In this document: in pieces, positions 1 through 64,000 of the stretch
Position numbering within the stretch: position 1 is the stretch's first letter
Layout: every line of letters begins with the position of its first letter
From: an uncultured Faecalicatena sp.
GTDB taxonomy: Bacteria > Bacillota > Clostridia > Lachnospirales > Lachnospiraceae
Assembly (NCBI GenBank): GCA_948468385.1
Contig: CAOKHZ010000003.1
Coordinates: forward strand, 1-64,000
Reading direction: 5' to 3'
Length of the DNA stretch: 64,000 bases
Translations under genes and position numbers: made by a program
Notes under the pieces: model-generated
The model's database searches: none
Told to the model about the DNA's origin: nothing
Seen by the model: only the letters and a program-made list of their open reading frames with translations

Positions 1-108
1 ACCCGTCTTCGTAATCCTCGCCGAATTCCTCGTCATACCCGTCTTCGTAATCCTCGCCGAATTCCTCGTCATACCCGTCTTCGTAATCCTCACCGGATTC
101 CTCTTCAT
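1..108. repeat. 36-bp tandem repeat (3 units) inside the acidic coding region
   Basis: Units 1-36 and 37-72 are identical; unit 73-108 differs at a few bases. Each encodes 12 acidic residues of the type DEEFGEDYEDGY on the minus strand. The 36-base period keeps the frame, so copy number can vary without breaking the gene. The array may continue beyond the window. Confidence 0.95.
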
Positions 109-2356
109 ATTCCTCGTCGAGCCCTTCGCCAGATTCTTCAACGTAATTCTCCGCGGATTCCTCCCAAGCTTCCTCTTCCCACTCCTCGGCCAACTCCTCG
201 GATTCCTGCGTCAATTCCTCCGCAAATGTGTCGTCCACGTCTTCTTCGGATTCTTCCGCATGCTCCTCTGACAATTCCTCCTCAAACGCGTTTTCAACGT
301 CTTCTTCCACTAACGCTTCTTCAAAACGCTCTTCCACGCTTTCTTCGGACTCTTCCGTCAATTCTTCAGCAAACTCATCTCCAACGCCTGCTCCCGCAAG
401 TAATTCATCCTCAAACTCGTCATCGGCATCCTCGTCATAATCCTCAAAATCACCCAAGTCCTTCATCTGGAGGTTTTCTCCTGGCTCCTCTTCATGCTCT
501 GCCGGAATGCCGTTTTCAATCTCTTCAATTAATTGCAAGATATCCGGCGGGAGAATCGGCTCTTCTTCCTCCTGCAAGGCCTCTTTTTTATCAGCCTTAC
601 TTGGCTTTGGCTCGCCATCTTTCCCCGTGCTCTCTTTTTCCGAACCTTCTATGTCCGCATCCTTTGCTTCCGACTCCTTCGATGTCTCCACTTCCGTCGA
701 TTCTGCTTTCACCTCTTCCACATATGGCTTTTCCAAGTCTTCCACGCCTTGCTCGGACATCCGGAATCCTTCCATAATGTCTTCCAGACTCAGTTGCCCG
801 TCAATCTGCTCGTCACTCTCTGACGCGATACCGCTTCCGACGGCTCCCACGCCAAGTCCCGCTTCCTCCGCCTCAAATGCCTTTAACACCGCGTCCTTGG
901 CATCTTCCGCTTCCACGGAAATCCCTGACATGATACTTCCTGCCTTTTTCGCATAATCCTTTGCCTCTTCCATGGAAACTACTGCCTCTGCCTCCTCGAC
1001 AGATTCCACAACGGTTATCGCCAAACCGGATTTCTCATCCCCCATGGCACCCGAACCCACCGCCGCCTCGACAGGTTCCGCCACGGATATCGCCAGACCA
1101 GAATCTTCACCCGCCTTAATTTCCTCTATCTTGTCGATTTTATCGGCTTTTCTTGTCTCGCCGGCCTTGTCAACTTTTTCTATCTCATCGACCTTGTCGG
1201 CGTTTCCTATCTCGCCGGCCTTGTCGACCGCCTTCGTCTCATCGACTTCCTCCGCGTCAATAAGTGCCAATGGTTCTTCTTCTATTCCCTCTAACTCATT
1301 CTCTTCATTCTTATTTTCAATCTCATCTTCCAACTCGAACTCCGGATCAGGTAAAAGTTCCTCCAGGTCCGGATCCATGTCGATCTTCGGTGCCTTTCGC
1401 CTCGGCTCCACCACGTCATACTCTGAAACCGCCTCGATTTCAGCCATCGCCCCTTCCAGCTCTGACAAGTCTTCCGTTTTGCCTTCTACTTCCGCCAGAC
1501 GCTCCGCCAGGCCGGACATGTCTTCCGTATCCCGCTGATCCGGAGACGGCTCCAGATGAAGTAACGCCCGCAAGGCCTCGTCGAGCTTCATGGTACTGCC
1601 AATCTTTTTCACCTCAACCTCTGCAGACTCCACTTCCGGCTGGCCGGCCAACTCGTCGGCCTCCGCTTCCTTTGCGCCCCCGACACTCTCCCGCTCTTCA
1701 TGATACTCCACGATGCCGGGAATCTCCTCCGTCGAGCCTGATTTCTCATAACGACGGTTATATTTCTCCTGCTGGGACGGGGTCAGGGGCTTGTACCTCA
1801 TTTTCAACTCCATCGCCTGATAGACGTACTTTCCCTCACTGAACCAAAGAATCAGGTCGTCGCATTCTTCCAGGCACTCCGCCGTCATCCCCGCTTCCTG
1901 ATACAATTTCGCAAGCTCGTACGCCCACTCTTCAATATATTCACCCTTCTTAAAGGCCTCCAACGCCTCGATTTGTTGCTCGATTGGCTCCCGCCGCGCG
2001 CGAAGTATCTGGTAACGCAACAAATAACGGTTCGGATCCTTCGGTGCCGTCTGGACGAATTCATCATAATAATCAATCGCTTCATCTACGTTCTTTGTCT
2101 TCAATGCCAGCACGCACAAGCGATATAAAATCTTCCTGCTGCCCTCGGCCCGCTGATAAGCGATATTGAGAATGTCATAACTTTTCTGATATTCCCGGTT
2201 CTTTTCATAGATGTCACTGACATTCGTCAGCATCGTGGCATTACGCACCCTCCGCCAATCAATCGTGTCCGCAATCTCCGCGGCCTTGTTGTACGCGCCA
2301 TCCTCCATAAACTCAAGCATTTGTTCGCTTTTCAGCTTATATTCGTATTTATCCAC
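1..2356 (-). CDS. TPR-repeat protein with a long acidic low-complexity region (partial; 3' end beyond window)
   Basis: I do not recognise a named family. Reading leftward from a GTG at 2356 the frame stays open to the window edge, about 785 residues. The GTG is chosen because GGAGG lies 8 bases upstream of it. Residues 1 to about 190 are helical, rich in spaced Ala, Leu and Tyr, and read as degenerate tetratricopeptide repeats, so a protein-binding scaffold is likely. From about residue 230 the chain becomes Glu/Asp/Ala/Ser-rich and disordered-looking, with internal repeats: an SGLAI-x-V motif twice (about 1000-1110), Lys-Ala-Gly-Glu/Lys-Ala-Asp-Lys units (about 1130-1230), and 12-residue units at the very end of the visible part. 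No signal peptide or membrane segment is seen. The unseen C-terminus may hold the functional domain. It follows metG after a 529-base gap. Confidence 0.75.
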   Translation of the reverse strand, partial: MDKYEYKLKSEQMLEFMEDGAYNKAAEIADTIDWRRVRNATMLTNVSDIYEKNREYQKSYDILNIAYQRAEGSRKILYRLCVLALKTKNVDEAIDYYDEFVQTAPKDPNRYLLRYQILRARREPIEQQIEALEAFKKGEYIEEWAYELAKLYQEAGMTAECLEECDDLILWFSEGKYVYQAMELKMRYKPLTPSQQEKYNRRYEKSGSTEEIPGIVEYHEERESVGGAKEAEADELAGQPEVESAEVEVKKIGSTMKLDEALRALLHLEPSPDQRDTEDMSGLAERLAEVEGKTEDLSELEGAMAEIEAVSEYDVVEPRRKAPKIDMDPDLEELLPDPEFELEDEIENKNEENELEGIEEEPLALIDAEEVDETKAVDKAGEIGNADKVDEIEKVDKAGETRKADKIDKIEEIKAGEDSGLAISVAEPVEAAVGSGAMGDEKSGLAITVVESVEEAEAVVSMEEAKDYAKKAGSIMSGISVEAEDAKDAVLKAFEAEEAGLGVGAVGSGIASESDEQIDGQLSLEDIMEGFRMSEQGVEDLEKPYVEEVKAESTEVETSKESEAKDADIEGSEKESTGKDGEPKPSKADKKEALQEEEEPILPPDILQLIEEIENGIPAEHEEEPGENLQMKDLGDFEDYDEDADDEFEDELLAGAGVGDEFAEELTEESEESVEERFEEALVEEDVENAFEEELSEEHAEESEEDVDDTFAEELTQESEELAEEWEEEAWEESAENYVEESGEGLDEEYEEESGEDYEDGYDEEFGEDYEDGYDEEFGEDYEDG

Positions 2357-2403
2357 CGTGAATTCCTCCAAATGTATTTGTCAGTTACTATTCACAACCA
2401 GAT

Positions 2404-2458
2404 AAAACTTAACAAGTCGGCTCGCAAGTTTGCTTGCAAAAGCCGTTTGTTAAGTTTT
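2404..2458. repeat. Long intergenic hairpin
   Basis: AAAACTTAACAA (2404-2415) pairs perfectly with TTGTTAAGTTTT (2447-2458). Inside it GGCT/AGCC and GCAAG/CTTGC also pair, giving a rod of about 55 bases. It sits 48 bases upstream of the GTG of the TPR gene. There is no poly-T run after the stem on either strand, so a terminator role is not obvious. A leader structure or a remnant of a repeated element is possible. The rest of 2357-2664 shows no gene. Confidence 0.75.
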
Positions 2459-2664
2459 ACCCGACTGGAATCAGTCACTTCGCCCACATAAGCAATCTTA
2501 ACTTTGTAAGAAGCGGGACCGGAGTGCCGTATGGCACGACGAGTGCGCATGTGTGGCAATTCATAGGTATCATGGGCAAAAAGCACTTTTCCCCATTTTT
2601 GCCCCATTATAGCACATTCATGAAATATTGTCAAAATTTGCGTGATAATCCCCAACTTTCCCAA

Positions 2665-2876
2665 TTCACGGTGTTACTATTCACGGCCTGCGGCCGCGAT
2701 AGTAACGGCATTCGGCCATTTAAAATCGCCTACGGCGGTCCTAAGTGCCAGTGGCACTTGCTTAGGACGGACCGAAGCGGAGCGGAGAAGGCCGAAATGC
2801 CCAATCGGCACCATCACTTTATCGAACGGAGGCCGTGCGGCGGAGCGCACAGCCCCTTGAATAGTAACTTCACGGT
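2665..2876. mobile_element. Candidate MITE-like structured element with terminal inverted repeats
   Basis: GTTACTATTCA (2673-2683) and TGAATAGTAAC (2858-2868) are perfect 11-base inverted ends. TTCACGGT directly repeats on each side (2665-2672 and 2869-2876), as a target duplication would. The 196-base interior encodes no convincing protein but folds strongly: a 34-base hairpin at 2673-2706, GGCATTCGGCC (2707-2717) against 2790-2801, and GTCCTAAG (2738-2745) against CTTAGGAC (2761-2768). It lies just after the metG stop. Related ends occur near 9664, 12685 and 20721. Calling it mobile is inference; a structured RNA is the alternative. Confidence 0.5.
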
Positions 2877-2885
2877 AACACTATC

Positions 2886-4859
2886 TTAACAAATCTCCGC
2901 CCCGGCCGGCATGTCTCGCTCCGGCGTCATCAATGCCAGGTTGCCTTCGGCATCCTCCGCGCACAAAAGCATTCCTTCGGAAAGCACGCCCGCCAGCTTC
3001 GCCGGCTTCAAATTCACCAGTACCATGACCTTCTTGCCGACCATTTCCTCCGGCGTGTAATACGCCTTGATGCCGGACACGATTTGCTTCACCTGGCTTC
3101 CGATTTTCACCTGGGAACACAGAAGCTTCCTCGACTTCTTCACTTCCTCGCAGGCGATGATCTCGCCCACCTGGAACTGCATCGCGCCGAACTGCTCGAA
3201 AGTGATTTCCGGCTTCGCCTCGATATCAATGACCGTCCCGGCATTTTCCTCACTCGCGCCTTCCGAATCTGCCACGCCGCTTTCATCCACCCCGTCCGCG
3301 ACCGCCGGGTGCAGCTCCTCCACCTTCTTCATCACCTCGTCCAAGTCAAGCCTTTGGAACAAGATTTCCGGCTTATCAGTCACATGTCCGCCGCCAAGCT
3401 GCGCCAAGATCTTCTTGCTCGTGGATGGCATGAACGGCTCCAGTTGCCTCGCCCCCTCGGAAATGCTCCGAATCAGGTTCCATAGTACCGTCTCCAGACG
3501 ATCCTTTTTCGCCTCGTCCTTTGCCAACACCCACGGCATCGTCTCGTCAATATATTTATTACAACGTTTGAACAAGTTGAATATCTCCGTGATGGCATCG
3601 GCCACGCGCAGGCCATCCATCTTCTTCTCGACCGCCCCCGCGGTTTTGTCAGTGACCGCCTTGAGGTCTTCATCCACCGCCGCGCCCGTCGTATCCTTTT
3701 CCACGCCGTTGCCCGTCACGCCCTTGTCGGTCACGGTTCCGCCAAAATACTTGTTCGTCATGGAAACCGTGCGGTTGACCAAGTTGCCAAGCGTATTGGC
3801 CAACTCTGAATTCACTCGCTCCACCATCAACTCCCACGAAATGACTCCGTCATTTTCAAACGGCATCTCGTGCAGCACAAAGTAACGCACCGCGTCCACG
3901 CCGAAAAAGTCAACCAACTCGTCGGCATAAAGCACGTTTCCTTTCGACTTGCTCATCTTGCCGTCGCCTTGCAACAGCCACGGGTGGCCAAAAATCTGCT
4001 TCGGCAGCGGAAGGTCTAACGACATCAGGAAAATGGGCCAGTAAATGGTATGGAAGCGAATGATGTCCTTCCCTATCAGATGCAGGTCCGCCGGCCAATT
4101 TTTCTCGAACCGTTCCGTGCTCTGGCCCTCACAGTCATAACCAATCCCCGTAATATAGTTGGTCAACGCGTCCAGCCACACGTACACGACATGACCCTCG
4201 TCGAAGTCCACCGGGATGCCCCACTTGAACGAGGTTCTTGACACGCACAAGTCCTGCAGGCCCGGGAGCAGAAAATTATTCATCATCTCATTTTTACGGG
4301 ACACAGGCTGGATAAATTCAGGATGCGTGTTAATATGCTCAATCAACTTGTCCGCATACTTGCTCATTTTGAAGAAATACGCTTCCTCCTGCGCCGGCTG
4401 CACCTCGCGCCCACAATCCGGGCATTTCCCGTCCACCAATTGGGACTCCGTGAAAAATGCCTCGCAAGGGGTACAATAAAGACCTTTATAATACCCTTTG
4501 TAAATGTCGCCCTTTGCATACATCTTTTTGAAAATTTTTTGCACTTGTTTCTCGTGATCCTCGTCCGTCGTGCGGATGAACTTGTCGTAAGAAGTGTCCA
4601 TCAAGTCCCAGATGCGCCTGATTTCCGTCGACACGCCGTCCACGAAAAGCTGCGGCGTGGTATTTGCCTCCTGCGCCTTAATTTCGATTTTCTGCCCGTG
4701 CTCGTCCGTCCCTGTCTGGAAAAACACGTCATATCCCTGACTTCTCTTATACCTCGCAATCGCGTCGGCAAGCACGATCTCGTACGTGTTGCCGATGTGC
4801 GGCTTGCCCGACGTATAGGCAATCGCCGTCGTAATATAATATTTCCCTCTCTCTGCCAT
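2886..4859 (-). CDS. metG: Methionyl-tRNA synthetase with C-terminal tRNA-binding domain
   Basis: Charges tRNA-Met with methionine in the cytoplasm. The 657-residue product has the class I HIGH variant P-H-I-G-N at residues 20-24, a zinc knuckle of two CxxC pairs near residues 127-148, and KMSKS near residue 301. The last roughly 110 residues are the EMAPII/Trbp111-type tRNA-binding fold found in dimeric bacterial MetRS. The start at 4859 is preferred over an in-frame one 16 codons upstream because AAGGAG lies 9 bases before it. Two low-complexity Asp/Gly/Thr/Ala-rich stretches, one near residues 375-415 and one just before the tRNA-binding domain, look like lineage-specific insertions. It follows the GH13 gene by about 120 bases on the same strand. 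Confidence 0.97.
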   Translation of the reverse strand: MAERGKYYITTAIAYTSGKPHIGNTYEIVLADAIARYKRSQGYDVFFQTGTDEHGQKIEIKAQEANTTPQLFVDGVSTEIRRIWDLMDTSYDKFIRTTDEDHEKQVQKIFKKMYAKGDIYKGYYKGLYCTPCEAFFTESQLVDGKCPDCGREVQPAQEEAYFFKMSKYADKLIEHINTHPEFIQPVSRKNEMMNNFLLPGLQDLCVSRTSFKWGIPVDFDEGHVVYVWLDALTNYITGIGYDCEGQSTERFEKNWPADLHLIGKDIIRFHTIYWPIFLMSLDLPLPKQIFGHPWLLQGDGKMSKSKGNVLYADELVDFFGVDAVRYFVLHEMPFENDGVISWELMVERVNSELANTLGNLVNRTVSMTNKYFGGTVTDKGVTGNGVEKDTTGAAVDEDLKAVTDKTAGAVEKKMDGLRVADAITEIFNLFKRCNKYIDETMPWVLAKDEAKKDRLETVLWNLIRSISEGARQLEPFMPSTSKKILAQLGGGHVTDKPEILFQRLDLDEVMKKVEELHPAVADGVDESGVADSEGASEENAGTVIDIEAKPEITFEQFGAMQFQVGEIIACEEVKKSRKLLCSQVKIGSQVKQIVSGIKAYYTPEEMVGKKVMVLVNLKPAKLAGVLSEGMLLCAEDAEGNLALMTPERDMPAGAEIC

Positions 4860-4978
4860 CTTCCTATTCTCCTTTTCATGCTTTTCACGTAACGCGTTCA
4901 CCGTCATCCAAAAGCCTCTTATCCATGTATCTCAAACGTCCGTCCATATTCGCGGCGTTTCCCGCCCTCCGCCGCTTT

Positions 4979-7126
4979 TCATGCGTGATGCTTCATCGTC
5001 TTTAAGACCAACACGGAATGCGGGTTCATGTTGACGACGACTTCCCCGTTGATGACCAGGTATTCGTCATAATTAATCACATAATCTTCCTCATACGAAT
5101 ACATCAGTCGGCACATCGCGCCCTCCATCGGCACCTCCGCCGGCCAGACGGGCACGGTCACCTCCCGCTGCCAGCTATTGTTATTGAGAATGACCACGAT
5201 CTGGTCATCACCCTGAAACCTTCCATAAGCCAGGATGTGCTTGTCGCCAAGCAGAATTTTTAACGATCCTTCCCGCAACACCCGCTGCTCCTTGTGAATC
5301 CGAATCATCTCGCGGTGGAAGCCAAGCACGCGCTTGTTCTCATGTCCCCACGGATAGGTACGTCGGTTGTCCGGGTCGGTAAAGCCCACTTGTCCCGCTT
5401 CGTCGCCATAATACACGCATGGCGCGCCGGGCCACGTCATCTGTACGGCCACCGCCTCGCACAAAACTGCCACGTTGACGTTTTCCCCCGCCGCCTCAAA
5501 TCCCAAATCCTCCGCCCGTCCGACCATGTGGTTCGTGCGGGTGAGGAAACGCGAATGGTCATGGTTTGACAGCTGGTTCATCGCCACCTGCAAGGACGGC
5601 ATCAACATTTTTGCCATGGAATACTTCATCATGTTTATGAAATATCCGGCATTTCCCCACAAATCCTTACGCCGCTCGTCACTATGTTTCTCCATGCCGG
5701 TCAAAAACCAGGTCAATGGTTCCATGAACGCGTCGTAATTCATGACACCGTCCCATTCATCACCTTTTAACCATTCTTCCGGATCTCCATAATGTTCCGC
5801 CAAGATTAACGCGTCGGGACGGACGCTTTTTATCTCCCTGCGGAACCGTTTCCAAAACTTGTGATTATACTCCGCCGTACGTCCCAGGTCGGCGGCCACG
5901 TCCAGCCTCCACCCATCGACATTATACGGGGGAGAAACCCATTTCTTTCCTATATCAATAATATACTGCTCCAACTTGGGCGAATCTTCATAATTCAGTT
6001 TCGGCAACGTGTCATGCCCCCACCATCCGTCATAATTTCCGTTATACGGCCAATTTTCCGACTCCTGCGCCCGAAAACGGAAAAACGAACGATACGGGCT
6101 ATCCTCGCTGACGTACGCGCCTTCGGAGTAGTCGCTTTGCCGTTCATATATCCGCTCCTTGTCCATCCATTTATTAAAAGAACCGCAATGGTTGAACACG
6201 CCGTCCAATATCACGCGCATCCCCCGGCGGTGCATCTCGTCAACCAGCCTTGCAAACAACGCGTTACTTGCCTCAAGATTCGCCTTGTCGCCGGTCCGCT
6301 TCTGATACTTCGTCGCGCCCACGTTATCCATCGCCCCTTGCGGCACCGTCTCGCCGCCGTCCGCGACAATCTTTCCATAATGCGGGTCTATATAATCATA
6401 ATCTTGTATGTCATATTTGTGGTTGGAAGGAGACACGAACAACGGATTAAAATAAACCACTTCCACGCCGAGTCCCTGCAGGTAGTCCAGCTTTCTCATC
6501 ACGCCCCGCAAGTCGCCGCCGTAAAATCGGTGCACGTCCATCGGTTCGACAGGAGCCCTCCAGTCCTCCACCTTCCTGCTAGGACTTCCGATATAAACGT
6601 ATTCATCGTCCACCACGTCATTTTCCAAATCCCCGTTATAAAAACGATCCACGAAAATCTGGTACATGACGGCGCCTTTTGCCCAAGCCGGCGTGGAAAA
6701 CCCAGGAACGAGCCTGAAAAAATAAGGCTTCTCCGCTTGCTCCGCCGTCCCGCAGCTATTATAATAACATTTTTCGCCGCCCCCATGGATTTCAAACTGG
6801 TAGCTTATGGGAACCGTCCCCAGCTCGTATGCAAATTCGTAATAATCGAACACGCCCTCCGAACCGGCTTTCTTCATCTCATGGCGCTCAGGACGGCACT
6901 CGCCCCCTCTTTCGTCCCCCTCCGGCCGACCAAGCCTTTCCGTTTTGTCAGAACCAGGCCTGTCGGCCTCTTGCATGACTTCCTTCTCTGGCAAAATGAT
7001 GACGAACACCTTGTCAACGTCATCGCTCGCGGTGCGAAACCGAAGCGTGACCATTTCGTTCTCCATCGGTTCTGCCGGAATCACGTAAGAGGAAGTCCCA
7101 TCGCTAAACAACGCTTCCAAATTCAT
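4979..7126 (-). CDS. GH13 alpha-glycosidase (neopullulanase/cyclomaltodextrinase-like)
   Basis: Probably an intracellular enzyme that hydrolyses maltodextrins or cyclodextrins; no signal peptide is seen. An N-terminal beta domain resembling CBM34 precedes the catalytic barrel. The conserved GH13 regions are visible: D-G-V-F-N-H near residue 305, G-W-R-L-D-V-A near 404 (Asp nucleophile), A-E-H-Y-G near 441 (Glu acid/base), and S-N-H-D-H-S-R near 523. At 715 residues it is longer than the usual 580-600, partly through an Arg/Glu/Gly-rich insertion in the N-domain around residues 75-115. The ATG at 7126 has GGGAGG just upstream and follows the ftsH stop by one base, so the two are probably translationally coupled. 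Exact substrate is not deducible. Confidence 0.9.
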   Translation of the reverse strand: MNLEALFSDGTSSYVIPAEPMENEMVTLRFRTASDDVDKVFVIILPEKEVMQEADRPGSDKTERLGRPEGDERGGECRPERHEMKKAGSEGVFDYYEFAYELGTVPISYQFEIHGGGEKCYYNSCGTAEQAEKPYFFRLVPGFSTPAWAKGAVMYQIFVDRFYNGDLENDVVDDEYVYIGSPSRKVEDWRAPVEPMDVHRFYGGDLRGVMRKLDYLQGLGVEVVYFNPLFVSPSNHKYDIQDYDYIDPHYGKIVADGGETVPQGAMDNVGATKYQKRTGDKANLEASNALFARLVDEMHRRGMRVILDGVFNHCGSFNKWMDKERIYERQSDYSEGAYVSEDSPYRSFFRFRAQESENWPYNGNYDGWWGHDTLPKLNYEDSPKLEQYIIDIGKKWVSPPYNVDGWRLDVAADLGRTAEYNHKFWKRFRREIKSVRPDALILAEHYGDPEEWLKGDEWDGVMNYDAFMEPLTWFLTGMEKHSDERRKDLWGNAGYFINMMKYSMAKMLMPSLQVAMNQLSNHDHSRFLTRTNHMVGRAEDLGFEAAGENVNVAVLCEAVAVQMTWPGAPCVYYGDEAGQVGFTDPDNRRTYPWGHENKRVLGFHREMIRIHKEQRVLREGSLKILLGDKHILAYGRFQGDDQIVVILNNNSWQREVTVPVWPAEVPMEGAMCRLMYSYEEDYVINYDEYLVINGEVVVNMNPHSVLVLKTMKHHA

Positions 7127-7127
7127 G

Positions 7128-8990
7128 TCAAACCTCCCTAAGGAAGCTTTCGTCCATAAAGGAGTCCCCGCGCTCAAATAATGATTCGAACTCGTTCCTG
7201 CTGATTTTTTCTTTCTCCAGCAACAACTGCGCGCACGCCTCGAGCACGGAATGATATTCCTGCAAAAGCGCCCTCGCCTTCCCGTAACACTCGTCTATGA
7301 TGCGCTTGACTTCCTCGTCAATCACCCCTGCCACTTTCTCGCCGTATCCGCGTGAGGTATGTCCGATGTCCCTGCCGACAAACACCTCGTCGCTGTCGTT
7401 GTCATAATTAATCAGGCCAAGCCGCTCGGACATGCCGAACTTGGTGATCATCGACTTGGCAATCGACGTGGCCTGCCGAATATCCTGAGACGCACCCGTG
7501 GTAATGTCGTCAAAGACTTCTTCCTCTGCCACGCGGCCTCCAAGTGACACGATGATTTCCTGCAGCATGTGACCCTTGGTGTCAAACATGTCGTCACGTT
7601 CCGGCAACGGCATCGTATAGCCGCCGGCCGCCCCGGTCGGCACGATGGACACGCTGTAAACCGGCCCGACGTCCGGAAGCACATGGAACAAAATCGCGTG
7701 CCCCGCCTCGTGGTACGCCGTAATCCGCCGCTCCTTCTCGGACACGACGCGGCTCTTTTTCTCCGGCCCGATGCCGACCTTGACGAACGCATGGCGAATG
7801 TCCGATTGCATCAAATACGCCCGGTCCTCCCTTGCCGCCAAAATAGCCGCTTCGTTTAAGAGGTTTTCCAAGTCCGCCCCGGTAAATCCGGCGGTCGTCT
7901 GCGCGATTTGCTTCAAGTCCACGTCGTCGCCCAGCGGCTTGTTTTTCGCATGTACCTGCAAAATCTCCTCCCTGCCGCCAACGTCCGGCCTTCCCACCAT
8001 AACGTTGCGGTCAAAGCGCCCCGGACGCAGTATGGCCGGATCAAGGATATCCTTACGGTTCGTCGCCGCCATCACGATGATTCCCTCGTTCTCCCCGAAA
8101 CCATCCATCTCCACCAGTAACTGGTTAAGCGTCTGCTCCCTCTCGTCATGGCCGCCGCCCAGGCCGCTGCCGCGCCGCCTGGCCACCGCGTCAATCTCAT
8201 CGATGAAGACGATGCACGGCGCGTTTCTCTTCGCGTCCAGAAACAAGTCACGCACACGGGACGCGCCGACGCCGACGAACATTTCCACAAAGTCCGAACC
8301 GGAAATGCTGAAAAACGGAACTCCCGCCTCTCCCGCGACGGCTTTCGCAAGCAACGTCTTACCCGTTCCCGGAGGTCCCACCAGCAACACGCCCTTGGGA
8401 ATACGAGCCCCGACATTGACATATTTTTTCGGATTCTTCAGGAAATCCACGATTTCCCTCAGCTCCTCTTTTTCCTCCTTAAGACCCGCCACGCTCTCGA
8501 ACGTCACCTTCATGTCCTCCGGCGAATTCATCCGCGCCCGGTTCCGCCCAAAATTCATCGCCTTGGCATTGGCACCGCCCCCCTGACGGTTCATGATCAT
8601 GAACACCAGCAAAACCGCTGCCAAGCAAAGAACCGTTGGCAACACGATTTCCTTAAGCCACTTGTTTTCCGCCACGTTGTTATTCGCATAGTCCATCCCA
8701 TGCTCTTCAAGCAGCCCCTGCACGTCCGAAACGTCCGAGACGTAGACCCGCACGTTCTCACCGGTGTCGGCCAGGGTCGCGATGACCGTACCGGTCGGCA
8801 CCTCCTCGTTTTGCTGAATGTACACGTCCTTGATATTTCCCGCTTCCACCTCCTGGCAGAATCTCGGGTAAGTCATCTCTTGCTTCCGCATCTGGTTTTG
8901 TCCCATCACCCAGAGGGTAAACAATACGACCACGATAAATAATCCAAAAGAAACCGGATTTACACCGGCACGCCTGTTACTGTCATTCAA
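7128..8990 (-). CDS. ftsH: ATP-dependent zinc metalloprotease FtsH
   Basis: A membrane-anchored hexameric AAA+ protease that degrades misfolded membrane proteins and some regulators. The 620-residue product has two membrane segments (about residues 12-30 and 112-132) flanking an extracytoplasmic domain, Walker A GPPGTGKT near 203, Walker B ending in F-I-D-E-I-D-A, an arginine-finger region, and the zinc motif HEAGH near 423. The start is a TTG at 8990 with AGGAAGGAG upstream; no ATG fits better. It lies between hpt and the GH13 gene. The tilS-hpt-ftsH order is standard in Firmicutes, which supports the call. Confidence 0.98.
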
Positions 8991-9020
8991 TGCTTTTCTA
9001 GCTCCTTCCTATATCTCATC

Positions 9021-9551
9021 CTATTCTTCAACGCCTTCCACCACACCGATGTATGGAAGGTTCCTATATCTTTGGGCATAATCAAGGCCATATCCTACGA
9101 CGAACTCGTCCGGGATTGAAAATCCCACATAATCTACCTCGACCTCCACTTCCCTGCGCTCCCACTTGTCCAGCAAAGTACAAATGCGGACACTGTTCGG
9201 ATTTCGTTCCTGCAAGACCTTTTTCAACTTGGAAAGGGTATGCCCGGAATCAATGATGTCCTCCACGATTAGCACGTCCTTTCCCACGACGTCCCCGTCC
9301 ACGTCCTTGCGAATCCGCACGTTCCCGCTCGACTTCGTGCTGTCACCGTAACTGCTGACGCACATGAAGTCCATGACCACCGGCACGTCAATCCTCTTTG
9401 CCAGGTCGCACATGAAAAACACGCTGCCCCTCAAAATGCCGATCAAATAAATCTCCTTCCCTGCATAATCCCTGCTGATTTGTTCTCCCAATGCCTGAAT
9501 CCTGGCATTCACCTCTTCTTCCGACTTTAATACGCGAATCGTCTCCGCCAT
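9021..9551 (-). CDS. hpt: Hypoxanthine phosphoribosyltransferase
   Basis: Salvages hypoxanthine and guanine by transfer to PRPP in the cytoplasm. The 176-residue length is typical. The PRPP-binding signature V-E-D-I-I-D-S-G-H-T-L is present near residues 95-107, and the N-terminal and C-terminal hood residues fit the family. GGAGG lies 8 bases before the ATG at 9551. It is followed by ftsH after 30 bases and preceded by tilS after about 160 bases. Confidence 0.97.
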   Translation of the reverse strand: MAETIRVLKSEEEVNARIQALGEQISRDYAGKEIYLIGILRGSVFFMCDLAKRIDVPVVMDFMCVSSYGDSTKSSGNVRIRKDVDGDVVGKDVLIVEDIIDSGHTLSKLKKVLQERNPNSVRICTLLDKWERREVEVEVDYVGFSIPDEFVVGYGLDYAQRYRNLPYIGVVEGVEE

Positions 9552-9663
9552 CTTTCATCCTCCGTTATCTTTGTTTTATTCACGGTGACGTTTGTGTCGG
9601 CAAACATGTAAGTTAAAGTTACACGTCCCAAAACATCGCCGCTCGCCGCATGTCCTTCATCCT

Positions 9664-9697
9664 GTTACCATTCACGACCGCAGGCCTTGACAGTAAC
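9664..9697. repeat. Dispersed 34-base intergenic hairpin (copy of the 2673-2706 type)
   Basis: GTTAC at 9664-9668 pairs with GTAAC at 9693-9697, enclosing ATTCACGACC and AGGCC motifs as in the copy at 2673-2706, which has the same 34-base length. It ends 13 bases before the tilS stop codon, between tilS and hpt. Another ATTCACGGTGAC stretch lies at about 9588-9600. No T-tract follows, so it is not a standard terminator. Confidence 0.65.
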
Positions 9698-9710
9698 GGC
9701 ATCGTGCCGT

Positions 9711-11201
9711 TTATGGGCAGAAACAGACCTCTACCTGCAAAATTTGCCTCGTCTGGTCACTAATTTGGTAGGCGCTACTCATCCGATATCCAATAATCCA
9801 CAAAACGTCGTTGCCACAAGCTAAAAGCAAAACCTCCTCCCGCTTGTCGGCCGGAATCTTCTCATTAATAAACCACGATTTCAGTTTCTTGGCATGTCCC
9901 TCTTTGTCAATCACGATCGAATCACCCGGTTTCCTGCCCCGAATGCACAGACCTTTTTTTATTATACCATAGTCAAACCATTTCGTGTAGATATTTTCTG
10001 GTATTTCCTTCATAGAAAATTGTGCCGGCATCTCCACGATCTTGCACCGTACCACGAGACCGCGTTCCGGAAAACATGTTTCCCCCGGAATATTAAGAAT
10101 GTTCGTCCCCGCCTCTCCCACGGCACTTAAATCGCGCAAGGCCTCCATGTTTCCCGCAGAACTTATATCGTGCAAATTCTCCATGCCGCCCGTAAAACTC
10201 AAATCGCGCCGGGCCTCCACGCATCCCGCCGTCATGCGCAGTTCCACGCCATCGTAGACTCGCCGGGCCTCCATCCCCGCAGGCAGGCAAATTCTACGCC
10301 CCACTTGCTTGTCAAACAATGCCGACAAAGCCTCCACGTGGACTTGCCCAAAATCCGTCAACTCCCCCCGCAGGCGTTCCACGCACCCGCGCAGGACGTA
10401 TGGCCTTAAAACACGTGGACATGCGCAAAACGATTCCTTTTTAATCAGGCAGTCTCCGGCACCTTCCCACACCGTACATTCCTCCACCGCCTTTTGCGCC
10501 TGCAGATCCACGTACTCGCGCAATTCCAACATCTGCCGCGTCGTCTCGTTCATATGCCTCACGCTTTGCGAATTGATTTCCCGCTCCAACATAGGAAGGA
10601 CAACGTGGCGCAGACGGTTCCTCGTAAAGTCCGTCCCCGCGTTCGTCTCGTCCGTACGATAATCTTGTCCCCGTCCCTTCAGGAAATCCTCGATTTCCTT
10701 CCGCGTCATACACAGAAGCGGATGGATGTAAACGCCGTTTACCGGGCGGATGCCGCCCATGCCGGTCAGCCCGCTTCCACGGCAAAGATTCCACAACAAC
10801 GTCTCCGCATTGTCATCCTGGTGATGCGCGAGGGCAATCTTGCTTGCCCCATGCTTTTCCAGCGCCGCCAAAAACGCCTCCCGGCGAACACACCTTCCCG
10901 CTTCCTCCAAAGATTGTTTCCTTTTTTTGGCGATTAATTCCAGTTCAACGCAGAAAACCTCGAGTGGGACGTGGTAACGCCGACAAAGCTTCCTGACGAA
11001 TCCCTCGTCCGCGTCCGACGCATCCCCGCGCAGCCCGTGGTTTACATGCACGGCCACCAAGTCAAAACCAAGCGCCTTGCGAATCTCCAGAAGTACGAAA
11101 AACAGGCATACCGAATCCGCCCCGCCCGATACACCTGCAATTACCCGGTCGCCCCGGACAACCATATGATGTTCTTCCATATATTCCTTTATTTTTTTCA
11201 T
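9711..11201 (-). CDS. tilS: tRNA(Ile)-lysidine synthetase TilS
   Basis: Converts C34 of the CAU-anticodon tRNA-Ile to lysidine, an essential ATP-dependent step. The PP-loop S-G-G-A-D-S is at residues 25-30, with H-H-Q-D-D-N-A-E-T downstream and the TilS-specific C-terminal domain at the end. At 496 residues it is slightly long because of three 12-residue tandem repeats (pattern M-E-x-L-x-D-L/I-S-x-x-G) between the central and C-terminal domains. ATG 11201 is used because homologues have a similar N-terminal helix, although its ribosome binding site is weak; ATG 11180 has AAAGGA nearby and is an alternative. Confidence 0.95.
   Translation of the reverse strand: MKKIKEYMEEHHMVVRGDRVIAGVSGGADSVCLFFVLLEIRKALGFDLVAVHVNHGLRGDASDADEGFVRKLCRRYHVPLEVFCVELELIAKKRKQSLEEAGRCVRREAFLAALEKHGASKIALAHHQDDNAETLLWNLCRGSGLTGMGGIRPVNGVYIHPLLCMTRKEIEDFLKGRGQDYRTDETNAGTDFTRNRLRHVVLPMLEREINSQSVRHMNETTRQMLELREYVDLQAQKAVEECTVWEGAGDCLIKKESFCACPRVLRPYVLRGCVERLRGELTDFGQVHVEALSALFDKQVGRRICLPAGMEARRVYDGVELRMTAGCVEARRDLSFTGGMENLHDISSAGNMEALRDLSAVGEAGTNILNIPGETCFPERGLVVRCKIVEMPAQFSMKEIPENIYTKWFDYGIIKKGLCIRGRKPGDSIVIDKEGHAKKLKSWFINEKIPADKREEVLLLACGNDVLWIIGYRMSSAYQISDQTRQILQVEVCFCP
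10114..10221. repeat. tilS: 36-bp degenerate tandem repeat inside tilS
   Basis: Three in-frame 36-base units at 10114-10149, 10150-10185 and 10186-10221 encode related 12-residue blocks in the linker before the TilS C-terminal domain. The period equals that of the repeat at positions 1-108, though the sequences are unrelated. Confidence 0.8.
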
Positions 11202-11259
11202 ATGTAAACTATAATCAATCCGCCCTCAAAATGCAAGCAAAAATTGAAAATTTGTCGAG

Positions 11260-12657
11260 CTACCGTTTCCATATGCCTGCCACCAACACGGTCATATCGT
11301 CCTGCGGAGCCTCCCCCGTCCAGTTCATCACCTGTTTCAAAATATGCTGCGCAAGCTCACGCGGATTGTTCAAGTCACTCCCACCGATAATGGTCGAAAG
11401 GAGCACGTCTTGTTCTGCCACCGGAAGGGCGTCAAGCACGCCGTCCGTCATCATGACAACAAAGTCTCCATCTTCAAGCTGGCACTTTGTAGATTCCAAT
11501 TCAATTTTGTGGACCACTCCGATTGGCAGGCTGGTGGAAGTCAAGCGTTCCACTCCGTCCTTTCTTTTAATAAAGGTGGAGGAAGCCCCCGCCTTGATAA
11601 ATTCACATGTCCCGTCATACAAGTCGAAAATCCCCATGTCCACCGTGGAATAATGAATTTCCTCCCTTCCCATCACAAGGGTTGTGTTAATCATCTGAAT
11701 CGCCATCTTCTCCGGAAACCCCGCCGCTAACAATTCTTCCAAAAGCTCGACCACCTGTGTGCTCTCACGACATGCCTTCTCTCCGGATCCCATGCCGTCA
11801 GACAACGCGATTGCCTGCCTTCCCCCAGAAAGTTCACAAGCCAGAAAATTATCCCCCGACACCTGGCTGCCGCCTTTGCCGACCCTCGCGACTCCCTGCA
11901 TGACACGATAGGCGGGTCCCTCCAGGCAGACAATTTTCACATATTCACGCCCCAGGGTCTGTCCCTGCCCTGCCGCCGCCACCATTTGACGTCCGGTAAT
12001 GCACGAAACCTCGTCTACGATTTCCTTCATCGTAACGCACCTCTCCTGCGTGGTACGGGCAGTCAGGTGAATTTCATATTTCCCGCCGCGGTTCATGAAA
12101 AAATAGCAGTTCAACACCCGGACACCCTTTCTCTTCAACGCGGCCGTCAACCGCTTTTCCGCGCGCCCGTCCGCCACCAGGCTGTCTTCAAGCTCCCTGG
12201 ACGTTTCCCGAAGCATTTCCGCAAACGTATCCAACTGGATTGCACAGCCTTCCCTGCTTTGGGCCATGCGGTTTTTCCACATCATGTCCTGTTTCGCCTC
12301 CTGAAACGTATTCAACAGCCGACGAAGGTAACGAGGGGCTTGTACACATCGCTGTGACAGCTTCCGCTTGATTTCCATGTTGAGTTCGCCCCCATAAGAG
12401 TCCACCGCCGAAAGCACCTCGTATCCCATCTGGTAAGTATGTACGAAGTCCTCCCCCCAGCACCACGCACATTTCTCGCACTTAGCGCATACCCCGTTCT
12501 TCACCTGCCCAAACATGTCGTCTACCTCTTCCCCTGTAAAAAAGTTCTTTTTTTCCTCCATCCTCATAAATGTATGTGAAATCTGCGTCAGCGAGTCCGC
12601 GAATTTTTCAATCTGTACCGCGTACGGGCTCGCATGCAGTGCTTGTCCATTCTCCAT
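11260..12657 (-). CDS. spoIIE: SpoIIE-type PP2C serine phosphatase (soluble form)
   Basis: The C-terminal half is a PPM/SpoIIE phosphatase domain with the metal-binding motifs L-S-D-G-M-G-S-G and M-M-T-D-G-V, and a final D-D-M-T-V. In endospore formers SpoIIE dephosphorylates the anti-anti-sigma factor SpoIIAA in the forespore. The usual ten N-terminal membrane segments are absent. The 465-residue protein instead starts with a soluble region holding a cysteine cluster (C-x2-C-x2-C-x-W-C) near residues 55-65. The start at 12657 has AGGGGG 7 bases upstream. A terminator upstream separates it from divIC, so it probably has its own promoter. Another regulatory PP2C is possible. Confidence 0.85.
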   Translation of the reverse strand: MENGQALHASPYAVQIEKFADSLTQISHTFMRMEEKKNFFTGEEVDDMFGQVKNGVCAKCEKCAWCWGEDFVHTYQMGYEVLSAVDSYGGELNMEIKRKLSQRCVQAPRYLRRLLNTFQEAKQDMMWKNRMAQSREGCAIQLDTFAEMLRETSRELEDSLVADGRAEKRLTAALKRKGVRVLNCYFFMNRGGKYEIHLTARTTQERCVTMKEIVDEVSCITGRQMVAAAGQGQTLGREYVKIVCLEGPAYRVMQGVARVGKGGSQVSGDNFLACELSGGRQAIALSDGMGSGEKACRESTQVVELLEELLAAGFPEKMAIQMINTTLVMGREEIHYSTVDMGIFDLYDGTCEFIKAGASSTFIKRKDGVERLTSTSLPIGVVHKIELESTKCQLEDGDFVVMMTDGVLDALPVAEQDVLLSTIIGGSDLNNPRELAQHILKQVMNWTGEAPQDDMTVLVAGIWKR

Positions 12658-12677
12658 GATAATACCCCCTATCGATA

Positions 12678-12750
12678 ATAAAACGTTGCTATTCACGGCT
12701 TGTGGCCGCGTAGAAACGCACTGCCCCGTGAATAGTATCAATAAAACGTT
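12678..12750. repeat. Inverted-repeat element flanked by 11-base direct repeats
   Basis: AATAAAACGTT occurs at 12678-12688 and again at 12740-12750. Between them CTATTCACGG (12689-12698) is inverted as CCGTGAATAG (12725-12734). The interior matches the dispersed hairpin family (ATTCACGGCTTGTGGCCGCG). This has the look of a small insertion of about 51 bases with a target duplication. It lies in the presumed leader or promoter of spoIIE, ending 20 bases before the start codon. Confidence 0.6.
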
Positions 12751-12762
12751 CCCTAAGACGGC

Positions 12763-12794
12763 AAAAACCCCGGGACGCTTCTCCCGGAGTTTTT
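12763..12794 (-). terminator. Rho-independent terminator (bidirectional) after divIC
   Basis: A 13-base stem (12763-12775 with 12782-12794, including one T-G pair) with a six-base loop ends in TTTTT on the minus strand and also on the plus strand. It lies about 80 bases past the divIC stop and upstream of spoIIE, so it should end the hup-rqcP-yabP-yabQ-divIC transcript. Confidence 0.85.
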
Positions 12795-12875
12795 CTTATG
12801 TAATCATATTATTTTAAATTTTGCGGTAATCTACCGTATGGTAGCCACGCCGCCCAAGGGCGCACCATATGCCGA

Positions 12876-13220
12876 CTACTGTTGCGGTATAAAGACGATG
12901 TCGTCTGGATCGACCAACCCCAATTTCTCTTCCGCGACATCCTTGACATACTCGTCAGTCTTGACGTACTCCTCGTACGCCTTTATCTCCTCGGCACGTT
13001 TCTTTGCCGCTTCTATCTGCAATCGCAATTCTGCCTCCTGTTGCTTATATGACTCAATCCTGGCATACAGCCGGACAGAACCGGCTCCCAGAACGCCCAT
13101 AAGCAATCCAAGAACCGCACAAATAATCATCACGCTTTTTTTATGTCGGTAAAGCATCGACTTTCGTCTGACGGCGGGCTTTCTTCCCACCTGCCTTACG
13201 CTCCTCTTCCCCTTTTTCAC
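12876..13220 (-). CDS. divIC: Septum formation initiator family protein (DivIC/FtsB-like)
   Basis: A small bitopic division protein expected in the divisome with DivIB/FtsQ and FtsL. The 114-residue product has a basic N-terminus, one membrane helix at about residues 30-52, then a coiled coil (about 53-90) and the short C-terminal FtsB-type motif with E-K-L-G-L-V-D-P-D-D. Its place directly after yabQ matches the Bacillus yabO-yabP-yabQ-divIC order. Confidence 0.93.
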   Translation of the reverse strand: MKKGKRSVRQVGRKPAVRRKSMLYRHKKSVMIICAVLGLLMGVLGAGSVRLYARIESYKQQEAELRLQIEAAKKRAEEIKAYEEYVKTDEYVKDVAEEKLGLVDPDDIVFIPQQ

Positions 13221-13317
13221 AATCTACTCACCCTGTCCCAACGTCCCCAACAAGTTCCTTGTCCATCACCACCGTACCAGATACATTCTTTTCCACACAA
13301 GACACGTTTCATTTATT

Positions 13318-13650
13318 CTATCTTTTTTTCTTCCTTTTTTCAAGGCTTTTCTGGCATTTCTTCCAGATTTCCTTTGACAATTTTTTCCCTGACCAGGCAA
13401 GCAAACATCCCAACACAACCCCTAGCACGAAGAACCATCTCACGCTACCATATATTGTCCTATACATCTGACGAAAAATATACACGCTTACCGCCACCCA
13501 ATATAACAAATCTTCTATCCCGATTAGAAAGACCGAATGCCTGATCAACCGCCGAAATAAGTACAATATCTGGTAACTCAAAAACACGATTACGCCCGAC
13601 AAGCACGCATAAAGCAAGATGGCCGTCTCTTTTCCGATTCCCAATATCAT
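13318..13650 (-). CDS. yabQ: Spore cortex biosynthesis protein YabQ
   Basis: A small membrane protein required for cortex formation in Bacillus spores. The 110-residue product has three or four hydrophobic helices and a very basic C-terminal tail. Its length, topology and position between yabP (10 bases upstream) and divIC fit YabQ. Sequence conservation in this family is low, so synteny carries much of the call. Confidence 0.88.
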   Translation of the reverse strand: MILGIGKETAILLYACLSGVIVFLSYQILYLFRRLIRHSVFLIGIEDLLYWVAVSVYIFRQMYRTIYGSVRWFFVLGVVLGCLLAWSGKKLSKEIWKKCQKSLEKRKKKR

Positions 13651-13659
13651 GGCCGCGCC

Positions 13660-13944
13660 CTAACGGAACAACTTCGCGAAAAAATTCTCACCCTGGGCGC
13701 CGGCCTGCTTGATGTCGGAATAAGAAACGCTGTCTATCGTCCCTGACAAGTCAATCTCGCCTTTCTCCACGGTCAGGCGATTGACATGCAAGTCACTCCC
13801 TTTCACCATCAGCATGCCTTGCTCCGTCTCCAATAAAATTTCATTCAAGTCAAAAGAAAGCACATCCAGCACCCCGGTCACCGTACTCGTCTTTCGGTTA
13901 TTAATAATCAGTTTATGTGATTTTACCGTCTGCCGTTCGTCCAT
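13660..13944 (-). CDS. yabP: Sporulation protein YabP
   Basis: A 94-residue protein of the YabP/YqfC family. It has the typical beta-rich core with V-x-x-F-D-x-x-E-I-L-L-E-T-x-x-G and the later L-x-G-x-I-D-S-V-x-Y. In Bacillus it is transcribed with yabQ under the mother-cell sigma factor and acts in cortex assembly. A GGAGG-type site precedes the ATG at 13944, and yabQ follows after 9 bases. Confidence 0.93.
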   Translation of the reverse strand: MDERQTVKSHKLIINNRKTSTVTGVLDVLSFDLNEILLETEQGMLMVKGSDLHVNRLTVEKGEIDLSGTIDSVSYSDIKQAGAQGENFFAKLFR

Positions 13945-14039
13945 ACAATCCCTCCTCCCCGTACTTTTTTATTTATATGTTGGGAACTGGGAAAATATGA
14001 CACTTCCACGAACATGACCTCTTGACTCGATGATGCCAC

Positions 14040-14077
14040 GGATTGCTACGCACTTTGTGCTCTCGCAATCCTAAAAC
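14040..14077. repeat. Dispersed hairpin family B, copy 1 (after rqcP)
   Basis: GGATTGC (14040-14046) pairs with GCAATCC (14065-14071), with GCAC/GTGC pairing inside and CTAAAA following. The pattern GATTG-TACGCAC-N-GCTC-CAATC-TAAA recurs at 52373-52409 and 57622-57657, each just beyond the stop codon of a minus-strand gene. On the minus strand the stem is preceded, not followed, by T residues. Confidence 0.65.
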
Positions 14078-14078
14078 A

Positions 14079-14318
14079 TTACAAATATTTAAACAAATCC
14101 TTTGCCTCTTCCTTCTTCGTGGTGTCCGCGATTGCGAGCACCTCGACCTTGACATTTTTCGTCCCAAACGCAATCTCTATGATGTCGCCCACCTTCACTT
14201 TCGCAGATGCCTTGGCCACGGTTCCGTTAATTAGCACGCGCCCCGCGTCGCAAGCCTCGTTCGCTACCGTGCGCCTTTTAATCAGGCGTGACACCTTTAA
14301 AAATTTATCCAGTCTCAT
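14079..14318 (-). CDS. rqcP: S4-domain RNA-binding protein RqcP (YabO/Hsp15-like)
   Basis: The 79-residue product is essentially one S4 domain: M-R-L-D-K-F-L-K at the start, then R-R-T-V-A-N-E-A-C-D-A-G-R-V, then V-G-D-I-I-E-I. In Bacillus RqcP works with RqcH in ribosome-associated quality control, helping add alanine tails to nascent chains on stalled 50S subunits. The ATG at 14318 is preferred over an in-frame start 27 codons upstream because the protein then begins as homologues do and has GAGAGG just before it. hup-rqcP-yabP-yabQ-divIC is a classic block. Confidence 0.93.
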   Translation of the reverse strand: MRLDKFLKVSRLIKRRTVANEACDAGRVLINGTVAKASAKVKVGDIIEIAFGTKNVKVEVLAIADTTKKEEAKDLFKYL

Positions 14319-14357
14319 CGTCCTCTCCCTCTCCCGTTCTTTCATCATGCATTGGAA

Positions 14358-14383
14358 AAGGCAGGAGAACCTCCTCCTGCCTT
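14358..14383 (-). terminator. Stem-loop after hup, possible weak terminator
   Basis: AAGGCAGGAG (14358-14367) pairs with CTCCTGCCTT (14374-14383), with a 6-base loop. On the minus strand four T residues then CC follow. It lies between hup and rqcP, so it could reduce expression of the downstream genes relative to hup. The short T-run suggests partial termination. Confidence 0.6.
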
Positions 14384-14435
14384 CTATCCTCTTAAGCATC
14401 CATGCTTACATCCCAGTGCACTAGCCACAGAATGA

Positions 14436-14708
14436 TTAGTTCACAGCGTCCTTCAATGCCTTTCCAGCCTTGAACTTCGGAGCCTTGCAAGCCGCGATCT
14501 TCATCGTCTCGCCCGTCTGCGGGTTTCTTCCCTCTCTAGCTGCCCTTGTAGACACTTCAAATGTACCAAACCCAACCAACTGTACTTTTTCGCCTTTTTT
14601 CAACTCGTCTGCAACCACGTCGATAAAAGCCTTTACGGCCTTCTCCGCATCCTTCTTGGAAATCTCAGCATTCTCCGCAATCGCTGCTACAAATTCTGTT
14701 CTGTTCAT
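14436..14708 (-). CDS. hup: HU family DNA-binding protein
   Basis: A 90-residue histone-like protein that bends and compacts DNA as a dimer. It shows the G-F-G-T-F-E-V core and the beta-arm R-N-P-Q-T-G-E. The ATG at 14708 is chosen because GAGGAGG ends 9 bases upstream; a TTG two codons earlier would sit too close to it. A good sigma-A promoter is 90 bases upstream. Confidence 0.97.
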
Positions 14709-14797
14709 GGACAATATCCTCCTCTTAATCGTACTAGAACCGTTTTATTTGTAAAGGTATCCGCCTTCTCATCCAGTGCGACACTACCCTTATTATT

Positions 14798-14826
14798 GTT
14801 ATAACCGTTTCACGGGGCTTTGTCAA
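14798..14826 (-). promoter_or_regulatory. Sigma-A promoter of hup with overlapping inverted repeat
   Basis: On the minus strand TTGACA (14821-14826) is separated by exactly 17 bases from TATAAC (14798-14803). CAAGGA-N3-TCCTTG (14824-14838) overlaps the -35 box and could be an operator. The promoter probably also serves rqcP and the sporulation genes downstream. Confidence 0.85.
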
Positions 14827-14903
14827 GGATTTTCCTTGATTTCAGTCCATTATATTCATTTTTTATGGCCATATGCGGCCAATCTGGGCATAACGACCTC
14901 TTT

Positions 14904-15137
14904 TTACTTGCTTTCCTTCAGCATCCCCGTAAACTTTTCCACTTTCTCCTTATCCACGTGGACGGCCGCCTCCTGATTCGCCCTCATGGCCTCTACCAGT
15001 TCTTCCCGCAAGATGGAGACTTCCCTCGGAGCGTCAATCGCCAAACGTACTCCGTCACTGTTGCTTTCTACGACTGTAATCTTTATTTTATCGTCCAACA
15101 TCAGGGACTCTCCCGTTTTTCTCCTCAGAATCAGCAT
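14904..15137 (-). CDS. csrA: Carbon storage regulator CsrA
   Basis: A dimeric RNA-binding translational regulator that binds GGA motifs in leaders. The 77-residue product has the conserved M-L-I-L-R-R-K-x-G-E-S start, the A-P-R-E-V-x-I-L-R core, and a somewhat extended C-terminal tail. fliW ends 3 bases upstream. In Bacillus FliW binds CsrA and releases flagellin translation, so the pair forms the flagellin homeostasis switch. Confidence 0.97.
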   Translation of the reverse strand: MLILRRKTGESLMLDDKIKITVVESNSDGVRLAIDAPREVSILREELVEAMRANQEAAVHVDKEKVEKFTGMLKESK

Positions 15138-15140
15138 CTC

Positions 15141-15551
15141 CTACGCCTCCCCGCCCTTGAATTCTTTCAGCAGGTGGCGGAACCCATACTCCTCGGAATC
15201 CAGGATTACCTGCCGTGCTTTCCTATTAACATGGTTTACCACGATCGGACACTTTAAATTTACCTTGCTTTCCCCAACGGTATCCCCGACCACACAGAAC
15301 ACGTAATAGGACAAATCTTCCGGACTTGACGCGTCCAGCGCCTTGTAATCGTCCTCGCCAAGCACCGGCTCGTAATCTTCCTTCAACATGAATGGATTCA
15401 TGATGACAAAGGACAATTCCTCTTCCTCCAGACTCTGCAGGTACAAAACGGCATCGCTGTCTTCCTCCAGCATAATCGGAATAAACTTTTTTCGATCCTC
15501 AAACCCGAATATGCCTTCCTCGAACTCGATGTATTCCCTCTCTTTATCCAT
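15141..15551 (-). CDS. fliW: Flagellar assembly factor FliW
   Basis: A 136-residue CsrA antagonist that also binds flagellin. The family pattern F-E-x-G-I-F-G-F-E near the N-terminus and C-P-I-V-V-N near residue 110 is present. It sits between the DUF6470 gene (about 20 bases upstream) and csrA (3 bases downstream), the same order as Bacillus yviE-fliW-csrA. Confidence 0.96.
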   Translation of the reverse strand: MDKEREYIEFEEGIFGFEDRKKFIPIMLEEDSDAVLYLQSLEEEELSFVIMNPFMLKEDYEPVLGEDDYKALDASSPEDLSYYVFCVVGDTVGESKVNLKCPIVVNHVNRKARQVILDSEEYGFRHLLKEFKGGEA

Positions 15552-15571
15552 AGATACTCCTTCCGGCCTGA

Positions 15572-16189
15572 TTATGCTTGGATGTCAACCGTTTCCCCGG
15601 TAAAATGCTCGGCGGCACTCGGTGGCACATATAGTGGCCCGCCTACATATTTAATCTCAATTCCCGGATATTGGGAAATGCTCAGTTCAATGTCACCAGG
15701 AATGAACTTGATGTCACCCTTTGCAATATTCGCATCAAAATGCAATTTGTCCATCTCGTACTCGATGGAAAACTCCGGTGCCTCCCACTCGATGTTCGGT
15801 CCCGTCTTCGGCAGGAAATCCATGCCTGCCTGCCCCGTCCCAGTGGCCGTGCGCTGGGCAAAAATCTGATTCAGCGTCTCGCTTCCGGCTCCAATTTTCG
15901 CTTTCAACAGTATTTGTCCCTCACTTGCATAATTTGCCGTCGCCTCATAAGCCGCCTGACGACCCTTGTCGGCCCTCTGCTCAATAGAACGCTTCGTCGT
16001 CGGGACAACGGAATTCCTCGCTTCATACGTGTCCATGTGAAGCTTGATTGGACGACTCTTAATCGTCATACCGCCCTTATCCCTGCTGATTTCCAATTCG
16101 GCAGTGCCATTCTGGTGCTGCAACGACGCGTGTTGAATTTTCAGTTCGTACTTGATTGGTATTGTCTTGATTTGTAATAATTGTTCCAT
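15572..16189 (-). CDS. DUF6470 family protein (YviE-like)
   Basis: A 205-residue protein between flgL and fliW, where Bacillus carries yviE. It starts with L-L-Q-I-K-T-I-P-I-K-Y-E, has a central basic/Ala-rich helical part and ends with repeating amphipathic beta segments (I-E-L-S-I-S-x-Y-P-x-I-E-I-K-Y-V-G-G-P-L-Y-V-P). No membrane segment or signal peptide. Function is unknown; conserved synteny suggests a role tied to flagellar late assembly. Confidence 0.85.
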   Translation of the reverse strand: MEQLLQIKTIPIKYELKIQHASLQHQNGTAELEISRDKGGMTIKSRPIKLHMDTYEARNSVVPTTKRSIEQRADKGRQAAYEATANYASEGQILLKAKIGAGSETLNQIFAQRTATGTGQAGMDFLPKTGPNIEWEAPEFSIEYEMDKLHFDANIAKGDIKFIPGDIELSISQYPGIEIKYVGGPLYVPPSAAEHFTGETVDIQA

Positions 16190-16258
16190 AATACCCGCTC
16201 CTTTTCCTCGCTTTCCTTATATATAATCTAATGGCCCGGTGAGAATCCACGCTCACAA

Positions 16259-17257
16259 TCAATCCATGAAATCCAACAGTGACGGTCCGATAATGCTGGT
16301 ACCAATCTTCAATGCCACGTTATATGCATACTGTGCCCACGAATAGTTCGTGATTGCCTCTTCCTCTTCAATACCAATCGTCGATTTATATTGCTCGTAA
16401 ATATTGTCCTTTTCCTTGGTCAGACGTTCCTTCGTCGCTTCCAAAAGCTGCGTCTTCGCTCCAATCTTGGCGAACTGGTCGGAAACCGTCTCACCCCGCT
16501 CACGAAAATGCGACCACAACTCTTCATACGCCTCGGAGTCAAACTCATCCGCCTCCAAGATTTCCGCCATCTGCCCGGCCAGGACAATCAGGTTGTTACT
16601 GTACTTCCCGTCAGTCTTCCCATATCCAACCACGTTGATTCCCGGCAACGCCGAATCAAACGCGCTGGAAGAAACGACCTCGCCGTTCTCAAATGTCATG
16701 CCGAACCCGAGATCAATGTACGACGCTTCCTTCGCCATTTTGTCCAACGCTTCCTGATTCTCCGGATCGTCCACGTCAAGCCCGCGGTACTTCACGACTC
16801 CGTCCTCGAACGTGAACGGGGCGTTCAATCCATCGTTTCCCGCCATGACGAATGCGTCTCCATACTTCACGTTCAAGGTGTTAATCATGCTTCTTTGAAG
16901 TTCGCGCAAGTTGGCCGCATAGGCATCCCTTCCCACCTTACCTTGCGGATCGTTCATGACCGTCGTGGAATAATCGCGGTCAATGTTTCGAACCACTTCA
17001 TTCAACTCCAACAAAACGCTCTCCTGCGTGTCCTGCCACTTCTGGGTATTCTCAACCGCGTTCAGGTAATCCCCGTTTCTGGCATACCTGCGGTCTAGCA
17101 CCGCTCCCTTTGCTGCCGCCGTCGGATCCTCGTACGACTGTTGGAAACGTCTGCCCGACTGGACTTGTTTTCTGGCGGACTCCAAACCGCCCACGGTTCT
17201 CGACAAATTCTTGTTATAATTTCTCATTACCATGTTTGTCGTAATACGCATGCCCAT
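16259..17257 (-). CDS. flgL: Flagellar hook-filament junction protein FlgL (HAP3)
   Basis: Secreted structural protein joining hook and filament. The N-terminus M-R-I-T-T-N-M-V-M-R-N-Y-N-K-N-L and the C-terminal helix have flagellin-like heptads. The start at 17257 (M-G-M-R-I) has AAGGAGG 11 bases upstream; ATG 17251 is the alternative. flgK ends 36 bases upstream. Length of 332 residues is normal. Confidence 0.95.
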   Translation of the reverse strand: MGMRITTNMVMRNYNKNLSRTVGGLESARKQVQSGRRFQQSYEDPTAAAKGAVLDRRYARNGDYLNAVENTQKWQDTQESVLLELNEVVRNIDRDYSTTVMNDPQGKVGRDAYAANLRELQRSMINTLNVKYGDAFVMAGNDGLNAPFTFEDGVVKYRGLDVDDPENQEALDKMAKEASYIDLGFGMTFENGEVVSSSAFDSALPGINVVGYGKTDGKYSNNLIVLAGQMAEILEADEFDSEAYEELWSHFRERGETVSDQFAKIGAKTQLLEATKERLTKEKDNIYEQYKSTIGIEEEEAITNYSWAQYAYNVALKIGTSIIGPSLLDFMD

Positions 17258-17293
17258 AATCTCAGCTACCTCCTTGTCTGCCGTCACCCATCA

Positions 17294-18838
17294 TTATCTA
17301 CCTACGACACCTGTTCCAGTAATCAAACGCTCCAAAATCTCATCCAAAGTCGTCATCAGACGCGCCGCCGCATTGTAAGACTGCTGGAAACGCATCAGGT
17401 TCATGACCTCCTCGTCCATGTACACGCCGGACACGGAATCCTTGGCATCCGAAATCTGATCCGCCACGGTCTCGTGGTTCTCCAAAATCGTGGATGACGC
17501 CATACGCTCAATCGCCTGCGTGTTCCAGAGGTTCGTGTACATCTCCGCCAACGTTCCTTTGAACACCTGCTCGCCGTTGGAGTCTATCGTGAATCTCGTG
17601 TTTGTCAATTCATCTATCATCTTCAACACGTTCGTGTAAGCCGTGGACTGATCTTCCTCGCCCTCCACGTTTATTTTGATGGACGTCTTTCCACTCATCC
17701 AATCCTCCGAAACCATAACGTTTGATGCCGTAAATTCATTCGAACCGTCAGAGGTTGTAAATAGTGGCCCGTTAGGTTCGTTCAGTTTATTCATGGTTTC
17801 CGCAAACGTGGCCACGAACTTGTCAAATCCCTTAATATAATACCCGATTCCCTTCGTGTCAGTTGGTGGAGTATCATACACCTCGGACTTGTTCACCATG
17901 TCCATGTCGCCCTTCAAGACACCGTTCTCCAACATGTCGGCGGCATCAATGCTCTTATACCCTTCCGTGTCTATAAAATGCAAGGAGACGGGAACCCCCG
18001 GTACGCCATCGTCGTCCGTCGTCTTAATCTCAATCGAACCCCGCATGTCATCCGACACGAGGTTAATCTTCGTCCCGTCCTTCAACTTCACATTGATGTC
18101 AAGCACGTCGACCGAGATGCCCGCTCCGTAATTCTGCGTCGTATACTTCGCCTCTATCGGAAAATATGTGGCCAGCGCGTCAATCAACTCGTCCCTTTGA
18201 TCTTGCAACTCCAATGCCGGGTTTCCCAATATCTGGCTGTTCTTAATCGAAATGTTCAGGTTGCGAATCTGCTCCAAATAAGTGTTCACGTTTGGCACCA
18301 CGGACTCGTTAAGCTTTTTAATCAAATCCTTCTGAACGCCCTTGATGTCCGTCGCGTTCTGGTGAATCGTGTCCAGAAAAATCTCGCATGCCGAACGCAC
18401 CAGTGAATCCGAAGTACTCGTCGCCGAGTTATCCGTACTCGCCATGTTCGACAGTTGGGAAATGATGTTGCTTAACTTCTGGCACACGGCGTTCTTGTCC
18501 GTCTCGTCAAACACGTTGCCGATCTCCGCCAAAATCGTGTCCATGGCATCCGCCGTCCCCACCTTGGGAAGCTGGTTTCTGTACTGAACATCCAAGAACG
18601 GATCGCGAATACGCTCGATTTCCTCCATCTGTACTCCCTGCCCAACCTTAATGTCATACACGGAACTGGAAATGCTGGCTCCCTCCGGGCTGATACTGGT
18701 AAGGTCGAGGCGCTGCCTCGTATACCCCGGCGTATTGATATTGGCAAGGTTCTGCCCTGTCACATCCAAGGCGCGCTGGCTGGCCGCCATGGCCAACTGC
18801 GCCGTGTTAAATCCTGCAAATGTGGAACGTAATGCCAT
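17294..18838 (-). CDS. flgK: Flagellar hook-associated protein FlgK (HAP1)
   Basis: Structural protein of the hook-filament junction, exported by the flagellar apparatus. The N-terminus carries the rod/hook signature A-L-D-V-T-G-Q-N-L-A-N-I-N-T-P-G-Y-T-R-Q, and the C-terminus ends with E-E-V-M-N-L-M-R-F-Q-Q-S-Y-N-A-A-A-R. The start at 18838 is preferred since AGGAGG lies 9 bases upstream; a start 10 codons earlier has none. 514 residues is in the normal range. It is transcribed after flgM-flgN. Confidence 0.96.
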   Translation of the reverse strand: MALRSTFAGFNTAQLAMAASQRALDVTGQNLANINTPGYTRQRLDLTSISPEGASISSSVYDIKVGQGVQMEEIERIRDPFLDVQYRNQLPKVGTADAMDTILAEIGNVFDETDKNAVCQKLSNIISQLSNMASTDNSATSTSDSLVRSACEIFLDTIHQNATDIKGVQKDLIKKLNESVVPNVNTYLEQIRNLNISIKNSQILGNPALELQDQRDELIDALATYFPIEAKYTTQNYGAGISVDVLDINVKLKDGTKINLVSDDMRGSIEIKTTDDDGVPGVPVSLHFIDTEGYKSIDAADMLENGVLKGDMDMVNKSEVYDTPPTDTKGIGYYIKGFDKFVATFAETMNKLNEPNGPLFTTSDGSNEFTASNVMVSEDWMSGKTSIKINVEGEEDQSTAYTNVLKMIDELTNTRFTIDSNGEQVFKGTLAEMYTNLWNTQAIERMASSTILENHETVADQISDAKDSVSGVYMDEEVMNLMRFQQSYNAAARLMTTLDEILERLITGTGVVGR

Positions 18839-18959
18839 CTTTCTTATCCTCCTGTCTTCTCTCTTCAACTCTATTGACTCGATTTATGTGCATCCCCCGG
18901 TCAATCCATATCGTGATTGGCCGAAATCCGAAAACTAACAATTTATCTTGTTCAAGGCT

Positions 18960-19406
18960 TCAAACCCTCCGACTCGTCATATGCTTCGTCTCCGGCTTGC
19001 TCTTTCCCTTATCGCTATATATGTCGTTCTTACTGTCCATGGCTTTCTGAATCATCCGTAAGTTATTGCGCATCACGCTCTCCGCGTCCTCTTTCACTTC
19101 TTGAAACAACTGCATCTCCCGGCTGAGTTCGTCAAACAATGGATAGAGCGCTTCCCGCTCCTCGGAAGAAACCGCGGCCAGAATCTCCCGGAACTTCATC
19201 CCTTCGTATCCCGCCTCTTTCTGATACTTCTCGCGCTCCTGCTCCAACCCGCGCAATTTCAAAATCAATGCCTGCTCCTTTGTCATGCACTCATCAACCG
19301 CCGCGACGTGGTTCATTCGCGCAGACTTCAGCTTCATCTGCTCAATCCCGTTAAACTCATGAAACAAGTCTATCATTTCCTTAATCACTCTTTGAAATTC
19401 CTTCAT
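18960..19406 (-). CDS. flgN: FlgN-type export chaperone for FlgK/FlgL
   Basis: A 148-residue, almost wholly helical protein with heptad-like E/K/L spacing and the central L-R-G-L-E-Q-E-R-E found in FlgN proteins. FlgN keeps the junction proteins unfolded and escorts them to the export gate. Its start overlaps the flgM stop by 4 bases (ATGA), indicating coupled translation, and flgK follows. Confidence 0.88.
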   Translation of the reverse strand: MKEFQRVIKEMIDLFHEFNGIEQMKLKSARMNHVAAVDECMTKEQALILKLRGLEQEREKYQKEAGYEGMKFREILAAVSSEEREALYPLFDELSREMQLFQEVKEDAESVMRNNLRMIQKAMDSKNDIYSDKGKSKPETKHMTSRRV

Positions 19407-19720
19407 CCGACCATGTATCCTTTCTCCAGCAACATGCGGGAAACAATCTCCTCTGGATCAGGACTGTATGTTCCTTCCCTTACCTGCTGTTTCAAGTTCT
19501 CAATCTTCTCCTGCGAGGTCGGCGTGCGCACTTCCCTGCTCACCCTCGATGCCGCCTCTGCCGCAATCCTCTTTTCTTCAATCTGGGGCGTACCGGAACC
19601 GATGATAATCTGATCGCAATTCCTCCTGACGGCTGCCAGTCCAGCTCCCATCCCCTGAGTCCTTACCTTGTATGTCGGTTTATCAAAACGCCGAATATTA
19701 TTCTCGGTGGATATCTTCAT
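19403..19720 (-). CDS. flgM: Anti-sigma-28 factor FlgM
   Basis: Holds the flagellar sigma factor inactive until the hook-basal body is complete and FlgM is exported. The 105-residue protein has a disordered N-terminal half and a C-terminal sigma-binding part with S-R-E-V-R-T-x-x-x-x-K-I-E-N-L-K-Q-Q-V and the G-x-Y motif. The ATG at 19720 has AAGGAG 9 bases upstream. A sigma-28-type promoter lies 58 bases before the start, so it autoregulates with its own target. Confidence 0.93.
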   Translation of the reverse strand: MKISTENNIRRFDKPTYKVRTQGMGAGLAAVRRNCDQIIIGSGTPQIEEKRIAAEAASRVSREVRTPTSQEKIENLKQQVREGTYSPDPEEIVSRMLLEKGYMVG

Positions 19721-19777
19721 TCTTTTCATCTCCTTACACTCACGGATGCTTAACGACAAACTTTTCTACATAATTTA

Positions 19778-19803
19778 ATATCGTCAACTTATGTCAAATA
19801 TTA
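19778..19803 (-). promoter_or_regulatory. Sigma-28 promoter upstream of flgM
   Basis: Minus strand TAAT (19800-19803), 14-base spacer, GACGATAT (19778-19785). This matches the Bacillus sigma-D consensus TAAA-N14/16-GCCGATAT except at two positions. The tail after it (TAAATTA) resembles that at the cheV promoter. A TTGACA lies inside the spacer, so an overlapping sigma-A promoter is possible. Confidence 0.72.
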
Positions 19804-19850
19804 AGTCTCTTTTCTTCCAATTTTTCTCTCATGATGCTTTTTTTCACGAT

Positions 19851-20567
19851 TCACCTCGAGCGTCGGAACGGATTTCCCCGCTCCATGCCATACACCCCGT
19901 TTTTGCTGTCTCCAATCAATTCTCCGGCGGCAAACGTAATGACCCGCTTCTTCATGATGGTAACCAATTCTCTATCGTGGGATGCCACAAGAACAGTGAT
20001 TCCCATGCGGTTAATCTCATTCACCAGGCACATCAAATCCCAAGACGCGGAGGAATCCAGATTGGCCGTCGGTTCGTCAAGTATAAGAATTTTGGGATCC
20101 GTCACCAGAGCCCTGGCAAGCAACGCCCTGGCCGCCTCCCCACCTGAAAGTTCATGCGGGTAATGCCTTGCCTTTGAGGGAATCCCGACGGTTCGTAATG
20201 TCTGTTCCACCCTCCTTTTCGTAAGGTCCACCGGCTGTTCCGTCGCGTACATGGCAAACTCCAAATTCTGCCGAACCGTCCGATCCTTTAAAAGTCCCAT
20301 GTCCGCTTGCATGATGCCAAACATCCTCCTATAAAACGGCACCTGGTAATGTGTCAGCCTGGACGTGCAATGCCCGCAAACCCACACTTCTCCCGAAGTC
20401 GGCATGTCTTGTCCACTCACAAGCTTTAAAAACGTACTCTTCCCGCAACCGCTCTGCCCCGTCAAAAATACAAATTCCCCTTGCTCAACCGTCAGGGAGA
20501 TTTCTTTCAACGCCAATACGTCCGGATTGTATATCTTTGTCAGGTTTTTCAATTCAATTTCTTTCAT
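19851..20567 (-). CDS. Orphan FtsE-like ABC ATPase within the flagellar genes
   Basis: A 238-residue ATPase subunit with Walker A G-Q-S-G-C-G-K-S-T, Q-loop, signature L-S-G-G-E-A-A-R, Walker B I-L-I-L-D-E-P-T-A-N-L-D and the switch His in A-S-H-D. The overall pattern is closest to FtsE and other MacB/LolD-type ATPases. FtsE pairs with membrane protein FtsX to activate cell-wall hydrolases, but no FtsX or other permease is encoded anywhere in the window. It lies between the fliT-like gene and flgM. It may serve an unlinked permease, or have a role tied to wall passage of flagella. Confidence 0.85.
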   Translation of the reverse strand: MKEIELKNLTKIYNPDVLALKEISLTVEQGEFVFLTGQSGCGKSTFLKLVSGQDMPTSGEVWVCGHCTSRLTHYQVPFYRRMFGIMQADMGLLKDRTVRQNLEFAMYATEQPVDLTKRRVEQTLRTVGIPSKARHYPHELSGGEAARALLARALVTDPKILILDEPTANLDSSASWDLMCLVNEINRMGITVLVASHDRELVTIMKKRVITFAAGELIGDSKNGVYGMERGNPFRRSR

Positions 20568-20629
20568 TCTCCAACTCCCCGCCTGTCGGATGCCCTAAAA
20601 AGCCTCTGGCCTAAAAATTGTCATATATA

Positions 20630-20684
20630 AAGATGCCGATTGCGGCAAGAAAACCTTTCTTCACACCTGCCCCATCGGCATCTT
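20630..20684. repeat. Hairpin between the fliT-like gene and the ABC ATPase gene
   Basis: AAGATGCCGAT (20630-20640) pairs with ATCGGCATCTT (20674-20684), an 11-base perfect stem around a 33-base loop. GTTGCGATTCACGGCTTGGCCG at 20721 onward, next to it, resembles the dispersed ATTCACGG hairpins. Neither has a T-tract. No gene is seen in 20568-20750. Confidence 0.6.
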
Positions 20685-20750
20685 CTCCAGCATCACTGCC
20701 GTTTCATCCGTCAGTATTTTGTTGCGATTCACGGCTTGGCCGACCGTATT

Positions 20751-21179
20751 TCAGTTATTCTCATAAAAAGAATCTTTCCCAGAAAGCCGCATGTTCATAC
20801 GGCGGTCTATCAACATCGTACGCTCCCACACGCTACGCGTATTGGCAGAAATTTTGAGAATAATCGCGCCTTCCTTTCCATAAGGCTCTTCCGAGATTGG
20901 CTGCTTTCCCTCCAAGGCTTCCGACAGCCAGTTTGCAAGCTCCGGCGGCATACCTTCCTTAAAAAGCCCTACGTTTTTATCGCACTCGTGAATTCGCTCG
21001 ATTTCTTCCCCGCGCATTCCCAAAATCATCTGTACGCTTACCTTGTCGTCACGCCCAAGCGCCTGAGAGGCTTCCTCCGTCAACCTATAAATTTCCGACA
21101 TGCAGTTATATTTCTTTTGGAGACACTTCGCAATCTCCATCAGCATTTGCTTATAAATCTCTTCCATGTCACATATCAC
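20751..21179 (-). CDS. FliT-like flagellar chaperone
   Basis: A 142-residue, largely helical protein right after fliS and before flgM-flgN, the place where FliT (chaperone of the cap protein FliD) is found. Sequence similarity within FliT proteins is poor and I rely on size, helicity and context. The GTG at 21179 overlaps the fliS TGA (GTGA), suggesting coupling; an ATG at 21167 is the alternative. Neither has a clear ribosome binding site. Confidence 0.6.
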   Translation of the reverse strand: MICDMEEIYKQMLMEIAKCLQKKYNCMSEIYRLTEEASQALGRDDKVSVQMILGMRGEEIERIHECDKNVGLFKEGMPPELANWLSEALEGKQPISEEPYGKEGAIILKISANTRSVWERTMLIDRRMNMRLSGKDSFYENN

Positions 21180-21538
21180 ACTTTCGTCGCCGCTTCGGCA
21201 AATGTATCCCGCAGTTCCTTCACGAGCGGAGTCAGCTCGTCAATGACTTCCTTCCTTCTCCCGGCGGACAACCTGCTGATTTCGTATAGGAAAAAGTCAT
21301 ACATCGAATTAAGTTCCCTGCTGATTTGGTAATTAAAATTCAGCGTGTCCTTCAGATAATGGACAATGTCCTGACACCGCTCCACCGAGGAGTCAAACAA
21401 CACGTAATTCTCTTTATCCAGTGCAATCGAGGCCATCTTGAGCCTCTTAATTAACTCGTCATAAAGGAGGAGGAGCATCTCTCCCGGCGTCATAGTCATA
21501 ATCGACTGTGCCTTATAGTCCTGATATCCATTCGCCAT
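21176..21538 (-). CDS. fliS: Flagellin export chaperone FliS
   Basis: Binds the disordered C-terminus of flagellin in the cytoplasm and prevents early polymerisation. The 120-residue product has the family start N-G-Y-Q-D-Y-K-A-Q-S-I-M-T-M-T-P-G-E-M-L-L-L-L-Y and the four-helix bundle pattern. It follows fliD by about 130 bases, although its usual client gene, flagellin, is not in the window. Confidence 0.96.
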   Translation of the reverse strand: MANGYQDYKAQSIMTMTPGEMLLLLYDELIKRLKMASIALDKENYVLFDSSVERCQDIVHYLKDTLNFNYQISRELNSMYDFFLYEISRLSAGRRKEVIDELTPLVKELRDTFAEAATKV

Positions 21539-21571
21539 GCCATTATTCTCTCTTTCTTATATTAAGATGAT

Positions 21572-21602
21572 GGGGTCAAAATTACCTTTGACCCCAATTT
21601 TT
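21572..21602. terminator. GGGGTCAAA palindrome after fliD, terminator-like
   Basis: GGGGTCAAA (21572-21580) pairs with TTTGACCCC (21587-21595). AATTTTT follows on the plus strand, while the minus strand (direction of fliD) has only ATCATCTTA after the stem. It lies between the fliD stop and fliS. A nearly identical palindrome is at 57587-57610. It may act as partial terminator or processing site. Confidence 0.55.
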
Positions 21603-21668
21603 CAAGAACGTATCTACGAATCACAACGCGCCCCTCATAACCTCAAAGCCAGTTCCCGTCAAGAACGC

Positions 21669-24278
21669 CTACGCGAACATGGACTGCAAATAGCTGCTCT
21701 GGTTGTTCATCTGGGAAATCAGCGTCTCCAACTGCGTGAACTGGGAAATATAGCGATCCGTTTCCGTTTCCAATTTATCAGCCAGCCTGTCAAGGTAATC
21801 GTCAATCTCATCCAACTGCTTTTGCAGGCTGTTTGACAAAACGCTCGTCGGCGCATAGATGGAACCCGCCCGCTCAACCAGGATACCCTTCGTCGCGCCA
21901 GTCATAGAACCATACTTATCCATCACGTTTTTGATGTTGGTAAGCAGGCCGGCCTGAATCTTATTTCCGTTCGCGTCCGTAGACGCTTTCCTGTTCAGCA
22001 AATCCATCACCTCGTCCGGATTCGACTGCAAGGCCGTCTTGAACGCCTCCTCGTCAAGGACGAGCTTACCATTGTCCGAATAGCTCGAGGAAACGGAAAT
22101 GCCAATCCGAGATAACGCGGAACGGTCACCCGAGTTGATGACGGCCCTCAAGTTATCTACCATCAGGCGTAAGTCGGTGTCACCAAACAAAAGGCCTTCC
22201 TTTGCTTTCGCCTCCCACTTCTCGATTTCGGATTCGGACAAGTCTTCCTTCTGCGCGTCGGTCAGCGGGAAATAATCCCGATCGGGCTTGGTCTTGCACT
22301 CCGTATTGACAAGCTCCAAAATCTCGTTAAACGCGTCAACCATCGAACGGACGGCCTCCACGGCCTTCTCGGTATCAACGGTGGCATTGAAAGTAATCTC
22401 CTCAACATTTTTGCTCTTGATTGGCTCATTCGTGCCAGGATCAATTTTCATATTGCCGTCTTCATCCTTCTCGTACCCGAATGTCCCTTTCAGCGTAACA
22501 TTCAGGCCGTCCATGGAAAACGTATTGCTGCCACGGGTAATCTCCACCTCGTCCTCGGACCCCGGATACTTCACGCTTAAGACTGCGTCCTGGCCGGCGG
22601 TATAGACGTTTTTCACAACGTCCTTATCTCCATCCTCATCTCCCTTTGTCCCAAATAGAAGCCTTGCGATGTTTCCATTCGCGCTGATTGCATTCCCGTC
22701 CGCATCCGTTACGCCCGCAGTACTAAAGTCAATCTCCCCGCTCGCGCCGCTGTCCGTGGCGGTCAAGACAAATCGGTCGGACATGGCCTGATACTCAACC
22801 TTCACACCGATGCCCGCAGTGTTGTTAATCTTGCTTATAATATCGTTAATCGTGGAATCCTTGTTAATGCCCTCCACCCTTTTGCCGTTAATCACGAGAT
22901 TATAATCACCGTTACTATCCATGAACTTCTTATATGCCGAACTCGCATTAGCCGGATCTTCAGACTCTTCCATCAACTTTCTAAACTTTTCACCGTTTAC
23001 CAATCCCGCCTCCGCAAGATTTGCCGACAAATTTACCCGATTGGAAACGCCCGCCTTTACATCAAACACGCCGCTGTGTCCCAAGATGCCTTCACCCGCC
23101 GTCATGGAAAGCGTGGAAGACCCGTCAGGATCGCCATTCGGCTTCGTGGTCGTGAAAGAAAACTTCACGTCGGTCGGAGAACCTATAACATTACCATTTT
23201 TATCAAGTAACGACTTACCAGCAGTATCCGTCAAATCAACATTGACACGTCCCTTTCCAAACGCCTCGTCCAGCTTGCTTTGCAAGTCCTTCCGCACGTC
23301 GTTCATGGTCATCCCGCTGTCAAATTTTCCCAACGTAATCCACTTCGTCGTGCCATTATAGGCAAACGCAATCTGCTTCTCGCTTAGCTGCTGCGCCAAG
23401 GTCTGCTCTTCCGTCAGCTTCGCATTATTATCCGCAGTCAATCCGTCAGCCGTAATGGTCTTCTCCTCGTCCGACCAATCGTCCAAATCCTCGCCCTTCG
23501 TCAAAAAGCCCAAATCCTGCAGAATGTCGCCAGTACCACCGGCCAACATCACGCTGTTGCCATGAGCAGAATTTTCACTCTTCAACTGGAACGTGACGCG
23601 CTTGGTCGTATCATCATACTTTGCCTCCATCACGTCCGCCAACGTTTCCTTGTTCGAACCGCTGCCGATATTAACCGTCTCCAGTTGTTTGTTTAGCGCC
23701 TCGATCGCTCCCTCGGGAGTACTGTAATCATACTCCTCCTTATCTTCCATTCTTATGCTATAAAGGTCTTTTCCATATTTGATGTACAAGCTGTTGCCAA
23801 CTATCGTGCTTACGTTCGTCTTCGTATCCAGTTTGTTGGACATCTCCCCAGTGGACATCTTACCCGTCGACACGTCACTCGCCGTCATGCTGGCGTTTCT
23901 CGCCAACTGCTTGATTCTCGCGATGGACATGTTCTCCGCCGATGCCGCCGTGCCGGACACGGACACGTACTTGCTGTTCTCGCCAAGCGCGGTAATCTGG
24001 TTCCTGGAAAACAGCTTCGTGGAAGTCAGGTTCTTCGCTGAAGCGTAAGACGTGAAATCCGTCGTAAAGTTATATATCTTGCTCGTAATGTTCCGAATAG
24101 CGGCCTGCGTCCACTCAATCTTCGTCTGCTTCTGCTTCTGCGCGGCAATCTTGCTCTGCGTGCCGGCCGTCATCTGCTCAATCAGCGTGTCACGGTCAAG
24201 GCCGCTGGCCAAACCGCCGTACCCCCTGATAGAAGACAAACTGCTTGAAAGACTCTGGTTGTTAGATACTGATGCCAT
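21669..24278 (-). CDS. fliD: Flagellar cap protein FliD (HAP2), long form
   Basis: Caps the filament and directs flagellin insertion. The N-terminus has the FliD pattern G-L-A-S-G-L-D-x-D-T-L-I-E-Q-M and the C-terminal coiled coil ends with the expected S-Q-L-E-T-L-I-S-Q-M-N-N-Q-S-S-Y-L. At 869 residues it is much longer than the common 470-670; the extra mass lies in the surface domains between about residues 130 and 640, which hold Asp/Gly/Lys-rich repeats. A sigma-28 promoter precedes it with a leader of about 160 bases. Large variable domains are typical of surface-exposed cap proteins. Confidence 0.95.
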   Translation of the reverse strand: MASVSNNQSLSSSLSSIRGYGGLASGLDRDTLIEQMTAGTQSKIAAQKQKQTKIEWTQAAIRNITSKIYNFTTDFTSYASAKNLTSTKLFSRNQITALGENSKYVSVSGTAASAENMSIARIKQLARNASMTASDVSTGKMSTGEMSNKLDTKTNVSTIVGNSLYIKYGKDLYSIRMEDKEEYDYSTPEGAIEALNKQLETVNIGSGSNKETLADVMEAKYDDTTKRVTFQLKSENSAHGNSVMLAGGTGDILQDLGFLTKGEDLDDWSDEEKTITADGLTADNNAKLTEEQTLAQQLSEKQIAFAYNGTTKWITLGKFDSGMTMNDVRKDLQSKLDEAFGKGRVNVDLTDTAGKSLLDKNGNVIGSPTDVKFSFTTTKPNGDPDGSSTLSMTAGEGILGHSGVFDVKAGVSNRVNLSANLAEAGLVNGEKFRKLMEESEDPANASSAYKKFMDSNGDYNLVINGKRVEGINKDSTINDIISKINNTAGIGVKVEYQAMSDRFVLTATDSGASGEIDFSTAGVTDADGNAISANGNIARLLFGTKGDEDGDKDVVKNVYTAGQDAVLSVKYPGSEDEVEITRGSNTFSMDGLNVTLKGTFGYEKDEDGNMKIDPGTNEPIKSKNVEEITFNATVDTEKAVEAVRSMVDAFNEILELVNTECKTKPDRDYFPLTDAQKEDLSESEIEKWEAKAKEGLLFGDTDLRLMVDNLRAVINSGDRSALSRIGISVSSSYSDNGKLVLDEEAFKTALQSNPDEVMDLLNRKASTDANGNKIQAGLLTNIKNVMDKYGSMTGATKGILVERAGSIYAPTSVLSNSLQKQLDEIDDYLDRLADKLETETDRYISQFTQLETLISQMNNQSSYLQSMFA

Positions 24279-24373
24279 AATATGTCACTCCTTCTTAAAT
24301 TATAGAATTTACAGTCGCCAAATATATCAAACGATCAAACGTCAAAACCTCCATTTCCCTCAGGTTCAACCAC

Positions 24374-24405
24374 GGATGGCGAGTAAAATGCCGCGTTTGC
24401 CATCC
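24374..24405 (-). promoter_or_regulatory. Leader hairpin of fliD with GGA motifs
   Basis: GGATGGC (24374-24380) pairs with GCCATCC (24399-24405). On the minus strand the leader reads GCAGGATGG at the stem and later GAGGGAAATGGAGG. GGA in or near a hairpin is the known CsrA recognition feature, and csrA is encoded nearby, so translational control is possible. This is inference only. Confidence 0.4.
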
Positions 24406-24444
24406 TGCAAAACTCAAAAACACGCTTGACCTCACTATATTATT

Positions 24445-24471
24445 TTATCGGCACGGTTTGATAATAAGTTA
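24445..24471 (-). promoter_or_regulatory. Sigma-28 promoter of fliD
   Basis: Minus strand TAAC (24468-24471), 15-base spacer, GCCGATAA (24445-24452). Only one base in each box differs from TAAA and GCCGATAT. It lies directly downstream of the terminator of the comFB gene, where a new transcript should begin. Confidence 0.8.
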
Positions 24472-24480
24472 AGCTTTCTG

Positions 24481-24529
24481 CAAAAAAAGTAGGCATGGAT
24501 TCCTCCCTTTAAAGGGTACCATGCCTACT
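24481..24529 (-). terminator. Rho-independent terminator after the comFB-like gene
   Basis: AGTAGGCATGG (24488-24498) pairs perfectly with CCATGCCTACT (24519-24529); a second CCCTTTAAAGGG palindrome lies in the loop. On the minus strand the stem is followed by seven T residues. It ends the cheV-EAL/HDOD-parA-comFB transcript 83 bases beyond the last stop codon. Confidence 0.93.
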
Positions 24530-24611
24530 AAAAGTGCCAGTCACGAATATGATCCATTGCCGAGTCCCGATTGCAAAAGAACCCAACCATTCATTCCCTT
24601 CACCTAAACAC

Positions 24612-25457
24612 TCAATCCCTATCGTGATGTGGATGCTGTTTTACCTTCGTGCAAGCTTTCGTAATCTCCACCGTGATTTGTGCCGCATAATGCTGACGGT
24701 AGAAATTGAGAAGTGGCGTTTCCGCGTTCTTGTTCACCACCACATATTTCGGTGGCAAATGTATCAATGCAAGTGCGGTCGTGTCCGCAATACACCTCGA
24801 ACAAGAACAATTTCCAAACTCTGCCATATACTCTCCTACCCTCTCCTTGACGAGCTTGCCCATCACGTTGACGAACACATAGTCTGCATCCTCCTCGTCA
24901 TCCATCTCCAGTTCGGACATTGCCACGATGACCGAATTTGCCTCATTTGGTTCTGCCATGACAGAAGACGTATTTGCTTTTGCCGTCTCTGCCTCCGATG
25001 TTGGCGCCGCTTCCAGCTCCTCCGTTACCATGGCCTCAGCCGCTTCCGCAGGTGCCACTGATGCCTCCGTCCCAATCAGTTCTGACTCCTTCGCAACCGC
25101 TTCCGGTAACTCCACGTTCCCGGACACCGATGCCTCAACCGTCGTCTCCGGCTCCTCCTCTGCGATTTGTGCCGCTGGCTCCTCGCCCTTTGTCGGTTCT
25201 TCCGTCGCCGGCTCCGCTGCGGCGACTTCCACGCCTGCGTTTTCCAATGCTTCGCTTTCTTCAAGTTCTTCCTCGAGAAGGCGGTTCACCTCGTTCGCTA
25301 TGAGGTCTTCATCTTCCTGAGAATCAATCACTTGCACATTGCTGCCTGCCAATTCCCCTTTTCCGGCATTGGTTCTCTTCGCGGACTCCTCTTCCATCTC
25401 CGGACTGCCTGCCAGCAGGTTTAAAACATGATCCGTCTTGTTCGTCTTTTTAGCCAT
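24612..25457 (-). CDS. ComFB-domain protein with acidic linker
   Basis: The C-terminal roughly 90 residues are a ComFB domain (late competence development family): V-N-V-M-G-K-L-V-K-E-R-V, then C-S-C-S-R-C, then D-T-T-A-L-A-L-I-x-L-P-P-K-Y. The N-terminal 190 residues are Glu/Ala/Ser/Val-rich and look disordered, after a short basic start. ComFB proteins were named from a Bacillus competence locus; I recall more recent reports of cyclic-dinucleotide binding in cyanobacterial members, which should be verified. Start 25457 has GGGGG 8 bases upstream and overlaps the parA stop by 8 bases. A strong terminator follows. Total 281 residues. Confidence 0.85.
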   Translation of the reverse strand: MAKKTNKTDHVLNLLAGSPEMEEESAKRTNAGKGELAGSNVQVIDSQEDEDLIANEVNRLLEEELEESEALENAGVEVAAAEPATEEPTKGEEPAAQIAEEEPETTVEASVSGNVELPEAVAKESELIGTEASVAPAEAAEAMVTEELEAAPTSEAETAKANTSSVMAEPNEANSVIVAMSELEMDDEEDADYVFVNVMGKLVKERVGEYMAEFGNCSCSRCIADTTALALIHLPPKYVVVNKNAETPLLNFYRQHYAAQITVEITKACTKVKQHPHHDRD

Positions 25458-26229
25458 GCTTTCTTCCCCCTTCAACGATTTGCAGAACCTCTTCCACAAA
25501 CGCCTCGTAATCTCTCGCAGGATTGGACCTTGGAGAATACTCAAAAATATTCTCGCCATGAGCCGGTGCTTCGGCTGCCGCCACTCCGTTTCGAATCACG
25601 CTCCCAAACACCTTCGTACCCAGCTGCTTGGCTACCGTCTCCACCATTTCCTGCACGTCATGTGACAAGTTACGTCTTTTTTCGTATTTTGTAAGTATGA
25701 TTCCCATAATCTTCAGGTTCGGGTTGACCGACTGTTTAATCGTCTCATAAGTCTCTTTCAGTTGAACTAACCCCATCAAACTCAGAATCTCCGTCGCCAT
25801 CGGTATGATAAGGTAATCTGCCGCGCTATACCCGTTAAGTGTCAGCACGTTAAATGCAGGCGGCGTGTCAATGATAACGTAGTCATACATTCTCTCTACC
25901 GGATCGAGCAGATTCTTTAAAAGCATCTCCCGCTTTTCCCCACGGAAAGTCGCCTCCGCGCCACTCAAGAGAATGTTGGAACGAATGATGTCAATGTCTT
26001 TAATCCGCTTAATCGCATCATAAACCGTAACCTTCCCCCGCAGCGCGTCATAAATCGTCGGCCCCTCATCGATGTCCGCCCCAAGGCTGAATCCCAAATT
26101 CCCTTGCGGATCCATGTCCACGGCAAGCACCTTCCTGCCCTTTCTTGCAAGTCCCGCTGCAAGAGAGGCAGACGTCGTGGTCTTCCCGACCCCGCCTTTC
26201 TGGTTCGTCAAAACAATTGTATGCGCCAC
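25450..26229 (-). CDS. ParA/Soj-family ATPase (orphan, chemotaxis-linked)
   Basis: A 259-residue deviant-Walker ATPase with N-Q-K-G-G-V-G-K-T-T-T near residue 9, V-D-M-D-P-Q-G-N near 39, and Y-V-I-I-D-T-P-P near 122. Such proteins move plasmids, chromosomes or protein clusters. No ParB or parS is visible. The GTG at 26229 is used because AAGGGGG ends 9 bases upstream; an ATG three codons earlier abuts that site. Flanked by EAL/HDOD and ComFB genes in one apparent operon with cheV, it may position chemoreceptor arrays, as ParC and PpfA do elsewhere. It lacks the FlhG N-terminal motif, so it is unlikely to be FlhG. Confidence 0.88.
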   Translation of the reverse strand: MAHTIVLTNQKGGVGKTTTSASLAAGLARKGRKVLAVDMDPQGNLGFSLGADIDEGPTIYDALRGKVTVYDAIKRIKDIDIIRSNILLSGAEATFRGEKREMLLKNLLDPVERMYDYVIIDTPPAFNVLTLNGYSAADYLIIPMATEILSLMGLVQLKETYETIKQSVNPNLKIMGIILTKYEKRRNLSHDVQEMVETVAKQLGTKVFGSVIRNGVAAAEAPAHGENIFEYSPRSNPARDYEAFVEEVLQIVEGGRKHG

Positions 26230-26322
26230 GCTTATCATCCCCCTTCTTATAAGAGACCGTCCTTCACCGCCACTTGCAACCGGGTCACGCATAGTGGCTG
26301 CATTTGGCCATGCAAGTCCCTA

Positions 26323-27570
26323 TTATCCTTCCACGTCCGTCATCAGATTATTCCATGTATTGTTGACTTCTTCCACGCAATCCACGTAAATCTGCGCCAA
26401 CTGCTTGCTAGGGATGCCAAGCTCTTCCGCCAACTCCTTGCTGCCTTTCCAATCAGCATGCTCATAGGAAATCACGAGCTGCTGCACCTTGCCCGGAATC
26501 CCTTCTCCGGTAAGGAGTCCCACCTTTACCTCTTCCGGTACCGGAATCTCTTCCAACAATTCCTTAAGCGGGGCGTTCACCATATAATCCAGCGTGGAAA
26601 ACATGCCCATCATGTATGCGTCAGACGCGGCGAACGACCTCTTGTCAGGAAGCATGCCCGCAATCTCAGAAGCAAGCTTCGCCCGCAAAAACGATATTTT
26701 CAAAAGTTCTTCCGAACCAGGGTTCTCCTCCTGGTCAAAGCTCAACATGTACACCCAGTGCCGAAGTTGCCCGATTCCCAGCGTGACCAGTGCCTGACGA
26801 ATCGAGGCGGTACGCGTACGAAGGGCAAAATACGCGGAATTGACCAATTTAAGAAGTTGGTATGTAAGGCCGGCATCACGGCTGATAATCTCCTCCACCT
26901 CTATAAAGTCCGGCTCATCCTTCGATACGGCGACCATCAGTTGGAAGAAATTCCCCTGCATGTACTCCACCTTATCCACCTTGGACACGAGCGTGTTCGC
27001 CACATAACTGCCTTCCAAATAGTCTACACCCAGCTCGATTGCAGAATTATATGCTTCCTCCGTGTCCACCGCGGTAGCAATGCACTTCTTTCCAAATCCT
27101 CTTGCCATCTGGATAATGTTCACCGCGGTCTTCTGTTTCGGACTGCCGGGCGCATATTCCGCCATGCTAATCCGGATATACGTGGCATAATCCAACATGC
27201 TGAAATACTTCGGCGAAAACTGGAAGTCATTAATCGCAAACTGGTATCCGTTATCACAATACTTCTTGATAATCGGCATCGCCAAGGGATGGATAATCAC
27301 GGTATCCTCGATTTGAATGACAATTTTCTCCTGCCCAAACATCTTGGGCGTGTTGCGAAGCAAAAGTGACGGCGTAAACGTCACGAACATGGGCTTATCA
27401 TTGATAATCTTCGCGCTGTTTGACAACAAAAAATTGGAAATCGTGTCCGCCGCCGAAGTCTCGTTATTATTATATAGGCTGTCCTTGCCCCCCTGAAAGA
27501 GCAATTCATATCCTATAATCCGCTCTTCCTTTATATCTTTAATTGCCTGTCTTACTACGCATCTATCCAT
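26323..27570 (-). CDS. EAL-HDOD two-domain signalling protein (YuxH-like)
   Basis: The N-terminal roughly 195 residues form an EAL fold, but the signature is degenerate: Y-E-L-L replaces E-A-L and I-N-D-F replaces D-D-F-G, so c-di-GMP hydrolysis is unlikely. The C-terminal part, about 200-400, is an HDOD domain (S-R-D-A-G-L-T-Y-Q-L-L-K-L-V-N-S-A-Y). The architecture matches Bacillus YuxH and Vibrio CdgJ-like motility regulators. 415 residues. Its ATG lies in TAATG, overlapping the cheV stop, so it is coupled to cheV. It could sense c-di-GMP without cleaving it, or act as a scaffold. Confidence 0.9.
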   Translation of the reverse strand: MDRCVVRQAIKDIKEERIIGYELLFQGGKDSLYNNNETSAADTISNFLLSNSAKIINDKPMFVTFTPSLLLRNTPKMFGQEKIVIQIEDTVIIHPLAMPIIKKYCDNGYQFAINDFQFSPKYFSMLDYATYIRISMAEYAPGSPKQKTAVNIIQMARGFGKKCIATAVDTEEAYNSAIELGVDYLEGSYVANTLVSKVDKVEYMQGNFFQLMVAVSKDEPDFIEVEEIISRDAGLTYQLLKLVNSAYFALRTRTASIRQALVTLGIGQLRHWVYMLSFDQEENPGSEELLKISFLRAKLASEIAGMLPDKRSFAASDAYMMGMFSTLDYMVNAPLKELLEEIPVPEEVKVGLLTGEGIPGKVQQLVISYEHADWKGSKELAEELGIPSKQLAQIYVDCVEEVNNTWNNLMTDVEG

Positions 27571-28487
27571 TATTCTTCTTTTCCCTTTGCCAATAATTCG
27601 TCCATAACAGTTACAAGATGTCCAATCTCCGGCTTGGAGAGTTGTTCATCGGCACCGATTTCCCTTCCCTTGATTTCCATCTCCGGACTAATTAAAGATG
27701 AAAAGATAATGAGCGGAATCTGCTTTAATTTCTCATCCGACTTCACTAGCTTGGTCAGCCTATGCCCGTCCATCTTGGGCATTTCGATATCGGTAATAAT
27801 CAGGCTCGCCCTATCTAACAAATCTTCGGAATCCCTGATGGAGGAAAGGTAGCTCCACGCTTCCTGACCGTTGTTAAACTGTATCAGGTTCTCGTATCCG
27901 GCCTGATGCAGCGCCTGCTCAACCATCTTAGTCAAAAGCACGGAATCCTCCACGCAGATAATCCTGCTGTCATTCTTTGGACGTACGCCAAGCGCATCGA
28001 TTTCTTCCAACTGAATGCCGGTTTCCGGAGCAATCTCGGCGACAATTTTCTCGAAGTCCAGTATCGTCACGAGTTGTCCCTTGCATTGCGCGATTCCCGT
28101 CGCGATTCCTTCCGCGCCGCGGTTTAACGTCTTGTCCGGCTTCTGAATATCGTTCCATGAGATTCTCTGAATCCCCACCACGGTCTGTACACGGAACGCG
28201 ATGTTCATCTTATTGAAATTCGTGATTACGAACAAATCCTTCTGCCCCGTCTCCGTCGGCCTGCCGCTCAAATAGAATGGCAAATCCACCACGGTAAGCA
28301 TCGTGTCACGCGGCTTGAAAATCCCTTCCACCGCTGAATGCGCGTGCGGCATTGGCTTCACCTTGTCGCTCATCATGATTTCCTTAACCTTCGCCACGTT
28401 GATGCCGTACAATTCGTCGTAAATCGTAAATTCCATAATCTCAATTTCATTTGTACCGGACTCTAAAAGTATCTCTGTATTTGCCAT
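27570..28487 (-). CDS. cheV: Chemotaxis coupling protein CheV (CheW-receiver)
   Basis: A 305-residue fusion of a CheW-like domain (about 10-165) and a response-regulator receiver (about 175-300) with V-E-D-S at its start, I-I-T-D-I-E-M-P carrying the phospho-Asp, and the Lys in L-S-K-P-E. It couples receptors to CheA and takes part in adaptation. It heads a four-gene set with EAL/HDOD, ParA and ComFB genes behind a sigma-28 promoter at 28563-28588. Confidence 0.96.
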   Translation of the reverse strand: MANTEILLESGTNEIEIMEFTIYDELYGINVAKVKEIMMSDKVKPMPHAHSAVEGIFKPRDTMLTVVDLPFYLSGRPTETGQKDLFVITNFNKMNIAFRVQTVVGIQRISWNDIQKPDKTLNRGAEGIATGIAQCKGQLVTILDFEKIVAEIAPETGIQLEEIDALGVRPKNDSRIICVEDSVLLTKMVEQALHQAGYENLIQFNNGQEAWSYLSSIRDSEDLLDRASLIITDIEMPKMDGHRLTKLVKSDEKLKQIPLIIFSSLISPEMEIKGREIGADEQLSKPEIGHLVTVMDELLAKGKEE

Positions 28488-28562
28488 AACACGCCATCCC
28501 TTCTTCTGCTATAATTGCCACGACTTATGGGCCGCGGGCCGTAACTCATAATCCTAATTTAT

Positions 28563-28588
28563 ATATCGGCAAAGATTCCCATTTTCTA
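28563..28588 (-). promoter_or_regulatory. Sigma-28 promoter of the cheV operon
   Basis: Minus strand TAGA (28585-28588), 14-base spacer, GCCGATAT (28563-28570), a perfect -10 box. The following sequence ATAAATTA is shared with a site upstream of cheA (59687 onward). It lies between cheD and cheV, 76 bases before the cheV start. Confidence 0.78.
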
Positions 28589-28602
28589 AAGCCCTCTTCC
28601 TT

Positions 28603-29085
28603 TTAAAGAGTGATTTCCGGATGACCGGCGGTACGAATCTTCACGGTTCCGTCCGCCACGTCAAGAAGCATCGTCCGCGCGTAATTGGCTCCCACGTCCC
28701 GGCGAAGGATCCGAATCCCCTCCGCACGCAGCACGTTTTCCACGTTCTGGCTGTTTCTGGCCCCGATGTTTCCGATTCCGTTCCCTTTCATCATCTCGAA
28801 CATCTTGGCCCCTCCGGCAATCTTGCATTGATAACGGCTCTTCACACCGCCGAACAACGCCATCTTACGCAACGTCTCACGGATTCCGGTATCCGCGAAC
28901 TTAAACACGTTTGACGCGTCCTGATTTCCTGCCTCAGGCAGCATGATATGTATAAGTGCCCCGAGCTTGATCATCGGGTCATAAAGTGAAATGCCAATGC
29001 ACGAGCCGAGGGCGTAAGTAATGAGCACCCCTTCCCGCCGCGCAATCTTCATATCGGCAATTCCTACCTTAATTTCCTTATTCAT
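28603..29085 (-). CDS. cheD: Chemoreceptor glutamine deamidase CheD
   Basis: Deamidates MCP glutamines and binds CheC. The 160-residue product has the catalytic pattern A-L-G-S-C-I-G-I-S-L-Y-D (Cys) and A-L-I-H-I-M-L-P (His), plus the G-A-R-N-S-Q-N motif. Its start overlaps the cheC stop by 8 bases, matching their functional pairing. Confidence 0.96.
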   Translation of the reverse strand: MNKEIKVGIADMKIARREGVLITYALGSCIGISLYDPMIKLGALIHIMLPEAGNQDASNVFKFADTGIRETLRKMALFGGVKSRYQCKIAGGAKMFEMMKGNGIGNIGARNSQNVENVLRAEGIRILRRDVGANYARTMLLDVADGTVKIRTAGHPEITL

Positions 29086-29704
29086 ATGGTTTCACCAGCC
29101 TATCCATTAGATAATTCAAGGACTCTATATCGGGGAGCATCAAAAGATTACTCTCTACGTTCTTTTGTCCCATGATACATTTTCCACTAATCATCATTAA
29201 CTTATCCGATTCATATCCAAGTTCCGCCATCGGGACGGTCATAATCGCCCCCAGCATGTTAATGGCAAACCCTGGCACGGACAAGGAAATCTCCACGTCC
29301 GCAAGCTTGGACAAGGAGCCCACGTATGAAGAAATGATAATGTTTCCCACCTCCGTCGCGGCAGAAATTTCCATCTCTCCCATCTCCGAATAGTCGCTGA
29401 CAGATTTGTGAAGCATAAGCTTCGCAACCTCGTCGACAAAATTCAACTTCATGACAAAGAGCATGATACCATTCACGTTACCGCCCATCTGAACCAACAC
29501 GCCCGAAATGAGTTCCTCTGGATCTCCCAGGCACTCCACGACCTCGTTATACTCGAGAATCTCTACTTTTGGAAGCGTCATCTCGACATCCACTCCCAAA
29601 AGGCCTGACAAAGCGGTCGCCGCATTTCCCGTACCTATGCTGCCAATCTCTTTCATCATATCTTTGGACATATCGTCCATGTCTTCATAACGCGCAATTT
29701 TCAT
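29078..29704 (-). CDS. cheC: CheY-P phosphatase CheC
   Basis: A 208-residue CYX-family phosphatase with two active-site helices: G-S-I-G-T-G-N-A-A-T-A-L-S near residue 22 and A-A-T-E-V-G-N-I-I-I-S near residue 115. It lowers CheY-P and is stimulated by CheD. AAAGGGG lies 7 bases before the ATG. It follows the FlgG-like gene by 30 bases. Confidence 0.95.
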   Translation of the reverse strand: MKIARYEDMDDMSKDMMKEIGSIGTGNAATALSGLLGVDVEMTLPKVEILEYNEVVECLGDPEELISGVLVQMGGNVNGIMLFVMKLNFVDEVAKLMLHKSVSDYSEMGEMEISAATEVGNIIISSYVGSLSKLADVEISLSVPGFAINMLGAIMTVPMAELGYESDKLMMISGKCIMGQKNVESNLLMLPDIESLNYLMDRLVKPYE

Positions 29705-29733
29705 ATATATGCCCCTTTCCTAATCAACCCATT

Positions 29734-30438
29734 TTATCCGCGCAGCCCGTTGATCGTCTGCTCAATCTCGTCCGATGTCGCCACCATCTTAAGGGCGTAG
29801 GAATATGCCCTGGAGGCGATGACCACGTCGGAAATCTCCTGCGCCGTGTTCACGTTGGACAACTCCACATAATTTTCCACCAGCCTGCTGTCCTCGCTCA
29901 ACGTAGGCGCGCCGTTCTTTGCCACGGGCATGAACTCCGTTGATCCGACGGACTCCATCCCGTTCGTATTGGCAAACGTAAAAATGCCAGGTTTCCCGGT
30001 CAGTTCCCCGTCTACCAGTCGAATCGGGTTACGATTCTCGTCAAGCACCAACTTCTTCTTGTCCGTAATCAAATAAAATTGCCCGTCATTGTGCAAGGAA
30101 AGGGAAAAATTACCGGCACGGGTGTAGGTAATGCTGTTGTCTATCTGGTTGCGCACCATGAAGAACCCCTCACCCTCAATCGCGTAATTATATCCTCCGT
30201 CGTCCCTGGATTCAAAGCCATAACAGCTGTAATCCGTATTCGTATGCTGCATCTTCACCCCGGTTCCCGTCGAGATGCGGTCATAGCTGTGCATGTTGTA
30301 ATATAACAAGTCCATGAACACGGAACTTTTAGTCTTATATCCTATCGTGTTGACGTTCGCCATGTTGTTTGATATGACGTTCATTTTCTCCTGCTCTGTC
30401 ATGGCCCCCCGGGCCGCCGTATAAAACGATGCGTTCAT
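29734..30438 (-). CDS. flgG: Flagellar rod protein, FlgG family (FlhP-like)
   Basis: A 234-residue rod/hook-family protein with N-terminal M-N-V-I-S-N-N-M-A-N-V-N-T-I-G-Y-K and C-terminal Y-V-E-L-S-N-V-N-T-A-Q-E. The pair of such genes after sigD corresponds to Bacillus flhO-flhP, which form the distal rod. GGAGG precedes the ATG at 30438. The second gene of a pair is usually the FlgG counterpart; the assignment between FlgF and FlgG is less certain than the family. Confidence 0.85.
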   Translation of the reverse strand: MNASFYTAARGAMTEQEKMNVISNNMANVNTIGYKTKSSVFMDLLYYNMHSYDRISTGTGVKMQHTNTDYSCYGFESRDDGGYNYAIEGEGFFMVRNQIDNSITYTRAGNFSLSLHNDGQFYLITDKKKLVLDENRNPIRLVDGELTGKPGIFTFANTNGMESVGSTEFMPVAKNGAPTLSEDSRLVENYVELSNVNTAQEISDVVIASRAYSYALKMVATSDEIEQTINGLRG

Positions 30439-30601
30439 TTTCTTACCTCCAAACTAAAATTAAGGAAGCTCTTCCTTCTCTGCCCCATCGCAACATCCAC
30501 TCAACTAGGCTCGAAAATACCTTGCCAAGTTTCGAGATGGGCTTTCTCACTAAATTCGCGCTTTTCGCGCTCATTAAGTGTTCAATGCCAGTTGCTTTCG
30601 G

Positions 30602-31354
30602 TCATGTCGGGCCAATCTCCACGATCTGACCCATGAGCTGGTCATACATCCTTTGAATCTGAGCCGCACTTTGCAGCGCTCTCTGCGCTCCCATCATGTC
30701 CGTCATCTCCCGGATAGGATCCACGTTCGAATCCTCCACGTAATATTGCATGATGGGGGCATCTATGACCCGACCGTTTCCGGTGGCGATAAACAAGTCG
30801 CCCGTCGTCTTCTCCAAGTCCGTGTCGTAATCGTCAAAATCCACCACGCGAATCCTTCCCAAATACGCCCCGGTCTCACTGTTGTACAAACCACCCATCG
30901 TGTCCGTGTCCAGCTTATCCGTTCCAAGATAAATGGGACCGTTCGTTCCCATCACCCTTCCCACGCCGTCCAGATACAAGTAGCCCTGATTATCCAGGAT
31001 AAAGGATCCGTTCCGCGTGTACATGAGTCCGTCCTCGGTCTGAACTTCAAAAAACCCGCCATCCGAAGTCAATGCGAAATCGAGGGAACTCGCCGTACTC
31101 GTAAGTCCCCCTTTCTTATAGTTCGTTACATTCCCGTCTCCGGCCACGATTCGATTCATCTGGCCAATCGGGGTGCTGCCGCTCTTATCCATGTTTCCCG
31201 TGCGGTACATCATGACATCCCGAAACGTCGTCTCCGTGAAAGTGTCGCTACGAAATCCCGGCGTGGTGACATTTACCATGTTATTACTGATTACGTTCAG
31301 CTTCCGCGTCTGCGTCAAAACGCCGGACGCCAAATTATAAAATCCCTGAAACAT
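30602..31354 (-). CDS. flgF: Flagellar rod protein, FlgF/FlgG family (FlhO-like)
   Basis: A 250-residue member of the same family, with L-N-V-I-S-N-N-M-V-N-V-T-T-P-G-F-R near the N-terminus and a C-terminal helix containing M-G-A-Q-R-A-L-Q-S-A-A-Q. Its start lies inside the last 20 bases of the sigma factor gene. The 163-base gap to the next rod gene contains only small hairpins. Confidence 0.85.
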   Translation of the reverse strand: MFQGFYNLASGVLTQTRKLNVISNNMVNVTTPGFRSDTFTETTFRDVMMYRTGNMDKSGSTPIGQMNRIVAGDGNVTNYKKGGLTSTASSLDFALTSDGGFFEVQTEDGLMYTRNGSFILDNQGYLYLDGVGRVMGTNGPIYLGTDKLDTDTMGGLYNSETGAYLGRIRVVDFDDYDTDLEKTTGDLFIATGNGRVIDAPIMQYYVEDSNVDPIREMTDMMGAQRALQSAAQIQRMYDQLMGQIVEIGPT

Positions 31355-32135
31355 GAACTTCCTCCTTTCTCTTCATACCCATCTCTTGTTGCAGGCTTTG
31401 CCTCAATTTTCCAATCGCCTTGGCATGAATCTGTGAGACTCTCGGCTCACTGATCTCCATGACGGCCGCGATTTCCTTCATGTTTAACTCCTCCACGTAA
31501 TAGAGAGATATCACAATCTGCTCCTTTTCTTTGAGGGAACAGATGGCATCCTTTAGAATCTGCCGAAATTCGTTTTCCAAATACTGCTCTTCCGGCTGAC
31601 TGGTGTAGTCCTGATTTAAGAGTCCCGTCACTTTTTGCTTTTCCTGACTTTCCTCCATCACCATGTCAAGCGACAAGACGGAAAACAAGTTCATCTTTCC
31701 TAAGATTTCCTGAAGCTTTTCCACCGTCATCCCCACCGCGTCCGCGACCTCCGCGTCGGAAGGCATGACACCGTTCTGGACGTACATTTCCATCCGCTTC
31801 TCCTGAATCTCTTTCGAACTTTTCCTCACCGTCCTCGGAACCCAGTCCTGCTTCCTTGCAATGTCAATAATCATTCCCCGAATGCGCCGGGAAACATAAG
31901 TCTCAAAGCGAGCATTCTTACTTACATCATATTTATCCAAGGCCTTCATCAGAACAATCACGCCTTCATTGATGATGTCCTCCACTTGGGTAAATCCCAG
32001 ATATACGTCCCTCATCTGTACCGCGATGCTCTTCACGATATACAGATAGCGGAGGGTAAGTTCTTTCTTTATTTCAGCATCGCCCGTCATCTGATACAGC
32101 TCAAGAAGCTCTTCATTTGTCCTGCCATCTTCCAT
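31335..32135 (-). CDS. fliA: Flagellar sigma factor (FliA/SigD, sigma-28)
   Basis: A 266-residue sigma-70 group 3 factor with regions 2 (Y-L-G-F-T-Q-V-E-D-I-I-N-E-G), 3 (D-W-V-P-R-T-V-R) and 4 (L-N-M-K-E-I-A-A-V-M-E-I-S-E-P-R-V-S-Q-I-H). Directs transcription of late flagellar and chemotaxis genes. Target-like sites in this window lie upstream of flgM, fliD, cheV and the FlhB paralogue. It follows flhA directly; the flhF and flhG genes that usually separate them are not here. Confidence 0.96.
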   Translation of the reverse strand: MEDGRTNEELLELYQMTGDAEIKKELTLRYLYIVKSIAVQMRDVYLGFTQVEDIINEGVIVLMKALDKYDVSKNARFETYVSRRIRGMIIDIARKQDWVPRTVRKSSKEIQEKRMEMYVQNGVMPSDAEVADAVGMTVEKLQEILGKMNLFSVLSLDMVMEESQEKQKVTGLLNQDYTSQPEEQYLENEFRQILKDAICSLKEKEQIVISLYYVEELNMKEIAAVMEISEPRVSQIHAKAIGKLRQSLQQEMGMKRKEEVHVSGIL

Positions 32136-32171
32136 AAATACTTACGCCTCCTCCCCGCCTATATTCCAACG

Positions 32172-34247
32172 TCACTTCTTGGAAACCGAGATGCTTCCAA
32201 TCGCCTGAATCTGAACGTTGTTCGTAATCTCATGGAACGATAAAACATACACTGACGGATAAAACTGCTCCAACATCCGGTATACGTAGACACGGATAAC
32301 CTGGCTCGTCAAGATGATTGGATCTTGCGCCAACTCGTGGAACTTCTTGGCCGCAGTTCCAATCTGCATCACGACGTCCTGCAAAATGTCTGGTTGCAAC
32401 GCCATATAATAACCTTGCTCTCCCTTGGTCAGGCTGGAGACCATCATCTTCTCCAACTCCGCGTCCAAGGTCAGGACGCGCATCTGGCCGCCCTGGCAGA
32501 ACTTGCTGGTAATCGTCCTCTTGAGCGCCGTCCGTATGTTCTCTATAATCATCGTCAAATCCGCCCCGGCTGCCGCCGAATCGGAAATGCTCTCCAATAT
32601 CGTCTCCATGTCCTTGATTGGAATGCCTTCCTTCAAAAGGCTTACCAAGATCTTCTGGAGCATCGCGTAAGACACTACCGCCGGAATCATCTCGTCCACA
32701 AGGTTGCTCGTTCTCTGCTTCAGGTTATCGACAAGCTTCACCACCTCGTCCCTGCTAAGCAATTCATACGCGTGCCGCCGCACAGTCTCTGACAAATGCG
32801 TGACCATGACGGATAAGGGGTCGATGACAGTATATCCATAAATCTCCGCCATCTCCTTGTTTTCTGGAAGAATCCATTTGCTTGGAATTCCATAAGCGGG
32901 TTCGATGGTCTCAATCCCGTCAATCTCGCCTGCCGGATTCTCCGGCTCCAAGGCAAGATAATGATCAATCAAAATCTCTCCTCGCTCCACTTCCTCGCCT
33001 TTAACCTTGATGACGTACTGGTTCGTGTTCAGGCTGGAACTGTCACGAAGCCGCACGGAGGGAATGACAAATCCCATCTCCTGCGCGTACTGCCTTCTGA
33101 AAATGACGATGCGGTTGAGCATCTTCCCGCCGCCCCTCTCGTCCACGAGGGGAATCAAGCTATATCCAAATTCCATCTCAATTGGCTCCACGCCAATCAA
33201 TGAATATACATTATTGATGTCACGATAATACTCTTCCTCGCTCGGCTCCTCCTGCTCTTGTTCCATGGGTGCTTCCGCCGCCACCATCTGCGCGGCCTCC
33301 GCAGACTCTTTCATTTTATTCATCAATCTCCATCCTGCCACTAAAAACACGATGGACAATACGCCAAACTGAAGCTTCGGCATTCCCGGAATCAACATCA
33401 GGCAGGCCAGTATGCCGCCCGTGAACATGATTGCCCTCGGCTGAGCCAGGAACTGTTTCGACACGTCCTCATTAAGGCTTCCCTCGGATACGGAACGTGT
33501 AACAATCATACCCGTGGCGGTGGAAATCAGAAGTGCCGGTATCTGCGAAACCAGACCGTCGCCGACCGTCGCAATCGAATACACGGACAAGGCTTCCGTA
33601 AGTTCCATTCCCCCCATGACGATACCGATGACAAAACCGCCAATCAAGTTGACAAAGGTAATGATGATGGACATGATCGCGTCGCCTTTCACGATCTTCG
33701 TCGCACCATCCATGGCTCCATAGAAGTCGGCCTCCCGCTGTATCTTGGAACGCCGAAGCCTCGCGTCCGCCTCGGTGATAAGTCCCGCGCTCAAATCCGC
33801 GTCAATCGCCATCTGCTTTCCGGGCATCGCATCCAATGTAAACCTTGCCGCAACTTCCGCGACACGCTCCGCGCCCTTGCTGATTACGATAAACTGCACC
33901 AGCACGATGATAAAGAAAATGATAAAGCCGACAACGACGTTCCCCTGCAGGATGAACGTACCAAAGGACTTGATTACCTCTCCCGCGCTTCCCGAATTCG
34001 ACAGAATGTTTCTCGTGGAAGACACGTTGATTCCCAAACGGAACAAAGTCGTAACGAGAAGCAACGACGGAAAGATGGAAAACTCCAAAGGTTCCTTGAT
34101 GTTCATGCTCACCAACAAGATAATCATCGATATTGATATATTTATAATAATCATGACGTCCAACAAAAATGGACTCATAGGAATCATCAACAGCAGGACG
34201 ATTACAATGACAAAAATCGTCACCGCGTTATTCAATACATTCTTCAT
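32172..34247 (-). CDS. flhA: Flagellar export gate protein FlhA
   Basis: Core membrane component of the type III flagellar export apparatus. The 691-residue product has eight membrane helices in the N-terminal half with the FHIPEP region (D-A-M-P-G-K-Q-M-A-I-D-A-D-L) and a large cytoplasmic domain forming the docking ring for chaperone-substrate complexes. GGAG precedes the ATG at 34247; flhB ends 3 bases upstream. Confidence 0.98.
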   Translation of the reverse strand: MKNVLNNAVTIFVIVIVLLLMIPMSPFLLDVMIIINISISMIILLVSMNIKEPLEFSIFPSLLLVTTLFRLGINVSSTRNILSNSGSAGEVIKSFGTFILQGNVVVGFIIFFIIVLVQFIVISKGAERVAEVAARFTLDAMPGKQMAIDADLSAGLITEADARLRRSKIQREADFYGAMDGATKIVKGDAIMSIIITFVNLIGGFVIGIVMGGMELTEALSVYSIATVGDGLVSQIPALLISTATGMIVTRSVSEGSLNEDVSKQFLAQPRAIMFTGGILACLMLIPGMPKLQFGVLSIVFLVAGWRLMNKMKESAEAAQMVAAEAPMEQEQEEPSEEEYYRDINNVYSLIGVEPIEMEFGYSLIPLVDERGGGKMLNRIVIFRRQYAQEMGFVIPSVRLRDSSSLNTNQYVIKVKGEEVERGEILIDHYLALEPENPAGEIDGIETIEPAYGIPSKWILPENKEMAEIYGYTVIDPLSVMVTHLSETVRRHAYELLSRDEVVKLVDNLKQRTSNLVDEMIPAVVSYAMLQKILVSLLKEGIPIKDMETILESISDSAAAGADLTMIIENIRTALKRTITSKFCQGGQMRVLTLDAELEKMMVSSLTKGEQGYYMALQPDILQDVVMQIGTAAKKFHELAQDPIILTSQVIRVYVYRMLEQFYPSVYVLSFHEITNNVQIQAIGSISVSKK

Positions 34248-34250
34248 GCT

Positions 34251-35306
34251 TTACTCCATTTTTTTGTTCATCTTGTAGACATAAACCAAAACTTCGGCCA
34301 CCGCCCCATAATACTCTGGCGGAATCTCCTGGTTCAGCTGCGTCGAAGCATATAACCCCCTCGCCAACGGCTTGTTTTCAATCACGGCGACATTGTTCTC
34401 TTCCGCGACATGGACGATTCGAAGCGCCAGCTCGTCCTGCCCTTTCGCCAAAAGAATCGGCGCGTTGTCATGATCGATGTCGTACCTTAGCGCAACCGCG
34501 AAATGCGTGGGGTTACGGATGACCACGTCTGCCTCCGGCACTGCCTGCATCATACGCGCCCTGGCGCGCTGGGTCTGGATGTTTCGGATACGCCCCTTGA
34601 TTTGTGGATTTCCTTCGGTCTGCTTATATTCTTCCTTGACCTCCTGCTTGGTCATCTTGAGCTTGCGCTCATATTCCCACCACTGGTACAAGAAGTCCAA
34701 TCCCGCGATGACCAAAAACACCATCGATATCCTTATAATCAGGGACATGGTCAACTCCAACATGTAAACGGCAGATACGGTAATGTCCATGTCCATCGTC
34801 CTTACGACCTGGGTCATGGCATCCTTTATCATAAAGTACGTGATGGATGCCAAAATAATGACCTTCAAGATGCTCTTGATTAACTCCACCACGTTTTGTA
34901 ATGAAAAAATCTTTTTCACACCCTGCAACGGGCTAAGACGGCTGAATTTCGGTCGAAAGCTCTTTCCACTAATGAGGAACTTCGTCTGTATTCCGGTCGC
35001 CAGCACGGCCAACACGATGGAAACCAACAAAAGCGGGAGCATCGTTTTCGCCGCCGTCATGGCAAATTCCGTTGCCATGCTCTTATCGACATCCGACTGC
35101 GTCCCGGAAATACCAATAAAATAAACCATAAAGGCGCGAAGGGACTCGTATATATACGGAAACATCATCCGCAATATAAAAAAGGAACCAAACAGAGTGG
35201 CAACGGTAACCACGTCCTTACTCTGAAACACATTACCTTCCTTACGTTGGTCTCTTCGCTTTTTAGGTGTGGCTTTCTCGGTTTTTGAACCGGAATCCTC
35301 TGCCAT
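34251..35306 (-). CDS. flhB: Flagellar export switch protein FlhB
   Basis: Controls the change from rod/hook to filament export. The 351-residue product has four membrane helices and a cytoplasmic C-terminal domain with the autocleavage site N-P-T-H at about residue 262. A second, C-terminal-only FlhB paralogue lies at 57672-58070. fliR is 73 bases upstream and flhA 3 bases downstream. Confidence 0.98.
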   Translation of the reverse strand: MAEDSGSKTEKATPKKRRDQRKEGNVFQSKDVVTVATLFGSFFILRMMFPYIYESLRAFMVYFIGISGTQSDVDKSMATEFAMTAAKTMLPLLLVSIVLAVLATGIQTKFLISGKSFRPKFSRLSPLQGVKKIFSLQNVVELIKSILKVIILASITYFMIKDAMTQVVRTMDMDITVSAVYMLELTMSLIIRISMVFLVIAGLDFLYQWWEYERKLKMTKQEVKEEYKQTEGNPQIKGRIRNIQTQRARARMMQAVPEADVVIRNPTHFAVALRYDIDHDNAPILLAKGQDELALRIVHVAEENNVAVIENKPLARGLYASTQLNQEIPPEYYGAVAEVLVYVYKMNKKME

Positions 35307-35379
35307 CTAATCTCACTTCCTTTTGTCCGCAAAATCTAATTCGGATATTCCGTGTAATGCCTGAGTCTGATTCGATACA

Positions 35380-36138
35380 TTATCCTGCCAAAACCCGCAA
35401 CACTCCCTGCAACGTGTTCAGCATCTCCGTAATCATGTTTCCTACATAATCTCCGATTGGCCCAATCAAAAACATCATAAGTATCAGGCCGACAGTCAAA
35501 CGAAGCTGGATGCTTAAGACGAACAAGTTCACCTGCGGATTGATCTTTGTCAACACCCCGACCACGACTTGAACCAAAAACTCAAAGGCAATCATCGGAA
35601 ATGCCATCCGCACCGCCAACACGACGCACTCGACAAAAATGTCCAACATAAGCCATGCCGCACCGCTTGTCAGGGCCACCTCCCCGTAAGGAACGATTTC
35701 CCCCGAAAGAGCAAGTATTTTCAGCAATGCAAGATGCCCGTCCGCCGTAAAGAACAAAAGTAAATAAAACATCTGCAAAATATTACCGGACAACGCCACC
35801 TGCCCGCCATTTTGAGCGTCATACACCATCGCCATGGATATTCCAAGCTGAAAGTCGATTACCGTTCCTGCAAACGTCATGACCATGTCGAACAACTGCA
35901 TCACGAACCCCAAAAAATATCCTATCAAAAGTTCCTTGACTGCCAACACGCCGAAAACCACGGCCGAACCCGTCTCGATTTCATTCGCCATTCCTTGCGA
36001 GACCGCCGTGGTATATACCAACACGGCCATCAACATCGACAATCCCACCTTTACCTGACTTGGAATATTCCGCCTACCCAGGATGGGATTAAGAAACACG
36101 AACCCTGCCATTCTCATGACAATCAGGAAAAACAGCAT
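35380..36138 (-). CDS. fliR: Flagellar export protein FliR
   Basis: A 252-residue integral membrane protein with about six hydrophobic helices, part of the FliPQR export gate. The C-terminal Q-V-N-L-F-V-L-S-I-Q-L-R-L-T-V-G pattern is typical. TAGGAGGG precedes the ATG at 36138. It lies between fliQ and flhB in the standard order. Confidence 0.96.
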   Translation of the reverse strand: MLFFLIVMRMAGFVFLNPILGRRNIPSQVKVGLSMLMAVLVYTTAVSQGMANEIETGSAVVFGVLAVKELLIGYFLGFVMQLFDMVMTFAGTVIDFQLGISMAMVYDAQNGGQVALSGNILQMFYLLLFFTADGHLALLKILALSGEIVPYGEVALTSGAAWLMLDIFVECVVLAVRMAFPMIAFEFLVQVVVGVLTKINPQVNLFVLSIQLRLTVGLILMMFLIGPIGDYVGNMITEMLNTLQGVLRVLAG

Positions 36139-36149
36139 CTATTTCCCTC

Positions 36150-36410
36150 CTATCTGGCAATCAGCTCGAAGATATCTATGGTAAAGTCCTGAAGGGTTCT
36201 CAACATGTTGCTCCCGCTTATAAGCAAGATGATTCCAATAACCAGAAGCTTTGGCACAAACGTCAACGTCTGCTCATGAATCTGCGTGGCCGCCTGCAAA
36301 ATGGCAATCAATATACCGACCAGCATGCTGATTACAAGAACTGGTCCCGCCAGTTGCACTGCCAAAACAAACAACTGATACATGATGTCCCCTATATCCC
36401 CTGTTGCCAT
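36150..36410 (-). CDS. fliQ: Flagellar export protein FliQ
   Basis: An 86-residue protein with two membrane helices and the conserved A-A-T-Q-I-H-E-Q-T-L-T-F-V-P-K loop between them. Part of the export gate ring with FliP and FliR. Standard length and order. Confidence 0.96.
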   Translation of the reverse strand: MATGDIGDIMYQLFVLAVQLAGPVLVISMLVGILIAILQAATQIHEQTLTFVPKLLVIGIILLISGSNMLRTLQDFTIDIFELIAR

Positions 36411-36435
36411 CCGTAATCACCCCTTATTAGTGAAT

Positions 36436-37095
36436 TCAAAGAAATCCCGCCACGATTGCCTCGAACAACCTCTGCCAGCCATCTACCGTCACAAACAGCA
36501 AAAGTTTGAACGGCATGGCTATCGTCGCCGGCGGCAACATAATCATGCCCATGGACATCAACGTACTCGATACTACGACATCTATCAAAAGAAACGGGAT
36601 ATATAATAGAAGCCCCGTCAAAAATCCTTGCTTCAACTCACTCGTTATAAAGGCGGGAATAATCACGAGCATGGAATACTCCATCGGATTTTCCACCACC
36701 TCCGTGTCTGAAATGTTGATGAACAAATTCAAGGCACTTTCTTCCGTCTCTTTCAGCATGAATTCCTTTAGCGGCACCTGGACACGGTCAAATACCTCCG
36801 TCTCCGCAATTTGTCCCTCTTTATATGGCACATAAGCCTCTGTATTAATTCTGTTCAGCACCGGACTCATAATGAACAACGTCAAGAACAACGCGATGCC
36901 TACCAGAACCATGTTTGGAGGTGTCTGTTGAACTCCTATCGCATTTCTCGTAAAGGAAAGAATAATAATAATCCTCGTAAAGGAGGTTACCATAATAAGA
37001 ATTGAGGGAAGAAGCATCAAAATTGTAAGCATTAGCAGGATTTCCAAAGTAGGCACCTGCTCACCGTTAATACTCACCAAGTTTAAATTATCCAT
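36436..37095 (-). CDS. fliP: Flagellar export protein FliP
   Basis: A 219-residue gate component. The hallmark L-P-S-I-L-I-M-V-T-S-F-T-R-I-I-I-I-L-S-F-T-R and Q-T-P-P-N are visible near residues 28-60. No clear cleaved signal peptide as seen in Gram-negative FliP. It follows fliO by 4 bases. Confidence 0.97.
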   Translation of the reverse strand: MDNLNLVSINGEQVPTLEILLMLTILMLLPSILIMVTSFTRIIIILSFTRNAIGVQQTPPNMVLVGIALFLTLFIMSPVLNRINTEAYVPYKEGQIAETEVFDRVQVPLKEFMLKETEESALNLFINISDTEVVENPMEYSMLVIIPAFITSELKQGFLTGLLLYIPFLLIDVVVSSTLMSMGMIMLPPATIAMPFKLLLFVTVDGWQRLFEAIVAGFL

Positions 37096-37099
37096 CTGA

Positions 37100-37453
37100 T
37101 TACCTTTTCCTATCCTTTATCTTACTTATAATGTCCTTGAAATCCAGGCTTCCCATTGGTGTCACGTCCGCTAACGGCCGTTCCACCCATTCGCCGTCCT
37201 CGAATTCTGCAAGCAGGGAAATCTGGTTCGAAGTGACCCCCAATAGGAAAATCCGTTCGGAAACTTTTACCACCGCGACGGACATCCCCTGCCCAAGGAC
37301 CATCTGGTCTATCATTGTAATATACCCGGAATTTCCCGCGTACCGCCTAAATCCGGCACTCTTTCCCACATATTTCGTTGCTATATATGCCAGGTACAAA
37401 ATTACAATGATAACCAGTAGCGTACTAAGCGCCGTAAAGAGTCCCTCCAGCAT
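37100..37453 (-). CDS. fliO: Flagellar biosynthetic protein FliO (FliZ-like)
   Basis: A 117-residue protein with one N-terminal membrane helix (about residues 5-26) and a cytoplasmic domain of short beta strands (V-V-K-V-S-E-R-I-F-L-L-G-V-T). FliO assists assembly of the FliP ring. It is small and divergent, but its place between fliY and fliP and its topology fit. Confidence 0.88.
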   Translation of the reverse strand: MLEGLFTALSTLLVIIVILYLAYIATKYVGKSAGFRRYAGNSGYITMIDQMVLGQGMSVAVVKVSERIFLLGVTSNQISLLAEFEDGEWVERPLADVTPMGSLDFKDIISKIKDRKR

Positions 37454-37480
37454 AAATCCTCTCCTTCAACTACACCTGCT

Positions 37481-38845
37481 CTACATTATGTCCGTAATAC
37501 GGATACCAAAATTATCATCCACTACCACGACGTCACCCTTGGCGATGCATTGGCCATTGACAAACAAATCCACTTGCTCGCCCGCAAGCTTGTCAAGTAC
37601 GACCAGGGAACCTTTGTTCAACTCCAGAATATCCTTGACTAATTTTCTGGTTCTGCCGATTTCCACGGAAACTTCCATTGGAACATCGAGCATCATGTCC
37701 AAATTGTCCTCTGGAGATCCCTTACCCTCTTCGGATGTCAGGTTCGGCTGTGCCGCCGTATGCACTTTCAGCTTCTTAGGAGCGGCTTCACGAATCTGCT
37801 GTTGCTGCAATTCCAAAGATTTACGCATCATGTCCATCATCTGCAACATGCTGTTCATCATCGTCGGATCCACCGCCGGCTGCGCGTACATGACTTGTGG
37901 CTGTCCCGCTTGTCCTTGTGGCATCGGTGGCACGGCTTGTGACATCGGTGCACTCTGCCCTTGTATAGCTTGTGATACCGGTTGCGGCGTATTGACCGCC
38001 CCGTCCATTCCACCCTGCATCAGACGTTCAATTTCCTCCTGGGACATCGTCCCTCCACCGGAACTTGCCTGCGGTTGCGGCGCGGCCGGCGACCCACTGG
38101 CTACCGCTCCGTCCATTCCGCCTTGCATCAGACGTTCAATTTCCTCCTGGGACATCGTCCCCCCGCTTTCTTGTTGCGGTGCCGGTTGCGGCACGCTTTG
38201 TGCCGGTTGCGGCGCGGCCTGCTGTTTCGACGCTGCTTCGGATCCATGCGACGCTCCGTCTGGGAAGAAGCCCGCCACCAATTCTTTCGCCAGTCCAATC
38301 GGCATCAAATTTAAAAATTCACTCTGCAGCTTATCCATGATGCTCAAATCGAAACCGATGACCACCATACGCTCATTATCCGCAAAATATTTTTCTTTAA
38401 ACTGTTCCGGGCTCTGAATTTCAAAAGAAATCGGGGTGGAAATGTTCACCGTCTTAGACAACAGCTCCGAAAGTGCCGTCGCCGAAGCCCCCATCATCTG
38501 GTTCATGACCTCGCATATTGCGCTGATGTTCATCTCATTCAGCTCAAATTCTTCGTCTGGAACCTCCATGCCCATCAGCATCTCGACGATCACTTTCACG
38601 TCCTGCCTCTTTAACAGCATGATGTTGTTCCCGTCAAGACCCTCCACATAGCCAATCTCCACGCCAACGGCCGGTTCTATGTTATTGAACTCGAATTCAT
38701 CCCGCGCCTTTACCGAAACTACCGGAGTCGTAATGTCAACCCTGGCATCAAGCATCGTTGAAACAGCAGTCGCGGATGCCCCCAGACTGATATTTAGGAT
38801 TTCGCCTATGGCGTCTATTTCCATTGCACTCAAATTATAATCCAT
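37481..38845 (-). CDS. fliY: Flagellar switch phosphatase FliY with duplicated CheY-binding-like motifs
   Basis: A C-ring protein of Gram-positives combining a CheC-type CheY-P phosphatase domain (about 1-200; active-site helices E-I-L-N-I-S-L-G-A-S-A-T and E-V-M-N-Q-M-M-G-A-S-A-T) with a C-terminal SpoA/FliN domain (about 370-454). FliY normally begins with a FliM-like CheY-P-binding peptide. Here the protein starts directly in the CheC domain, and T-M-S-Q-E-E-I-E-R-L-M-Q-G-G-M-D-G-A-V occurs twice in the Pro/Gln/Ala-rich linker near residues 229 and 265. Upstream of ATG 38845 the frame has no start before a stop. 454 residues. Confidence 0.95.
   Translation of the reverse strand: MDYNLSAMEIDAIGEILNISLGASATAVSTMLDARVDITTPVVSVKARDEFEFNNIEPAVGVEIGYVEGLDGNNIMLLKRQDVKVIVEMLMGMEVPDEEFELNEMNISAICEVMNQMMGASATALSELLSKTVNISTPISFEIQSPEQFKEKYFADNERMVVIGFDLSIMDKLQSEFLNLMPIGLAKELVAGFFPDGASHGSEAASKQQAAPQPAQSVPQPAPQQESGGTMSQEEIERLMQGGMDGAVASGSPAAPQPQASSGGGTMSQEEIERLMQGGMDGAVNTPQPVSQAIQGQSAPMSQAVPPMPQGQAGQPQVMYAQPAVDPTMMNSMLQMMDMMRKSLELQQQQIREAAPKKLKVHTAAQPNLTSEEGKGSPEDNLDMMLDVPMEVSVEIGRTRKLVKDILELNKGSLVVLDKLAGEQVDLFVNGQCIAKGDVVVVDDNFGIRITDIM
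38001..38168. repeat. fliY: 108-bp direct duplication in fliY encoding the SQEEIERLM motif
   Basis: Segments starting at 38001 and 38109 share nearly all of about 58 bases, with identical runs over the motif, and are offset by 108 bases (36 codons). The differences are mostly silent, pointing to a retained protein motif. Confidence 0.92.
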
Positions 38846-38888
38846 ATCTTTTAGCTCACTTTCCGACAGTATCTGGCCTCGTCAAACT

Positions 38889-39335
38889 CTATTTTCCAAT
38901 CTCAAGAGCCTTCTGCGCCATAAGCTTGATTGCATTAAAAGCTGTAATATTCGCTTGATAGGAGCGTGTTGCCGCCATGGCATCCGTAGTTTCCTTAATC
39001 AAATCTACGTTTGGCATGGCCACGTATCCGTCTTCATCCGCATCTGGATGTTCTGGATTATACACCATCTCCAGTTCCGTCTCGTCATCCACGATTTCCG
39101 TCACGATGACTCCCGCGTTACTCTCTCCATCCCGCCCACGATTCATGGTACGCCGCATGACGGAGCTAAAGGAATCTTCCGCCGCTTGGAACACCACCAT
39201 CTTCCTGCGGTATGTCTCGCCGCTTTCCGTCCTCGTGGTCTGAATGTTCGAGATATTCTGCGATGCCACGTCCAGACGCAGGCGTTGTGCGGTCATGCCT
39301 GACGCGCAAATATCAAACGCACTTAAAAAAGCCAT
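38889..39335 (-). CDS. flgC: Flagellar proximal rod protein FlgC (displaced)
   Basis: A 148-residue rod protein with L-R-L-D-V-A-S-Q-N-I-S-N-I-Q-T-T near the N-terminus, Y-N-P-E-H-P-D-A-D-E-D-G-Y-V-A-M-P-N-V-D in the middle and the C-terminal A-T-R-S-Y-Q-A-N helix. These are specific FlgC features. In most bacteria flgC sits between flgB and fliE; here those two are adjacent at 52.4-53.2 kb and flgC lies between cheY and fliY. AGGAGGAG precedes the ATG. Confidence 0.95.
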   Translation of the reverse strand: MAFLSAFDICASGMTAQRLRLDVASQNISNIQTTRTESGETYRRKMVVFQAAEDSFSSVMRRTMNRGRDGESNAGVIVTEIVDDETELEMVYNPEHPDADEDGYVAMPNVDLIKETTDAMAATRSYQANITAFNAIKLMAQKALEIGK

Positions 39336-39352
39336 GAGTCTCTCCTCCTAAT

Positions 39353-39712
39353 TTATCCCAGAAGTCCCGTCACGGTCTTCAGGATTCTCTCAGGCTTGAA
39401 CGGCTTTACGATAAAGTCTTTCGCACCTGACTTAATTGCTTCAATAACCATGCTCTCTTGTCCCATCGCGGAACACATGACAATCTGGGCGTTCGGATCC
39501 TGCCCGCGAATCGTCTTAAGCGCCTCCAACCCATCCATGTTAGGCATCGTGATGTCCATCAACACAAGGTCCGGATGTTGTTCGTTATATTTCGCCACGG
39601 CGTCCTGACCGTCCACGGCCTCGAACACGTCCGTATATCCTCCCTGCGTAAGCGCGTTTTTCACCATCATTCGCATAAATGCCGCATCATCCACTATCAT
39701 TATTTTCGCCAT
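39353..39712 (-). CDS. cheY: Chemotaxis response regulator CheY
   Basis: A single receiver domain of 119 residues: D-D at 8-9, phospho-acceptor Asp53 in L-V-L-M-D-I-T-M-P, Thr/Ser in M-C-S-A-M-G and Lys in V-K-P-F. Phosphorylated by CheA, it binds FliM/FliY at the motor. It is encoded between fliM and flgC inside the structural operon. Confidence 0.97.
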   Translation of the reverse strand: MAKIMIVDDAAFMRMMVKNALTQGGYTDVFEAVDGQDAVAKYNEQHPDLVLMDITMPNMDGLEALKTIRGQDPNAQIVMCSAMGQESMVIEAIKSGAKDFIVKPFKPERILKTVTGLLG

Positions 39713-39758
39713 CTCAGCGCACCTCTCTCTTTCTTACTTATATATTGTAGCAGCGTAA

Positions 39759-40805
39759 TTAATCCGCTGGTACTTCCTCTGTGAATACCTCTTCCAAAAA
39801 CTGTTCTTCCGTCTCCTCCATCACCTTTTTATTGAGCTTCACTGCAACGTTGTTCTTATATACGCCAAGCTTGCCTTCAAACCACGGCTGATTCGCCACG
39901 TATACCATTACGTCGGAATTCCGGCTCTTGTTCAAATCGATGACGTCATTGACACGCAACCCATAAATGTCCTGGAAACTCAAATGGGCGGTTCCAAGAT
40001 TTACTTTCATCTCCAACTCGGACTCGCGCAGCTTCTCCATCATGATTTCCCTGCTATTCACGATGCCATTGTCATAAGCGCCCTGCACGTCGCGCCGTTT
40101 TTCAATGATTGAGAATATGTTCGTGAGCAAGTTCCCTGGTATGCAAATGTTTATAAAGCCGCTGACGCTCGGCAAGGTCATGTTCAACATGACGATTGCC
40201 ACAGGTTCGTCCAAGCCAATTTCCTGAAACATGCTGGGCGACTGCTCCAAGCGCAAATCATCCACGTCCAACGCCAGGTAATTCTTCCATGAGTCCCGAA
40301 TAGCTCCTGAAAAATACTTTACAAGGCGTCCATAAAGGGCAAGCTCGATGTCGGTATACGTATACTCGAAATCAAGTTCGGTCTCGTTCCCTTCCCCGCC
40401 TAGCATCTGGTCAATCATGTTCACGACCAAAAGCTGGTTAATGTGGAACAAAAGGGGCGGGTTCTTAGAATCATCTGGAAGTTTCAAAAACATCAACTCC
40501 ATGACGTCGTTCTCGCTCAGAGCGTTTCCAAACTCATGATACCGCGTCTCTTCTACCGAAGTCACCTCAATTTCACAGTTCATACGCAAAACTCCGTTCA
40601 ACTGTGACGCGATAATCCTACAATAGTTATCGTATATGCCCTTCAGGATTTTCAGCTTATCCTTGGTAAACTTCTTGGGGCTGTAAAAGTCATAACTCTT
40701 ATATTTTTTTTCTTCTTTTACTTCCTTCTTGTCAGTCTCGGCGTCGCCTCCGCGCATGGAGCTCAACAACATATCTATCTGACTTTGTGATAGTACGTCT
40801 GCCAT
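39759..40805 (-). CDS. fliM: Flagellar switch protein FliM
   Basis: A C-ring protein of 348 residues. The N-terminal CheY-P-binding peptide L-S-Q-S-Q-I-D-M-L-L is at residues 5-14, followed by the CheC-like middle domain and a SpoA domain at the end. It follows motB by 18 bases; fliL, often placed just before fliM, is absent. Confidence 0.97.
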   Translation of the reverse strand: MADVLSQSQIDMLLSSMRGGDAETDKKEVKEEKKYKSYDFYSPKKFTKDKLKILKGIYDNYCRIIASQLNGVLRMNCEIEVTSVEETRYHEFGNALSENDVMELMFLKLPDDSKNPPLLFHINQLLVVNMIDQMLGGEGNETELDFEYTYTDIELALYGRLVKYFSGAIRDSWKNYLALDVDDLRLEQSPSMFQEIGLDEPVAIVMLNMTLPSVSGFINICIPGNLLTNIFSIIEKRRDVQGAYDNGIVNSREIMMEKLRESELEMKVNLGTAHLSFQDIYGLRVNDVIDLNKSRNSDVMVYVANQPWFEGKLGVYKNNVAVKLNKKVMEETEEQFLEEVFTEEVPAD

Positions 40806-40823
40806 AACTTTTCATGCTTCCTT

Positions 40824-41666
40824 CTATTCAGTCATTTGGCTGTAGACCTGCTCATAATACTCGCTCAGGCTACGTTCTATATCGCCAGTTTTGGTTATCA
40901 ATATTTCCACTCTTCGATTCTTGGCACGGTTTTCTTCCGTGTCAAACGGTGCAATCGGATGAAACTGTCCGTAAGACGAGCTTACCAGCTTCGATGGGTC
41001 AATTACATTTTTTTCCTGCAAATAGGCCGTCACGACCGCTCCTCTCATTGCTGAAAGTTCCCGATCCGTGTACACATTATTCGGTACGTCCGGCCTGGCC
41101 TGAGACGTGTGGCCGAATATCTGAATCTGCTTGATTGAATCCGTATACGGAGCGATAATCTCCGAAAACCTGTCAATCATCATCTTGCCCTCGTCCAGCA
41201 GTACCGAACTGTCCCCGCCAAAAAACACTCTGTCACGAAACGTGATAAAGGTGTAGCCATCACCTTTGGCAACTTGCACGTCCATGTCTTCACCGGCCAA
41301 CTCCTCTAGTTCTTTTAACTGCTCGTACATGCTGTCGAACGACTCGCTTATCGCCGCCAGTTCCTCCGGTGTCAGTTCCTCACCAAGATCATCCTCTGGA
41401 ATGGCATCCACGTCCAAATCCTCCTCCAACTCCGTGGTACCTGGCACGTCCATCTCCCCGTCATTAATCTCTGGATCCATGACGACTTGGCTGACTTCCT
41501 TGGCCGCATTAGGATTCAGGCTCTTCACCAGGTTTTCCCACTTTACTTGGTCTATTGACGACATGGAGTATAGCAAAACGAAAAAGCAAAGCAGCAGGGT
41601 AACCATATCGCCATATGTATCCATCCAAGAGGCGCCCTCTTCGGCCGCTTTATTTTTCTTCTTCAC
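40824..41666 (-). CDS. motB: Flagellar stator protein MotB
   Basis: A 280-residue protein with one membrane helix (about 21-38) whose D20 in Y-G-D-M-V-T-L-L-L-C-F-F corresponds to the proton-binding Asp, and a C-terminal OmpA-like peptidoglycan-binding domain (I-F-G-H-T-S then L-S-A-M-R-G-A-V-V). GTG start at 41666 with AAAGGGG 9 bases upstream. A motB pattern, and no obvious sodium-type signature can be claimed. Confidence 0.95.
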   Translation of the reverse strand: MKKKNKAAEEGASWMDTYGDMVTLLLCFFVLLYSMSSIDQVKWENLVKSLNPNAAKEVSQVVMDPEINDGEMDVPGTTELEEDLDVDAIPEDDLGEELTPEELAAISESFDSMYEQLKELEELAGEDMDVQVAKGDGYTFITFRDRVFFGGDSSVLLDEGKMMIDRFSEIIAPYTDSIKQIQIFGHTSQARPDVPNNVYTDRELSAMRGAVVTAYLQEKNVIDPSKLVSSSYGQFHPIAPFDTEENRAKNRRVEILITKTGDIERSLSEYYEQVYSQMTE

Positions 41667-41680
41667 CGTCAGTCACCCCT

Positions 41681-42523
41681 TTATTTCTCTTTTTTGGATT
41701 TCTTCGGGGCTTTTGCTTTCTTTCCGCCTTCGCCGCCGCCCTCTTCGCCGCTGAGAATCTTTTGTTGGTTCGTCTGGTGTAAAAGTGATACCAGCTTTTC
41801 TTTCAGCATCTTCGGATTGTCTCCGGCTTGTATTCCGACGACGCCCTCGATGATGACTTGTTTGTAAAGGACTTCCTCGTCGTTGCGAATACGTAACTTC
41901 TTCGCAATCGGGCCAAACACCAAGTTGGCAAGGATACAACCGTAAAACGTCGTAACCAGAGCCACCGACATGCTGACACCCAAGTCACTTGACGACCCTT
42001 CAGACAAGTCCATGCTTTTCAACATGTTAATCAGTCCGACCAGCGTACCAATCATACCGAATGCTGGCGCGTAACCCGATGCCTTTTCGTAGATGGCTAC
42101 TTCAGCCTCATGCCGCTCCACCATGCAGTCCACTTCGCCCTCCAGAACTTCTCGAACCTTTTCTGCCTCCATGGCGTCCACCACCATGAGAATGCCTTTC
42201 TTAAAGAACGGATCTTCCATCTCGTTAGCCTTTTCTTCCAATGCCAAAAGTCCATCCTTCCTGGCCATCTGCGCGAATTCCACGATGGTATCAATCACCG
42301 GCTCTGCCTGATATTTCTTTCCCGAAATCAATTTCGTCATGTGCTTGCCGACTTTTTTTAGCATGTTGAGCGGGAAACTGGCGATGACGGCACTGAACGT
42401 ACCTCCTATAACAATCAAAACACTTCCCGGATCCCAGAAATTTCCGAGTTCTCCGCCATTCAAAATACCAGTAAGTATAAATACTACACCAGCGACCATT
42501 CCTATTATCGTTGTCGGATCCAT
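41681..42523 (-). CDS. motA: Flagellar stator protein MotA
   Basis: A 280-residue protein with four membrane helices and the conserved P-A-F-G-M-I-G-T-L-V-G-L-I motif in the third. Its C-terminus is an unusual Gly/Lys/Glu-rich tail. It follows flbD by 2 bases and precedes motB. Stator genes inside the hook/switch operon differ from Bacillus, where they are unlinked. Confidence 0.96.
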   Translation of the reverse strand: MDPTTIIGMVAGVVFILTGILNGGELGNFWDPGSVLIVIGGTFSAVIASFPLNMLKKVGKHMTKLISGKKYQAEPVIDTIVEFAQMARKDGLLALEEKANEMEDPFFKKGILMVVDAMEAEKVREVLEGEVDCMVERHEAEVAIYEKASGYAPAFGMIGTLVGLINMLKSMDLSEGSSSDLGVSMSVALVTTFYGCILANLVFGPIAKKLRIRNDEEVLYKQVIIEGVVGIQAGDNPKMLKEKLVSLLHQTNQQKILSGEEGGGEGGKKAKAPKKSKKEK

Positions 42524-42525
42524 TG

Positions 42526-42732
42526 CTATACCTCCACCCTTAGCCCGTTAAATATCTTTTGGTTAAACTGGACTATTTTTTCTATAATTTCTTCCTGCGT
42601 TTCCTGAACGATGTGATACTTGCCATTCATCATCGTAATCTTGGACTCAGGAATCAAATCAATATACTCAATCTGGCTGGAGTTGACAGCTACCGGCGAT
42701 CCGTTTAGTTTTGTCAGCATAATCAATGCCAT
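42526..42732 (-). CDS. flbD: FlbD family flagellar protein
   Basis: A 68-residue protein of the short FlbD/SwrD family: M-A-L-I-M-L-T-K-L-N-G, then V-N-S-S-Q-I-E-Y-I-D-L-I-P, then I-V-Q-E-T. In Bacillus SwrD raises motor torque by supporting stator function, so being next to motA-motB is meaningful. AGGGGG precedes the ATG. Confidence 0.93.
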   Translation of the reverse strand: MALIMLTKLNGSPVAVNSSQIEYIDLIPESKITMMNGKYHIVQETQEEIIEKIVQFNQKIFNGLRVEV

Positions 42733-42974
42733 AACCCCCTGTCTTAGGGCATCCCGCGAACAAGATGCCCCGCCTTGTACTTCTTTGTCAGAATGTTTCC
42801 CTGCAAAACATGAATAACAGTTTGTTTCTACATAAATAATAAGTTAAATATTATAAAGTGAGTTTTCGCTAAACCATGCCCATCCGGGCATCCCTTGTCT
42901 GATGCGCTTCGCGCTAGCGAACTCTTCGAGTTCGTCAAGGTATAAGTAAACTTCCAAGCCTACGCTATGTGACC
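42733..42974. other. Intergenic region between flgE and flbD with small hairpins
   Basis: No gene is seen. ATGCCC-ATC-CGGGCAT type and GAACTC-TTC-GAGTTC hairpins lie at about 42876-42940, followed by AT-rich DNA at 42815-42865. An internal promoter or transcript-processing region for flbD-motA-motB is possible, but no convincing -35/-10 pair was found. Confidence 0.4.
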
Positions 42975-44414
42975 TTATCTCTTCATGTTCACGAGCTGTT
43001 CAAGCATCTCGTCCGTGACCGTGATAATCTTCGTGTTGGCCTGATATCCACGCTGCGTCGTAATCATCGTCGCGATATCAGATGCAAGGTCGACGTTCGC
43101 CATCTCGAGGTAATTGCTCTTGAACTCGCCCGTCGCGCCCGCGGTCTCCATAGCTATGACCGCACCCGCGTTATTACCAATATTGTACAGATAACCAGCA
43201 TCTTGATCCAAGCCGTTCGGATTCTCCACGGAAGCAACGGCAATTTTGCCGATGGAAACAATTTCATTGTTAACATCCACGCCGATAATGTTGCCGTCCG
43301 TGCCAATCATCCACGTAGCGATGTTGTAACGCTCTTGCACGGTGGTCTTTACCGGCCTGACACTGTCAGCCGGAACCCGAATCTTGTCACCGCGGGAAGC
43401 CGTATAGCCCCATGCGCCTCCTGCTTGATCCAACTCATGTCCATCAACCGCAGCATCATACCTCTTTACATCTCCCGCAGCTACGTATACCTTATCACCC
43501 TTTACCGGCGTGAAATAGTACTGTCCCGGATTATCTGGATCTGCCAACACCACGCGGCCATCCGCGTCCACCATTATCGGATTGTTGTTTTCATCAACCA
43601 TAGGGTTACCTGCACTATCCGTTTTCTGTGTAACCGTACCATTAGCCGGTAGTTTTTCATTTCCCTTCGCTTTATAATAATATTGAATAGTGCCGTTATT
43701 ATCCTCTAGATTCAGTAGATTTCCCTTTTCATCCTTATAAACAATCTTATTCTCGTCTATTGTTACCCGTTCTGTCGCTTGTTGGCACACATAGTAGAAA
43801 GCACCGCTACTGTCAATTAGTACATCATTACCCGCATCATCCGTATATCTTGCATTTCCATCCGCGTCCACGGCATCCGTGTAATGCAACGGTATCTGTA
43901 TCGGATAAAGGTTCTCCGTGTCAAGTACGCGAATTTCCCCGGTCGTCGTATCCATCTCCGTCTTGTAACCATATACATAATTACCAAGGTTATCTACCAA
44001 ATAGCCGTTGTTATCCGGACGAAGGATACCCACACGCGAAAGGCTAATGTTGGACTCCCTCAGGTTGACACTCACCCTATCCTGATAATTCCCGACAATG
44101 AAAAATCCCGTTCCATCAATCATGCAGTCCAACGGATTCCCCGTAAACTGTCCGCTACCAGTAGTAAAGTTCGTGCTGATAGAACTTACGGTCGTACCAT
44201 AACCCAACTGGGAGGTGTTGACACCACCTGTACCGTTTATGGAATCATTACCACCCGAACCAGAAATCTGGTTCGTATACATCGCGTCCTGAAAGTTGGT
44301 AGTTCTCGACTTATACCCCCAGGTGTTTACATTGGCAATATTGTTGCCCAATACGTCCATTTTCGTCTGATGAGACTTCAAACCTGCAATTGCAGCTGTC
44401 ATTGACTTGACCAT
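42975..44414 (-). CDS. flgE: Flagellar hook protein FlgE
   Basis: A 479-residue hook subunit. N-terminal D-V-L-G-N-N-I-A-N-V-N-T-W-G-Y-K-S and C-terminal Y-L-E-M-A-N-V-D-L-A-S-D-I-A-T-M-I-T-T-Q-R-G-Y-Q-A-N are the family ends. The central surface domain holds Asp/Gly-rich repeats (V-D-E-N-N-N, D-P-D-N-P-G). AAAGGAAG lies upstream of the ATG. Confidence 0.96.
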   Translation of the reverse strand: MVKSMTAAIAGLKSHQTKMDVLGNNIANVNTWGYKSRTTNFQDAMYTNQISGSGGNDSINGTGGVNTSQLGYGTTVSSISTNFTTGSGQFTGNPLDCMIDGTGFFIVGNYQDRVSVNLRESNISLSRVGILRPDNNGYLVDNLGNYVYGYKTEMDTTTGEIRVLDTENLYPIQIPLHYTDAVDADGNARYTDDAGNDVLIDSSGAFYYVCQQATERVTIDENKIVYKDEKGNLLNLEDNNGTIQYYYKAKGNEKLPANGTVTQKTDSAGNPMVDENNNPIMVDADGRVVLADPDNPGQYYFTPVKGDKVYVAAGDVKRYDAAVDGHELDQAGGAWGYTASRGDKIRVPADSVRPVKTTVQERYNIATWMIGTDGNIIGVDVNNEIVSIGKIAVASVENPNGLDQDAGYLYNIGNNAGAVIAMETAGATGEFKSNYLEMANVDLASDIATMITTQRGYQANTKIITVTDEMLEQLVNMKR

Positions 44415-44554
44415 AATGTTTCAACTTCCTTTCTCTCTTTACTTCGAAGCCACGCCCAAAACGGAGTCGCCGTTCCTTCACGAGCTTCGCTCCCATGCCG
44501 TAAGCCGTGGTCGTCATTCGGACAAACCTCGCTCGCCTCCACATCGTGGTCCGG

Positions 44555-44929
44555 CTAAATCAATACGGCACTATCAATGTTCGTAAATATATTTTCCTTC
44601 ATTTCCAACCCGTTCATCGTCGTGATGACGGTATTGTTCGGGACGTTCACGATGAACACGCTCTTGTCGCTGATGACCGCCACGTCTTTCGAGCCCTTCG
44701 TTCGCGCCTTGTCAACCGCCTGATTCAAGCTACTTAGCAATCCTGGCGTCATCTCCACGCCTCTGGTCTGCATCCGCTGCATGGCATGCTTGGAAAACTG
44801 CACGCTGCCCTTCTCATATTCTTGTTGCAAGGATTCTGCAAAACTGGCCGAGCCGCTCTTTACTGGTGCCTCCAGCTGGTGCGCCAACCTCAATCCCGAT
44901 ATGTCTGTTACTTTTGTTATACTACTCAT
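44555..44929 (-). CDS. Flagellar operon protein (TIGR02530-type)
   Basis: A 124-residue protein found between flgD and flgE in Firmicutes. It has the family features F-S-K-H-A-M-Q-R-M-Q-T-R-G and D-V-A-V-I-S-D-K-S-V-F-I-V-N-V, with N-N-T-V-I-T-T-M at the end. Function is not established; conserved position suggests a hook-related role. ATG 44929 gives the usual M-S-S start; an upstream in-frame start would add 17 residues. Confidence 0.85.
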   Translation of the reverse strand: MSSITKVTDISGLRLAHQLEAPVKSGSASFAESLQQEYEKGSVQFSKHAMQRMQTRGVEMTPGLLSSLNQAVDKARTKGSKDVAVISDKSVFIVNVPNNTVITTMNGLEMKENIFTNIDSAVLI

Positions 44930-45009
44930 TCCTGTCGCCGCCTTTCTTCCTTTTGCGACCTTATGACATTCCCCTGGCACTATCCTTGTTGCCTCGTGGT
45001 AGTACTCGC

Positions 45010-45468
45010 TTAACTATTGCTCGTGGTATCGTCTTTCTTGTCCGACCCTTGTTCTGGAATTTCACCGACCGAGATAAGTTGAGATGCCGAATAACTTTTC
45101 CCATTAATAAAGAACTTCGCATCGCTTCCGAGCACCACCCCGGTCACCTCGCCTTTCACCGTCTCTCCGGTCTGCCTCCCCTGTTCGTCAAGTTCGTTAA
45201 CGGTCACGGTCTTTCCTACCATGGAAGCCATATACGTTGTCGTGTTGTTTGTCGTCATATTTGTAATAGCCTGAATCATCTGCGTCTGTACCATCTGCGC
45301 CATCATCTCAGCCGTATCCATCGGATTATCCGCGTCCTGATACTTAAGCTGCGCGGCCAGAAGCTGGTAAAAATCCGTCATCGTCAGCTCTGCCCCGGAT
45401 GCCGACACGTCATTTCTGACATAGGCCAATGATGACATCTGCGTGTTTGTCAATCCATTTACCGGCAT
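45010..45468 (-). CDS. flgD: Flagellar hook assembly (cap) protein FlgD
   Basis: A 152-residue scaffold for hook growth. It carries D-F-Y-Q-L-L-A-A-Q-L-K-Y-Q-D-A-D-N-P-M-D and then Q-M-V-Q-T-Q-M, typical of the N-terminal FlgD domain, and a short C-terminal beta domain ending in a polar tail. AAGGAG precedes the ATG; fliK is 27 bases upstream. Confidence 0.94.
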   Translation of the reverse strand: MPVNGLTNTQMSSLAYVRNDVSASGAELTMTDFYQLLAAQLKYQDADNPMDTAEMMAQMVQTQMIQAITNMTTNNTTTYMASMVGKTVTVNELDEQGRQTGETVKGEVTGVVLGSDAKFFINGKSYSASQLISVGEIPEQGSDKKDDTTSNS

Positions 45469-45495
45469 ATATCTTCTCCTTTCTTTCCTTTACCG

Positions 45496-46758
45496 TCATG
45501 CAAGCCCCAATCGCAACTGTTGCAAGAAGTCTGCCGTATCCGCCTCTTGATCCTTGCGTTGTTCTTGACCCGCGTGCCGTTCTTGCTCTGCTTGTTCCTG
45601 ACTGGCGTTCCTGCCATCTTGCTGCAAGTAGGAATCCGGTTTCTCCGTGTCCACCACGACTTCCATCTTGTCACCCAGGCTGCCTTCCAATATCCTGCCA
45701 AGCTCGCCCGCTTTCTGCGACATGGCCTGCATCGCCTTGGAGTTCGTACAAATAATGGAAACCGTCGTCTCCCCCGCCTCGACTGCCACCTTGACTATCA
45801 ACTTGCCCAAAGACTTCGGTGTCAGGCTAATCTCAATTTCCTGCTTCCCCTGGCTAATCTGACGGGCTATCATGTCTTTTATCATGTCCGCATACTCTTC
45901 ACGCATTTCACCCGTCTGTGTGACGTGGGACGCAATCTCCTGCTCCGGTGTCGTCCTCTGCGCGTATGCCGTGTCCACGCGACCGTCCACCACGTGATTC
46001 TCTGGCTTCACTTCCGTGACACGGGTTCTGTCCTTTTCCGAGCCGTCATCCGCGGCCGTCTGCTTATGTACCTGATTGTCCGTCTGCATCGCCGTGCCCG
46101 CTTGTGCCATTTCTGGCCGCGCCGCGTCAAGAACATCTGTCTTTTGTGCATCTGATTCCGTTGTCGTAAGCTCTTCCGTTTCTCCAAGCTGCACCGCGCC
46201 TTGTTCTGTCGCATGGACGCTCTCCAAAACATCCTCTTCGCCAACGTCACTTGCGTTCACGCCTTGGCCAGATACCTTCACGCCCTGACCAGATGCTTCC
46301 ATCATCTGCACCATCGCCTGCATTCCGCCATCCATCGTCTGCACTGCTTCAGCCAAGTCCCCGATGCCTTGCTCAGTTAAAATGCTCTCTGCAGAAGCCA
46401 AAAGCCCTTCCTCCGGCATTCCTTCTTCCGATGCTTCCCCGCCGTTCAATATGGACTGAATAAACTGGCTGGTCTGCACCGTCTGCATCTTCTCCGCCAA
46501 CATCTCCGGGGTCACTGCCACGACACTGTCCACGTCCTTTGAACTCGACACGCTTCCCGCCGTCTCGGACACGCCCTGCGTCTCCTGCTTCGGTGCTTTC
46601 TCCACGCCACTGTCGCGGTAATCTGCCGTACTTGAAGACGCGCTTGCCAACGCCTGGCCAAATGCCGCATCCTCGCCGCCCGACTTCTTGCTCTTTGTCC
46701 CCTGACGGCTTTTCAACTCTCCCGGTGTCTTTAACGTCACCGTGATATCGTTGTTCAT
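45496..46758 (-). CDS. fliK: Flagellar hook-length control protein FliK
   Basis: A 420-residue secreted ruler. The N-terminal 270 residues are polar and low-complexity. The C-terminal FliK domain (about 280-380) has E-I-S-L-T-P-K-S-L-G-K-L-I-V-K-V and M-S-Q-K-A-G-E-L. The tail is Gln/Glu-rich. ATG 46758 is preferred because GGAGG ends 9 bases upstream. A second protein with a FliK-like end is at 58213-59640. Confidence 0.92.
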   Translation of the reverse strand: MNNDITVTLKTPGELKSRQGTKSKKSGGEDAAFGQALASASSSTADYRDSGVEKAPKQETQGVSETAGSVSSSKDVDSVVAVTPEMLAEKMQTVQTSQFIQSILNGGEASEEGMPEEGLLASAESILTEQGIGDLAEAVQTMDGGMQAMVQMMEASGQGVKVSGQGVNASDVGEEDVLESVHATEQGAVQLGETEELTTTESDAQKTDVLDAARPEMAQAGTAMQTDNQVHKQTAADDGSEKDRTRVTEVKPENHVVDGRVDTAYAQRTTPEQEIASHVTQTGEMREEYADMIKDMIARQISQGKQEIEISLTPKSLGKLIVKVAVEAGETTVSIICTNSKAMQAMSQKAGELGRILEGSLGDKMEVVVDTEKPDSYLQQDGRNASQEQAEQERHAGQEQRKDQEADTADFLQQLRLGLA

Positions 46759-47088
46759 CTTACGCTTCCTCCTTTCTGTTAGACTCATAAAACCTGATAT
46801 GGCGTACCCGCTCAACTTGAACAGATAAGCACTTAAATATTATACTCCATTTTCCTCATTTGTCAACCAAATCAAGGGATTTTACATCATTTTTACACTA
46901 TAAAAATATTACCAATTCTCACTATATGTGCAAAATCTTTTTTTGATTACACCCGGCACCACAAGATGGCGCATATTCATTCCAGAGGTCACCACAAGAT
47001 GTATGCAATGCATAAAAAGTTTGCGCATCACCCCAGAAGGTTTTGTGTCATGAGGAATGCAGTTTTTCATGACACAAAAAATCATGAA
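46759..47088 (-). promoter_or_regulatory. 330-base gap between fliJ and fliK with long hairpin and direct repeats
   Basis: The largest gap inside the fla/che operon. TTTTGTGTCATGA (from about 47040) pairs with TCATGACACAAAA (ending near 47080) next to the fliJ stop. CACCACAAGATG occurs at 46957-46968 and 46990-47001. The rest is AT-rich. On the minus strand no T-run follows the hairpin, so an attenuator, processing site or internal promoter region are all possible. Confidence 0.5.
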
Positions 47089-47532
47089 TTACCTGGCCAC
47101 AGATAATTCATGATTTACAAATTCCTCCACCAACTGTTCTTGCTCTTTCGCGGCTTCATAACGGTACTCTTCCAACTTCTTTTCCTTCAACTTGTCAATC
47201 GACTTCGTATCCGTCTTCGCTTTAATCAGTTCTTGCCGTTTCTCCTCTTCCCTCACCTTGAGCACGTCCAGTATCCTTTGCTCGTTTGCAATCTCTTTCT
47301 GCAAATAGTCAAGATAGCTTTCATAGGTGCGTATCTGCAAAATGACGCACCCCGCCTTTTTCACCTCGTCCATCTCCCTGCGGGTTGCATCGTCTTTTTC
47401 CCAGAGCCGTGCAATTTTCTCCTCTTGTTGCATCACCTTGTGCAAAATGGCCGCATGCTCGCTTCGAACGCTCTCCTCGTACTGCCGCTTAAAACTCAAC
47501 ACTTTGTCCAGCGCGAACGAAAACTTTTTCAT
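47089..47532 (-). CDS. fliJ: Flagellar FliJ protein
   Basis: A 147-residue coiled-coil protein with the start M-K-K-F-S-F-A-L-D-K-V-L-S-F-K-R. It is a stalk that links the FliI ATPase ring to FlhA and recycles chaperones. It follows fliI by 38 bases. Confidence 0.92.
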   Translation of the reverse strand: MKKFSFALDKVLSFKRQYEESVRSEHAAILHKVMQQEEKIARLWEKDDATRREMDEVKKAGCVILQIRTYESYLDYLQKEIANEQRILDVLKVREEEKRQELIKAKTDTKSIDKLKEKKLEEYRYEAAKEQEQLVEEFVNHELSVAR

Positions 47533-47570
47533 TGCCCCTCACCCCTGTTTTTATTACTATATTACAGACA

Positions 47571-48875
47571 CTATTTTTTCAAAATTTGCCTCAACAAATC
47601 CACGACCTCGTCCACGTCGAAGGATTCTTCCACGCTCTGCATCAAAAATTCGTTAATCTGGTCAATTTTCGATATGGCATAATCCAGACGCTGGTTCGTC
47701 CCGGCTTTATATGCCCCGATGGATATCAAATCCTCATTTTGAATGTACAAACTATACAAGTCCCGCAAGTCCCCCGCCAGCTTCTTGTGTTCGGAAGTGG
47801 CGATGGAAGACATCAGACGGGAAATACTGGCATTCACGTCAATCGCCGGATAATGGTTCGCGTTCGCAAGCCTTCGACTTAACACGATGTGTCCGTCCAA
47901 AATACCACGTACCGTGTCCGCAATCGGCTCGTTCGTGTCGTCCCCTTCCACAAGCACCGTATAAACCCCCGTAATGGAGCCGGTACCAAAGTTTCCGCTT
48001 CTCTCCAAAAGCTTCGGAAACTCAGCGTAAATCGAGGGAGTATATCCCCTCGCAATTGGAGGCTCCCCCGTCGCAAGGCCAATCTCCCTCTGCGCCATGG
48101 CAAAACGAGTAAGAGAATCCATCATCAAAAGCACGTCGTATCCCTGATCCTTAAAATACTCCGCAATGGTGGTTGCCACCATCGGACACTTCATGCGCAA
48201 CATGGCCGGCTGATCCGAAGTCGCCACGACTAGCACCGACCGCTTCATGCCCTCCGGCCCCAAATCCTTTTCCACGAACTCCAAAACCTCTCTGCCACGC
48301 TCTCCCACAAGGGCAATCACGTTAATGTCCGCTTTCACGTTACGGGCAATCATACCCATCAGAGTACTCTTGCCCACCCCGCTTCCGGCAAAGATGCCAA
48401 TACGCTGTCCCTTGCCAATCGTATTTAACCCGTCAATGGCCTTTACCCCGAACTCTAACGGTTCACGGATGGGTGGCCGATCAAGTGGATTGATGCTGGG
48501 ATTCTCCACATAATAATACTTGGCAGACTTAAATGGTCCCTTGTCATCCATGGGACGCCCCATCGCGTCAATAATCCGCCCCCGCAAAAACTCTCCAACG
48601 GGTATCTTAAGACGCCGCCTCGTATTTCTCACATAACTGTCAGAACCGATACCGCTTACGTTTTCATAGGCCATAAGCTGTACCTTGTCTTCCCGAAATC
48701 CCACCACTTCGGCAGGTATCTCTTTCTTTTGCTTCTCGTCATAAATCAATACGATGTCACCAATACTGGAGTTGCTTCCCGAAGCTTCCATCGCCATGCC
48801 GGTAATGTTCGTAATCTTTCCAATATGACTGATTGTTTCAGCATTCTGAATCATTCCCGGCAACTCTTTCAGCAT
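47571..48875 (-). CDS. fliI: Flagellum-specific ATPase FliI
   Basis: A 434-residue F1-beta-like ATPase energising export. Walker A G-S-G-V-G-K-S-T, the G-E-R-G-R-E-V motif and Walker B L-L-M-M-D-S-L-T-R are visible. fliH lies 17 bases upstream and fliJ downstream, in standard order. Confidence 0.98.
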   Translation of the reverse strand: MLKELPGMIQNAETISHIGKITNITGMAMEASGSNSSIGDIVLIYDEKQKKEIPAEVVGFREDKVQLMAYENVSGIGSDSYVRNTRRRLKIPVGEFLRGRIIDAMGRPMDDKGPFKSAKYYYVENPSINPLDRPPIREPLEFGVKAIDGLNTIGKGQRIGIFAGSGVGKSTLMGMIARNVKADINVIALVGERGREVLEFVEKDLGPEGMKRSVLVVATSDQPAMLRMKCPMVATTIAEYFKDQGYDVLLMMDSLTRFAMAQREIGLATGEPPIARGYTPSIYAEFPKLLERSGNFGTGSITGVYTVLVEGDDTNEPIADTVRGILDGHIVLSRRLANANHYPAIDVNASISRLMSSIATSEHKKLAGDLRDLYSLYIQNEDLISIGAYKAGTNQRLDYAISKIDQINEFLMQSVEESFDVDEVVDLLRQILKK

Positions 48876-48892
48876 TCTTCCTCAACTCCTTT

Positions 48893-49681
48893 TTATAGTC
48901 TGGCATTATTCATGATTTCACGGATATTTTCAAGCTGGGTGCCCACACTGACATCAATAATCTCGTCAGGCCGCTCCACGATGCAAGTCCCTGGCTCCAC
49001 CCCGTCCATCAAAACAATCTTCACATTATCGGAAAGATGTTCAAGCTCTTGTAAAAATCTCGGATCCGCTTTGACATCCGTCCCCGACTCGCCCATCGAA
49101 CCGACATAAATTTTTGCCCAGGCACTCTTCCTAAGCTTGCTCGTGGCCGCTATGATCATCCGCTCCACGACCCTCGGATCAGAACGTAGACTCGTCTTCA
49201 CAATCTTCTCACCAATCGCAAGAGCGACTTCCTTTAAGTCGTCCATATAAGACTCCAGCACTTTATCCTTTTCCAACTGTACGTCTTCTATGTAGGACTT
49301 TACCATTTCCTCGAGCTCCTGCTTTTTCTGCATGTAGCTCTGCCGTCCTTCCTCCGCACCTTCCTGCATGCCGGACTCGAAACCGGTGCTATAGCCATCC
49401 TGTTTTCCACTGGTAAAACCCTCTTCATATGCGTTGTTCTTGATCAGCTCCGCCTCTTTCCGAGCGGCTTCCAAAATCTTCTCCGCCTTGGCCAGGCTTT
49501 CACCCAGAACGGAAAGCTGCTTCTCCTCTTCCGATGGCTCGCTCTCGACCTCTTTCCCGTCCTCTTTCCCGTCCTTTTTTTCCGGCACGGCACGCTTAAG
49601 CTTCAACTCGGGATATTCATATTCTCCCTTGACCCTCCGGGCATCCTTCGGGGTTTTAACCACTCTATACAATGATCTCAT
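48893..49681 (-). CDS. fliH: Flagellar assembly protein FliH
   Basis: A 262-residue regulator of FliI. It has a Lys/Glu-rich N-terminus, a Gly-x-x-x-Gly-type segment (Y-E-E-G-F-T-S-G-K-Q-D-G-Y-S-T-G-F-E-S-G) and the C-terminal FliH/YscL domain. Its first codons overlap the fliG end by 17 bases. Confidence 0.94.
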   Translation of the reverse strand: MRSLYRVVKTPKDARRVKGEYEYPELKLKRAVPEKKDGKEDGKEVESEPSEEEKQLSVLGESLAKAEKILEAARKEAELIKNNAYEEGFTSGKQDGYSTGFESGMQEGAEEGRQSYMQKKQELEEMVKSYIEDVQLEKDKVLESYMDDLKEVALAIGEKIVKTSLRSDPRVVERMIIAATSKLRKSAWAKIYVGSMGESGTDVKADPRFLQELEHLSDNVKIVLMDGVEPGTCIVERPDEIIDVSVGTQLENIREIMNNARL

Positions 49682-50678
49682 CCTTTCCGCCGCCCTTGCC
49701 GATTACCAGTTCGCCTTGCTCATCCAGCTTGCGGATAATGGAAACAATACGCGACTGAGCCTCTTCAACGTCACGCAGCTTGACGTTGATCGTGACCTCC
49801 AAATCCGACTTGACGGATTCGGCCATACGGCTCGACATATTGGAGTAGAACGCCTTCAAAATGTCCTCGCCCGCGCCCTTCAGTGCATAAACAAGATCCT
49901 TCATATCGCAATCCCTGATAAAACGCTGGATGGATCTGTTGTCCATGCCCAAAATGTCCTCGAACACGAACATCTTCTTTCTGATGTCCTCCGCCAATTC
50001 CGGATCGTCCTTGCCCATCTCGTCGAATATGTATTTCTCGTTGCTTCTGTCCATGTGATTCATCACGTCCGCAACATAATCGATACCGCCAACGCTCGTA
50101 AAGTCCGTCGTGAGAATGTTGTCAAACCTATTACGCAACTGGGCTTCCACGATCTTAATCGCGTCCGGCGACGCGCTATCCATCTTGGCGATGCACTTCA
50201 CGACCTGAATACGTTTCCTATCTGGAAGTTCCGCTATCATGGCCGCCGCCTTGCTCGACTCCACGTAGGACAGAACCAACGCGATGGTCTGGGCACGCTC
50301 ATGCTGAAGGACGGAAAACAAATTCTTCGTATCGGCCTTCTCAATAAAGTCAAAATTACGATTCTTCAGATATTTGGCTACTTTCTGCAAGAGTTCCGAC
50401 GCGGTATTTTCCCCATAGGCCTTTTCAAGAACCGCCCTCGCATACTCCAAGCCGCCGTCCGTCACAACCTTCCGCGTCAGACACATCTTATAAAAATCAT
50501 CCAGCACGGCCTCGGTCTGTTCTGCCTCCAGATGCCCCAACTTGGCAACCTCGAGAGTCAGTTTTTCCACGTCCTCGTCGCTTAAAAACTTATACAATTT
50601 GGATGCCTTGTCTGTTCCCAAGGCAATTACTAACGCTGCCGCCTTTTGCTCAGGCGCTATGTTTAACTCAGTCGCCAC
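49665..50678 (-). CDS. fliG: Flagellar motor switch protein FliG
   Basis: A 337-residue C-ring protein that contacts the MS ring and the stator. It has the P-E-Q-K-A-A-A-L-V-I-A-L-G start, the E-H-P-Q-like middle region and the charged C-terminal torque helix (R-S-I-Q-R-F-I-R-D-C-D, then D-L-V-Y-A-L-K-G-A). The GTG at 50678 is chosen since GGAGG ends 8 bases upstream; it lies inside the last codons of fliF, an 11-base overlap that suggests coupling. Confidence 0.95.
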   Translation of the reverse strand: MATELNIAPEQKAAALVIALGTDKASKLYKFLSDEDVEKLTLEVAKLGHLEAEQTEAVLDDFYKMCLTRKVVTDGGLEYARAVLEKAYGENTASELLQKVAKYLKNRNFDFIEKADTKNLFSVLQHERAQTIALVLSYVESSKAAAMIAELPDRKRIQVVKCIAKMDSASPDAIKIVEAQLRNRFDNILTTDFTSVGGIDYVADVMNHMDRSNEKYIFDEMGKDDPELAEDIRKKMFVFEDILGMDNRSIQRFIRDCDMKDLVYALKGAGEDILKAFYSNMSSRMAESVKSDLEVTINVKLRDVEEAQSRIVSIIRKLDEQGELVIGKGGGKDEIIV

Positions 50679-52284
50679 CCTCATCACCTCCATGCAGCCA
50701 GTTCTTGATCATCTGCGCGGACAACTCCGGATTCTCCTCCGTGAATTGCCTTACCATCTCTCTAAGTTCTCTGCTTCTCTCATTCTGCATATTTATAATT
50801 TCCGGATTCGCTATCGGCTCCGTCTCTTCCGCAACTACCGGCTCAGCCGAAGCTTGCGCCAACGCTGCCTCTGCCAGGAACTTCTCTTCTTCCGCCTTCC
50901 TCTTCTTCGCACGCCTGCGCAGAATGAGAATCAGAAGCAAGAGCGCCAATACCACCGCAAGCCCGACAATGATAAATGCCAAATTGTTTCTCACGAACAC
51001 GGCAATCGTCTCCGCAGACGAATCGTCCGGCGTGTCCTCCGGCACGTAGAATGGCGCGTATGCCACAGTAATCTTGTCATCCCGATCATCCACGTCGATA
51101 CCCGCGGCATTTCCTACCAAATCCTCTATCGTATCCTCGTCAAGTCCGCCCAACGTCTCGGCATTGATTGACACGGACACAGTCACGTCCTCCAAGGCCC
51201 CGGGAGATATCTCGCCCTGCTCCTTGACCGAATTTACCAGGTAATCGCGGAGCTGGCTGTTACTCCAATATCCGTCACCGTCACCCCCGGCATCAGCCAC
51301 GTACTGATTCGTCTCGGAGTTCGTCTCGGTTCCTACAAGTCCGCCCGCGTTTTCTCCATCCCCGTACCCTTCTGCAGAAGACTCTAAATGGGAAAGGATG
51401 CCCGTCTTGTCTTCCTCGTCAATCTTTTCCGGAGTGGAGTATGTAATGGTCTCACGGATGAACTTATCCATGTTCACCTTTCCCCTGACGGACACGCGGA
51501 CATTATCCTCGCCGTAAAAAGGTTCCAGGACGTTTACGACCTTTTTCGCAATCTGTGTCTCAATCACCCGAGCGATTTCCTGCGACAAGTCGCTACTGCT
51601 TATGGAATCCGAGTCCTCCGTAAGTTCAAGGCCGTCCTCGTCGATAATCGCGACATCCTCCGGCTCCATATCCGGAATGCTGCGTGCCACCAACAATTTC
51701 ATGCCCGAAGCCATCTTGCTCGTCAAGGATGCCCCATCCTCCATCACGACCATGACCGACGCGCTGTTTCCATCCCCGTCCGCCGTATCGTCCAACACGT
51801 AGCGGCTCTTTTCCGCCAAGGCGATGGTAACCTTCGCGTCCTTCACCCCGTTAAACAAACGAAGAGTCGCCCCGATACGTTCCTGCAGGTCATATACCTT
51901 GTAAGTCTGCTTCTCCATGTCGGTCGTCATGCCGCCCGCGTTATTCGTGAACACGTCGTACGCGAAACCGCTCTTGGGATAACCTTCCTGCGCAAGTTGC
52001 GCCCGAATGGAATCCACTTGGTCCGCCTGCACCTTAATCTGCCCAGACCCGTTCGAGGTATATGGGATGTTCTGTTCGCCAAGTTTTCCAAGGATTTCTG
52101 TCGTCTCCTCATCCGTAAGCCCCGTATAGAGCGTCTCGTACTCCTTGTGGTTAAGCACAAGTGCCGCGATGACCGCTCCCAAAATAACAACGGCGGCAAT
52201 TATAGCCGCTGTTATTAACGTTTTTTTACTAAATTTAGCCAAATATTCCTTTATCGACTTCAGCCTTTCTTTCATGTCATTCAT
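50668..52284 (-). CDS. fliF: Flagellar MS-ring protein FliF
   Basis: A 538-residue membrane ring subunit. Two membrane helices at about residues 24-45 and 431-453 flank the periplasm-facing ring-building domains; the C-terminal cytoplasmic tail binds FliG. Motifs Y-E-T-L-Y-T-G-L and A-R-V-I-E-T-Q-I fit the family. fliE ends 146 bases upstream. Confidence 0.97.
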   Translation of the reverse strand: MNDMKERLKSIKEYLAKFSKKTLITAAIIAAVVILGAVIAALVLNHKEYETLYTGLTDEETTEILGKLGEQNIPYTSNGSGQIKVQADQVDSIRAQLAQEGYPKSGFAYDVFTNNAGGMTTDMEKQTYKVYDLQERIGATLRLFNGVKDAKVTIALAEKSRYVLDDTADGDGNSASVMVVMEDGASLTSKMASGMKLLVARSIPDMEPEDVAIIDEDGLELTEDSDSISSSDLSQEIARVIETQIAKKVVNVLEPFYGEDNVRVSVRGKVNMDKFIRETITYSTPEKIDEEDKTGILSHLESSAEGYGDGENAGGLVGTETNSETNQYVADAGGDGDGYWSNSQLRDYLVNSVKEQGEISPGALEDVTVSVSINAETLGGLDEDTIEDLVGNAAGIDVDDRDDKITVAYAPFYVPEDTPDDSSAETIAVFVRNNLAFIIVGLAVVLALLLLILILRRRAKKRKAEEEKFLAEAALAQASAEPVVAEETEPIANPEIINMQNERSRELREMVRQFTEENPELSAQMIKNWLHGGDEGGD

Positions 52285-52372
52285 GTCAATCAGCCTGTCC
52301 CCATCTTATATTTATTTGTTTTATATTTCGTCTGTTGTCTTTTCACGCGCGGGTGAAAGTGATATGATACAC

Positions 52373-52409
52373 AGATTGTTACGCACTAACGCACGCTCAC
52401 AATTCTAAA
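52373..52409. repeat. Dispersed hairpin family B, copy 2 (after fliE)
   Basis: AGATTGT pairs with ACAATTCT with one bulge; the interior has TACGCAC and GCTCAC as in the copy at 14040-14077. It lies 20 bases beyond the fliE stop in the fliE-fliF gap. A small TTTCAC-GCGCG-GTGAAA hairpin is next to it. Confidence 0.6.
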
Positions 52410-52429
52410 GCGCCTCAAGCCGCTTTCGG

Positions 52430-52741
52430 TCATATCGACATCCGCATCAATTCGTTAAACGTCTCCACGGCCTTGTTACGCAAAGAAACAAGCAAATCGA
52501 CCGACAACTGAAGCTCCGCTTGTGCAATCGGTACCGTGTGCGCGTCGTCAATCTGCCCCGTGGCCAGTAAGTACTCCTTGTTCTCCAAGTCTTTCTCCGC
52601 CTGCTCCACGTTGTTTATGGCATCGTAAAAGTAGTCCTTGAAAAAAGAACCCGCCACTTCCTCCGCCGTGGTCGTTTTTTTCGTAACTATGCCGCCCTCT
52701 CCGAACTGAAGCGGCTGAATCGGTGTAATAAATTCTGGCAT
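52430..52741 (-). CDS. fliE: Flagellar hook-basal body protein FliE
   Basis: A 103-residue protein linking the MS ring to the rod. C-terminal pattern V-P-I-A-Q-A-E-L-Q-L-S-V-D-L-L-V-S-L-R-N-K-A is typical. ATG 52741 has GAGGG 8 bases upstream and fits the family start better than one five codons earlier. It directly follows flgB, without flgC between. Confidence 0.94.
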   Translation of the reverse strand: MPEFITPIQPLQFGEGGIVTKKTTTAEEVAGSFFKDYFYDAINNVEQAEKDLENKEYLLATGQIDDAHTVPIAQAELQLSVDLLVSLRNKAVETFNELMRMSI

Positions 52742-52819
52742 GATACAATCCCTCACTTTTTAAAATGGTATGATGTCAGAGACCAAATGCCTTTCGACCC
52801 TGACATCACAAACATGGTA

Positions 52820-53197
52820 CTACCCCTTAATCACCGAGGATAGTCTAGCGATGTCGCTATTTATAGAAGAAAGCATGTACTGATACTGAATCGCGGTTCG
52901 CGTCAGTTCTGTTTGCTCCGTGTCCTCAAGCACGTTGTTCCCATCCAATCTCGCGCTTTCCGTTTCCGATGCCTTGACCTGCCACACCGCGCCGTCGGCC
53001 GCTCTGCGAACCGCCTCGCGATTTCCAGACGCGTTACGCAACGCGCTGCGATATGTATCCTCGAACGTCACGTACTTTGCCTTGTATCCGGGCGTGTCCA
53101 CGTTCGCTATGTTCGTCAGCGATGCCGTCATCTTCGTCCACAAATAATCCAACGACCTTCTCCCGACAAGTATGTTGTTTCCAAAAATATTATCCAT
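52820..53197 (-). CDS. flgB: Flagellar proximal rod protein FlgB
   Basis: A 125-residue rod protein with N-I-A-N-V-D-T-P-G-Y-K-A-K and the C-terminal helix T-R-T-A-I-Q-Y-Q-Y-M-L-S. First gene of the fla/che operon. GGGTAGGG precedes the ATG, and a sigma-A promoter is 121 bases upstream. Confidence 0.96.
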   Translation of the reverse strand: MDNIFGNNILVGRRSLDYLWTKMTASLTNIANVDTPGYKAKYVTFEDTYRSALRNASGNREAVRRAADGAVWQVKASETESARLDGNNVLEDTEQTELTRTAIQYQYMLSSINSDIARLSSVIKG

Positions 53198-53317
53198 AGT
53201 CCCTACCCGCTTTCACATGAAATCTATTAACACTATTAATCATCCGCCTCACTTATGCCAAATCGGCTTAAAGTTTAGCTTAAAAATATAAAAATGAACG
53301 CGAAAACTCTCTAAATC

Positions 53318-53346
53318 AAGATACCACATTCTTTTCACGATGTCAA
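53318..53346 (-). promoter_or_regulatory. Sigma-A promoter of the fla/che operon
   Basis: Minus strand TTGACA (53341-53346), 17-base spacer, TATCTT (53318-53323). It is the best promoter match upstream of flgB. GCCGATTT boxes on the same strand at 53260-53267 and 53417-53424 resemble sigma-28 -10 elements but lack a TAAA box at the right distance. Confidence 0.82.
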
Positions 53347-53640
53347 CTTTCCCTACTTATTTTTTTCTAAAAATCGAATGACAATTTCAGGGAAATGCCA
53401 TATGCCGCTCCTATATAAATCGGCCTTGTACAAAAAAACATGCAAAAGACTTATCTCCATTGATACTTGTGTCGATTATATTATAGATTGGATTTTGCAC
53501 AAAGGGATTATTATGTCACTATTCCATTAAAGATAGGAGGGTGAGAGAAGAAATTGATAAGGGAAAGGGCATGCCGGTGGCAGTGACGACGCTGTCGCCA
53601 GGTTAGTTTGTATATGTTTTTCATATCCGTGCCCTTCATC

Positions 53641-53906
53641 GGACGTGTCACGTCCTACTCGCGCACGACGCACCGGATATCTAGATCGTGAAGTGACGTT
53701 TGGGGTTGACGTACCGGATATTCCGTTCATGAAACTGCGTTTTGGGTTGACGCAGCGGATATTCCACATTACAAATGGCGTTTGGGTTGACGCACTGCGA
53801 ATATCTTAATTTCATGGAATGGCGTTTTAATTAACGCGCCGGATATCCTGATCATGAAGTGGCATTTCATTAACGATGCCACGACATCCACTCGCGCACG
53901 ACGCAC
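53641..53906. repeat. Tandem array of ~40-bp hairpin units upstream of the MCP gene
   Basis: Five degenerate units recur about every 39-44 bases, marked by TTGACG or TTAACG at 53706, 53747, 53787, 53831 and 53870. Each has short inverted arms whose sequence changes in step: ACGT/ACGT, GCGT/ACGC, GCGT/ACGC, GCGTT/AACGC, GGCAT/ATGCC. CTCGCGCACGACGCAC flanks the array at 53658-53673 and 53891-53906. GGACGTGTCACGTCC at 53641-53655 is a perfect palindrome. No protein is encoded in 53198-53982. Confidence 0.75.
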
Positions 53907-53982
53907 AAGTACTAACTTTAGGTATTAGTTGCCCAAGGGGGCATACAACCGGCACAAATTACTACAAAGCGAGGATAAGAAA

Positions 53983-55785
53983 ATGAAAAATTTAGACGTG
54001 AAGAAAAAGATTATACTTTCTTTCGGTATCGTGCTCGTCTGTTTTGCAATTGCCGTCGTATTTTCGATTATTGGCATGAGTTCCACGGCCGAAAGATACA
54101 CAACATTTTATTCCATGAGGCATGAGTCGACCTTGCGTGCACAGTCCATTCACGAAGACCTTGAAACTTCCAGGCTGAACCTGCTTCTTGCGCAGGCGGC
54201 AACGGACGAATCTCAAGCAAAGACCTTGATTAGCGCGGCAGAAACTGCCTTGGCAGGCATCGAAGATGACTTGGCTTGGTTTGACAGCAACTTTGACGGG
54301 GATACCACCTTGTTAAAGGAGTTCAAAAGCACGCTGACCACCGTGGAGAGCGTACAAAGTGATATTATAAAGTACCTCCAACAAAATACGGAAACCGGCC
54401 GCCAGAAGTCTCTGGAAGTCATCACGGATGAATATATGCCGGCCATCACTTCGGCTGAAAGTAGCATTGGTTCATTCAGCGACGCGCAAAACCAGCTCGC
54501 CAAGGACAATTATGAAACAGCGATGCGTAACCAGAAGGTGCAGATGGTGATAGCGGTCCTGCTATCCACCGCAGCGGTCTTGTTCGCGGTTATCATGGCC
54601 ATCTTCTTATTAAAAGCGATCATCGTTCCGATTAAGGAAATGGTAGCCGCCATGGATGCCATTGAACGCGGTAATCTGCAAATAAGCGTGAACTATGAGA
54701 CCAACGACGAGTTCGGACACTTGTCCCACAGCATGCGCAAAGCCGTATCATCCTTGCGCGCAATCATCAAGGACATGAATTTCTTGTTGAAAGCATTGGC
54801 GGACGGCGACTTTACCGTTATCAGCCAGAACCGCGACATGTATATCGGCGAGTACGCGCCTTTGTTGACGTCCATTAGAAGCCTGAAGCAGAATGTAAGC
54901 GACACGCTCCTTCAGATTAACGAGGCATCCAACCAAGTAGCTTCCGGTTCCGACCAGGTTTCCTCCGGCGCACAAGCCCTTTCTCAGGGCGCGACCGAGC
55001 AGGCTTCCTCCGTGCAGGAGTTGGCCGCCACAATACATGAGATTTCCAACCGTATCGAGCAGAACGCATCCAGCGCGAGATCTGCCAGCGAAAAGTCCGA
55101 CATGGTCAAAGAACATGCGGAAGAAAGCAGCAGACGCATGCAGGAGATGCTTTCCGCCATGGAAAACATCAGTAATACTTCTGGTGAAATCGGCAAGATT
55201 ATCAAGACCATCGAGGACATCGCATTCCAGACCAACATTCTGGCGCTGAACGCCGCGGTAGAAGCCGCAAGAGCCGGCACGGCCGGAAAAGGCTTCGCGG
55301 TAGTGGCTGACGAAGTGCGGAATCTGGCAGGCAAGTCCGCGGAAGCTTCAAAGAATACCGCCGCCTTGATCGAAAGTTCCTTAAAGGCGGTTGAAGACGG
55401 AACCAAGATTGCCAACGACACCGCACAGGCTTTGGGCGAGGTCGTAACAGGCGTCGAGGACGTGACGGTGACCATTGACTTGATTTCTTCTGCAAGCGAA
55501 GAGCAAGCTGACGCCACGAAACAAGTAACGCAGGGCATTGACCAGATTTCCAGCGTGGTACAGACCAATTCCGCGACGGCAGAGCAAAGCGCGGCCGCCA
55601 GCGAGCAGTTATCCGGACAGTCCCACATGCTCAAGAGCCTGGTTGCCCAGTTCAAGTTGACGGACAGCAACGGATTTTCCAGCAGCCCGGCACCAGCGCC
55701 GACTCCGGCACCGGCACCGGTCAGCAATTACGAAGATTCCTACAGTCCAACCTCTTATATGGACATGAACGACAACAAGTATTAA
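53983..55785 (+). CDS. Methyl-accepting chemotaxis protein
   Basis: A 600-residue transmembrane chemoreceptor. Membrane helices at about 10-31 and 187-210 flank a helical 4HB-type sensor domain. A HAMP domain follows, then the signalling domain with the conserved hairpin tip ([20 protein letters not shown]). The tail is Pro/Ala-rich without an NWETF-type pentapeptide. ATG 53983 is chosen because GAGG ends 8 bases upstream; the earlier in-frame start lacks a site. It is the only receptor in the window; ligand unknown. A good terminator follows. Confidence 0.95.
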
Positions 55786-55799
55786 AAAATCCTATAAAC

Positions 55800-55837
55800 A
55801 GAGCTCCATGGCAACCGCCGTGGGGCTTTGTTTTTTT
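55800..55837 (+). terminator. Rho-independent terminator of the MCP gene
   Basis: AGCTCCATGGC (55802-55812) pairs with GCCGTGGGGCT with two T-G pairs, around an AACC loop, followed by TTGTTTTTTT. Located 16 bases after the stop codon. Confidence 0.93.
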
Positions 55838-55840
55838 GAC

Positions 55841-55885
55841 AACGTCAATGCGCGGACGGCAATATGCCATCCGCGCATCAACGTT
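55841..55885. repeat. Strong hairpin between convergent MCP and transglycosylase genes
   Basis: A 21-base arm (55841-55861) pairs with 55865-55885 with two mismatches around a 3-base loop. On the minus strand GTCAAAAAAAC follows, so there is no T-tract for the transglycosylase gene on that side. It could still stop or protect the convergent transcript. Confidence 0.7.
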
Positions 55886-55911
55886 AATCCTTCTCTATTC
55901 CAAAAAACGCT

Positions 55912-56715
55912 TTACAAGTAGTACCTGTTCTTTTCGTCATCCTCTTCGTCATCCGTAACTCCAAGTGCCAGTCCCGTCTTCTGCTCCATTTCCAGCTTCA
56001 TCTGCTCCATCATCATCTTGAACACTTGCGTATAATCCACCTCCATCGCATTCAGCGCGCCTAACGTAGAACTCCCTGACAATCCACCAAAGCCGTATGT
56101 ACCGGCAATGCCGGACGAAGCCCACGAGTTCACGTATTGACCCGTGCAGATGTCCTGCCCCGCGTACTCCAACACGCGGGATATGTACGCCTGCGTCTCC
56201 TTGAACGGCGGAACCCCGCCATACTTCGCAACGTTCCCGCTCCCGGCGTTGTAAGCCGCAAGCGCAAGCCGTGTATCACCCTGATATTGTTCCAGAAGGG
56301 AGGCCAGGTAACGGGCTCCACCCATGATATTTTCCCTTGCGTCATAAGCGTTTTGCACTCCCAGGGATGCCGCCGTGGACGGCATGAGTTGCATCACGCC
56401 CATGGCTCCGCAATGAGACGTGGCCGACGCGTCAAAACCCGACTCCGCCTTTCCCACCGCTTTCAAAAGCCGCACGTCCACTCCCGTGGCCAACGCCGCC
56501 TCCTCGAAAATGTCGTCCATCGGAGTCACCATGCCGCCGCTCGTCTGCGTCATGCCCTCCATCAACTGACGGAACGCCCCTTTCTGGGTTCCTTCAAGCC
56601 CGCTTGTCAAATAGCTTGCATTCTCCAAACCATAATTTCCATAAACTCCATAACCGCTCCCCGCCTTGCCGGTCTGGGCAAGGTTCATAAGCATGTAAAA
56701 CTGACTCATGTCCAT
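55912..56715 (-). CDS. Lytic transglycosylase (SLT domain), flagellar locus
   Basis: A 267-residue protein with a soluble lytic transglycosylase domain at about 75-195: A-E-S-G-F-D-A-S-A (catalytic Glu), G-A-M-G-V-M-Q-L-M-P and A-L-A-A-Y-N-A-G-S-G. No signal peptide or membrane helix is obvious; the N-terminus M-D-M-S-Q-F-Y-M-L-M may instead be an export signal for the flagellar system. In flagellar loci such enzymes open peptidoglycan for the rod. AGAGG lies 9 bases before the ATG. The C-terminal tail is acidic. Confidence 0.9.
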   Translation of the reverse strand: MDMSQFYMLMNLAQTGKAGSGYGVYGNYGLENASYLTSGLEGTQKGAFRQLMEGMTQTSGGMVTPMDDIFEEAALATGVDVRLLKAVGKAESGFDASATSHCGAMGVMQLMPSTAASLGVQNAYDARENIMGGARYLASLLEQYQGDTRLALAAYNAGSGNVAKYGGVPPFKETQAYISRVLEYAGQDICTGQYVNSWASSGIAGTYGFGGLSGSSTLGALNAMEVDYTQVFKMMMEQMKLEMEQKTGLALGVTDDEEDDEKNRYYL

Positions 56716-56778
56716 CGGAAGTTTCCTCTTTTCTATAAAATTCTCTTAAAATAATTCTCATTTAGTGAATGATTCTTC

Positions 56779-56832
56779 TTGTAGTTTTAGCACTAATAAT
56801 GTTATAATAACACATAGCAAGGCCAAGGTCAA
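56779..56832. promoter_or_regulatory. Overlapping divergent sigma-A promoters (PilZ gene and transglycosylase gene)
   Basis: Plus strand: TTGTAG (56779-56784), 18 bases, TATAAT (56803-56808). Minus strand: TTGACC (56827-56832), 17 bases, TATTAT (56804-56809). Both -10 boxes lie in the palindrome GTTATAATAAC, so RNA polymerase cannot fully occupy both at once. Confidence 0.78.
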
Positions 56833-56883
56833 AAGGAATTTTGATACTTTGAAGCCACATTTTACTAAAAAGGGGGTTTTTTT

Positions 56884-57552
56884 ATGTTATTTTATGATTG
56901 TAAAAGGGCAAGCATCTACTCTTTAAACAATACTTTCCTATGTGATGCCGCCGTGTCAGATATCAAAAAGGACTCCGTCACGCTCACCATGAAGGGGATA
57001 AGCGCGGACATCTTGTCATCTGAAGTATACGTCGTTTTCTATGACTCCACGAAAGGACTCGTCAAAAACTTCTGTGAACTTTCGATGTATAAAGAAGACA
57101 TGGTTTCCCCCGGGGTGTTCCAGAGCCGTGTCCACTGTGATATCGGACGCGAAATTTCCGTGGAACAACGCCGAAATGATGTGAAAGTTCCGGTCAACAT
57201 TCCGGTCAACCTTTCGCATTCAGGCGGAAACACGGCGGCCGTCCTCCGTAATCTAAGCGCGGGCGGGACTTTCTTGGTCTGTGACCACGTCTTCCAGCCC
57301 GGAAATGAAGTGGAATTCACGTTCTCGCTCCAGCGAGATGCGGCGCCCGTCACCGTGAGCGCCCGAGTGTTGCGCGTCCAAGAAGGTGATGCACTTGCGA
57401 GCGTCCTCGGTAACACCGCCGATATAACGGACGGCATGATGGGCTACGGCTGCCAGTTCATGGAACTTCCGTCCCGTACCGAAGCGCTAATCCGCAACCA
57501 CGTTTTCCGTCTTGACTTAGACCGCCGCAGGAAGGCTCCGCCGGAGTACTAA
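56884..57552 (+). CDS. PilZ-domain protein (YpfA/YcgR-like)
   Basis: A 222-residue protein with an N-terminal YcgR-type beta domain (about 1-95) and a C-terminal PilZ domain (about 97-215). PilZ proteins bind c-di-GMP and often brake flagella. The N-L-S-A-G-G motif is intact (NxSxxG). The arginine motif reads R-R-N-D-V-K, so the second Arg of RxxxR is Lys, which may weaken binding. GGGGG ends 7 bases before the ATG. It shares a divergent promoter with the transglycosylase gene. Confidence 0.88.
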   Translation: MLFYDCKRASIYSLNNTFLCDAAVSDIKKDSVTLTMKGISADILSSEVYVVFYDSTKGLVKNFCELSMYKEDMVSPGVFQSRVHCDIGREISVEQRRNDVKVPVNIPVNLSHSGGNTAAVLRNLSAGGTFLVCDHVFQPGNEVEFTFSLQRDAAPVTVSARVLRVQEGDALASVLGNTADITDGMMGYGCQFMELPSRTEALIRNHVFRLDLDRRRKAPPEY

Positions 57553-57586
57553 AAATTCGGAACAATACATAAGGCCATATGATGTT

Positions 57587-57610
57587 GGGGTCAAAAAAAT
57601 TTTTGACCCC
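57587..57610. terminator. GGGGTCAAA palindrome between PilZ and FlhB-paralogue genes
   Basis: GGGGTCAAAAA pairs with TTTTTGACCCC almost end to end, between convergent genes. It matches the palindrome at 21572-21595. On each strand a run of T lies within the stem. Bidirectional terminator is the likely role. Confidence 0.6.
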
Positions 57611-57621
57611 AATAATACCGC

Positions 57622-57657
57622 AGATTACTACGACGTTGTACTCCCACAATCTTAAAA
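57622..57657. repeat. Dispersed hairpin family B, copy 3 (after the FlhB paralogue)
   Basis: AGATTACTACGACG then GTACTCCCACAATCTTAAAA matches the copies at 14040 and 52373 in order of motifs. AGATT pairs with AATCT. It ends 15 bases from the stop of the minus-strand gene at 57672. Confidence 0.55.
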
Positions 57658-57671
57658 TTTCTCAAATCCGC

Positions 57672-58070
57672 TCATTCCGCCTCTTCCGGTTGGCTCTCTG
57701 TGGGAATTTCTTCCAGCCGCCCTTCTTCCGATGCATCTTCCAAACGCACTTCCCCGGATTCTGCCTCTCCTTCTTCTACTTGTTCCCCTTCCTTCTTTTT
57801 TCCCGGAACATAACCCAGAAAATAGATATAAATATCAATAATAGCCTGGTACAATTCCACTGGTATCTCCGACCCAAGGTCGAGCTGCGTCAACATCGTT
57901 GCCAGAGAATTATCCTCATACACCGGGACTCCTGCCTCCTGGGCGACTTCCACCATTCGCTCCGCCAGATATCCCATGCCGGAGGCCACGATTATCGGGG
58001 CCGCGTTTTTATTTTCATCGTAGGACAGCGCGACCGCCTTTTTATTTAAAACATCATTAAACTTTGGCAT
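57672..58070 (-). CDS. FlhB C-terminal domain paralogue (EscU/YscU/HrcU family, YlqH-like)
   Basis: A 132-residue cytoplasmic protein. Residues 1-90 match the post-cleavage part of FlhB (A-V-A-L-S-Y-D, then V-A-S-G-M-G-Y-L-A-E-R-M, then V-P-V-Y-E-D-N-S-L-A), without membrane helices and without the N-P-T-H site. The C-terminal 40 residues are acidic. Such FlhX/YlqH proteins sit beside a FliK-like gene in Firmicutes and can partly replace the FlhB C-domain. Three tandem sigma-28-like promoter copies precede it. Confidence 0.9.
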   Translation of the reverse strand: MPKFNDVLNKKAVALSYDENKNAAPIIVASGMGYLAERMVEVAQEAGVPVYEDNSLATMLTQLDLGSEIPVELYQAIIDIYIYFLGYVPGKKKEGEQVEEGEAESGEVRLEDASEEGRLEEIPTESQPEEAE

Positions 58071-58094
58071 CTATCGAATTCCTTCCTTACATAT

Positions 58095-58250
58095 TATAAA
58101 AATCAGCATCATACTTTCACGCTTACCGAGTTCCCTCTTCTCATAATATAAAAATCGGCATCATACTTTCACGCTTATCGAGTTCCCTCTTCCCATAATA
58201 TAAAAATCGGCATCAAACCTTTACGTTTATCGAATTCCTTCTTTCAAATA
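58095..58250 (-). promoter_or_regulatory. 52-bp tandem triplication carrying a sigma-28 promoter
   Basis: TATAAAAATC recurs at 58095, 58147 and 58199, a 52-base period. On the minus strand each copy reads TAAR, 14 bases, GCCGATTT or a one-base variant: -35/-10 at 58226-58229/58204-58211 (TAAA, GCCGATTT), 58174-58177/58152-58159 (TAAG, GCCGATTT) and 58122-58125/58100-58107 (TAAG, GCTGATTT). The first copy overlaps the last codons of the upstream FliK-like gene; the unit also copies that gene end. The start of the FlhB paralogue lies just downstream. Confidence 0.82.
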
Positions 58251-59640
58251 TCTGCGGAAATGCTTCCGATATCGCAACGGGTTCCTTGCTGCTTCCCAAA
58301 AACAACTCCCGTGCCTGCAATCCGTTCCGTTCCAGTATCTGCGCCAACTCGTCACGAATCTCGTCCTCTTTGTCTCCCAACACTTGCGGGCAATTCAGCT
58401 GTAGGTTCACTTTCCCACCCTGGTAGACAAAATAGAGGTCAAAAAATCCCAAATCCTGAATGTCGAATTTAACAAGGCCCTGAACCACCTTGTCCTCCTC
58501 GCTCGCTTTCGCGTCCTTTCCCGCATCCGGATCCACCCACATCTCGGCGAACATCAGCCTATCGTCCACCTGCATGGGCAGCATCATGTGAAGGACTGGC
58601 ATGTAAACGCTCTCGTTCAGGAGGATCGAGGTCATCATGTTACGGTAAACCTGCTTCTGCTCTAGGCTCGCCCCCTCTTTCATCCCCTTTTCTATCAAGG
58701 TCGCGAACTCCTTCATCCACTGGTTTTTCTCCACCGCCTTCTCGTAGTCCGTAGACGCAAGCGCCCTCATCAGGTCTCCCGACTGGAAACCCTTGAAATA
58801 CTTCTGCATGATCGGATACTCCATCAGTTCCTCGAACTTCTCCAGCACCCTCTGTGCGTCCCCGTTTTCATATCGCGCAGTAAGTGCCGCCAAAAACGCC
58901 GTGTTTTCCCGTACATGCCCCCGGTCATGCGTCCCGCTGATATACTGGTTTAGATAAGGAAGCATCTTTTCCTTCACGACGGAGGCGTTCTGTGCCGTCG
59001 CCTTTGCATTGGCAAAATTCATCTGCTCCTGCATCTCCTCCATCCGGGCACGCCCGCTGTCGAACATGCCGTCCTTGATCTTCCCCATCGTTTGCTCCAT
59101 CTGGGCAAGGACGTGCCGCCCCTCCGCCATGTCCGTATATCGCTTTATGAATTCCAAGATTCCGCTTCGAAGCTCCACGTTCGGAGTCTCGCTCATAACC
59201 TGCCGAAGCAATGAGAAGAACGCCCCCTGAAAACGAATCGCTGCGTTTCCCTGCTCCTTCATGAATGCCAGCATGTTCTGCGGCTCGACCTGAATCATTT
59301 CCAGAAACCGCGAAAGCTCCTGCGCGGAATTCTCGCCCAGGCCGGACTTGACCAAGTTGCCAAGCCGCTCGAAAAGAAGGGTGGCAAATTCTTCCGTCAT
59401 GATCGCCCCATCCTTAATCTGGGACAAGAATCCTTCAAAATTGGACTGGTATTGGAACTTCATCCCCACGTTTTGTTCCTGGGCCGCCGAATCACTCCTC
59501 GCATCCGGGCGGACGACCTGGTTTGGCACGACCGGTCCTTGAATCCGGGGATCCGGTGCCTTGTTCGTTGTATCCGTCCTCTGCTGCAACGGGCTGTCAT
59601 ATCCGGTCATAGGGGTCGTAACTCTCAAAATATTTGACAT
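58213..59640 (-). CDS. FliK-like protein (YlqG-type) paired with the FlhB paralogue
   Basis: A 475-residue protein. The N-terminal 60 residues are polar and disordered-looking. The middle (about 65-370) is helical and Met/Glu/Gln-rich. The C-terminal 110 residues form short beta strands (F-D-I-Q-D-L-G-F-F-D-L-Y-F-V-Y-Q-G-G-K-V-N-L-Q-L) resembling the FliK C-domain. The gene pair matches Bacillus ylqG-ylqH. Function is unproven; it could be an accessory export switch. Its 3' end is part of the 52-bp triplication. Confidence 0.7.
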   Translation of the reverse strand: MSNILRVTTPMTGYDSPLQQRTDTTNKAPDPRIQGPVVPNQVVRPDARSDSAAQEQNVGMKFQYQSNFEGFLSQIKDGAIMTEEFATLLFERLGNLVKSGLGENSAQELSRFLEMIQVEPQNMLAFMKEQGNAAIRFQGAFFSLLRQVMSETPNVELRSGILEFIKRYTDMAEGRHVLAQMEQTMGKIKDGMFDSGRARMEEMQEQMNFANAKATAQNASVVKEKMLPYLNQYISGTHDRGHVRENTAFLAALTARYENGDAQRVLEKFEELMEYPIMQKYFKGFQSGDLMRALASTDYEKAVEKNQWMKEFATLIEKGMKEGASLEQKQVYRNMMTSILLNESVYMPVLHMMLPMQVDDRLMFAEMWVDPDAGKDAKASEEDKVVQGLVKFDIQDLGFFDLYFVYQGGKVNLQLNCPQVLGDKEDEIRDELAQILERNGLQARELFLGSSKEPVAISEAFPQIFERRNSINVKV

Positions 59641-59684
59641 TTTTTCACCTACTATTATTTTTGTATTATTTTTTGCCGTTTTCG

Positions 59685-59738
59685 GTCGATATATAAATTA
59701 ATCAGAATGTGTTGACATTAGAGTAACATATTTTACTC
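59685..59738. promoter_or_regulatory. Putative control region between cheA and the FliK-like gene
   Basis: Plus strand GTCGATAT (59685-59692) followed by ATAAATTA resembles the sigma-28 -10 region of the cheV promoter, but the -35 side reads only TTAT at 15 bases. GAGTAA-N6-TTACTC (59721-59738) is a perfect inverted repeat and could be an operator. TTGACA at 59712-59717 lacks a good -10 partner. AAGGTGG lies 10 bases before the cheA ATG. Confidence 0.45.
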
Positions 59739-59795
59739 CTAGTTGGCAATATTTTCGAGCTAAATTTTATGTTAAGATAAGGTGGTGCAGACATT

Positions 59796-61904
59796 ATGGA
59801 TAGTACTATGGAAGGCTTGCTGGAAACTTACTTGTTTGAAACCAATTCTCTGCTTGACGGATTGGACGAACTATTGATTAATGCTGAAAAGGTTGAGGAC
59901 TTCTCCGAAGACGACGTCAACGAGATTTTCCGCAGCATGCACACAATCAAGGGTTCCTCCGCAATGCTTGAGTTCAACTCTCTTATGGAGATTGCACATC
60001 ACATAGAAGACTTGTTCTTCTACATACGTGAAAACGGTATCGACTCACTTGACCAGGAACACAAAAGCGAACTTTTCAATCTGATGTTTAAGTCAACCGA
60101 CAAGCTTCGCGAAGAGGTTCAAAAAGTTGAAAACGACGAGCCTCTTGAGACTAATATCGACAGTTTTGTTTCCGAGATTAACAATCTTCTCAATAAAGTT
60201 TCAAAAAATTCTTCCGGAGCGGACGAAGGCGGTAGCGCGCCCGAGCAAGCCGCCCCTGCCGCGGAAGCTTCGTCCGTTTCCATGCCGGAATCGGACGACC
60301 CGTATTTTCTCCACGTCTATTTTGACGAGGGATGCGGCATGGAGAACCTCCGCGCGTTCATGTTGGTGAACTCGCTTCAAGAACAAGGCATGAGTTTCCA
60401 CTATTACCCGGATGACGTTTCCACCAATCCGGACACGGCAGAAAAAATCATCGACGAAGGATTTTACCTTGGTTTCAACACGGACGCGGACTTGGAACAG
60501 GCTTCCAAGATTATGGATTCCGCGCAGAACATCCAGACATACGAAATACTGGAGAACCCGGCCCTCATAAACGACGCCCCCGCAGCGGCGGCTCCTCCCG
60601 TAAAGGAGGAGAAAAAGGAAAAAGCTGCCGAGCCCAAGGCCGCCAAGCCGCAGGGTGCTACGCCCAAGGCAAATGCCCCCGCCCAGGCCAAAAAGCCGGC
60701 CGCGCACGGAGCCGTGAAGCAAGATTTGATCAGTGTCAATTTGGCGAAACTTGACGCCTTGGTAAATATTGTGGGTGAAATCGTCATTACCGAAGCCATG
60801 GTCACGTCCTCTCCCGACTTGCAGGGCTTGAAGTTGGACAACTTCATGAAGTCCGCGCGGCAGTTGCGCAAGCTTACGGACGACCTCCAAGGCATTGCCA
60901 TGTCCCTTCGAATGGTATCCGTTTCGGGTGTCTTCCAGAAGATGAACCGTATCGTACGTGACATGAAACAGACGCTGAACAAAGACGCGCGCCTGACCAT
61001 CATCGGGGAAAATACCGAGGTAGACAAGACGATCGTGGACAGCATTTCCGACCCGATCATGCACATCGTGCGTAACGCCATGGATCACGGCATCGAAGTG
61101 GACGTACAAGACCGTATCAAGGCCGGGAAGAACCCGCAGGCAGAAATCATCCTTTCCGCGACACATACGGGAAGCGAAGTCATCATTTCCATATCCGACG
61201 ACGGTCAGGGCATGGACACCGCGGCCATCTTGGCCAAGGCCGAACGCAACGGCATCCTTACCAAGCCGGCTGAGGAATACACGAAGAAAGAGATTCTCGC
61301 CCTTTTGATGATGCCCGGTTTCTCTACCAACACAGAGGTTACCGAGTATTCAGGCCGTGGCGTTGGTTTGGACGTCGTAAAGAAGAACGTGGAAGCGGTC
61401 GGCGGCACGGTCACGATTGAAAGCGAACTTGGACAAGGCAGCACGACCACGCTGAAGATTCCGCTCACGCTTGCCATCACGGACGGAATGGAAATCGCCG
61501 TTGGCGGCTCCCTTTTCACGATACCGATTGCCAACATCCGTTCATCCTTCAAGGCGACCGCGCAAGACATCATATTGGATCCGTCCGGACACGAGATGGT
61601 TCGCCGCATGGACGAATTTTATCCGGTAGTACGTGCATATGAATTGTACAACATTCCGAACGCGCGCACGGAGATCGAGGATGGCATACTGATGTGGGTA
61701 GAGGCGAACGACAAGGCATACTGCTTGTTCGTGGATCGTCTAATCGGCGAGCACCAGGTAGTCGTAAAGACATTGCCGACTTACCTGCAGCAGTTCCACA
61801 TCAAAGATTCAGGCATCAGCGGATGTACGATTCTTGGCGACGGAAATATCAGCATCATCTTGGACGTGGCAAACATTTATGCCGCCGCCCAAGGTATCTT
61901 TTAG
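59796..61904 (+). CDS. cheA: Chemotaxis histidine kinase CheA
   Basis: A 702-residue kinase. P1/HPt domain with H49 in M-H-T-I-K-G-S-S; a P2 domain at about 160-250; an Ala/Lys/Pro linker; P3 dimerisation; P4 catalytic with N-A-M-D-H-G, D-D-G-Q-G-M-D and G-R-G-V-G-L-D-V-V; and a C-terminal CheW-like P5. Receives signals from the MCP through CheW/CheV and phosphorylates CheY and CheB. First gene of cheA-cheW-cheR-cheB. Confidence 0.98.
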   Translation: MDSTMEGLLETYLFETNSLLDGLDELLINAEKVEDFSEDDVNEIFRSMHTIKGSSAMLEFNSLMEIAHHIEDLFFYIRENGIDSLDQEHKSELFNLMFKSTDKLREEVQKVENDEPLETNIDSFVSEINNLLNKVSKNSSGADEGGSAPEQAAPAAEASSVSMPESDDPYFLHVYFDEGCGMENLRAFMLVNSLQEQGMSFHYYPDDVSTNPDTAEKIIDEGFYLGFNTDADLEQASKIMDSAQNIQTYEILENPALINDAPAAAAPPVKEEKKEKAAEPKAAKPQGATPKANAPAQAKKPAAHGAVKQDLISVNLAKLDALVNIVGEIVITEAMVTSSPDLQGLKLDNFMKSARQLRKLTDDLQGIAMSLRMVSVSGVFQKMNRIVRDMKQTLNKDARLTIIGENTEVDKTIVDSISDPIMHIVRNAMDHGIEVDVQDRIKAGKNPQAEIILSATHTGSEVIISISDDGQGMDTAAILAKAERNGILTKPAEEYTKKEILALLMMPGFSTNTEVTEYSGRGVGLDVVKKNVEAVGGTVTIESELGQGSTTTLKIPLTLAITDGMEIAVGGSLFTIPIANIRSSFKATAQDIILDPSGHEMVRRMDEFYPVVRAYELYNIPNARTEIEDGILMWVEANDKAYCLFVDRLIGEHQVVVKTLPTYLQQFHIKDSGISGCTILGDGNISIILDVANIYAAAQGIF

Positions 61905-61922
61905 AAGCATAAAGGAGGTAAC

Positions 61923-62405
61923 ATGAACATGTCAGAAAAAGTAATTGACCCGGCTTTGAACCCAGATGGTTCGGAGGTTCAGGATTCCGAAAGAATTGAA
62001 AGGTTTCTCACCTTCAATTCGGACAATATCGTTTTTGGAATAAGCACAAACAATGTAATTGAAATCATTACCAGTTACATGATTTGCACCCTCCCCATGG
62101 TGCCGGAATACATCAAGGGAATCATAAACCTCCGGGGCAACGTCATCCCCGTCATTGACATCCGTCTTCGCATGGGCAAGATGCCGTGTGATGACGAGGA
62201 CGGCACTTGCATCATCATTCTAAGCATTAACGACACGGAGATTGGCATCATCGTCGATTCTGTGCGGCAGGTTCTTGACATTGACAAGGAGAACATTTCT
62301 CCGATTCCGGTTCAAAACCGCCAGGTGTTGACTTCCTCCATGACTTCGCTGGAGGACGGAACCGTCGTTCTGTTCCTGGACTGCGAAGAACTGCTTCGAC
62401 AATAA
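61923..62405 (+). CDS. cheW: Chemotaxis coupling protein CheW
   Basis: A 160-residue adaptor linking receptors to CheA. The conserved Y-I-K-G-I-I-N-L-R-G-x-V-I-P-V-I-D-I-R-L-R-M-G is present. GGAGG lies 4 bases before ATG 61923 and 10 bases before ATG 61929; either could be used. It follows cheA by 18 bases. Confidence 0.96.
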   Translation: MNMSEKVIDPALNPDGSEVQDSERIERFLTFNSDNIVFGISTNNVIEIITSYMICTLPMVPEYIKGIINLRGNVIPVIDIRLRMGKMPCDDEDGTCIIILSINDTEIGIIVDSVRQVLDIDKENISPIPVQNRQVLTSSMTSLEDGTVVLFLDCEELLRQ

Positions 62406-62422
62406 CAATACACCAGACATAT

Positions 62423-62470
62423 AAATTCATACATATATCCAGTAAACCTTTCGGATATATGTATGAATTT
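62423..62470. repeat. 18-bp perfect hairpin between cheW and cheR
   Basis: AAATTCATACATATATCC (62423-62440) pairs perfectly with 62453-62470 around a 12-base loop. No T-run follows in the direction of transcription (TGTACATATTATTAG). Its AT-richness and length suggest a processing or stability element within the che transcript. Confidence 0.8.
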
Positions 62471-62527
62471 GTACATATTATTAGAGCGACACATACAAGT
62501 AACGTATACAAGGAGCAATGATTCACT

Positions 62528-63340
62528 ATGTTAGATTTGCAGGAAAAAGACTTTCAACGTCTTATTACATTTGTAAAAAACAACTATGGAATTAATCTTT
62601 CACAGAAACGGCAGCTCATCATTGGCCGGCTTTCCAACTCCGTCGTTTCCATGGGATTTTCTACCTTTACAGAATACATCGACCATATCCTGAACGACAA
62701 GAATCCGCAGGATATCGAGCTCATGTTGAACAAGTTGACCACCAACTATACGTTTTTCCTAAGGGAGTCCGCCCATTTCGACTATTTTAACCAAACCGTT
62801 CTCCCATATCTGGAAAAAACAAAAAAGAACCATGTCCTTAGCATTTGGAGCGCGGGTTGCTCCTCCGGCCAGGAACCTTACACGCTTTCCATGTACTTAA
62901 AGGAATATTTTGACCACAAACCTGGCAACTGGGACACGCGGATACTTGCAACCGATATTTCGCAGAACGCTTTAAAGGCCGCCTCACAAGGAATTTATGA
63001 TGAAGAGTCCTTAAAGGCACTTCCGCCGGAGTGGAAACGCAAGTATTTCAAAAAAACTACCGAGGCCGGCGTATACCAAGTGTCCGAAGCCCTTCGAAGC
63101 AACGTCATATATAGGACTTTCAATTTGATGGATCCCATTCGTTTCAAGTTGAAGTTTGACGTCATCTTCTGCAGAAACGTAATGATTTATTTTGACCAAG
63201 ACACCAAGGACGCGCTCGTACAACGCTTTTTTGACGCGACCGTTCCGGGCGGCTACCTTTTCATCGGCCATTCCGAAAGTTTGAACAAGGCAACCACGCC
63301 ATATCAGTACCTTATGCCGTCAGCTTACCGCAAGCAGTGA
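62528..63340 (+). CDS. cheR: Chemoreceptor methyltransferase CheR
   Basis: A 270-residue SAM-dependent enzyme that methylates MCP glutamates. N-terminal helical domain, then W-S-A-G-C-S-S-G-Q-E-P-Y-T (SAM binding), I-L-A-T-D-I-S, and F-D-V-I-F-C-R-N-V-M-I-Y-F. AAGGAGC precedes the ATG. Confidence 0.97.
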   Translation: MLDLQEKDFQRLITFVKNNYGINLSQKRQLIIGRLSNSVVSMGFSTFTEYIDHILNDKNPQDIELMLNKLTTNYTFFLRESAHFDYFNQTVLPYLEKTKKNHVLSIWSAGCSSGQEPYTLSMYLKEYFDHKPGNWDTRILATDISQNALKAASQGIYDEESLKALPPEWKRKYFKKTTEAGVYQVSEALRSNVIYRTFNLMDPIRFKLKFDVIFCRNVMIYFDQDTKDALVQRFFDATVPGGYLFIGHSESLNKATTPYQYLMPSAYRKQ

Positions 63341-63549
63341 ACTCCCCCGCGGCAGGCTACGGGGCATCATAGCTTGAATGCACAGCAAGCTGCGGGGTAT
63401 TACACCCTCGCGGCAATCGCCAAATATGCATGCAAGCATGCCCGCCTGGCTTGTTGCTCGCGGGAGTAAAACGACTTGCCAAAACGCCTTTCGGCATTTC
63501 ATATTCAACGCGTCTTGCATAAACAAGGCAAAGCGTCAACCAAAAATAA
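63341..63549. repeat. Structured repeat region between cheR and cheB
   Basis: ACTCCC near 63341 and GGGAGT at 63463-63468 close a region of about 125 bases. Inside, GCAGGCTACGGGGCATCATA and GCAAGCTGCGGGGTATTACA are direct repeats differing at four bases, and CGCGGCA recurs at both. GCATGCAAGCATGC is a further palindrome. No protein is encoded. It may be a REP-like element in the che operon. Confidence 0.6.
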
Positions 63550-63567
63550 AGAGGTGTTAATATATAA

Positions 63568-64000
63568 TGACTGCAAAAAAAATCAGAGTACTGATTGTCG
63601 ACGATTCGGCCGTGTTCGTTAACTTCCTATCAAAAGAGTTACCCCAAGCCAACGCCCGCATTGAAATCGTGGGCTATGCCATGAGCGCCGCGGAAGCGAT
63701 GCGCAAGATTCCTGACGTGAGACCCGACGTCATAACTCTGGACGTGGAGATGCCAAGAATGAACGGAATAGACTTTTTAAAGGAACTGCTTCCAAAGCAC
63801 CTCATTCCCGTAATTTTGGTATCCTCCCTAAACGTCAGCGTATTTGACGCACTGTCCAATGGTGCCGTGGACTTTGTAAAGAAACCGGACATGAGCAAAA
63901 ATTACAGTACCAGGGCCTTTGCCCAGAGTCTTGCGACCAAGATTTTAATCGCATCCAACGCGACCGTAAAGCTTCCGCGCGTATTCCGTGGAAGTTCGAT
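63568..64000 (+). CDS. cheB: Chemotaxis methylesterase CheB (partial; 3' end beyond window)
   Basis: The visible 144 residues are the receiver domain and the start of the linker: V-D-D-S at 11-14, phospho-Asp59 in I-T-L-D-V-E-M-P-R-M-N-G, S-S in V-S-S-L and Lys in V-K-K-P. The methylesterase domain is expected past the edge. AAAGAGGTG precedes the ATG by 10 bases. Place after cheR and the E-M-P-x-M-x-G motif support CheB over a plain response regulator. Confidence 0.9.

Follow-up and report, generated by a model that had tools for sequence, protein, structure and literature searches.

A conserved parA-comFB gene pair as a candidate ParA-partner system for flagellar placement in Lachnospiraceae

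Main finding

We propose that parA and comFB, two adjacent genes next to the flagellar genes of an uncultured Faecalicatena species, encode a dedicated ParA ATPase and its partner for flagellar placement or number, replacing FlhF-FlhG; on comparative sequence evidence, we give this reading about an even chance. The pair appears to belong to one flagellar type of Lachnospiraceae and their relatives, while other flagella of this family have FlhF, FlhG and the PilZ receptor YcgR. Some gut Clostridia have flagella without FlhF-FlhG, without the FliY peptide and without the YcgR-type domain, yet retain a ParA and an adaptor-like partner, and the pair may be a different way to decide flagellar position. 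If it does place or count flagella, a domain new among ParA adaptors would be at work, perhaps as the sensor of a second messenger, and ComFB would have a testable job in Firmicutes.

The locus and its conserved core

The window, i.e. the whole analyzed stretch of 64,000 nucleotides, carries on its minus strand at 28487-24612 four genes which are assigned by Pfam, in transcript order, to CheV, EAL/HDOD, ParA and ComFB (Table 1). A first-pass annotation had described them as a tightly packed operon between a sigma-28 promoter and a strong terminator. The array itself is as described: at 27570 the cheV stop and the EAL/HDOD start share one base in a TAATG junction, and 8 bases are common to the 3' end of parA (stop 25450) and the start of comFB (ATG 25457). 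Tight packing holds for these two junctions but not for the interval between the EAL/HDOD gene and parA, which spans 84 or 93 bases for the two possible parA starts. The EAL domain of the EAL/HDOD protein is probably non-catalytic. Both boundary signals are borne out as well: the score of the promoter-like site upstream of cheV is equalled in 3 of 200 dinucleotide shuffles, and the terminator lies behind comFB. The motif GCCGATAT alone is not rare within the window (5 observed against 2.2 expected, with as many in 8 of 100 shuffles). Beyond the terminator follows fliD with a separate sigma-28-like site of its own.

Table 1. Features of the locus in the window.
Feature	Position	Strand	Evidence or remark
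sigma-28-like promoter, 5' of cheV	28563..28588	-	TAGA-N14-GCCGATAT, 11/12 positions
cheV	27570..28487	-	CheW E 2.4e-29, receiver 3e-16 (Pfam); facultative neighbor of the pair
EAL/HDOD gene	26323..27570	-	HDOD 1.4e-17, EAL 2.6e-12 (Pfam); facultative neighbor of the pair
parA, small ParA ATPase	25450..26238	-	AAA_31 PF13614 E 3.4e-52; start ATG 26238 or GTG 26229
deviant Walker A KGGVGKTT of ParA	26176..26199	-	identical in 18/18 aligned pair ParAs
comFB, candidate ParA partner, 281 aa	24612..25457	-	PF10719 E 4.5e-17
basic N-terminal peptide MAKKTNKTDHVLNLLAG, proposed to contact ParA	25407..25457	-	K7 T8 H10 V11 L14 invariant, 16 aligned
second conserved short segment, predicted helix 47-73	25239..25319	-	pLDDT 84-87 at residues 51-70
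variable acidic Ala/Pro-rich linker, predicted disordered	24891..25238	-	pLDDT 41-50, residues 81-180
ComFB domain with four-cysteine site	24615..24890	-	PF10719
intrinsic terminator, 3' of comFB	24481..24529	-	surrounding stretch folds at -26 kcal/mol, z -4.1
sigma-28-like promoter of fliD	24445..24471	-	equalled in 0/200 shuffles
fliD, most constant neighbor of the pair	21669..24278	-	PF07195 E 1.5e-37
flhA-fliA junction, empty here	32136..32171	-	genes 36 bases apart
fliY	37481..38845	-	without the N-terminal peptide found in FlhF-type genomes

Synteny was compared at 80 loci from titled genome records, 62 of them with full flanks; eight of the 80 (L098, L100, L112, L113, L119, L135, L150, L156) share their contigs, judged by length, with loci from the family sample used below, and the two sets are therefore not independent. 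The expected adjacency in relatives is confirmed: parA lies immediately 5' of a long comFB at 78 loci, the other two being interrupted by a contig end, so that all 78 testable loci possess the pair. The distance between the two genes ranges from -20 to 172 bases with a median of 1 (75 measured). At least one flagellar gene adjoins the pair at each of the 62 full-flank loci, where fliD (60/62) is followed by cheV (43/62), the EAL/HDOD gene (33/62) and an MCP gene (20/62); in the full set, cheV occurs at 51 of 80 loci and EAL/HDOD at 42. Hence, the conserved unit suggested by gene order is the parA-comFB pair, with CheV and EAL/HDOD as neighbors rather than core members; the anticipated CheV and EAL/HDOD neighborhood does recur, but neither gene is constant.

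The first-pass annotation had treated all four genes as one unit. Cooperation of CheV, EAL/HDOD, ParA and ComFB in a single sigma-28-driven module would agree with the same-strand string found here and at 16 of the 80 related loci, and with the retention of the sigma-28-like site of cheV among close relatives. Since the string is confined to those 16 loci, it was rejected as a conserved unit; the EAL/HDOD gene was not found at 38 of the 80 loci (short contigs counted) and is convergent at 23, and a functional module of four therefore appears improbable. Nor is sigma-28 control a general trait of the pair, because no outstanding site was detected upstream of 48 divergent parA genes.

The two proteins

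ParA proteins of the pair are 252-268 residues long (n=72 measured) and carry the deviant Walker A motif of ParA-type positioning ATPases, KGGxxK[S/T] as defined in the consulted part of PMC9178275. Their nearest solved structures are ParA and Soj. Arg187 is present in 16 and Arg215 in 17 of 18 aligned pair ParAs. Arg187 aligns with an arginine of Soj (1wcv) that binds DNA. Pfam detects no HTH in the ParA of the window, and by eye neither a DQAxxLR start nor a membrane-targeting tail is visible in the pair ParAs. A phylogenetic tree separates them from FlhG; this tree is rough, because Soj is represented by a single sequence, two ATPases of the own genome with long branches group with the pair ParAs, and the bootstrap values had not settled. 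With the best FlhG matches weak in addition, a kinship of the pair ParA with FlhG is unsupported.

The partner is likewise predicted to be built like a ParA partner, with a basic peptide, a disordered linker and a zinc-type domain. Conservation of the first ten residues in our set of 77 relatives is biased, because the loci were selected on those residues, and the set omits three loci (L111, L137, L172) with HLL in place of HV in the peptide. The selection-free measure is the 16-member alignment (Table 1), whose members were found via the C-terminal domain and which excludes L043, L044 and L047, with a different N-terminal peptide, and the shortened L055. The ComFB peptide of G388 deviates at H10. 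The structure model places an N-terminal helix at residues 8-15 with a low pLDDT of 63-64, and L61 in the second conserved segment is nearly invariant. Glutamate, alanine and proline account for 17%, 15% and 12% of the linker in the 77 relatives. The partner is adjacent to ParA at all 78 testable loci, and its basic peptide and predicted disorder resemble the positively charged, disordered N-termini in use among the partners of ParA/MinD ATPases according to the consulted part of PMC10241942.

At the C-terminus, the PF10719 match, zinc-type cysteines and the ComFB fold are all present. Among the matches ranked by Foldseek, this is the fold of c-di-GMP/c-di-AMP receptors, a role described in the sections seen of PMC12313861. 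The late-competence ComFB equivalog NF052654 is reached with 26.8 bits only, against a cut-off of 120. Pfam finds PF10719 alone in the partner, and no DNA-binding, CheW-like, or ParB HTH/CTPase domain.

Domain content and distribution also bear on a DNA partition pair, serving the upkeep of a chromosome, plasmid or island and traveling as a passenger in the flagellar island. The proximity of the pair ParA to partition ParAs would fit. However, the partner lacks ParB domains, the own genome already encodes a separate ParA-ParB pair at L089, and flagellar genes adjoin the pair at all 62 full-flank loci. Plasmid or phage carriage was rejected, as no match appeared among 72,556 plasmid records (queried with the first 40 residues only) or 50,697 phage records. 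We regard partition as very improbable.

Distribution of the pair and of FlhF-FlhG

Among 250 genomes of the family, the own genome included, 129 possess FlhA, 105 FlhF above the cut-off, and 19 the pair. All 19 pair genomes contain FlhA, and none contains FlhF above the cut-off of 174.15 bits; weaker matches turn up in all genomes, with or without flagella. The same absence applies to all 23 genomes reached via named pair loci; at least two of these assemblies (L098, L150) already belong to the sample of 250. G430, G512 and G388 also carry the pair, and the FlhF counts cover the sets of 19 and 23 without them. ComFB matches occur in 36 family genomes, with two matches each in G031, G104 and G195; G104 and G195 combine a short ComFB with the pair.

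Five genomes with FlhA have neither the pair nor FlhF above the cut-off (G103, G149, G162, G174, G199). FlhF of G103 reaches 170.5 of the 174.15 bits, G174 contains only broken FlhA fragments, and G199 is 70% complete. G149 has a pair-type FlhA with no FlhF, no ComFB, and no ParA gene in the 19.9 kb analyzed; G162 has only a shortened ComFB and no ParA in the 13.7 kb analyzed. These two cases indicate that the pair can be lost.

In clusters of the FlhF type, flhF and flhG occupy the junction between flhA and fliA (order in L091-L093), which is empty in the window. FlhG matches in the 19 pair genomes, G149 and G162, 21 genomes without FlhF in total, are no better than E 1.7e-21, which is the level of genomes without flagella (6.2e-21 in G003, 7.1e-17 in G012), compared to 1.9e-100 or better in three of three FlhF genomes. 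The N-terminal FliY peptide is missing in 12 of 12 pair genomes and present in eight of eight FlhF genomes; residues 1-36 of FliY are bound by FlhG according to the part of PMC12327844 consulted. In all, the FlhF-FlhG system is represented in pair genomes neither by an FlhG ortholog, nor by FlhF above the cut-off, nor by the FliY peptide. A YcgR-type PilZNR domain was found in none of 20 FlhF-less genomes (19 with the pair plus G149), as opposed to ten of ten FlhF genomes.

The host genomes are intermixed in the RpoB tree, whereas the pair tracks one clade of the FlhA tree (100/100), in which three pair rows cover less than half of the columns. The mutual exclusion of FlhF and the pair coincides with a single split in this tree and thus represents one origin rather than 19 independent ones. 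Joint transfer could be explained by linkage inside the flagellar island.

Proposed role

According to our model, ATP-bound ParA dimers would ride on the nucleoid while the C-terminal ComFB domain docks to a flagellar component. The N-terminal peptide of ComFB would contact ParA and thereby lead to ATP hydrolysis, and this cycle could space or count nascent flagella; more speculatively, c-di-GMP or c-di-AMP might tune it at the ComFB domain. The broader proposition, that a nucleoid-riding ParA and a cyclic-dinucleotide-responsive ComFB adaptor jointly replace FlhF, FlhG and YcgR, and that this flagellar type moved between gut Clostridia as a unit, seems to us possible at somewhat less than even odds.

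It had been suggested earlier that ParA places arrays or motors with ComFB as partner or sensor and EAL/HDOD as adaptor. This interpretation is supported in part: ComFB as partner agrees with our data and flagellar cargo is favored (the pair lies beside flagellar genes at 62 of 62 full-flank loci), but the inconstant EAL/HDOD gene (33/62) appears to be a neighbor rather than a core member, and carriers without CheA speak against arrays. Placement or segregation of chemoreceptor arrays, as by ParC-ParP of Vibrio or PpfA-TlpT of Rhodobacter, draws on the nearby cheV and MCP genes, on L065, where an MCP-like gene and an ORF of unknown function separate cheV from parA, and on CheA in 38 of 42 pair genomes (L113 from G656 is the same as G107 in this set). 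Yet CheA is not matched in three of the 42, G015 and G148 (both 99% complete) and G271, and only weakly in G046, so a CheA-based array does not always accompany the pair. Furthermore, fliD is a steadier neighbor than cheV, and ComFB has no CheW-like domain. Because of the three genomes without CheA, arrays were judged less likely as the main cargo, and we consider this reading rather unlikely. In G655 (L160), whose near relative L171 lacks CheA, the CheA score resembles those of FlhF genomes, and contamination is possible.

A flagellar regulatory switch is a more serious competitor, although still an unlikely one: ParA-ATP and ComFB would report a cyclic dinucleotide or the state of assembly to late genes or the motor, assuming the YcgR brake. 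Such a switch is consistent with the unmatched PilZNR domain in all 20 FlhF-less genomes, with five GGDEF matches above the cut-off in the own genome (one with an internal stop), with the receptor fold of ComFB (PMC12313861, sections seen), and with the regulatory roles of FlhG mentioned in the consulted part of PMC12826062. On the other hand, a brake would not call for a ParA ATPase of its own with a partner organized like ParB, Pfam detects no DNA-binding domain in ComFB, and the search among PilZ proteins covered the PilZNR type.

Comparison with known systems

Among the literature matches listed, judged by title or abstract and exclusive of preprints and most subscription papers, we found no link of ComFB to ParA, no earlier ParA-ComFB pair, and no usable flagellation phenotype or pattern of pair carriers. 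Like FlhF-FlhG (YlxH/FleN/MinD2), the pair combines a deviant Walker ATPase with a partner among flagellar genes. Unlike that system, it has no SRP-type GTPase FlhF, its ATPase resembles ParA and not FlhG, lacking by eye the DQAxxLR start and the membrane-targeting tail, and the FliY peptide is missing.

The ComFB fold is shared with ComFB of B. subtilis and the cyanobacterial CdgR/ComFB, and the cysteines follow the zinc-site pattern of the B. subtilis protein, whose loss leaves DNA uptake unaffected (PMC4381287, in the part consulted). The pair ComFB differs from both by an N-terminal extension of ~190 residues with the peptide, by the ParA neighbor and by the flagellar setting.

ParC-ParP of the Vibrio arrays also consists of a ParA-type ATPase and an adaptor at a motility locus; in contrast, the adaptor of the pair has no CheW-like domain, and the pair is kept in genomes without CheA. 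A comparable layout is that of ParA-ParB, McdA-McdB and PpfA-TlpT, which likewise join a small ParA to an adjacent partner with a basic N-terminal peptide, a disordered linker and a C-terminal domain from a dimeric family. What sets the pair apart from these systems is that the domain of its partner is ComFB and that its cargo appears to be the flagellum.

Gene neighbourhood and the conserved unit

The window holds a flagellar and chemotaxis cluster in a Lachnospiraceae-like genome; its top match among titled records is a Lachnospiraceae isolate (L094), in a scan that may omit records very near the window. The first-pass annotation had described a sigma-28-led string of cheV, EAL/HDOD, parA and comFB, and this observation as a whole was right: the four genes lie together on one strand with the gene junctions as reported. 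fliD is preceded by its own sigma-28-like site, and a terminator divides it from the string. Aligned to an EAL protein, the EAL/HDOD product looks non-catalytic, because DDF is replaced by NDF and the lysine of YLKI by arginine; DDF and this lysine have catalytic roles in EAL proteins.

Features with coordinates
Feature	Position	Strand	Context
cheV, EAL/HDOD, parA, comFB	28487 to 24612	minus	window; between cheC-cheD and fliD
parA	25450..26238	minus	window
comFB	24612..25457	minus	window
FliM	39759-40805		window; comparison loci L228-L247
long ComFB frame of G352	1852-2565		locus L224

The proposed four-gene module, however, shrinks on neighbourhood comparison to the parA-comFB pair. In a family sample of 250 genomes (own genome included), a Pfam search matched ComFB in 36, and 38 ComFB neighbourhoods were fetched. 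Twenty of these have a flagellar setting, and in 19 of the 20 the gene directly upstream of comFB encodes ParA; no ParA relative is listed in any of the other 18. The sole ParA-less flagellar locus (L055 / L090, from G162) has a shortened comFB that lacks the N-terminal peptide. This gene adjoins fliD; cheC, cheD, cheV and EAL/HDOD are absent there, and CheA is unmatched in the whole G162 genome.

The adjacency, sought in relatives, is conserved in a wider scan of one genome per species (84,980 species). Among the best 80 of 126 relatives, eight of these 80 being contigs already in the family sample as judged by their length, ParA lies on the same strand at most 2.2 kb upstream of ComFB in 78; in the remaining two the contig stops 124 bases (L124) and 107 bases (L128) from the start of the ComFB match. 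The gap between the genes has a median of 1 base (range -20 to 172; 75 loci measured), and fliD is colinear with the pair in 23 and divergent in 48 of these best 80. At L065, the place between cheV and parA that EAL/HDOD has in the window is taken by an unknown ORF and a chemoreceptor-like gene; L051 has a FlgK-like ORF of 924 aa, compared with 524 aa for FlgK in the window.

In a class sample, ComFB occurs in 112 of 391 genomes, as short frames nearly throughout. Four other genomes have frames longer than 240 residues: three (G430, G512, G388) carry parA-comFB next to fliD with an N-terminal peptide of the same kind, and the frame of G352 is not of the pair type. The latter crosses unknown residues (X) into an apparent other protein, and neither ParA nor a flagellar gene adjoins it.

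The ATPase

The Walker motif is kept in all 18 pair ParAs that were combined into a profile, and this profile finds its best structure matches in ParA (8ray, E-value 3.2e-64) and Soj (6iub, 2.3e-55), with MinD (1ion) at 1.9e-22. Lengths are 252-268 residues (72 measured, with script-chosen starts). The protein is not FlhG, FlhG-level matches being absent from the 19 pair genomes, G149 and G162.

Exclusion of the standard placement genes

Within the family sample, FlhA is present in 129 genomes and FlhF exceeds the cut-off in 105. The pair occurs in 19, every one with FlhA and none with FlhF; five genomes (G103, G149, G162, G174, G199) have FlhA but neither FlhF nor the pair. FlhF likewise stays below the cut-off in all 23 genomes reached via named pair loci, which include Eisenbergiella tayi, [Clostridium] symbiosum, Anaerotignum and Proteocatella, and at least two of which (L098, L150) are assemblies also in the family sample.

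FlhF-type clusters (three loci) read flhA, flhF, flhG, an ORF of 239-246 residues and che genes; the ORF is PilZNR in G087 and G177, the two of these three genomes tested. In the window, fliA follows flhA after 36 bases. A search confined to the PilZNR type of PilZ domain gave matches in 10/10 FlhF genomes versus 0/20 FlhF-less ones. The FliM N-terminal motif, in what is also the CheY-binding region, is QID in all 11 pair genomes with FliM found and EID in 8/8 FlhF genomes. The N-terminal 36 residues of FliY are bound by FlhG, according to PMC12327844. FliY starts with an LSQxEI-ALL-type peptide in eight of eight FlhF genomes and in none of 12 pair genomes, own genome included; one of the 12, G046, has a FliY-like protein of a different kind.

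Inheritance of the flagellar type

In an FlhA tree of 34 rows, 18 pair genomes and G149 form a single clade against 15 FlhF genomes (support 100/100). A long branch separates the clades: the flagella of this family are of two strongly divergent types. Their hosts are mixed in the RpoB tree (30 rows: 19 pair, 10 FlhF, G149), with four label changes, at least two forced by well supported branches, and pair genome G107 beside FlhF genome G087 (99/92). The pair therefore accompanies one flagellar type, which seems to have passed between hosts, and the mixing suggests exchange of whole flagellar clusters. The FlhF/pair exclusion thus has one origin, and a Fisher test of it is not independent evidence. 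G149 (L087) has a pair-type FlhA, yet FlhF, ComFB and CheA are all unmatched; two side-by-side genes upstream of flgK, flagellin-like by eye, share their first 70 residues.

Cargo and proposed mechanism

The first-pass annotation had ParA perhaps positioning chemoreceptor arrays or motors. Among 42 pair genomes, one counted twice (G107 = G656), CheA is present in 38, weak in G046 and unmatched in G015, G148 and G271 (L171). Since the three without a CheA match still carry FlhA, the array is unlikely to be the general cargo; the factor common to pair genomes is the flagellum.

The sequences compared establish a conserved pair in a flagellar setting, with FlhF, FlhG, PilZNR and the FliY peptide absent from the genomes tested. 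ComFB likely partners ParA by way of its N-terminal peptide. It would dock on a flagellar part, and the two proteins may space or count flagella over the nucleoid. c-di-GMP or c-di-AMP is a possible ligand of ComFB here; cyanobacterial ComFB has micromolar affinity for both (PMC12313861). c-di-GMP is probably made in the own genome, because five GGDEF matches exceed the cut-off there, one with an internal stop. These surroundings make the locus more interesting than was proposed: a candidate ParA-partner pair stands where the standard flagellar placement switch, FlhF-FlhG, would be.
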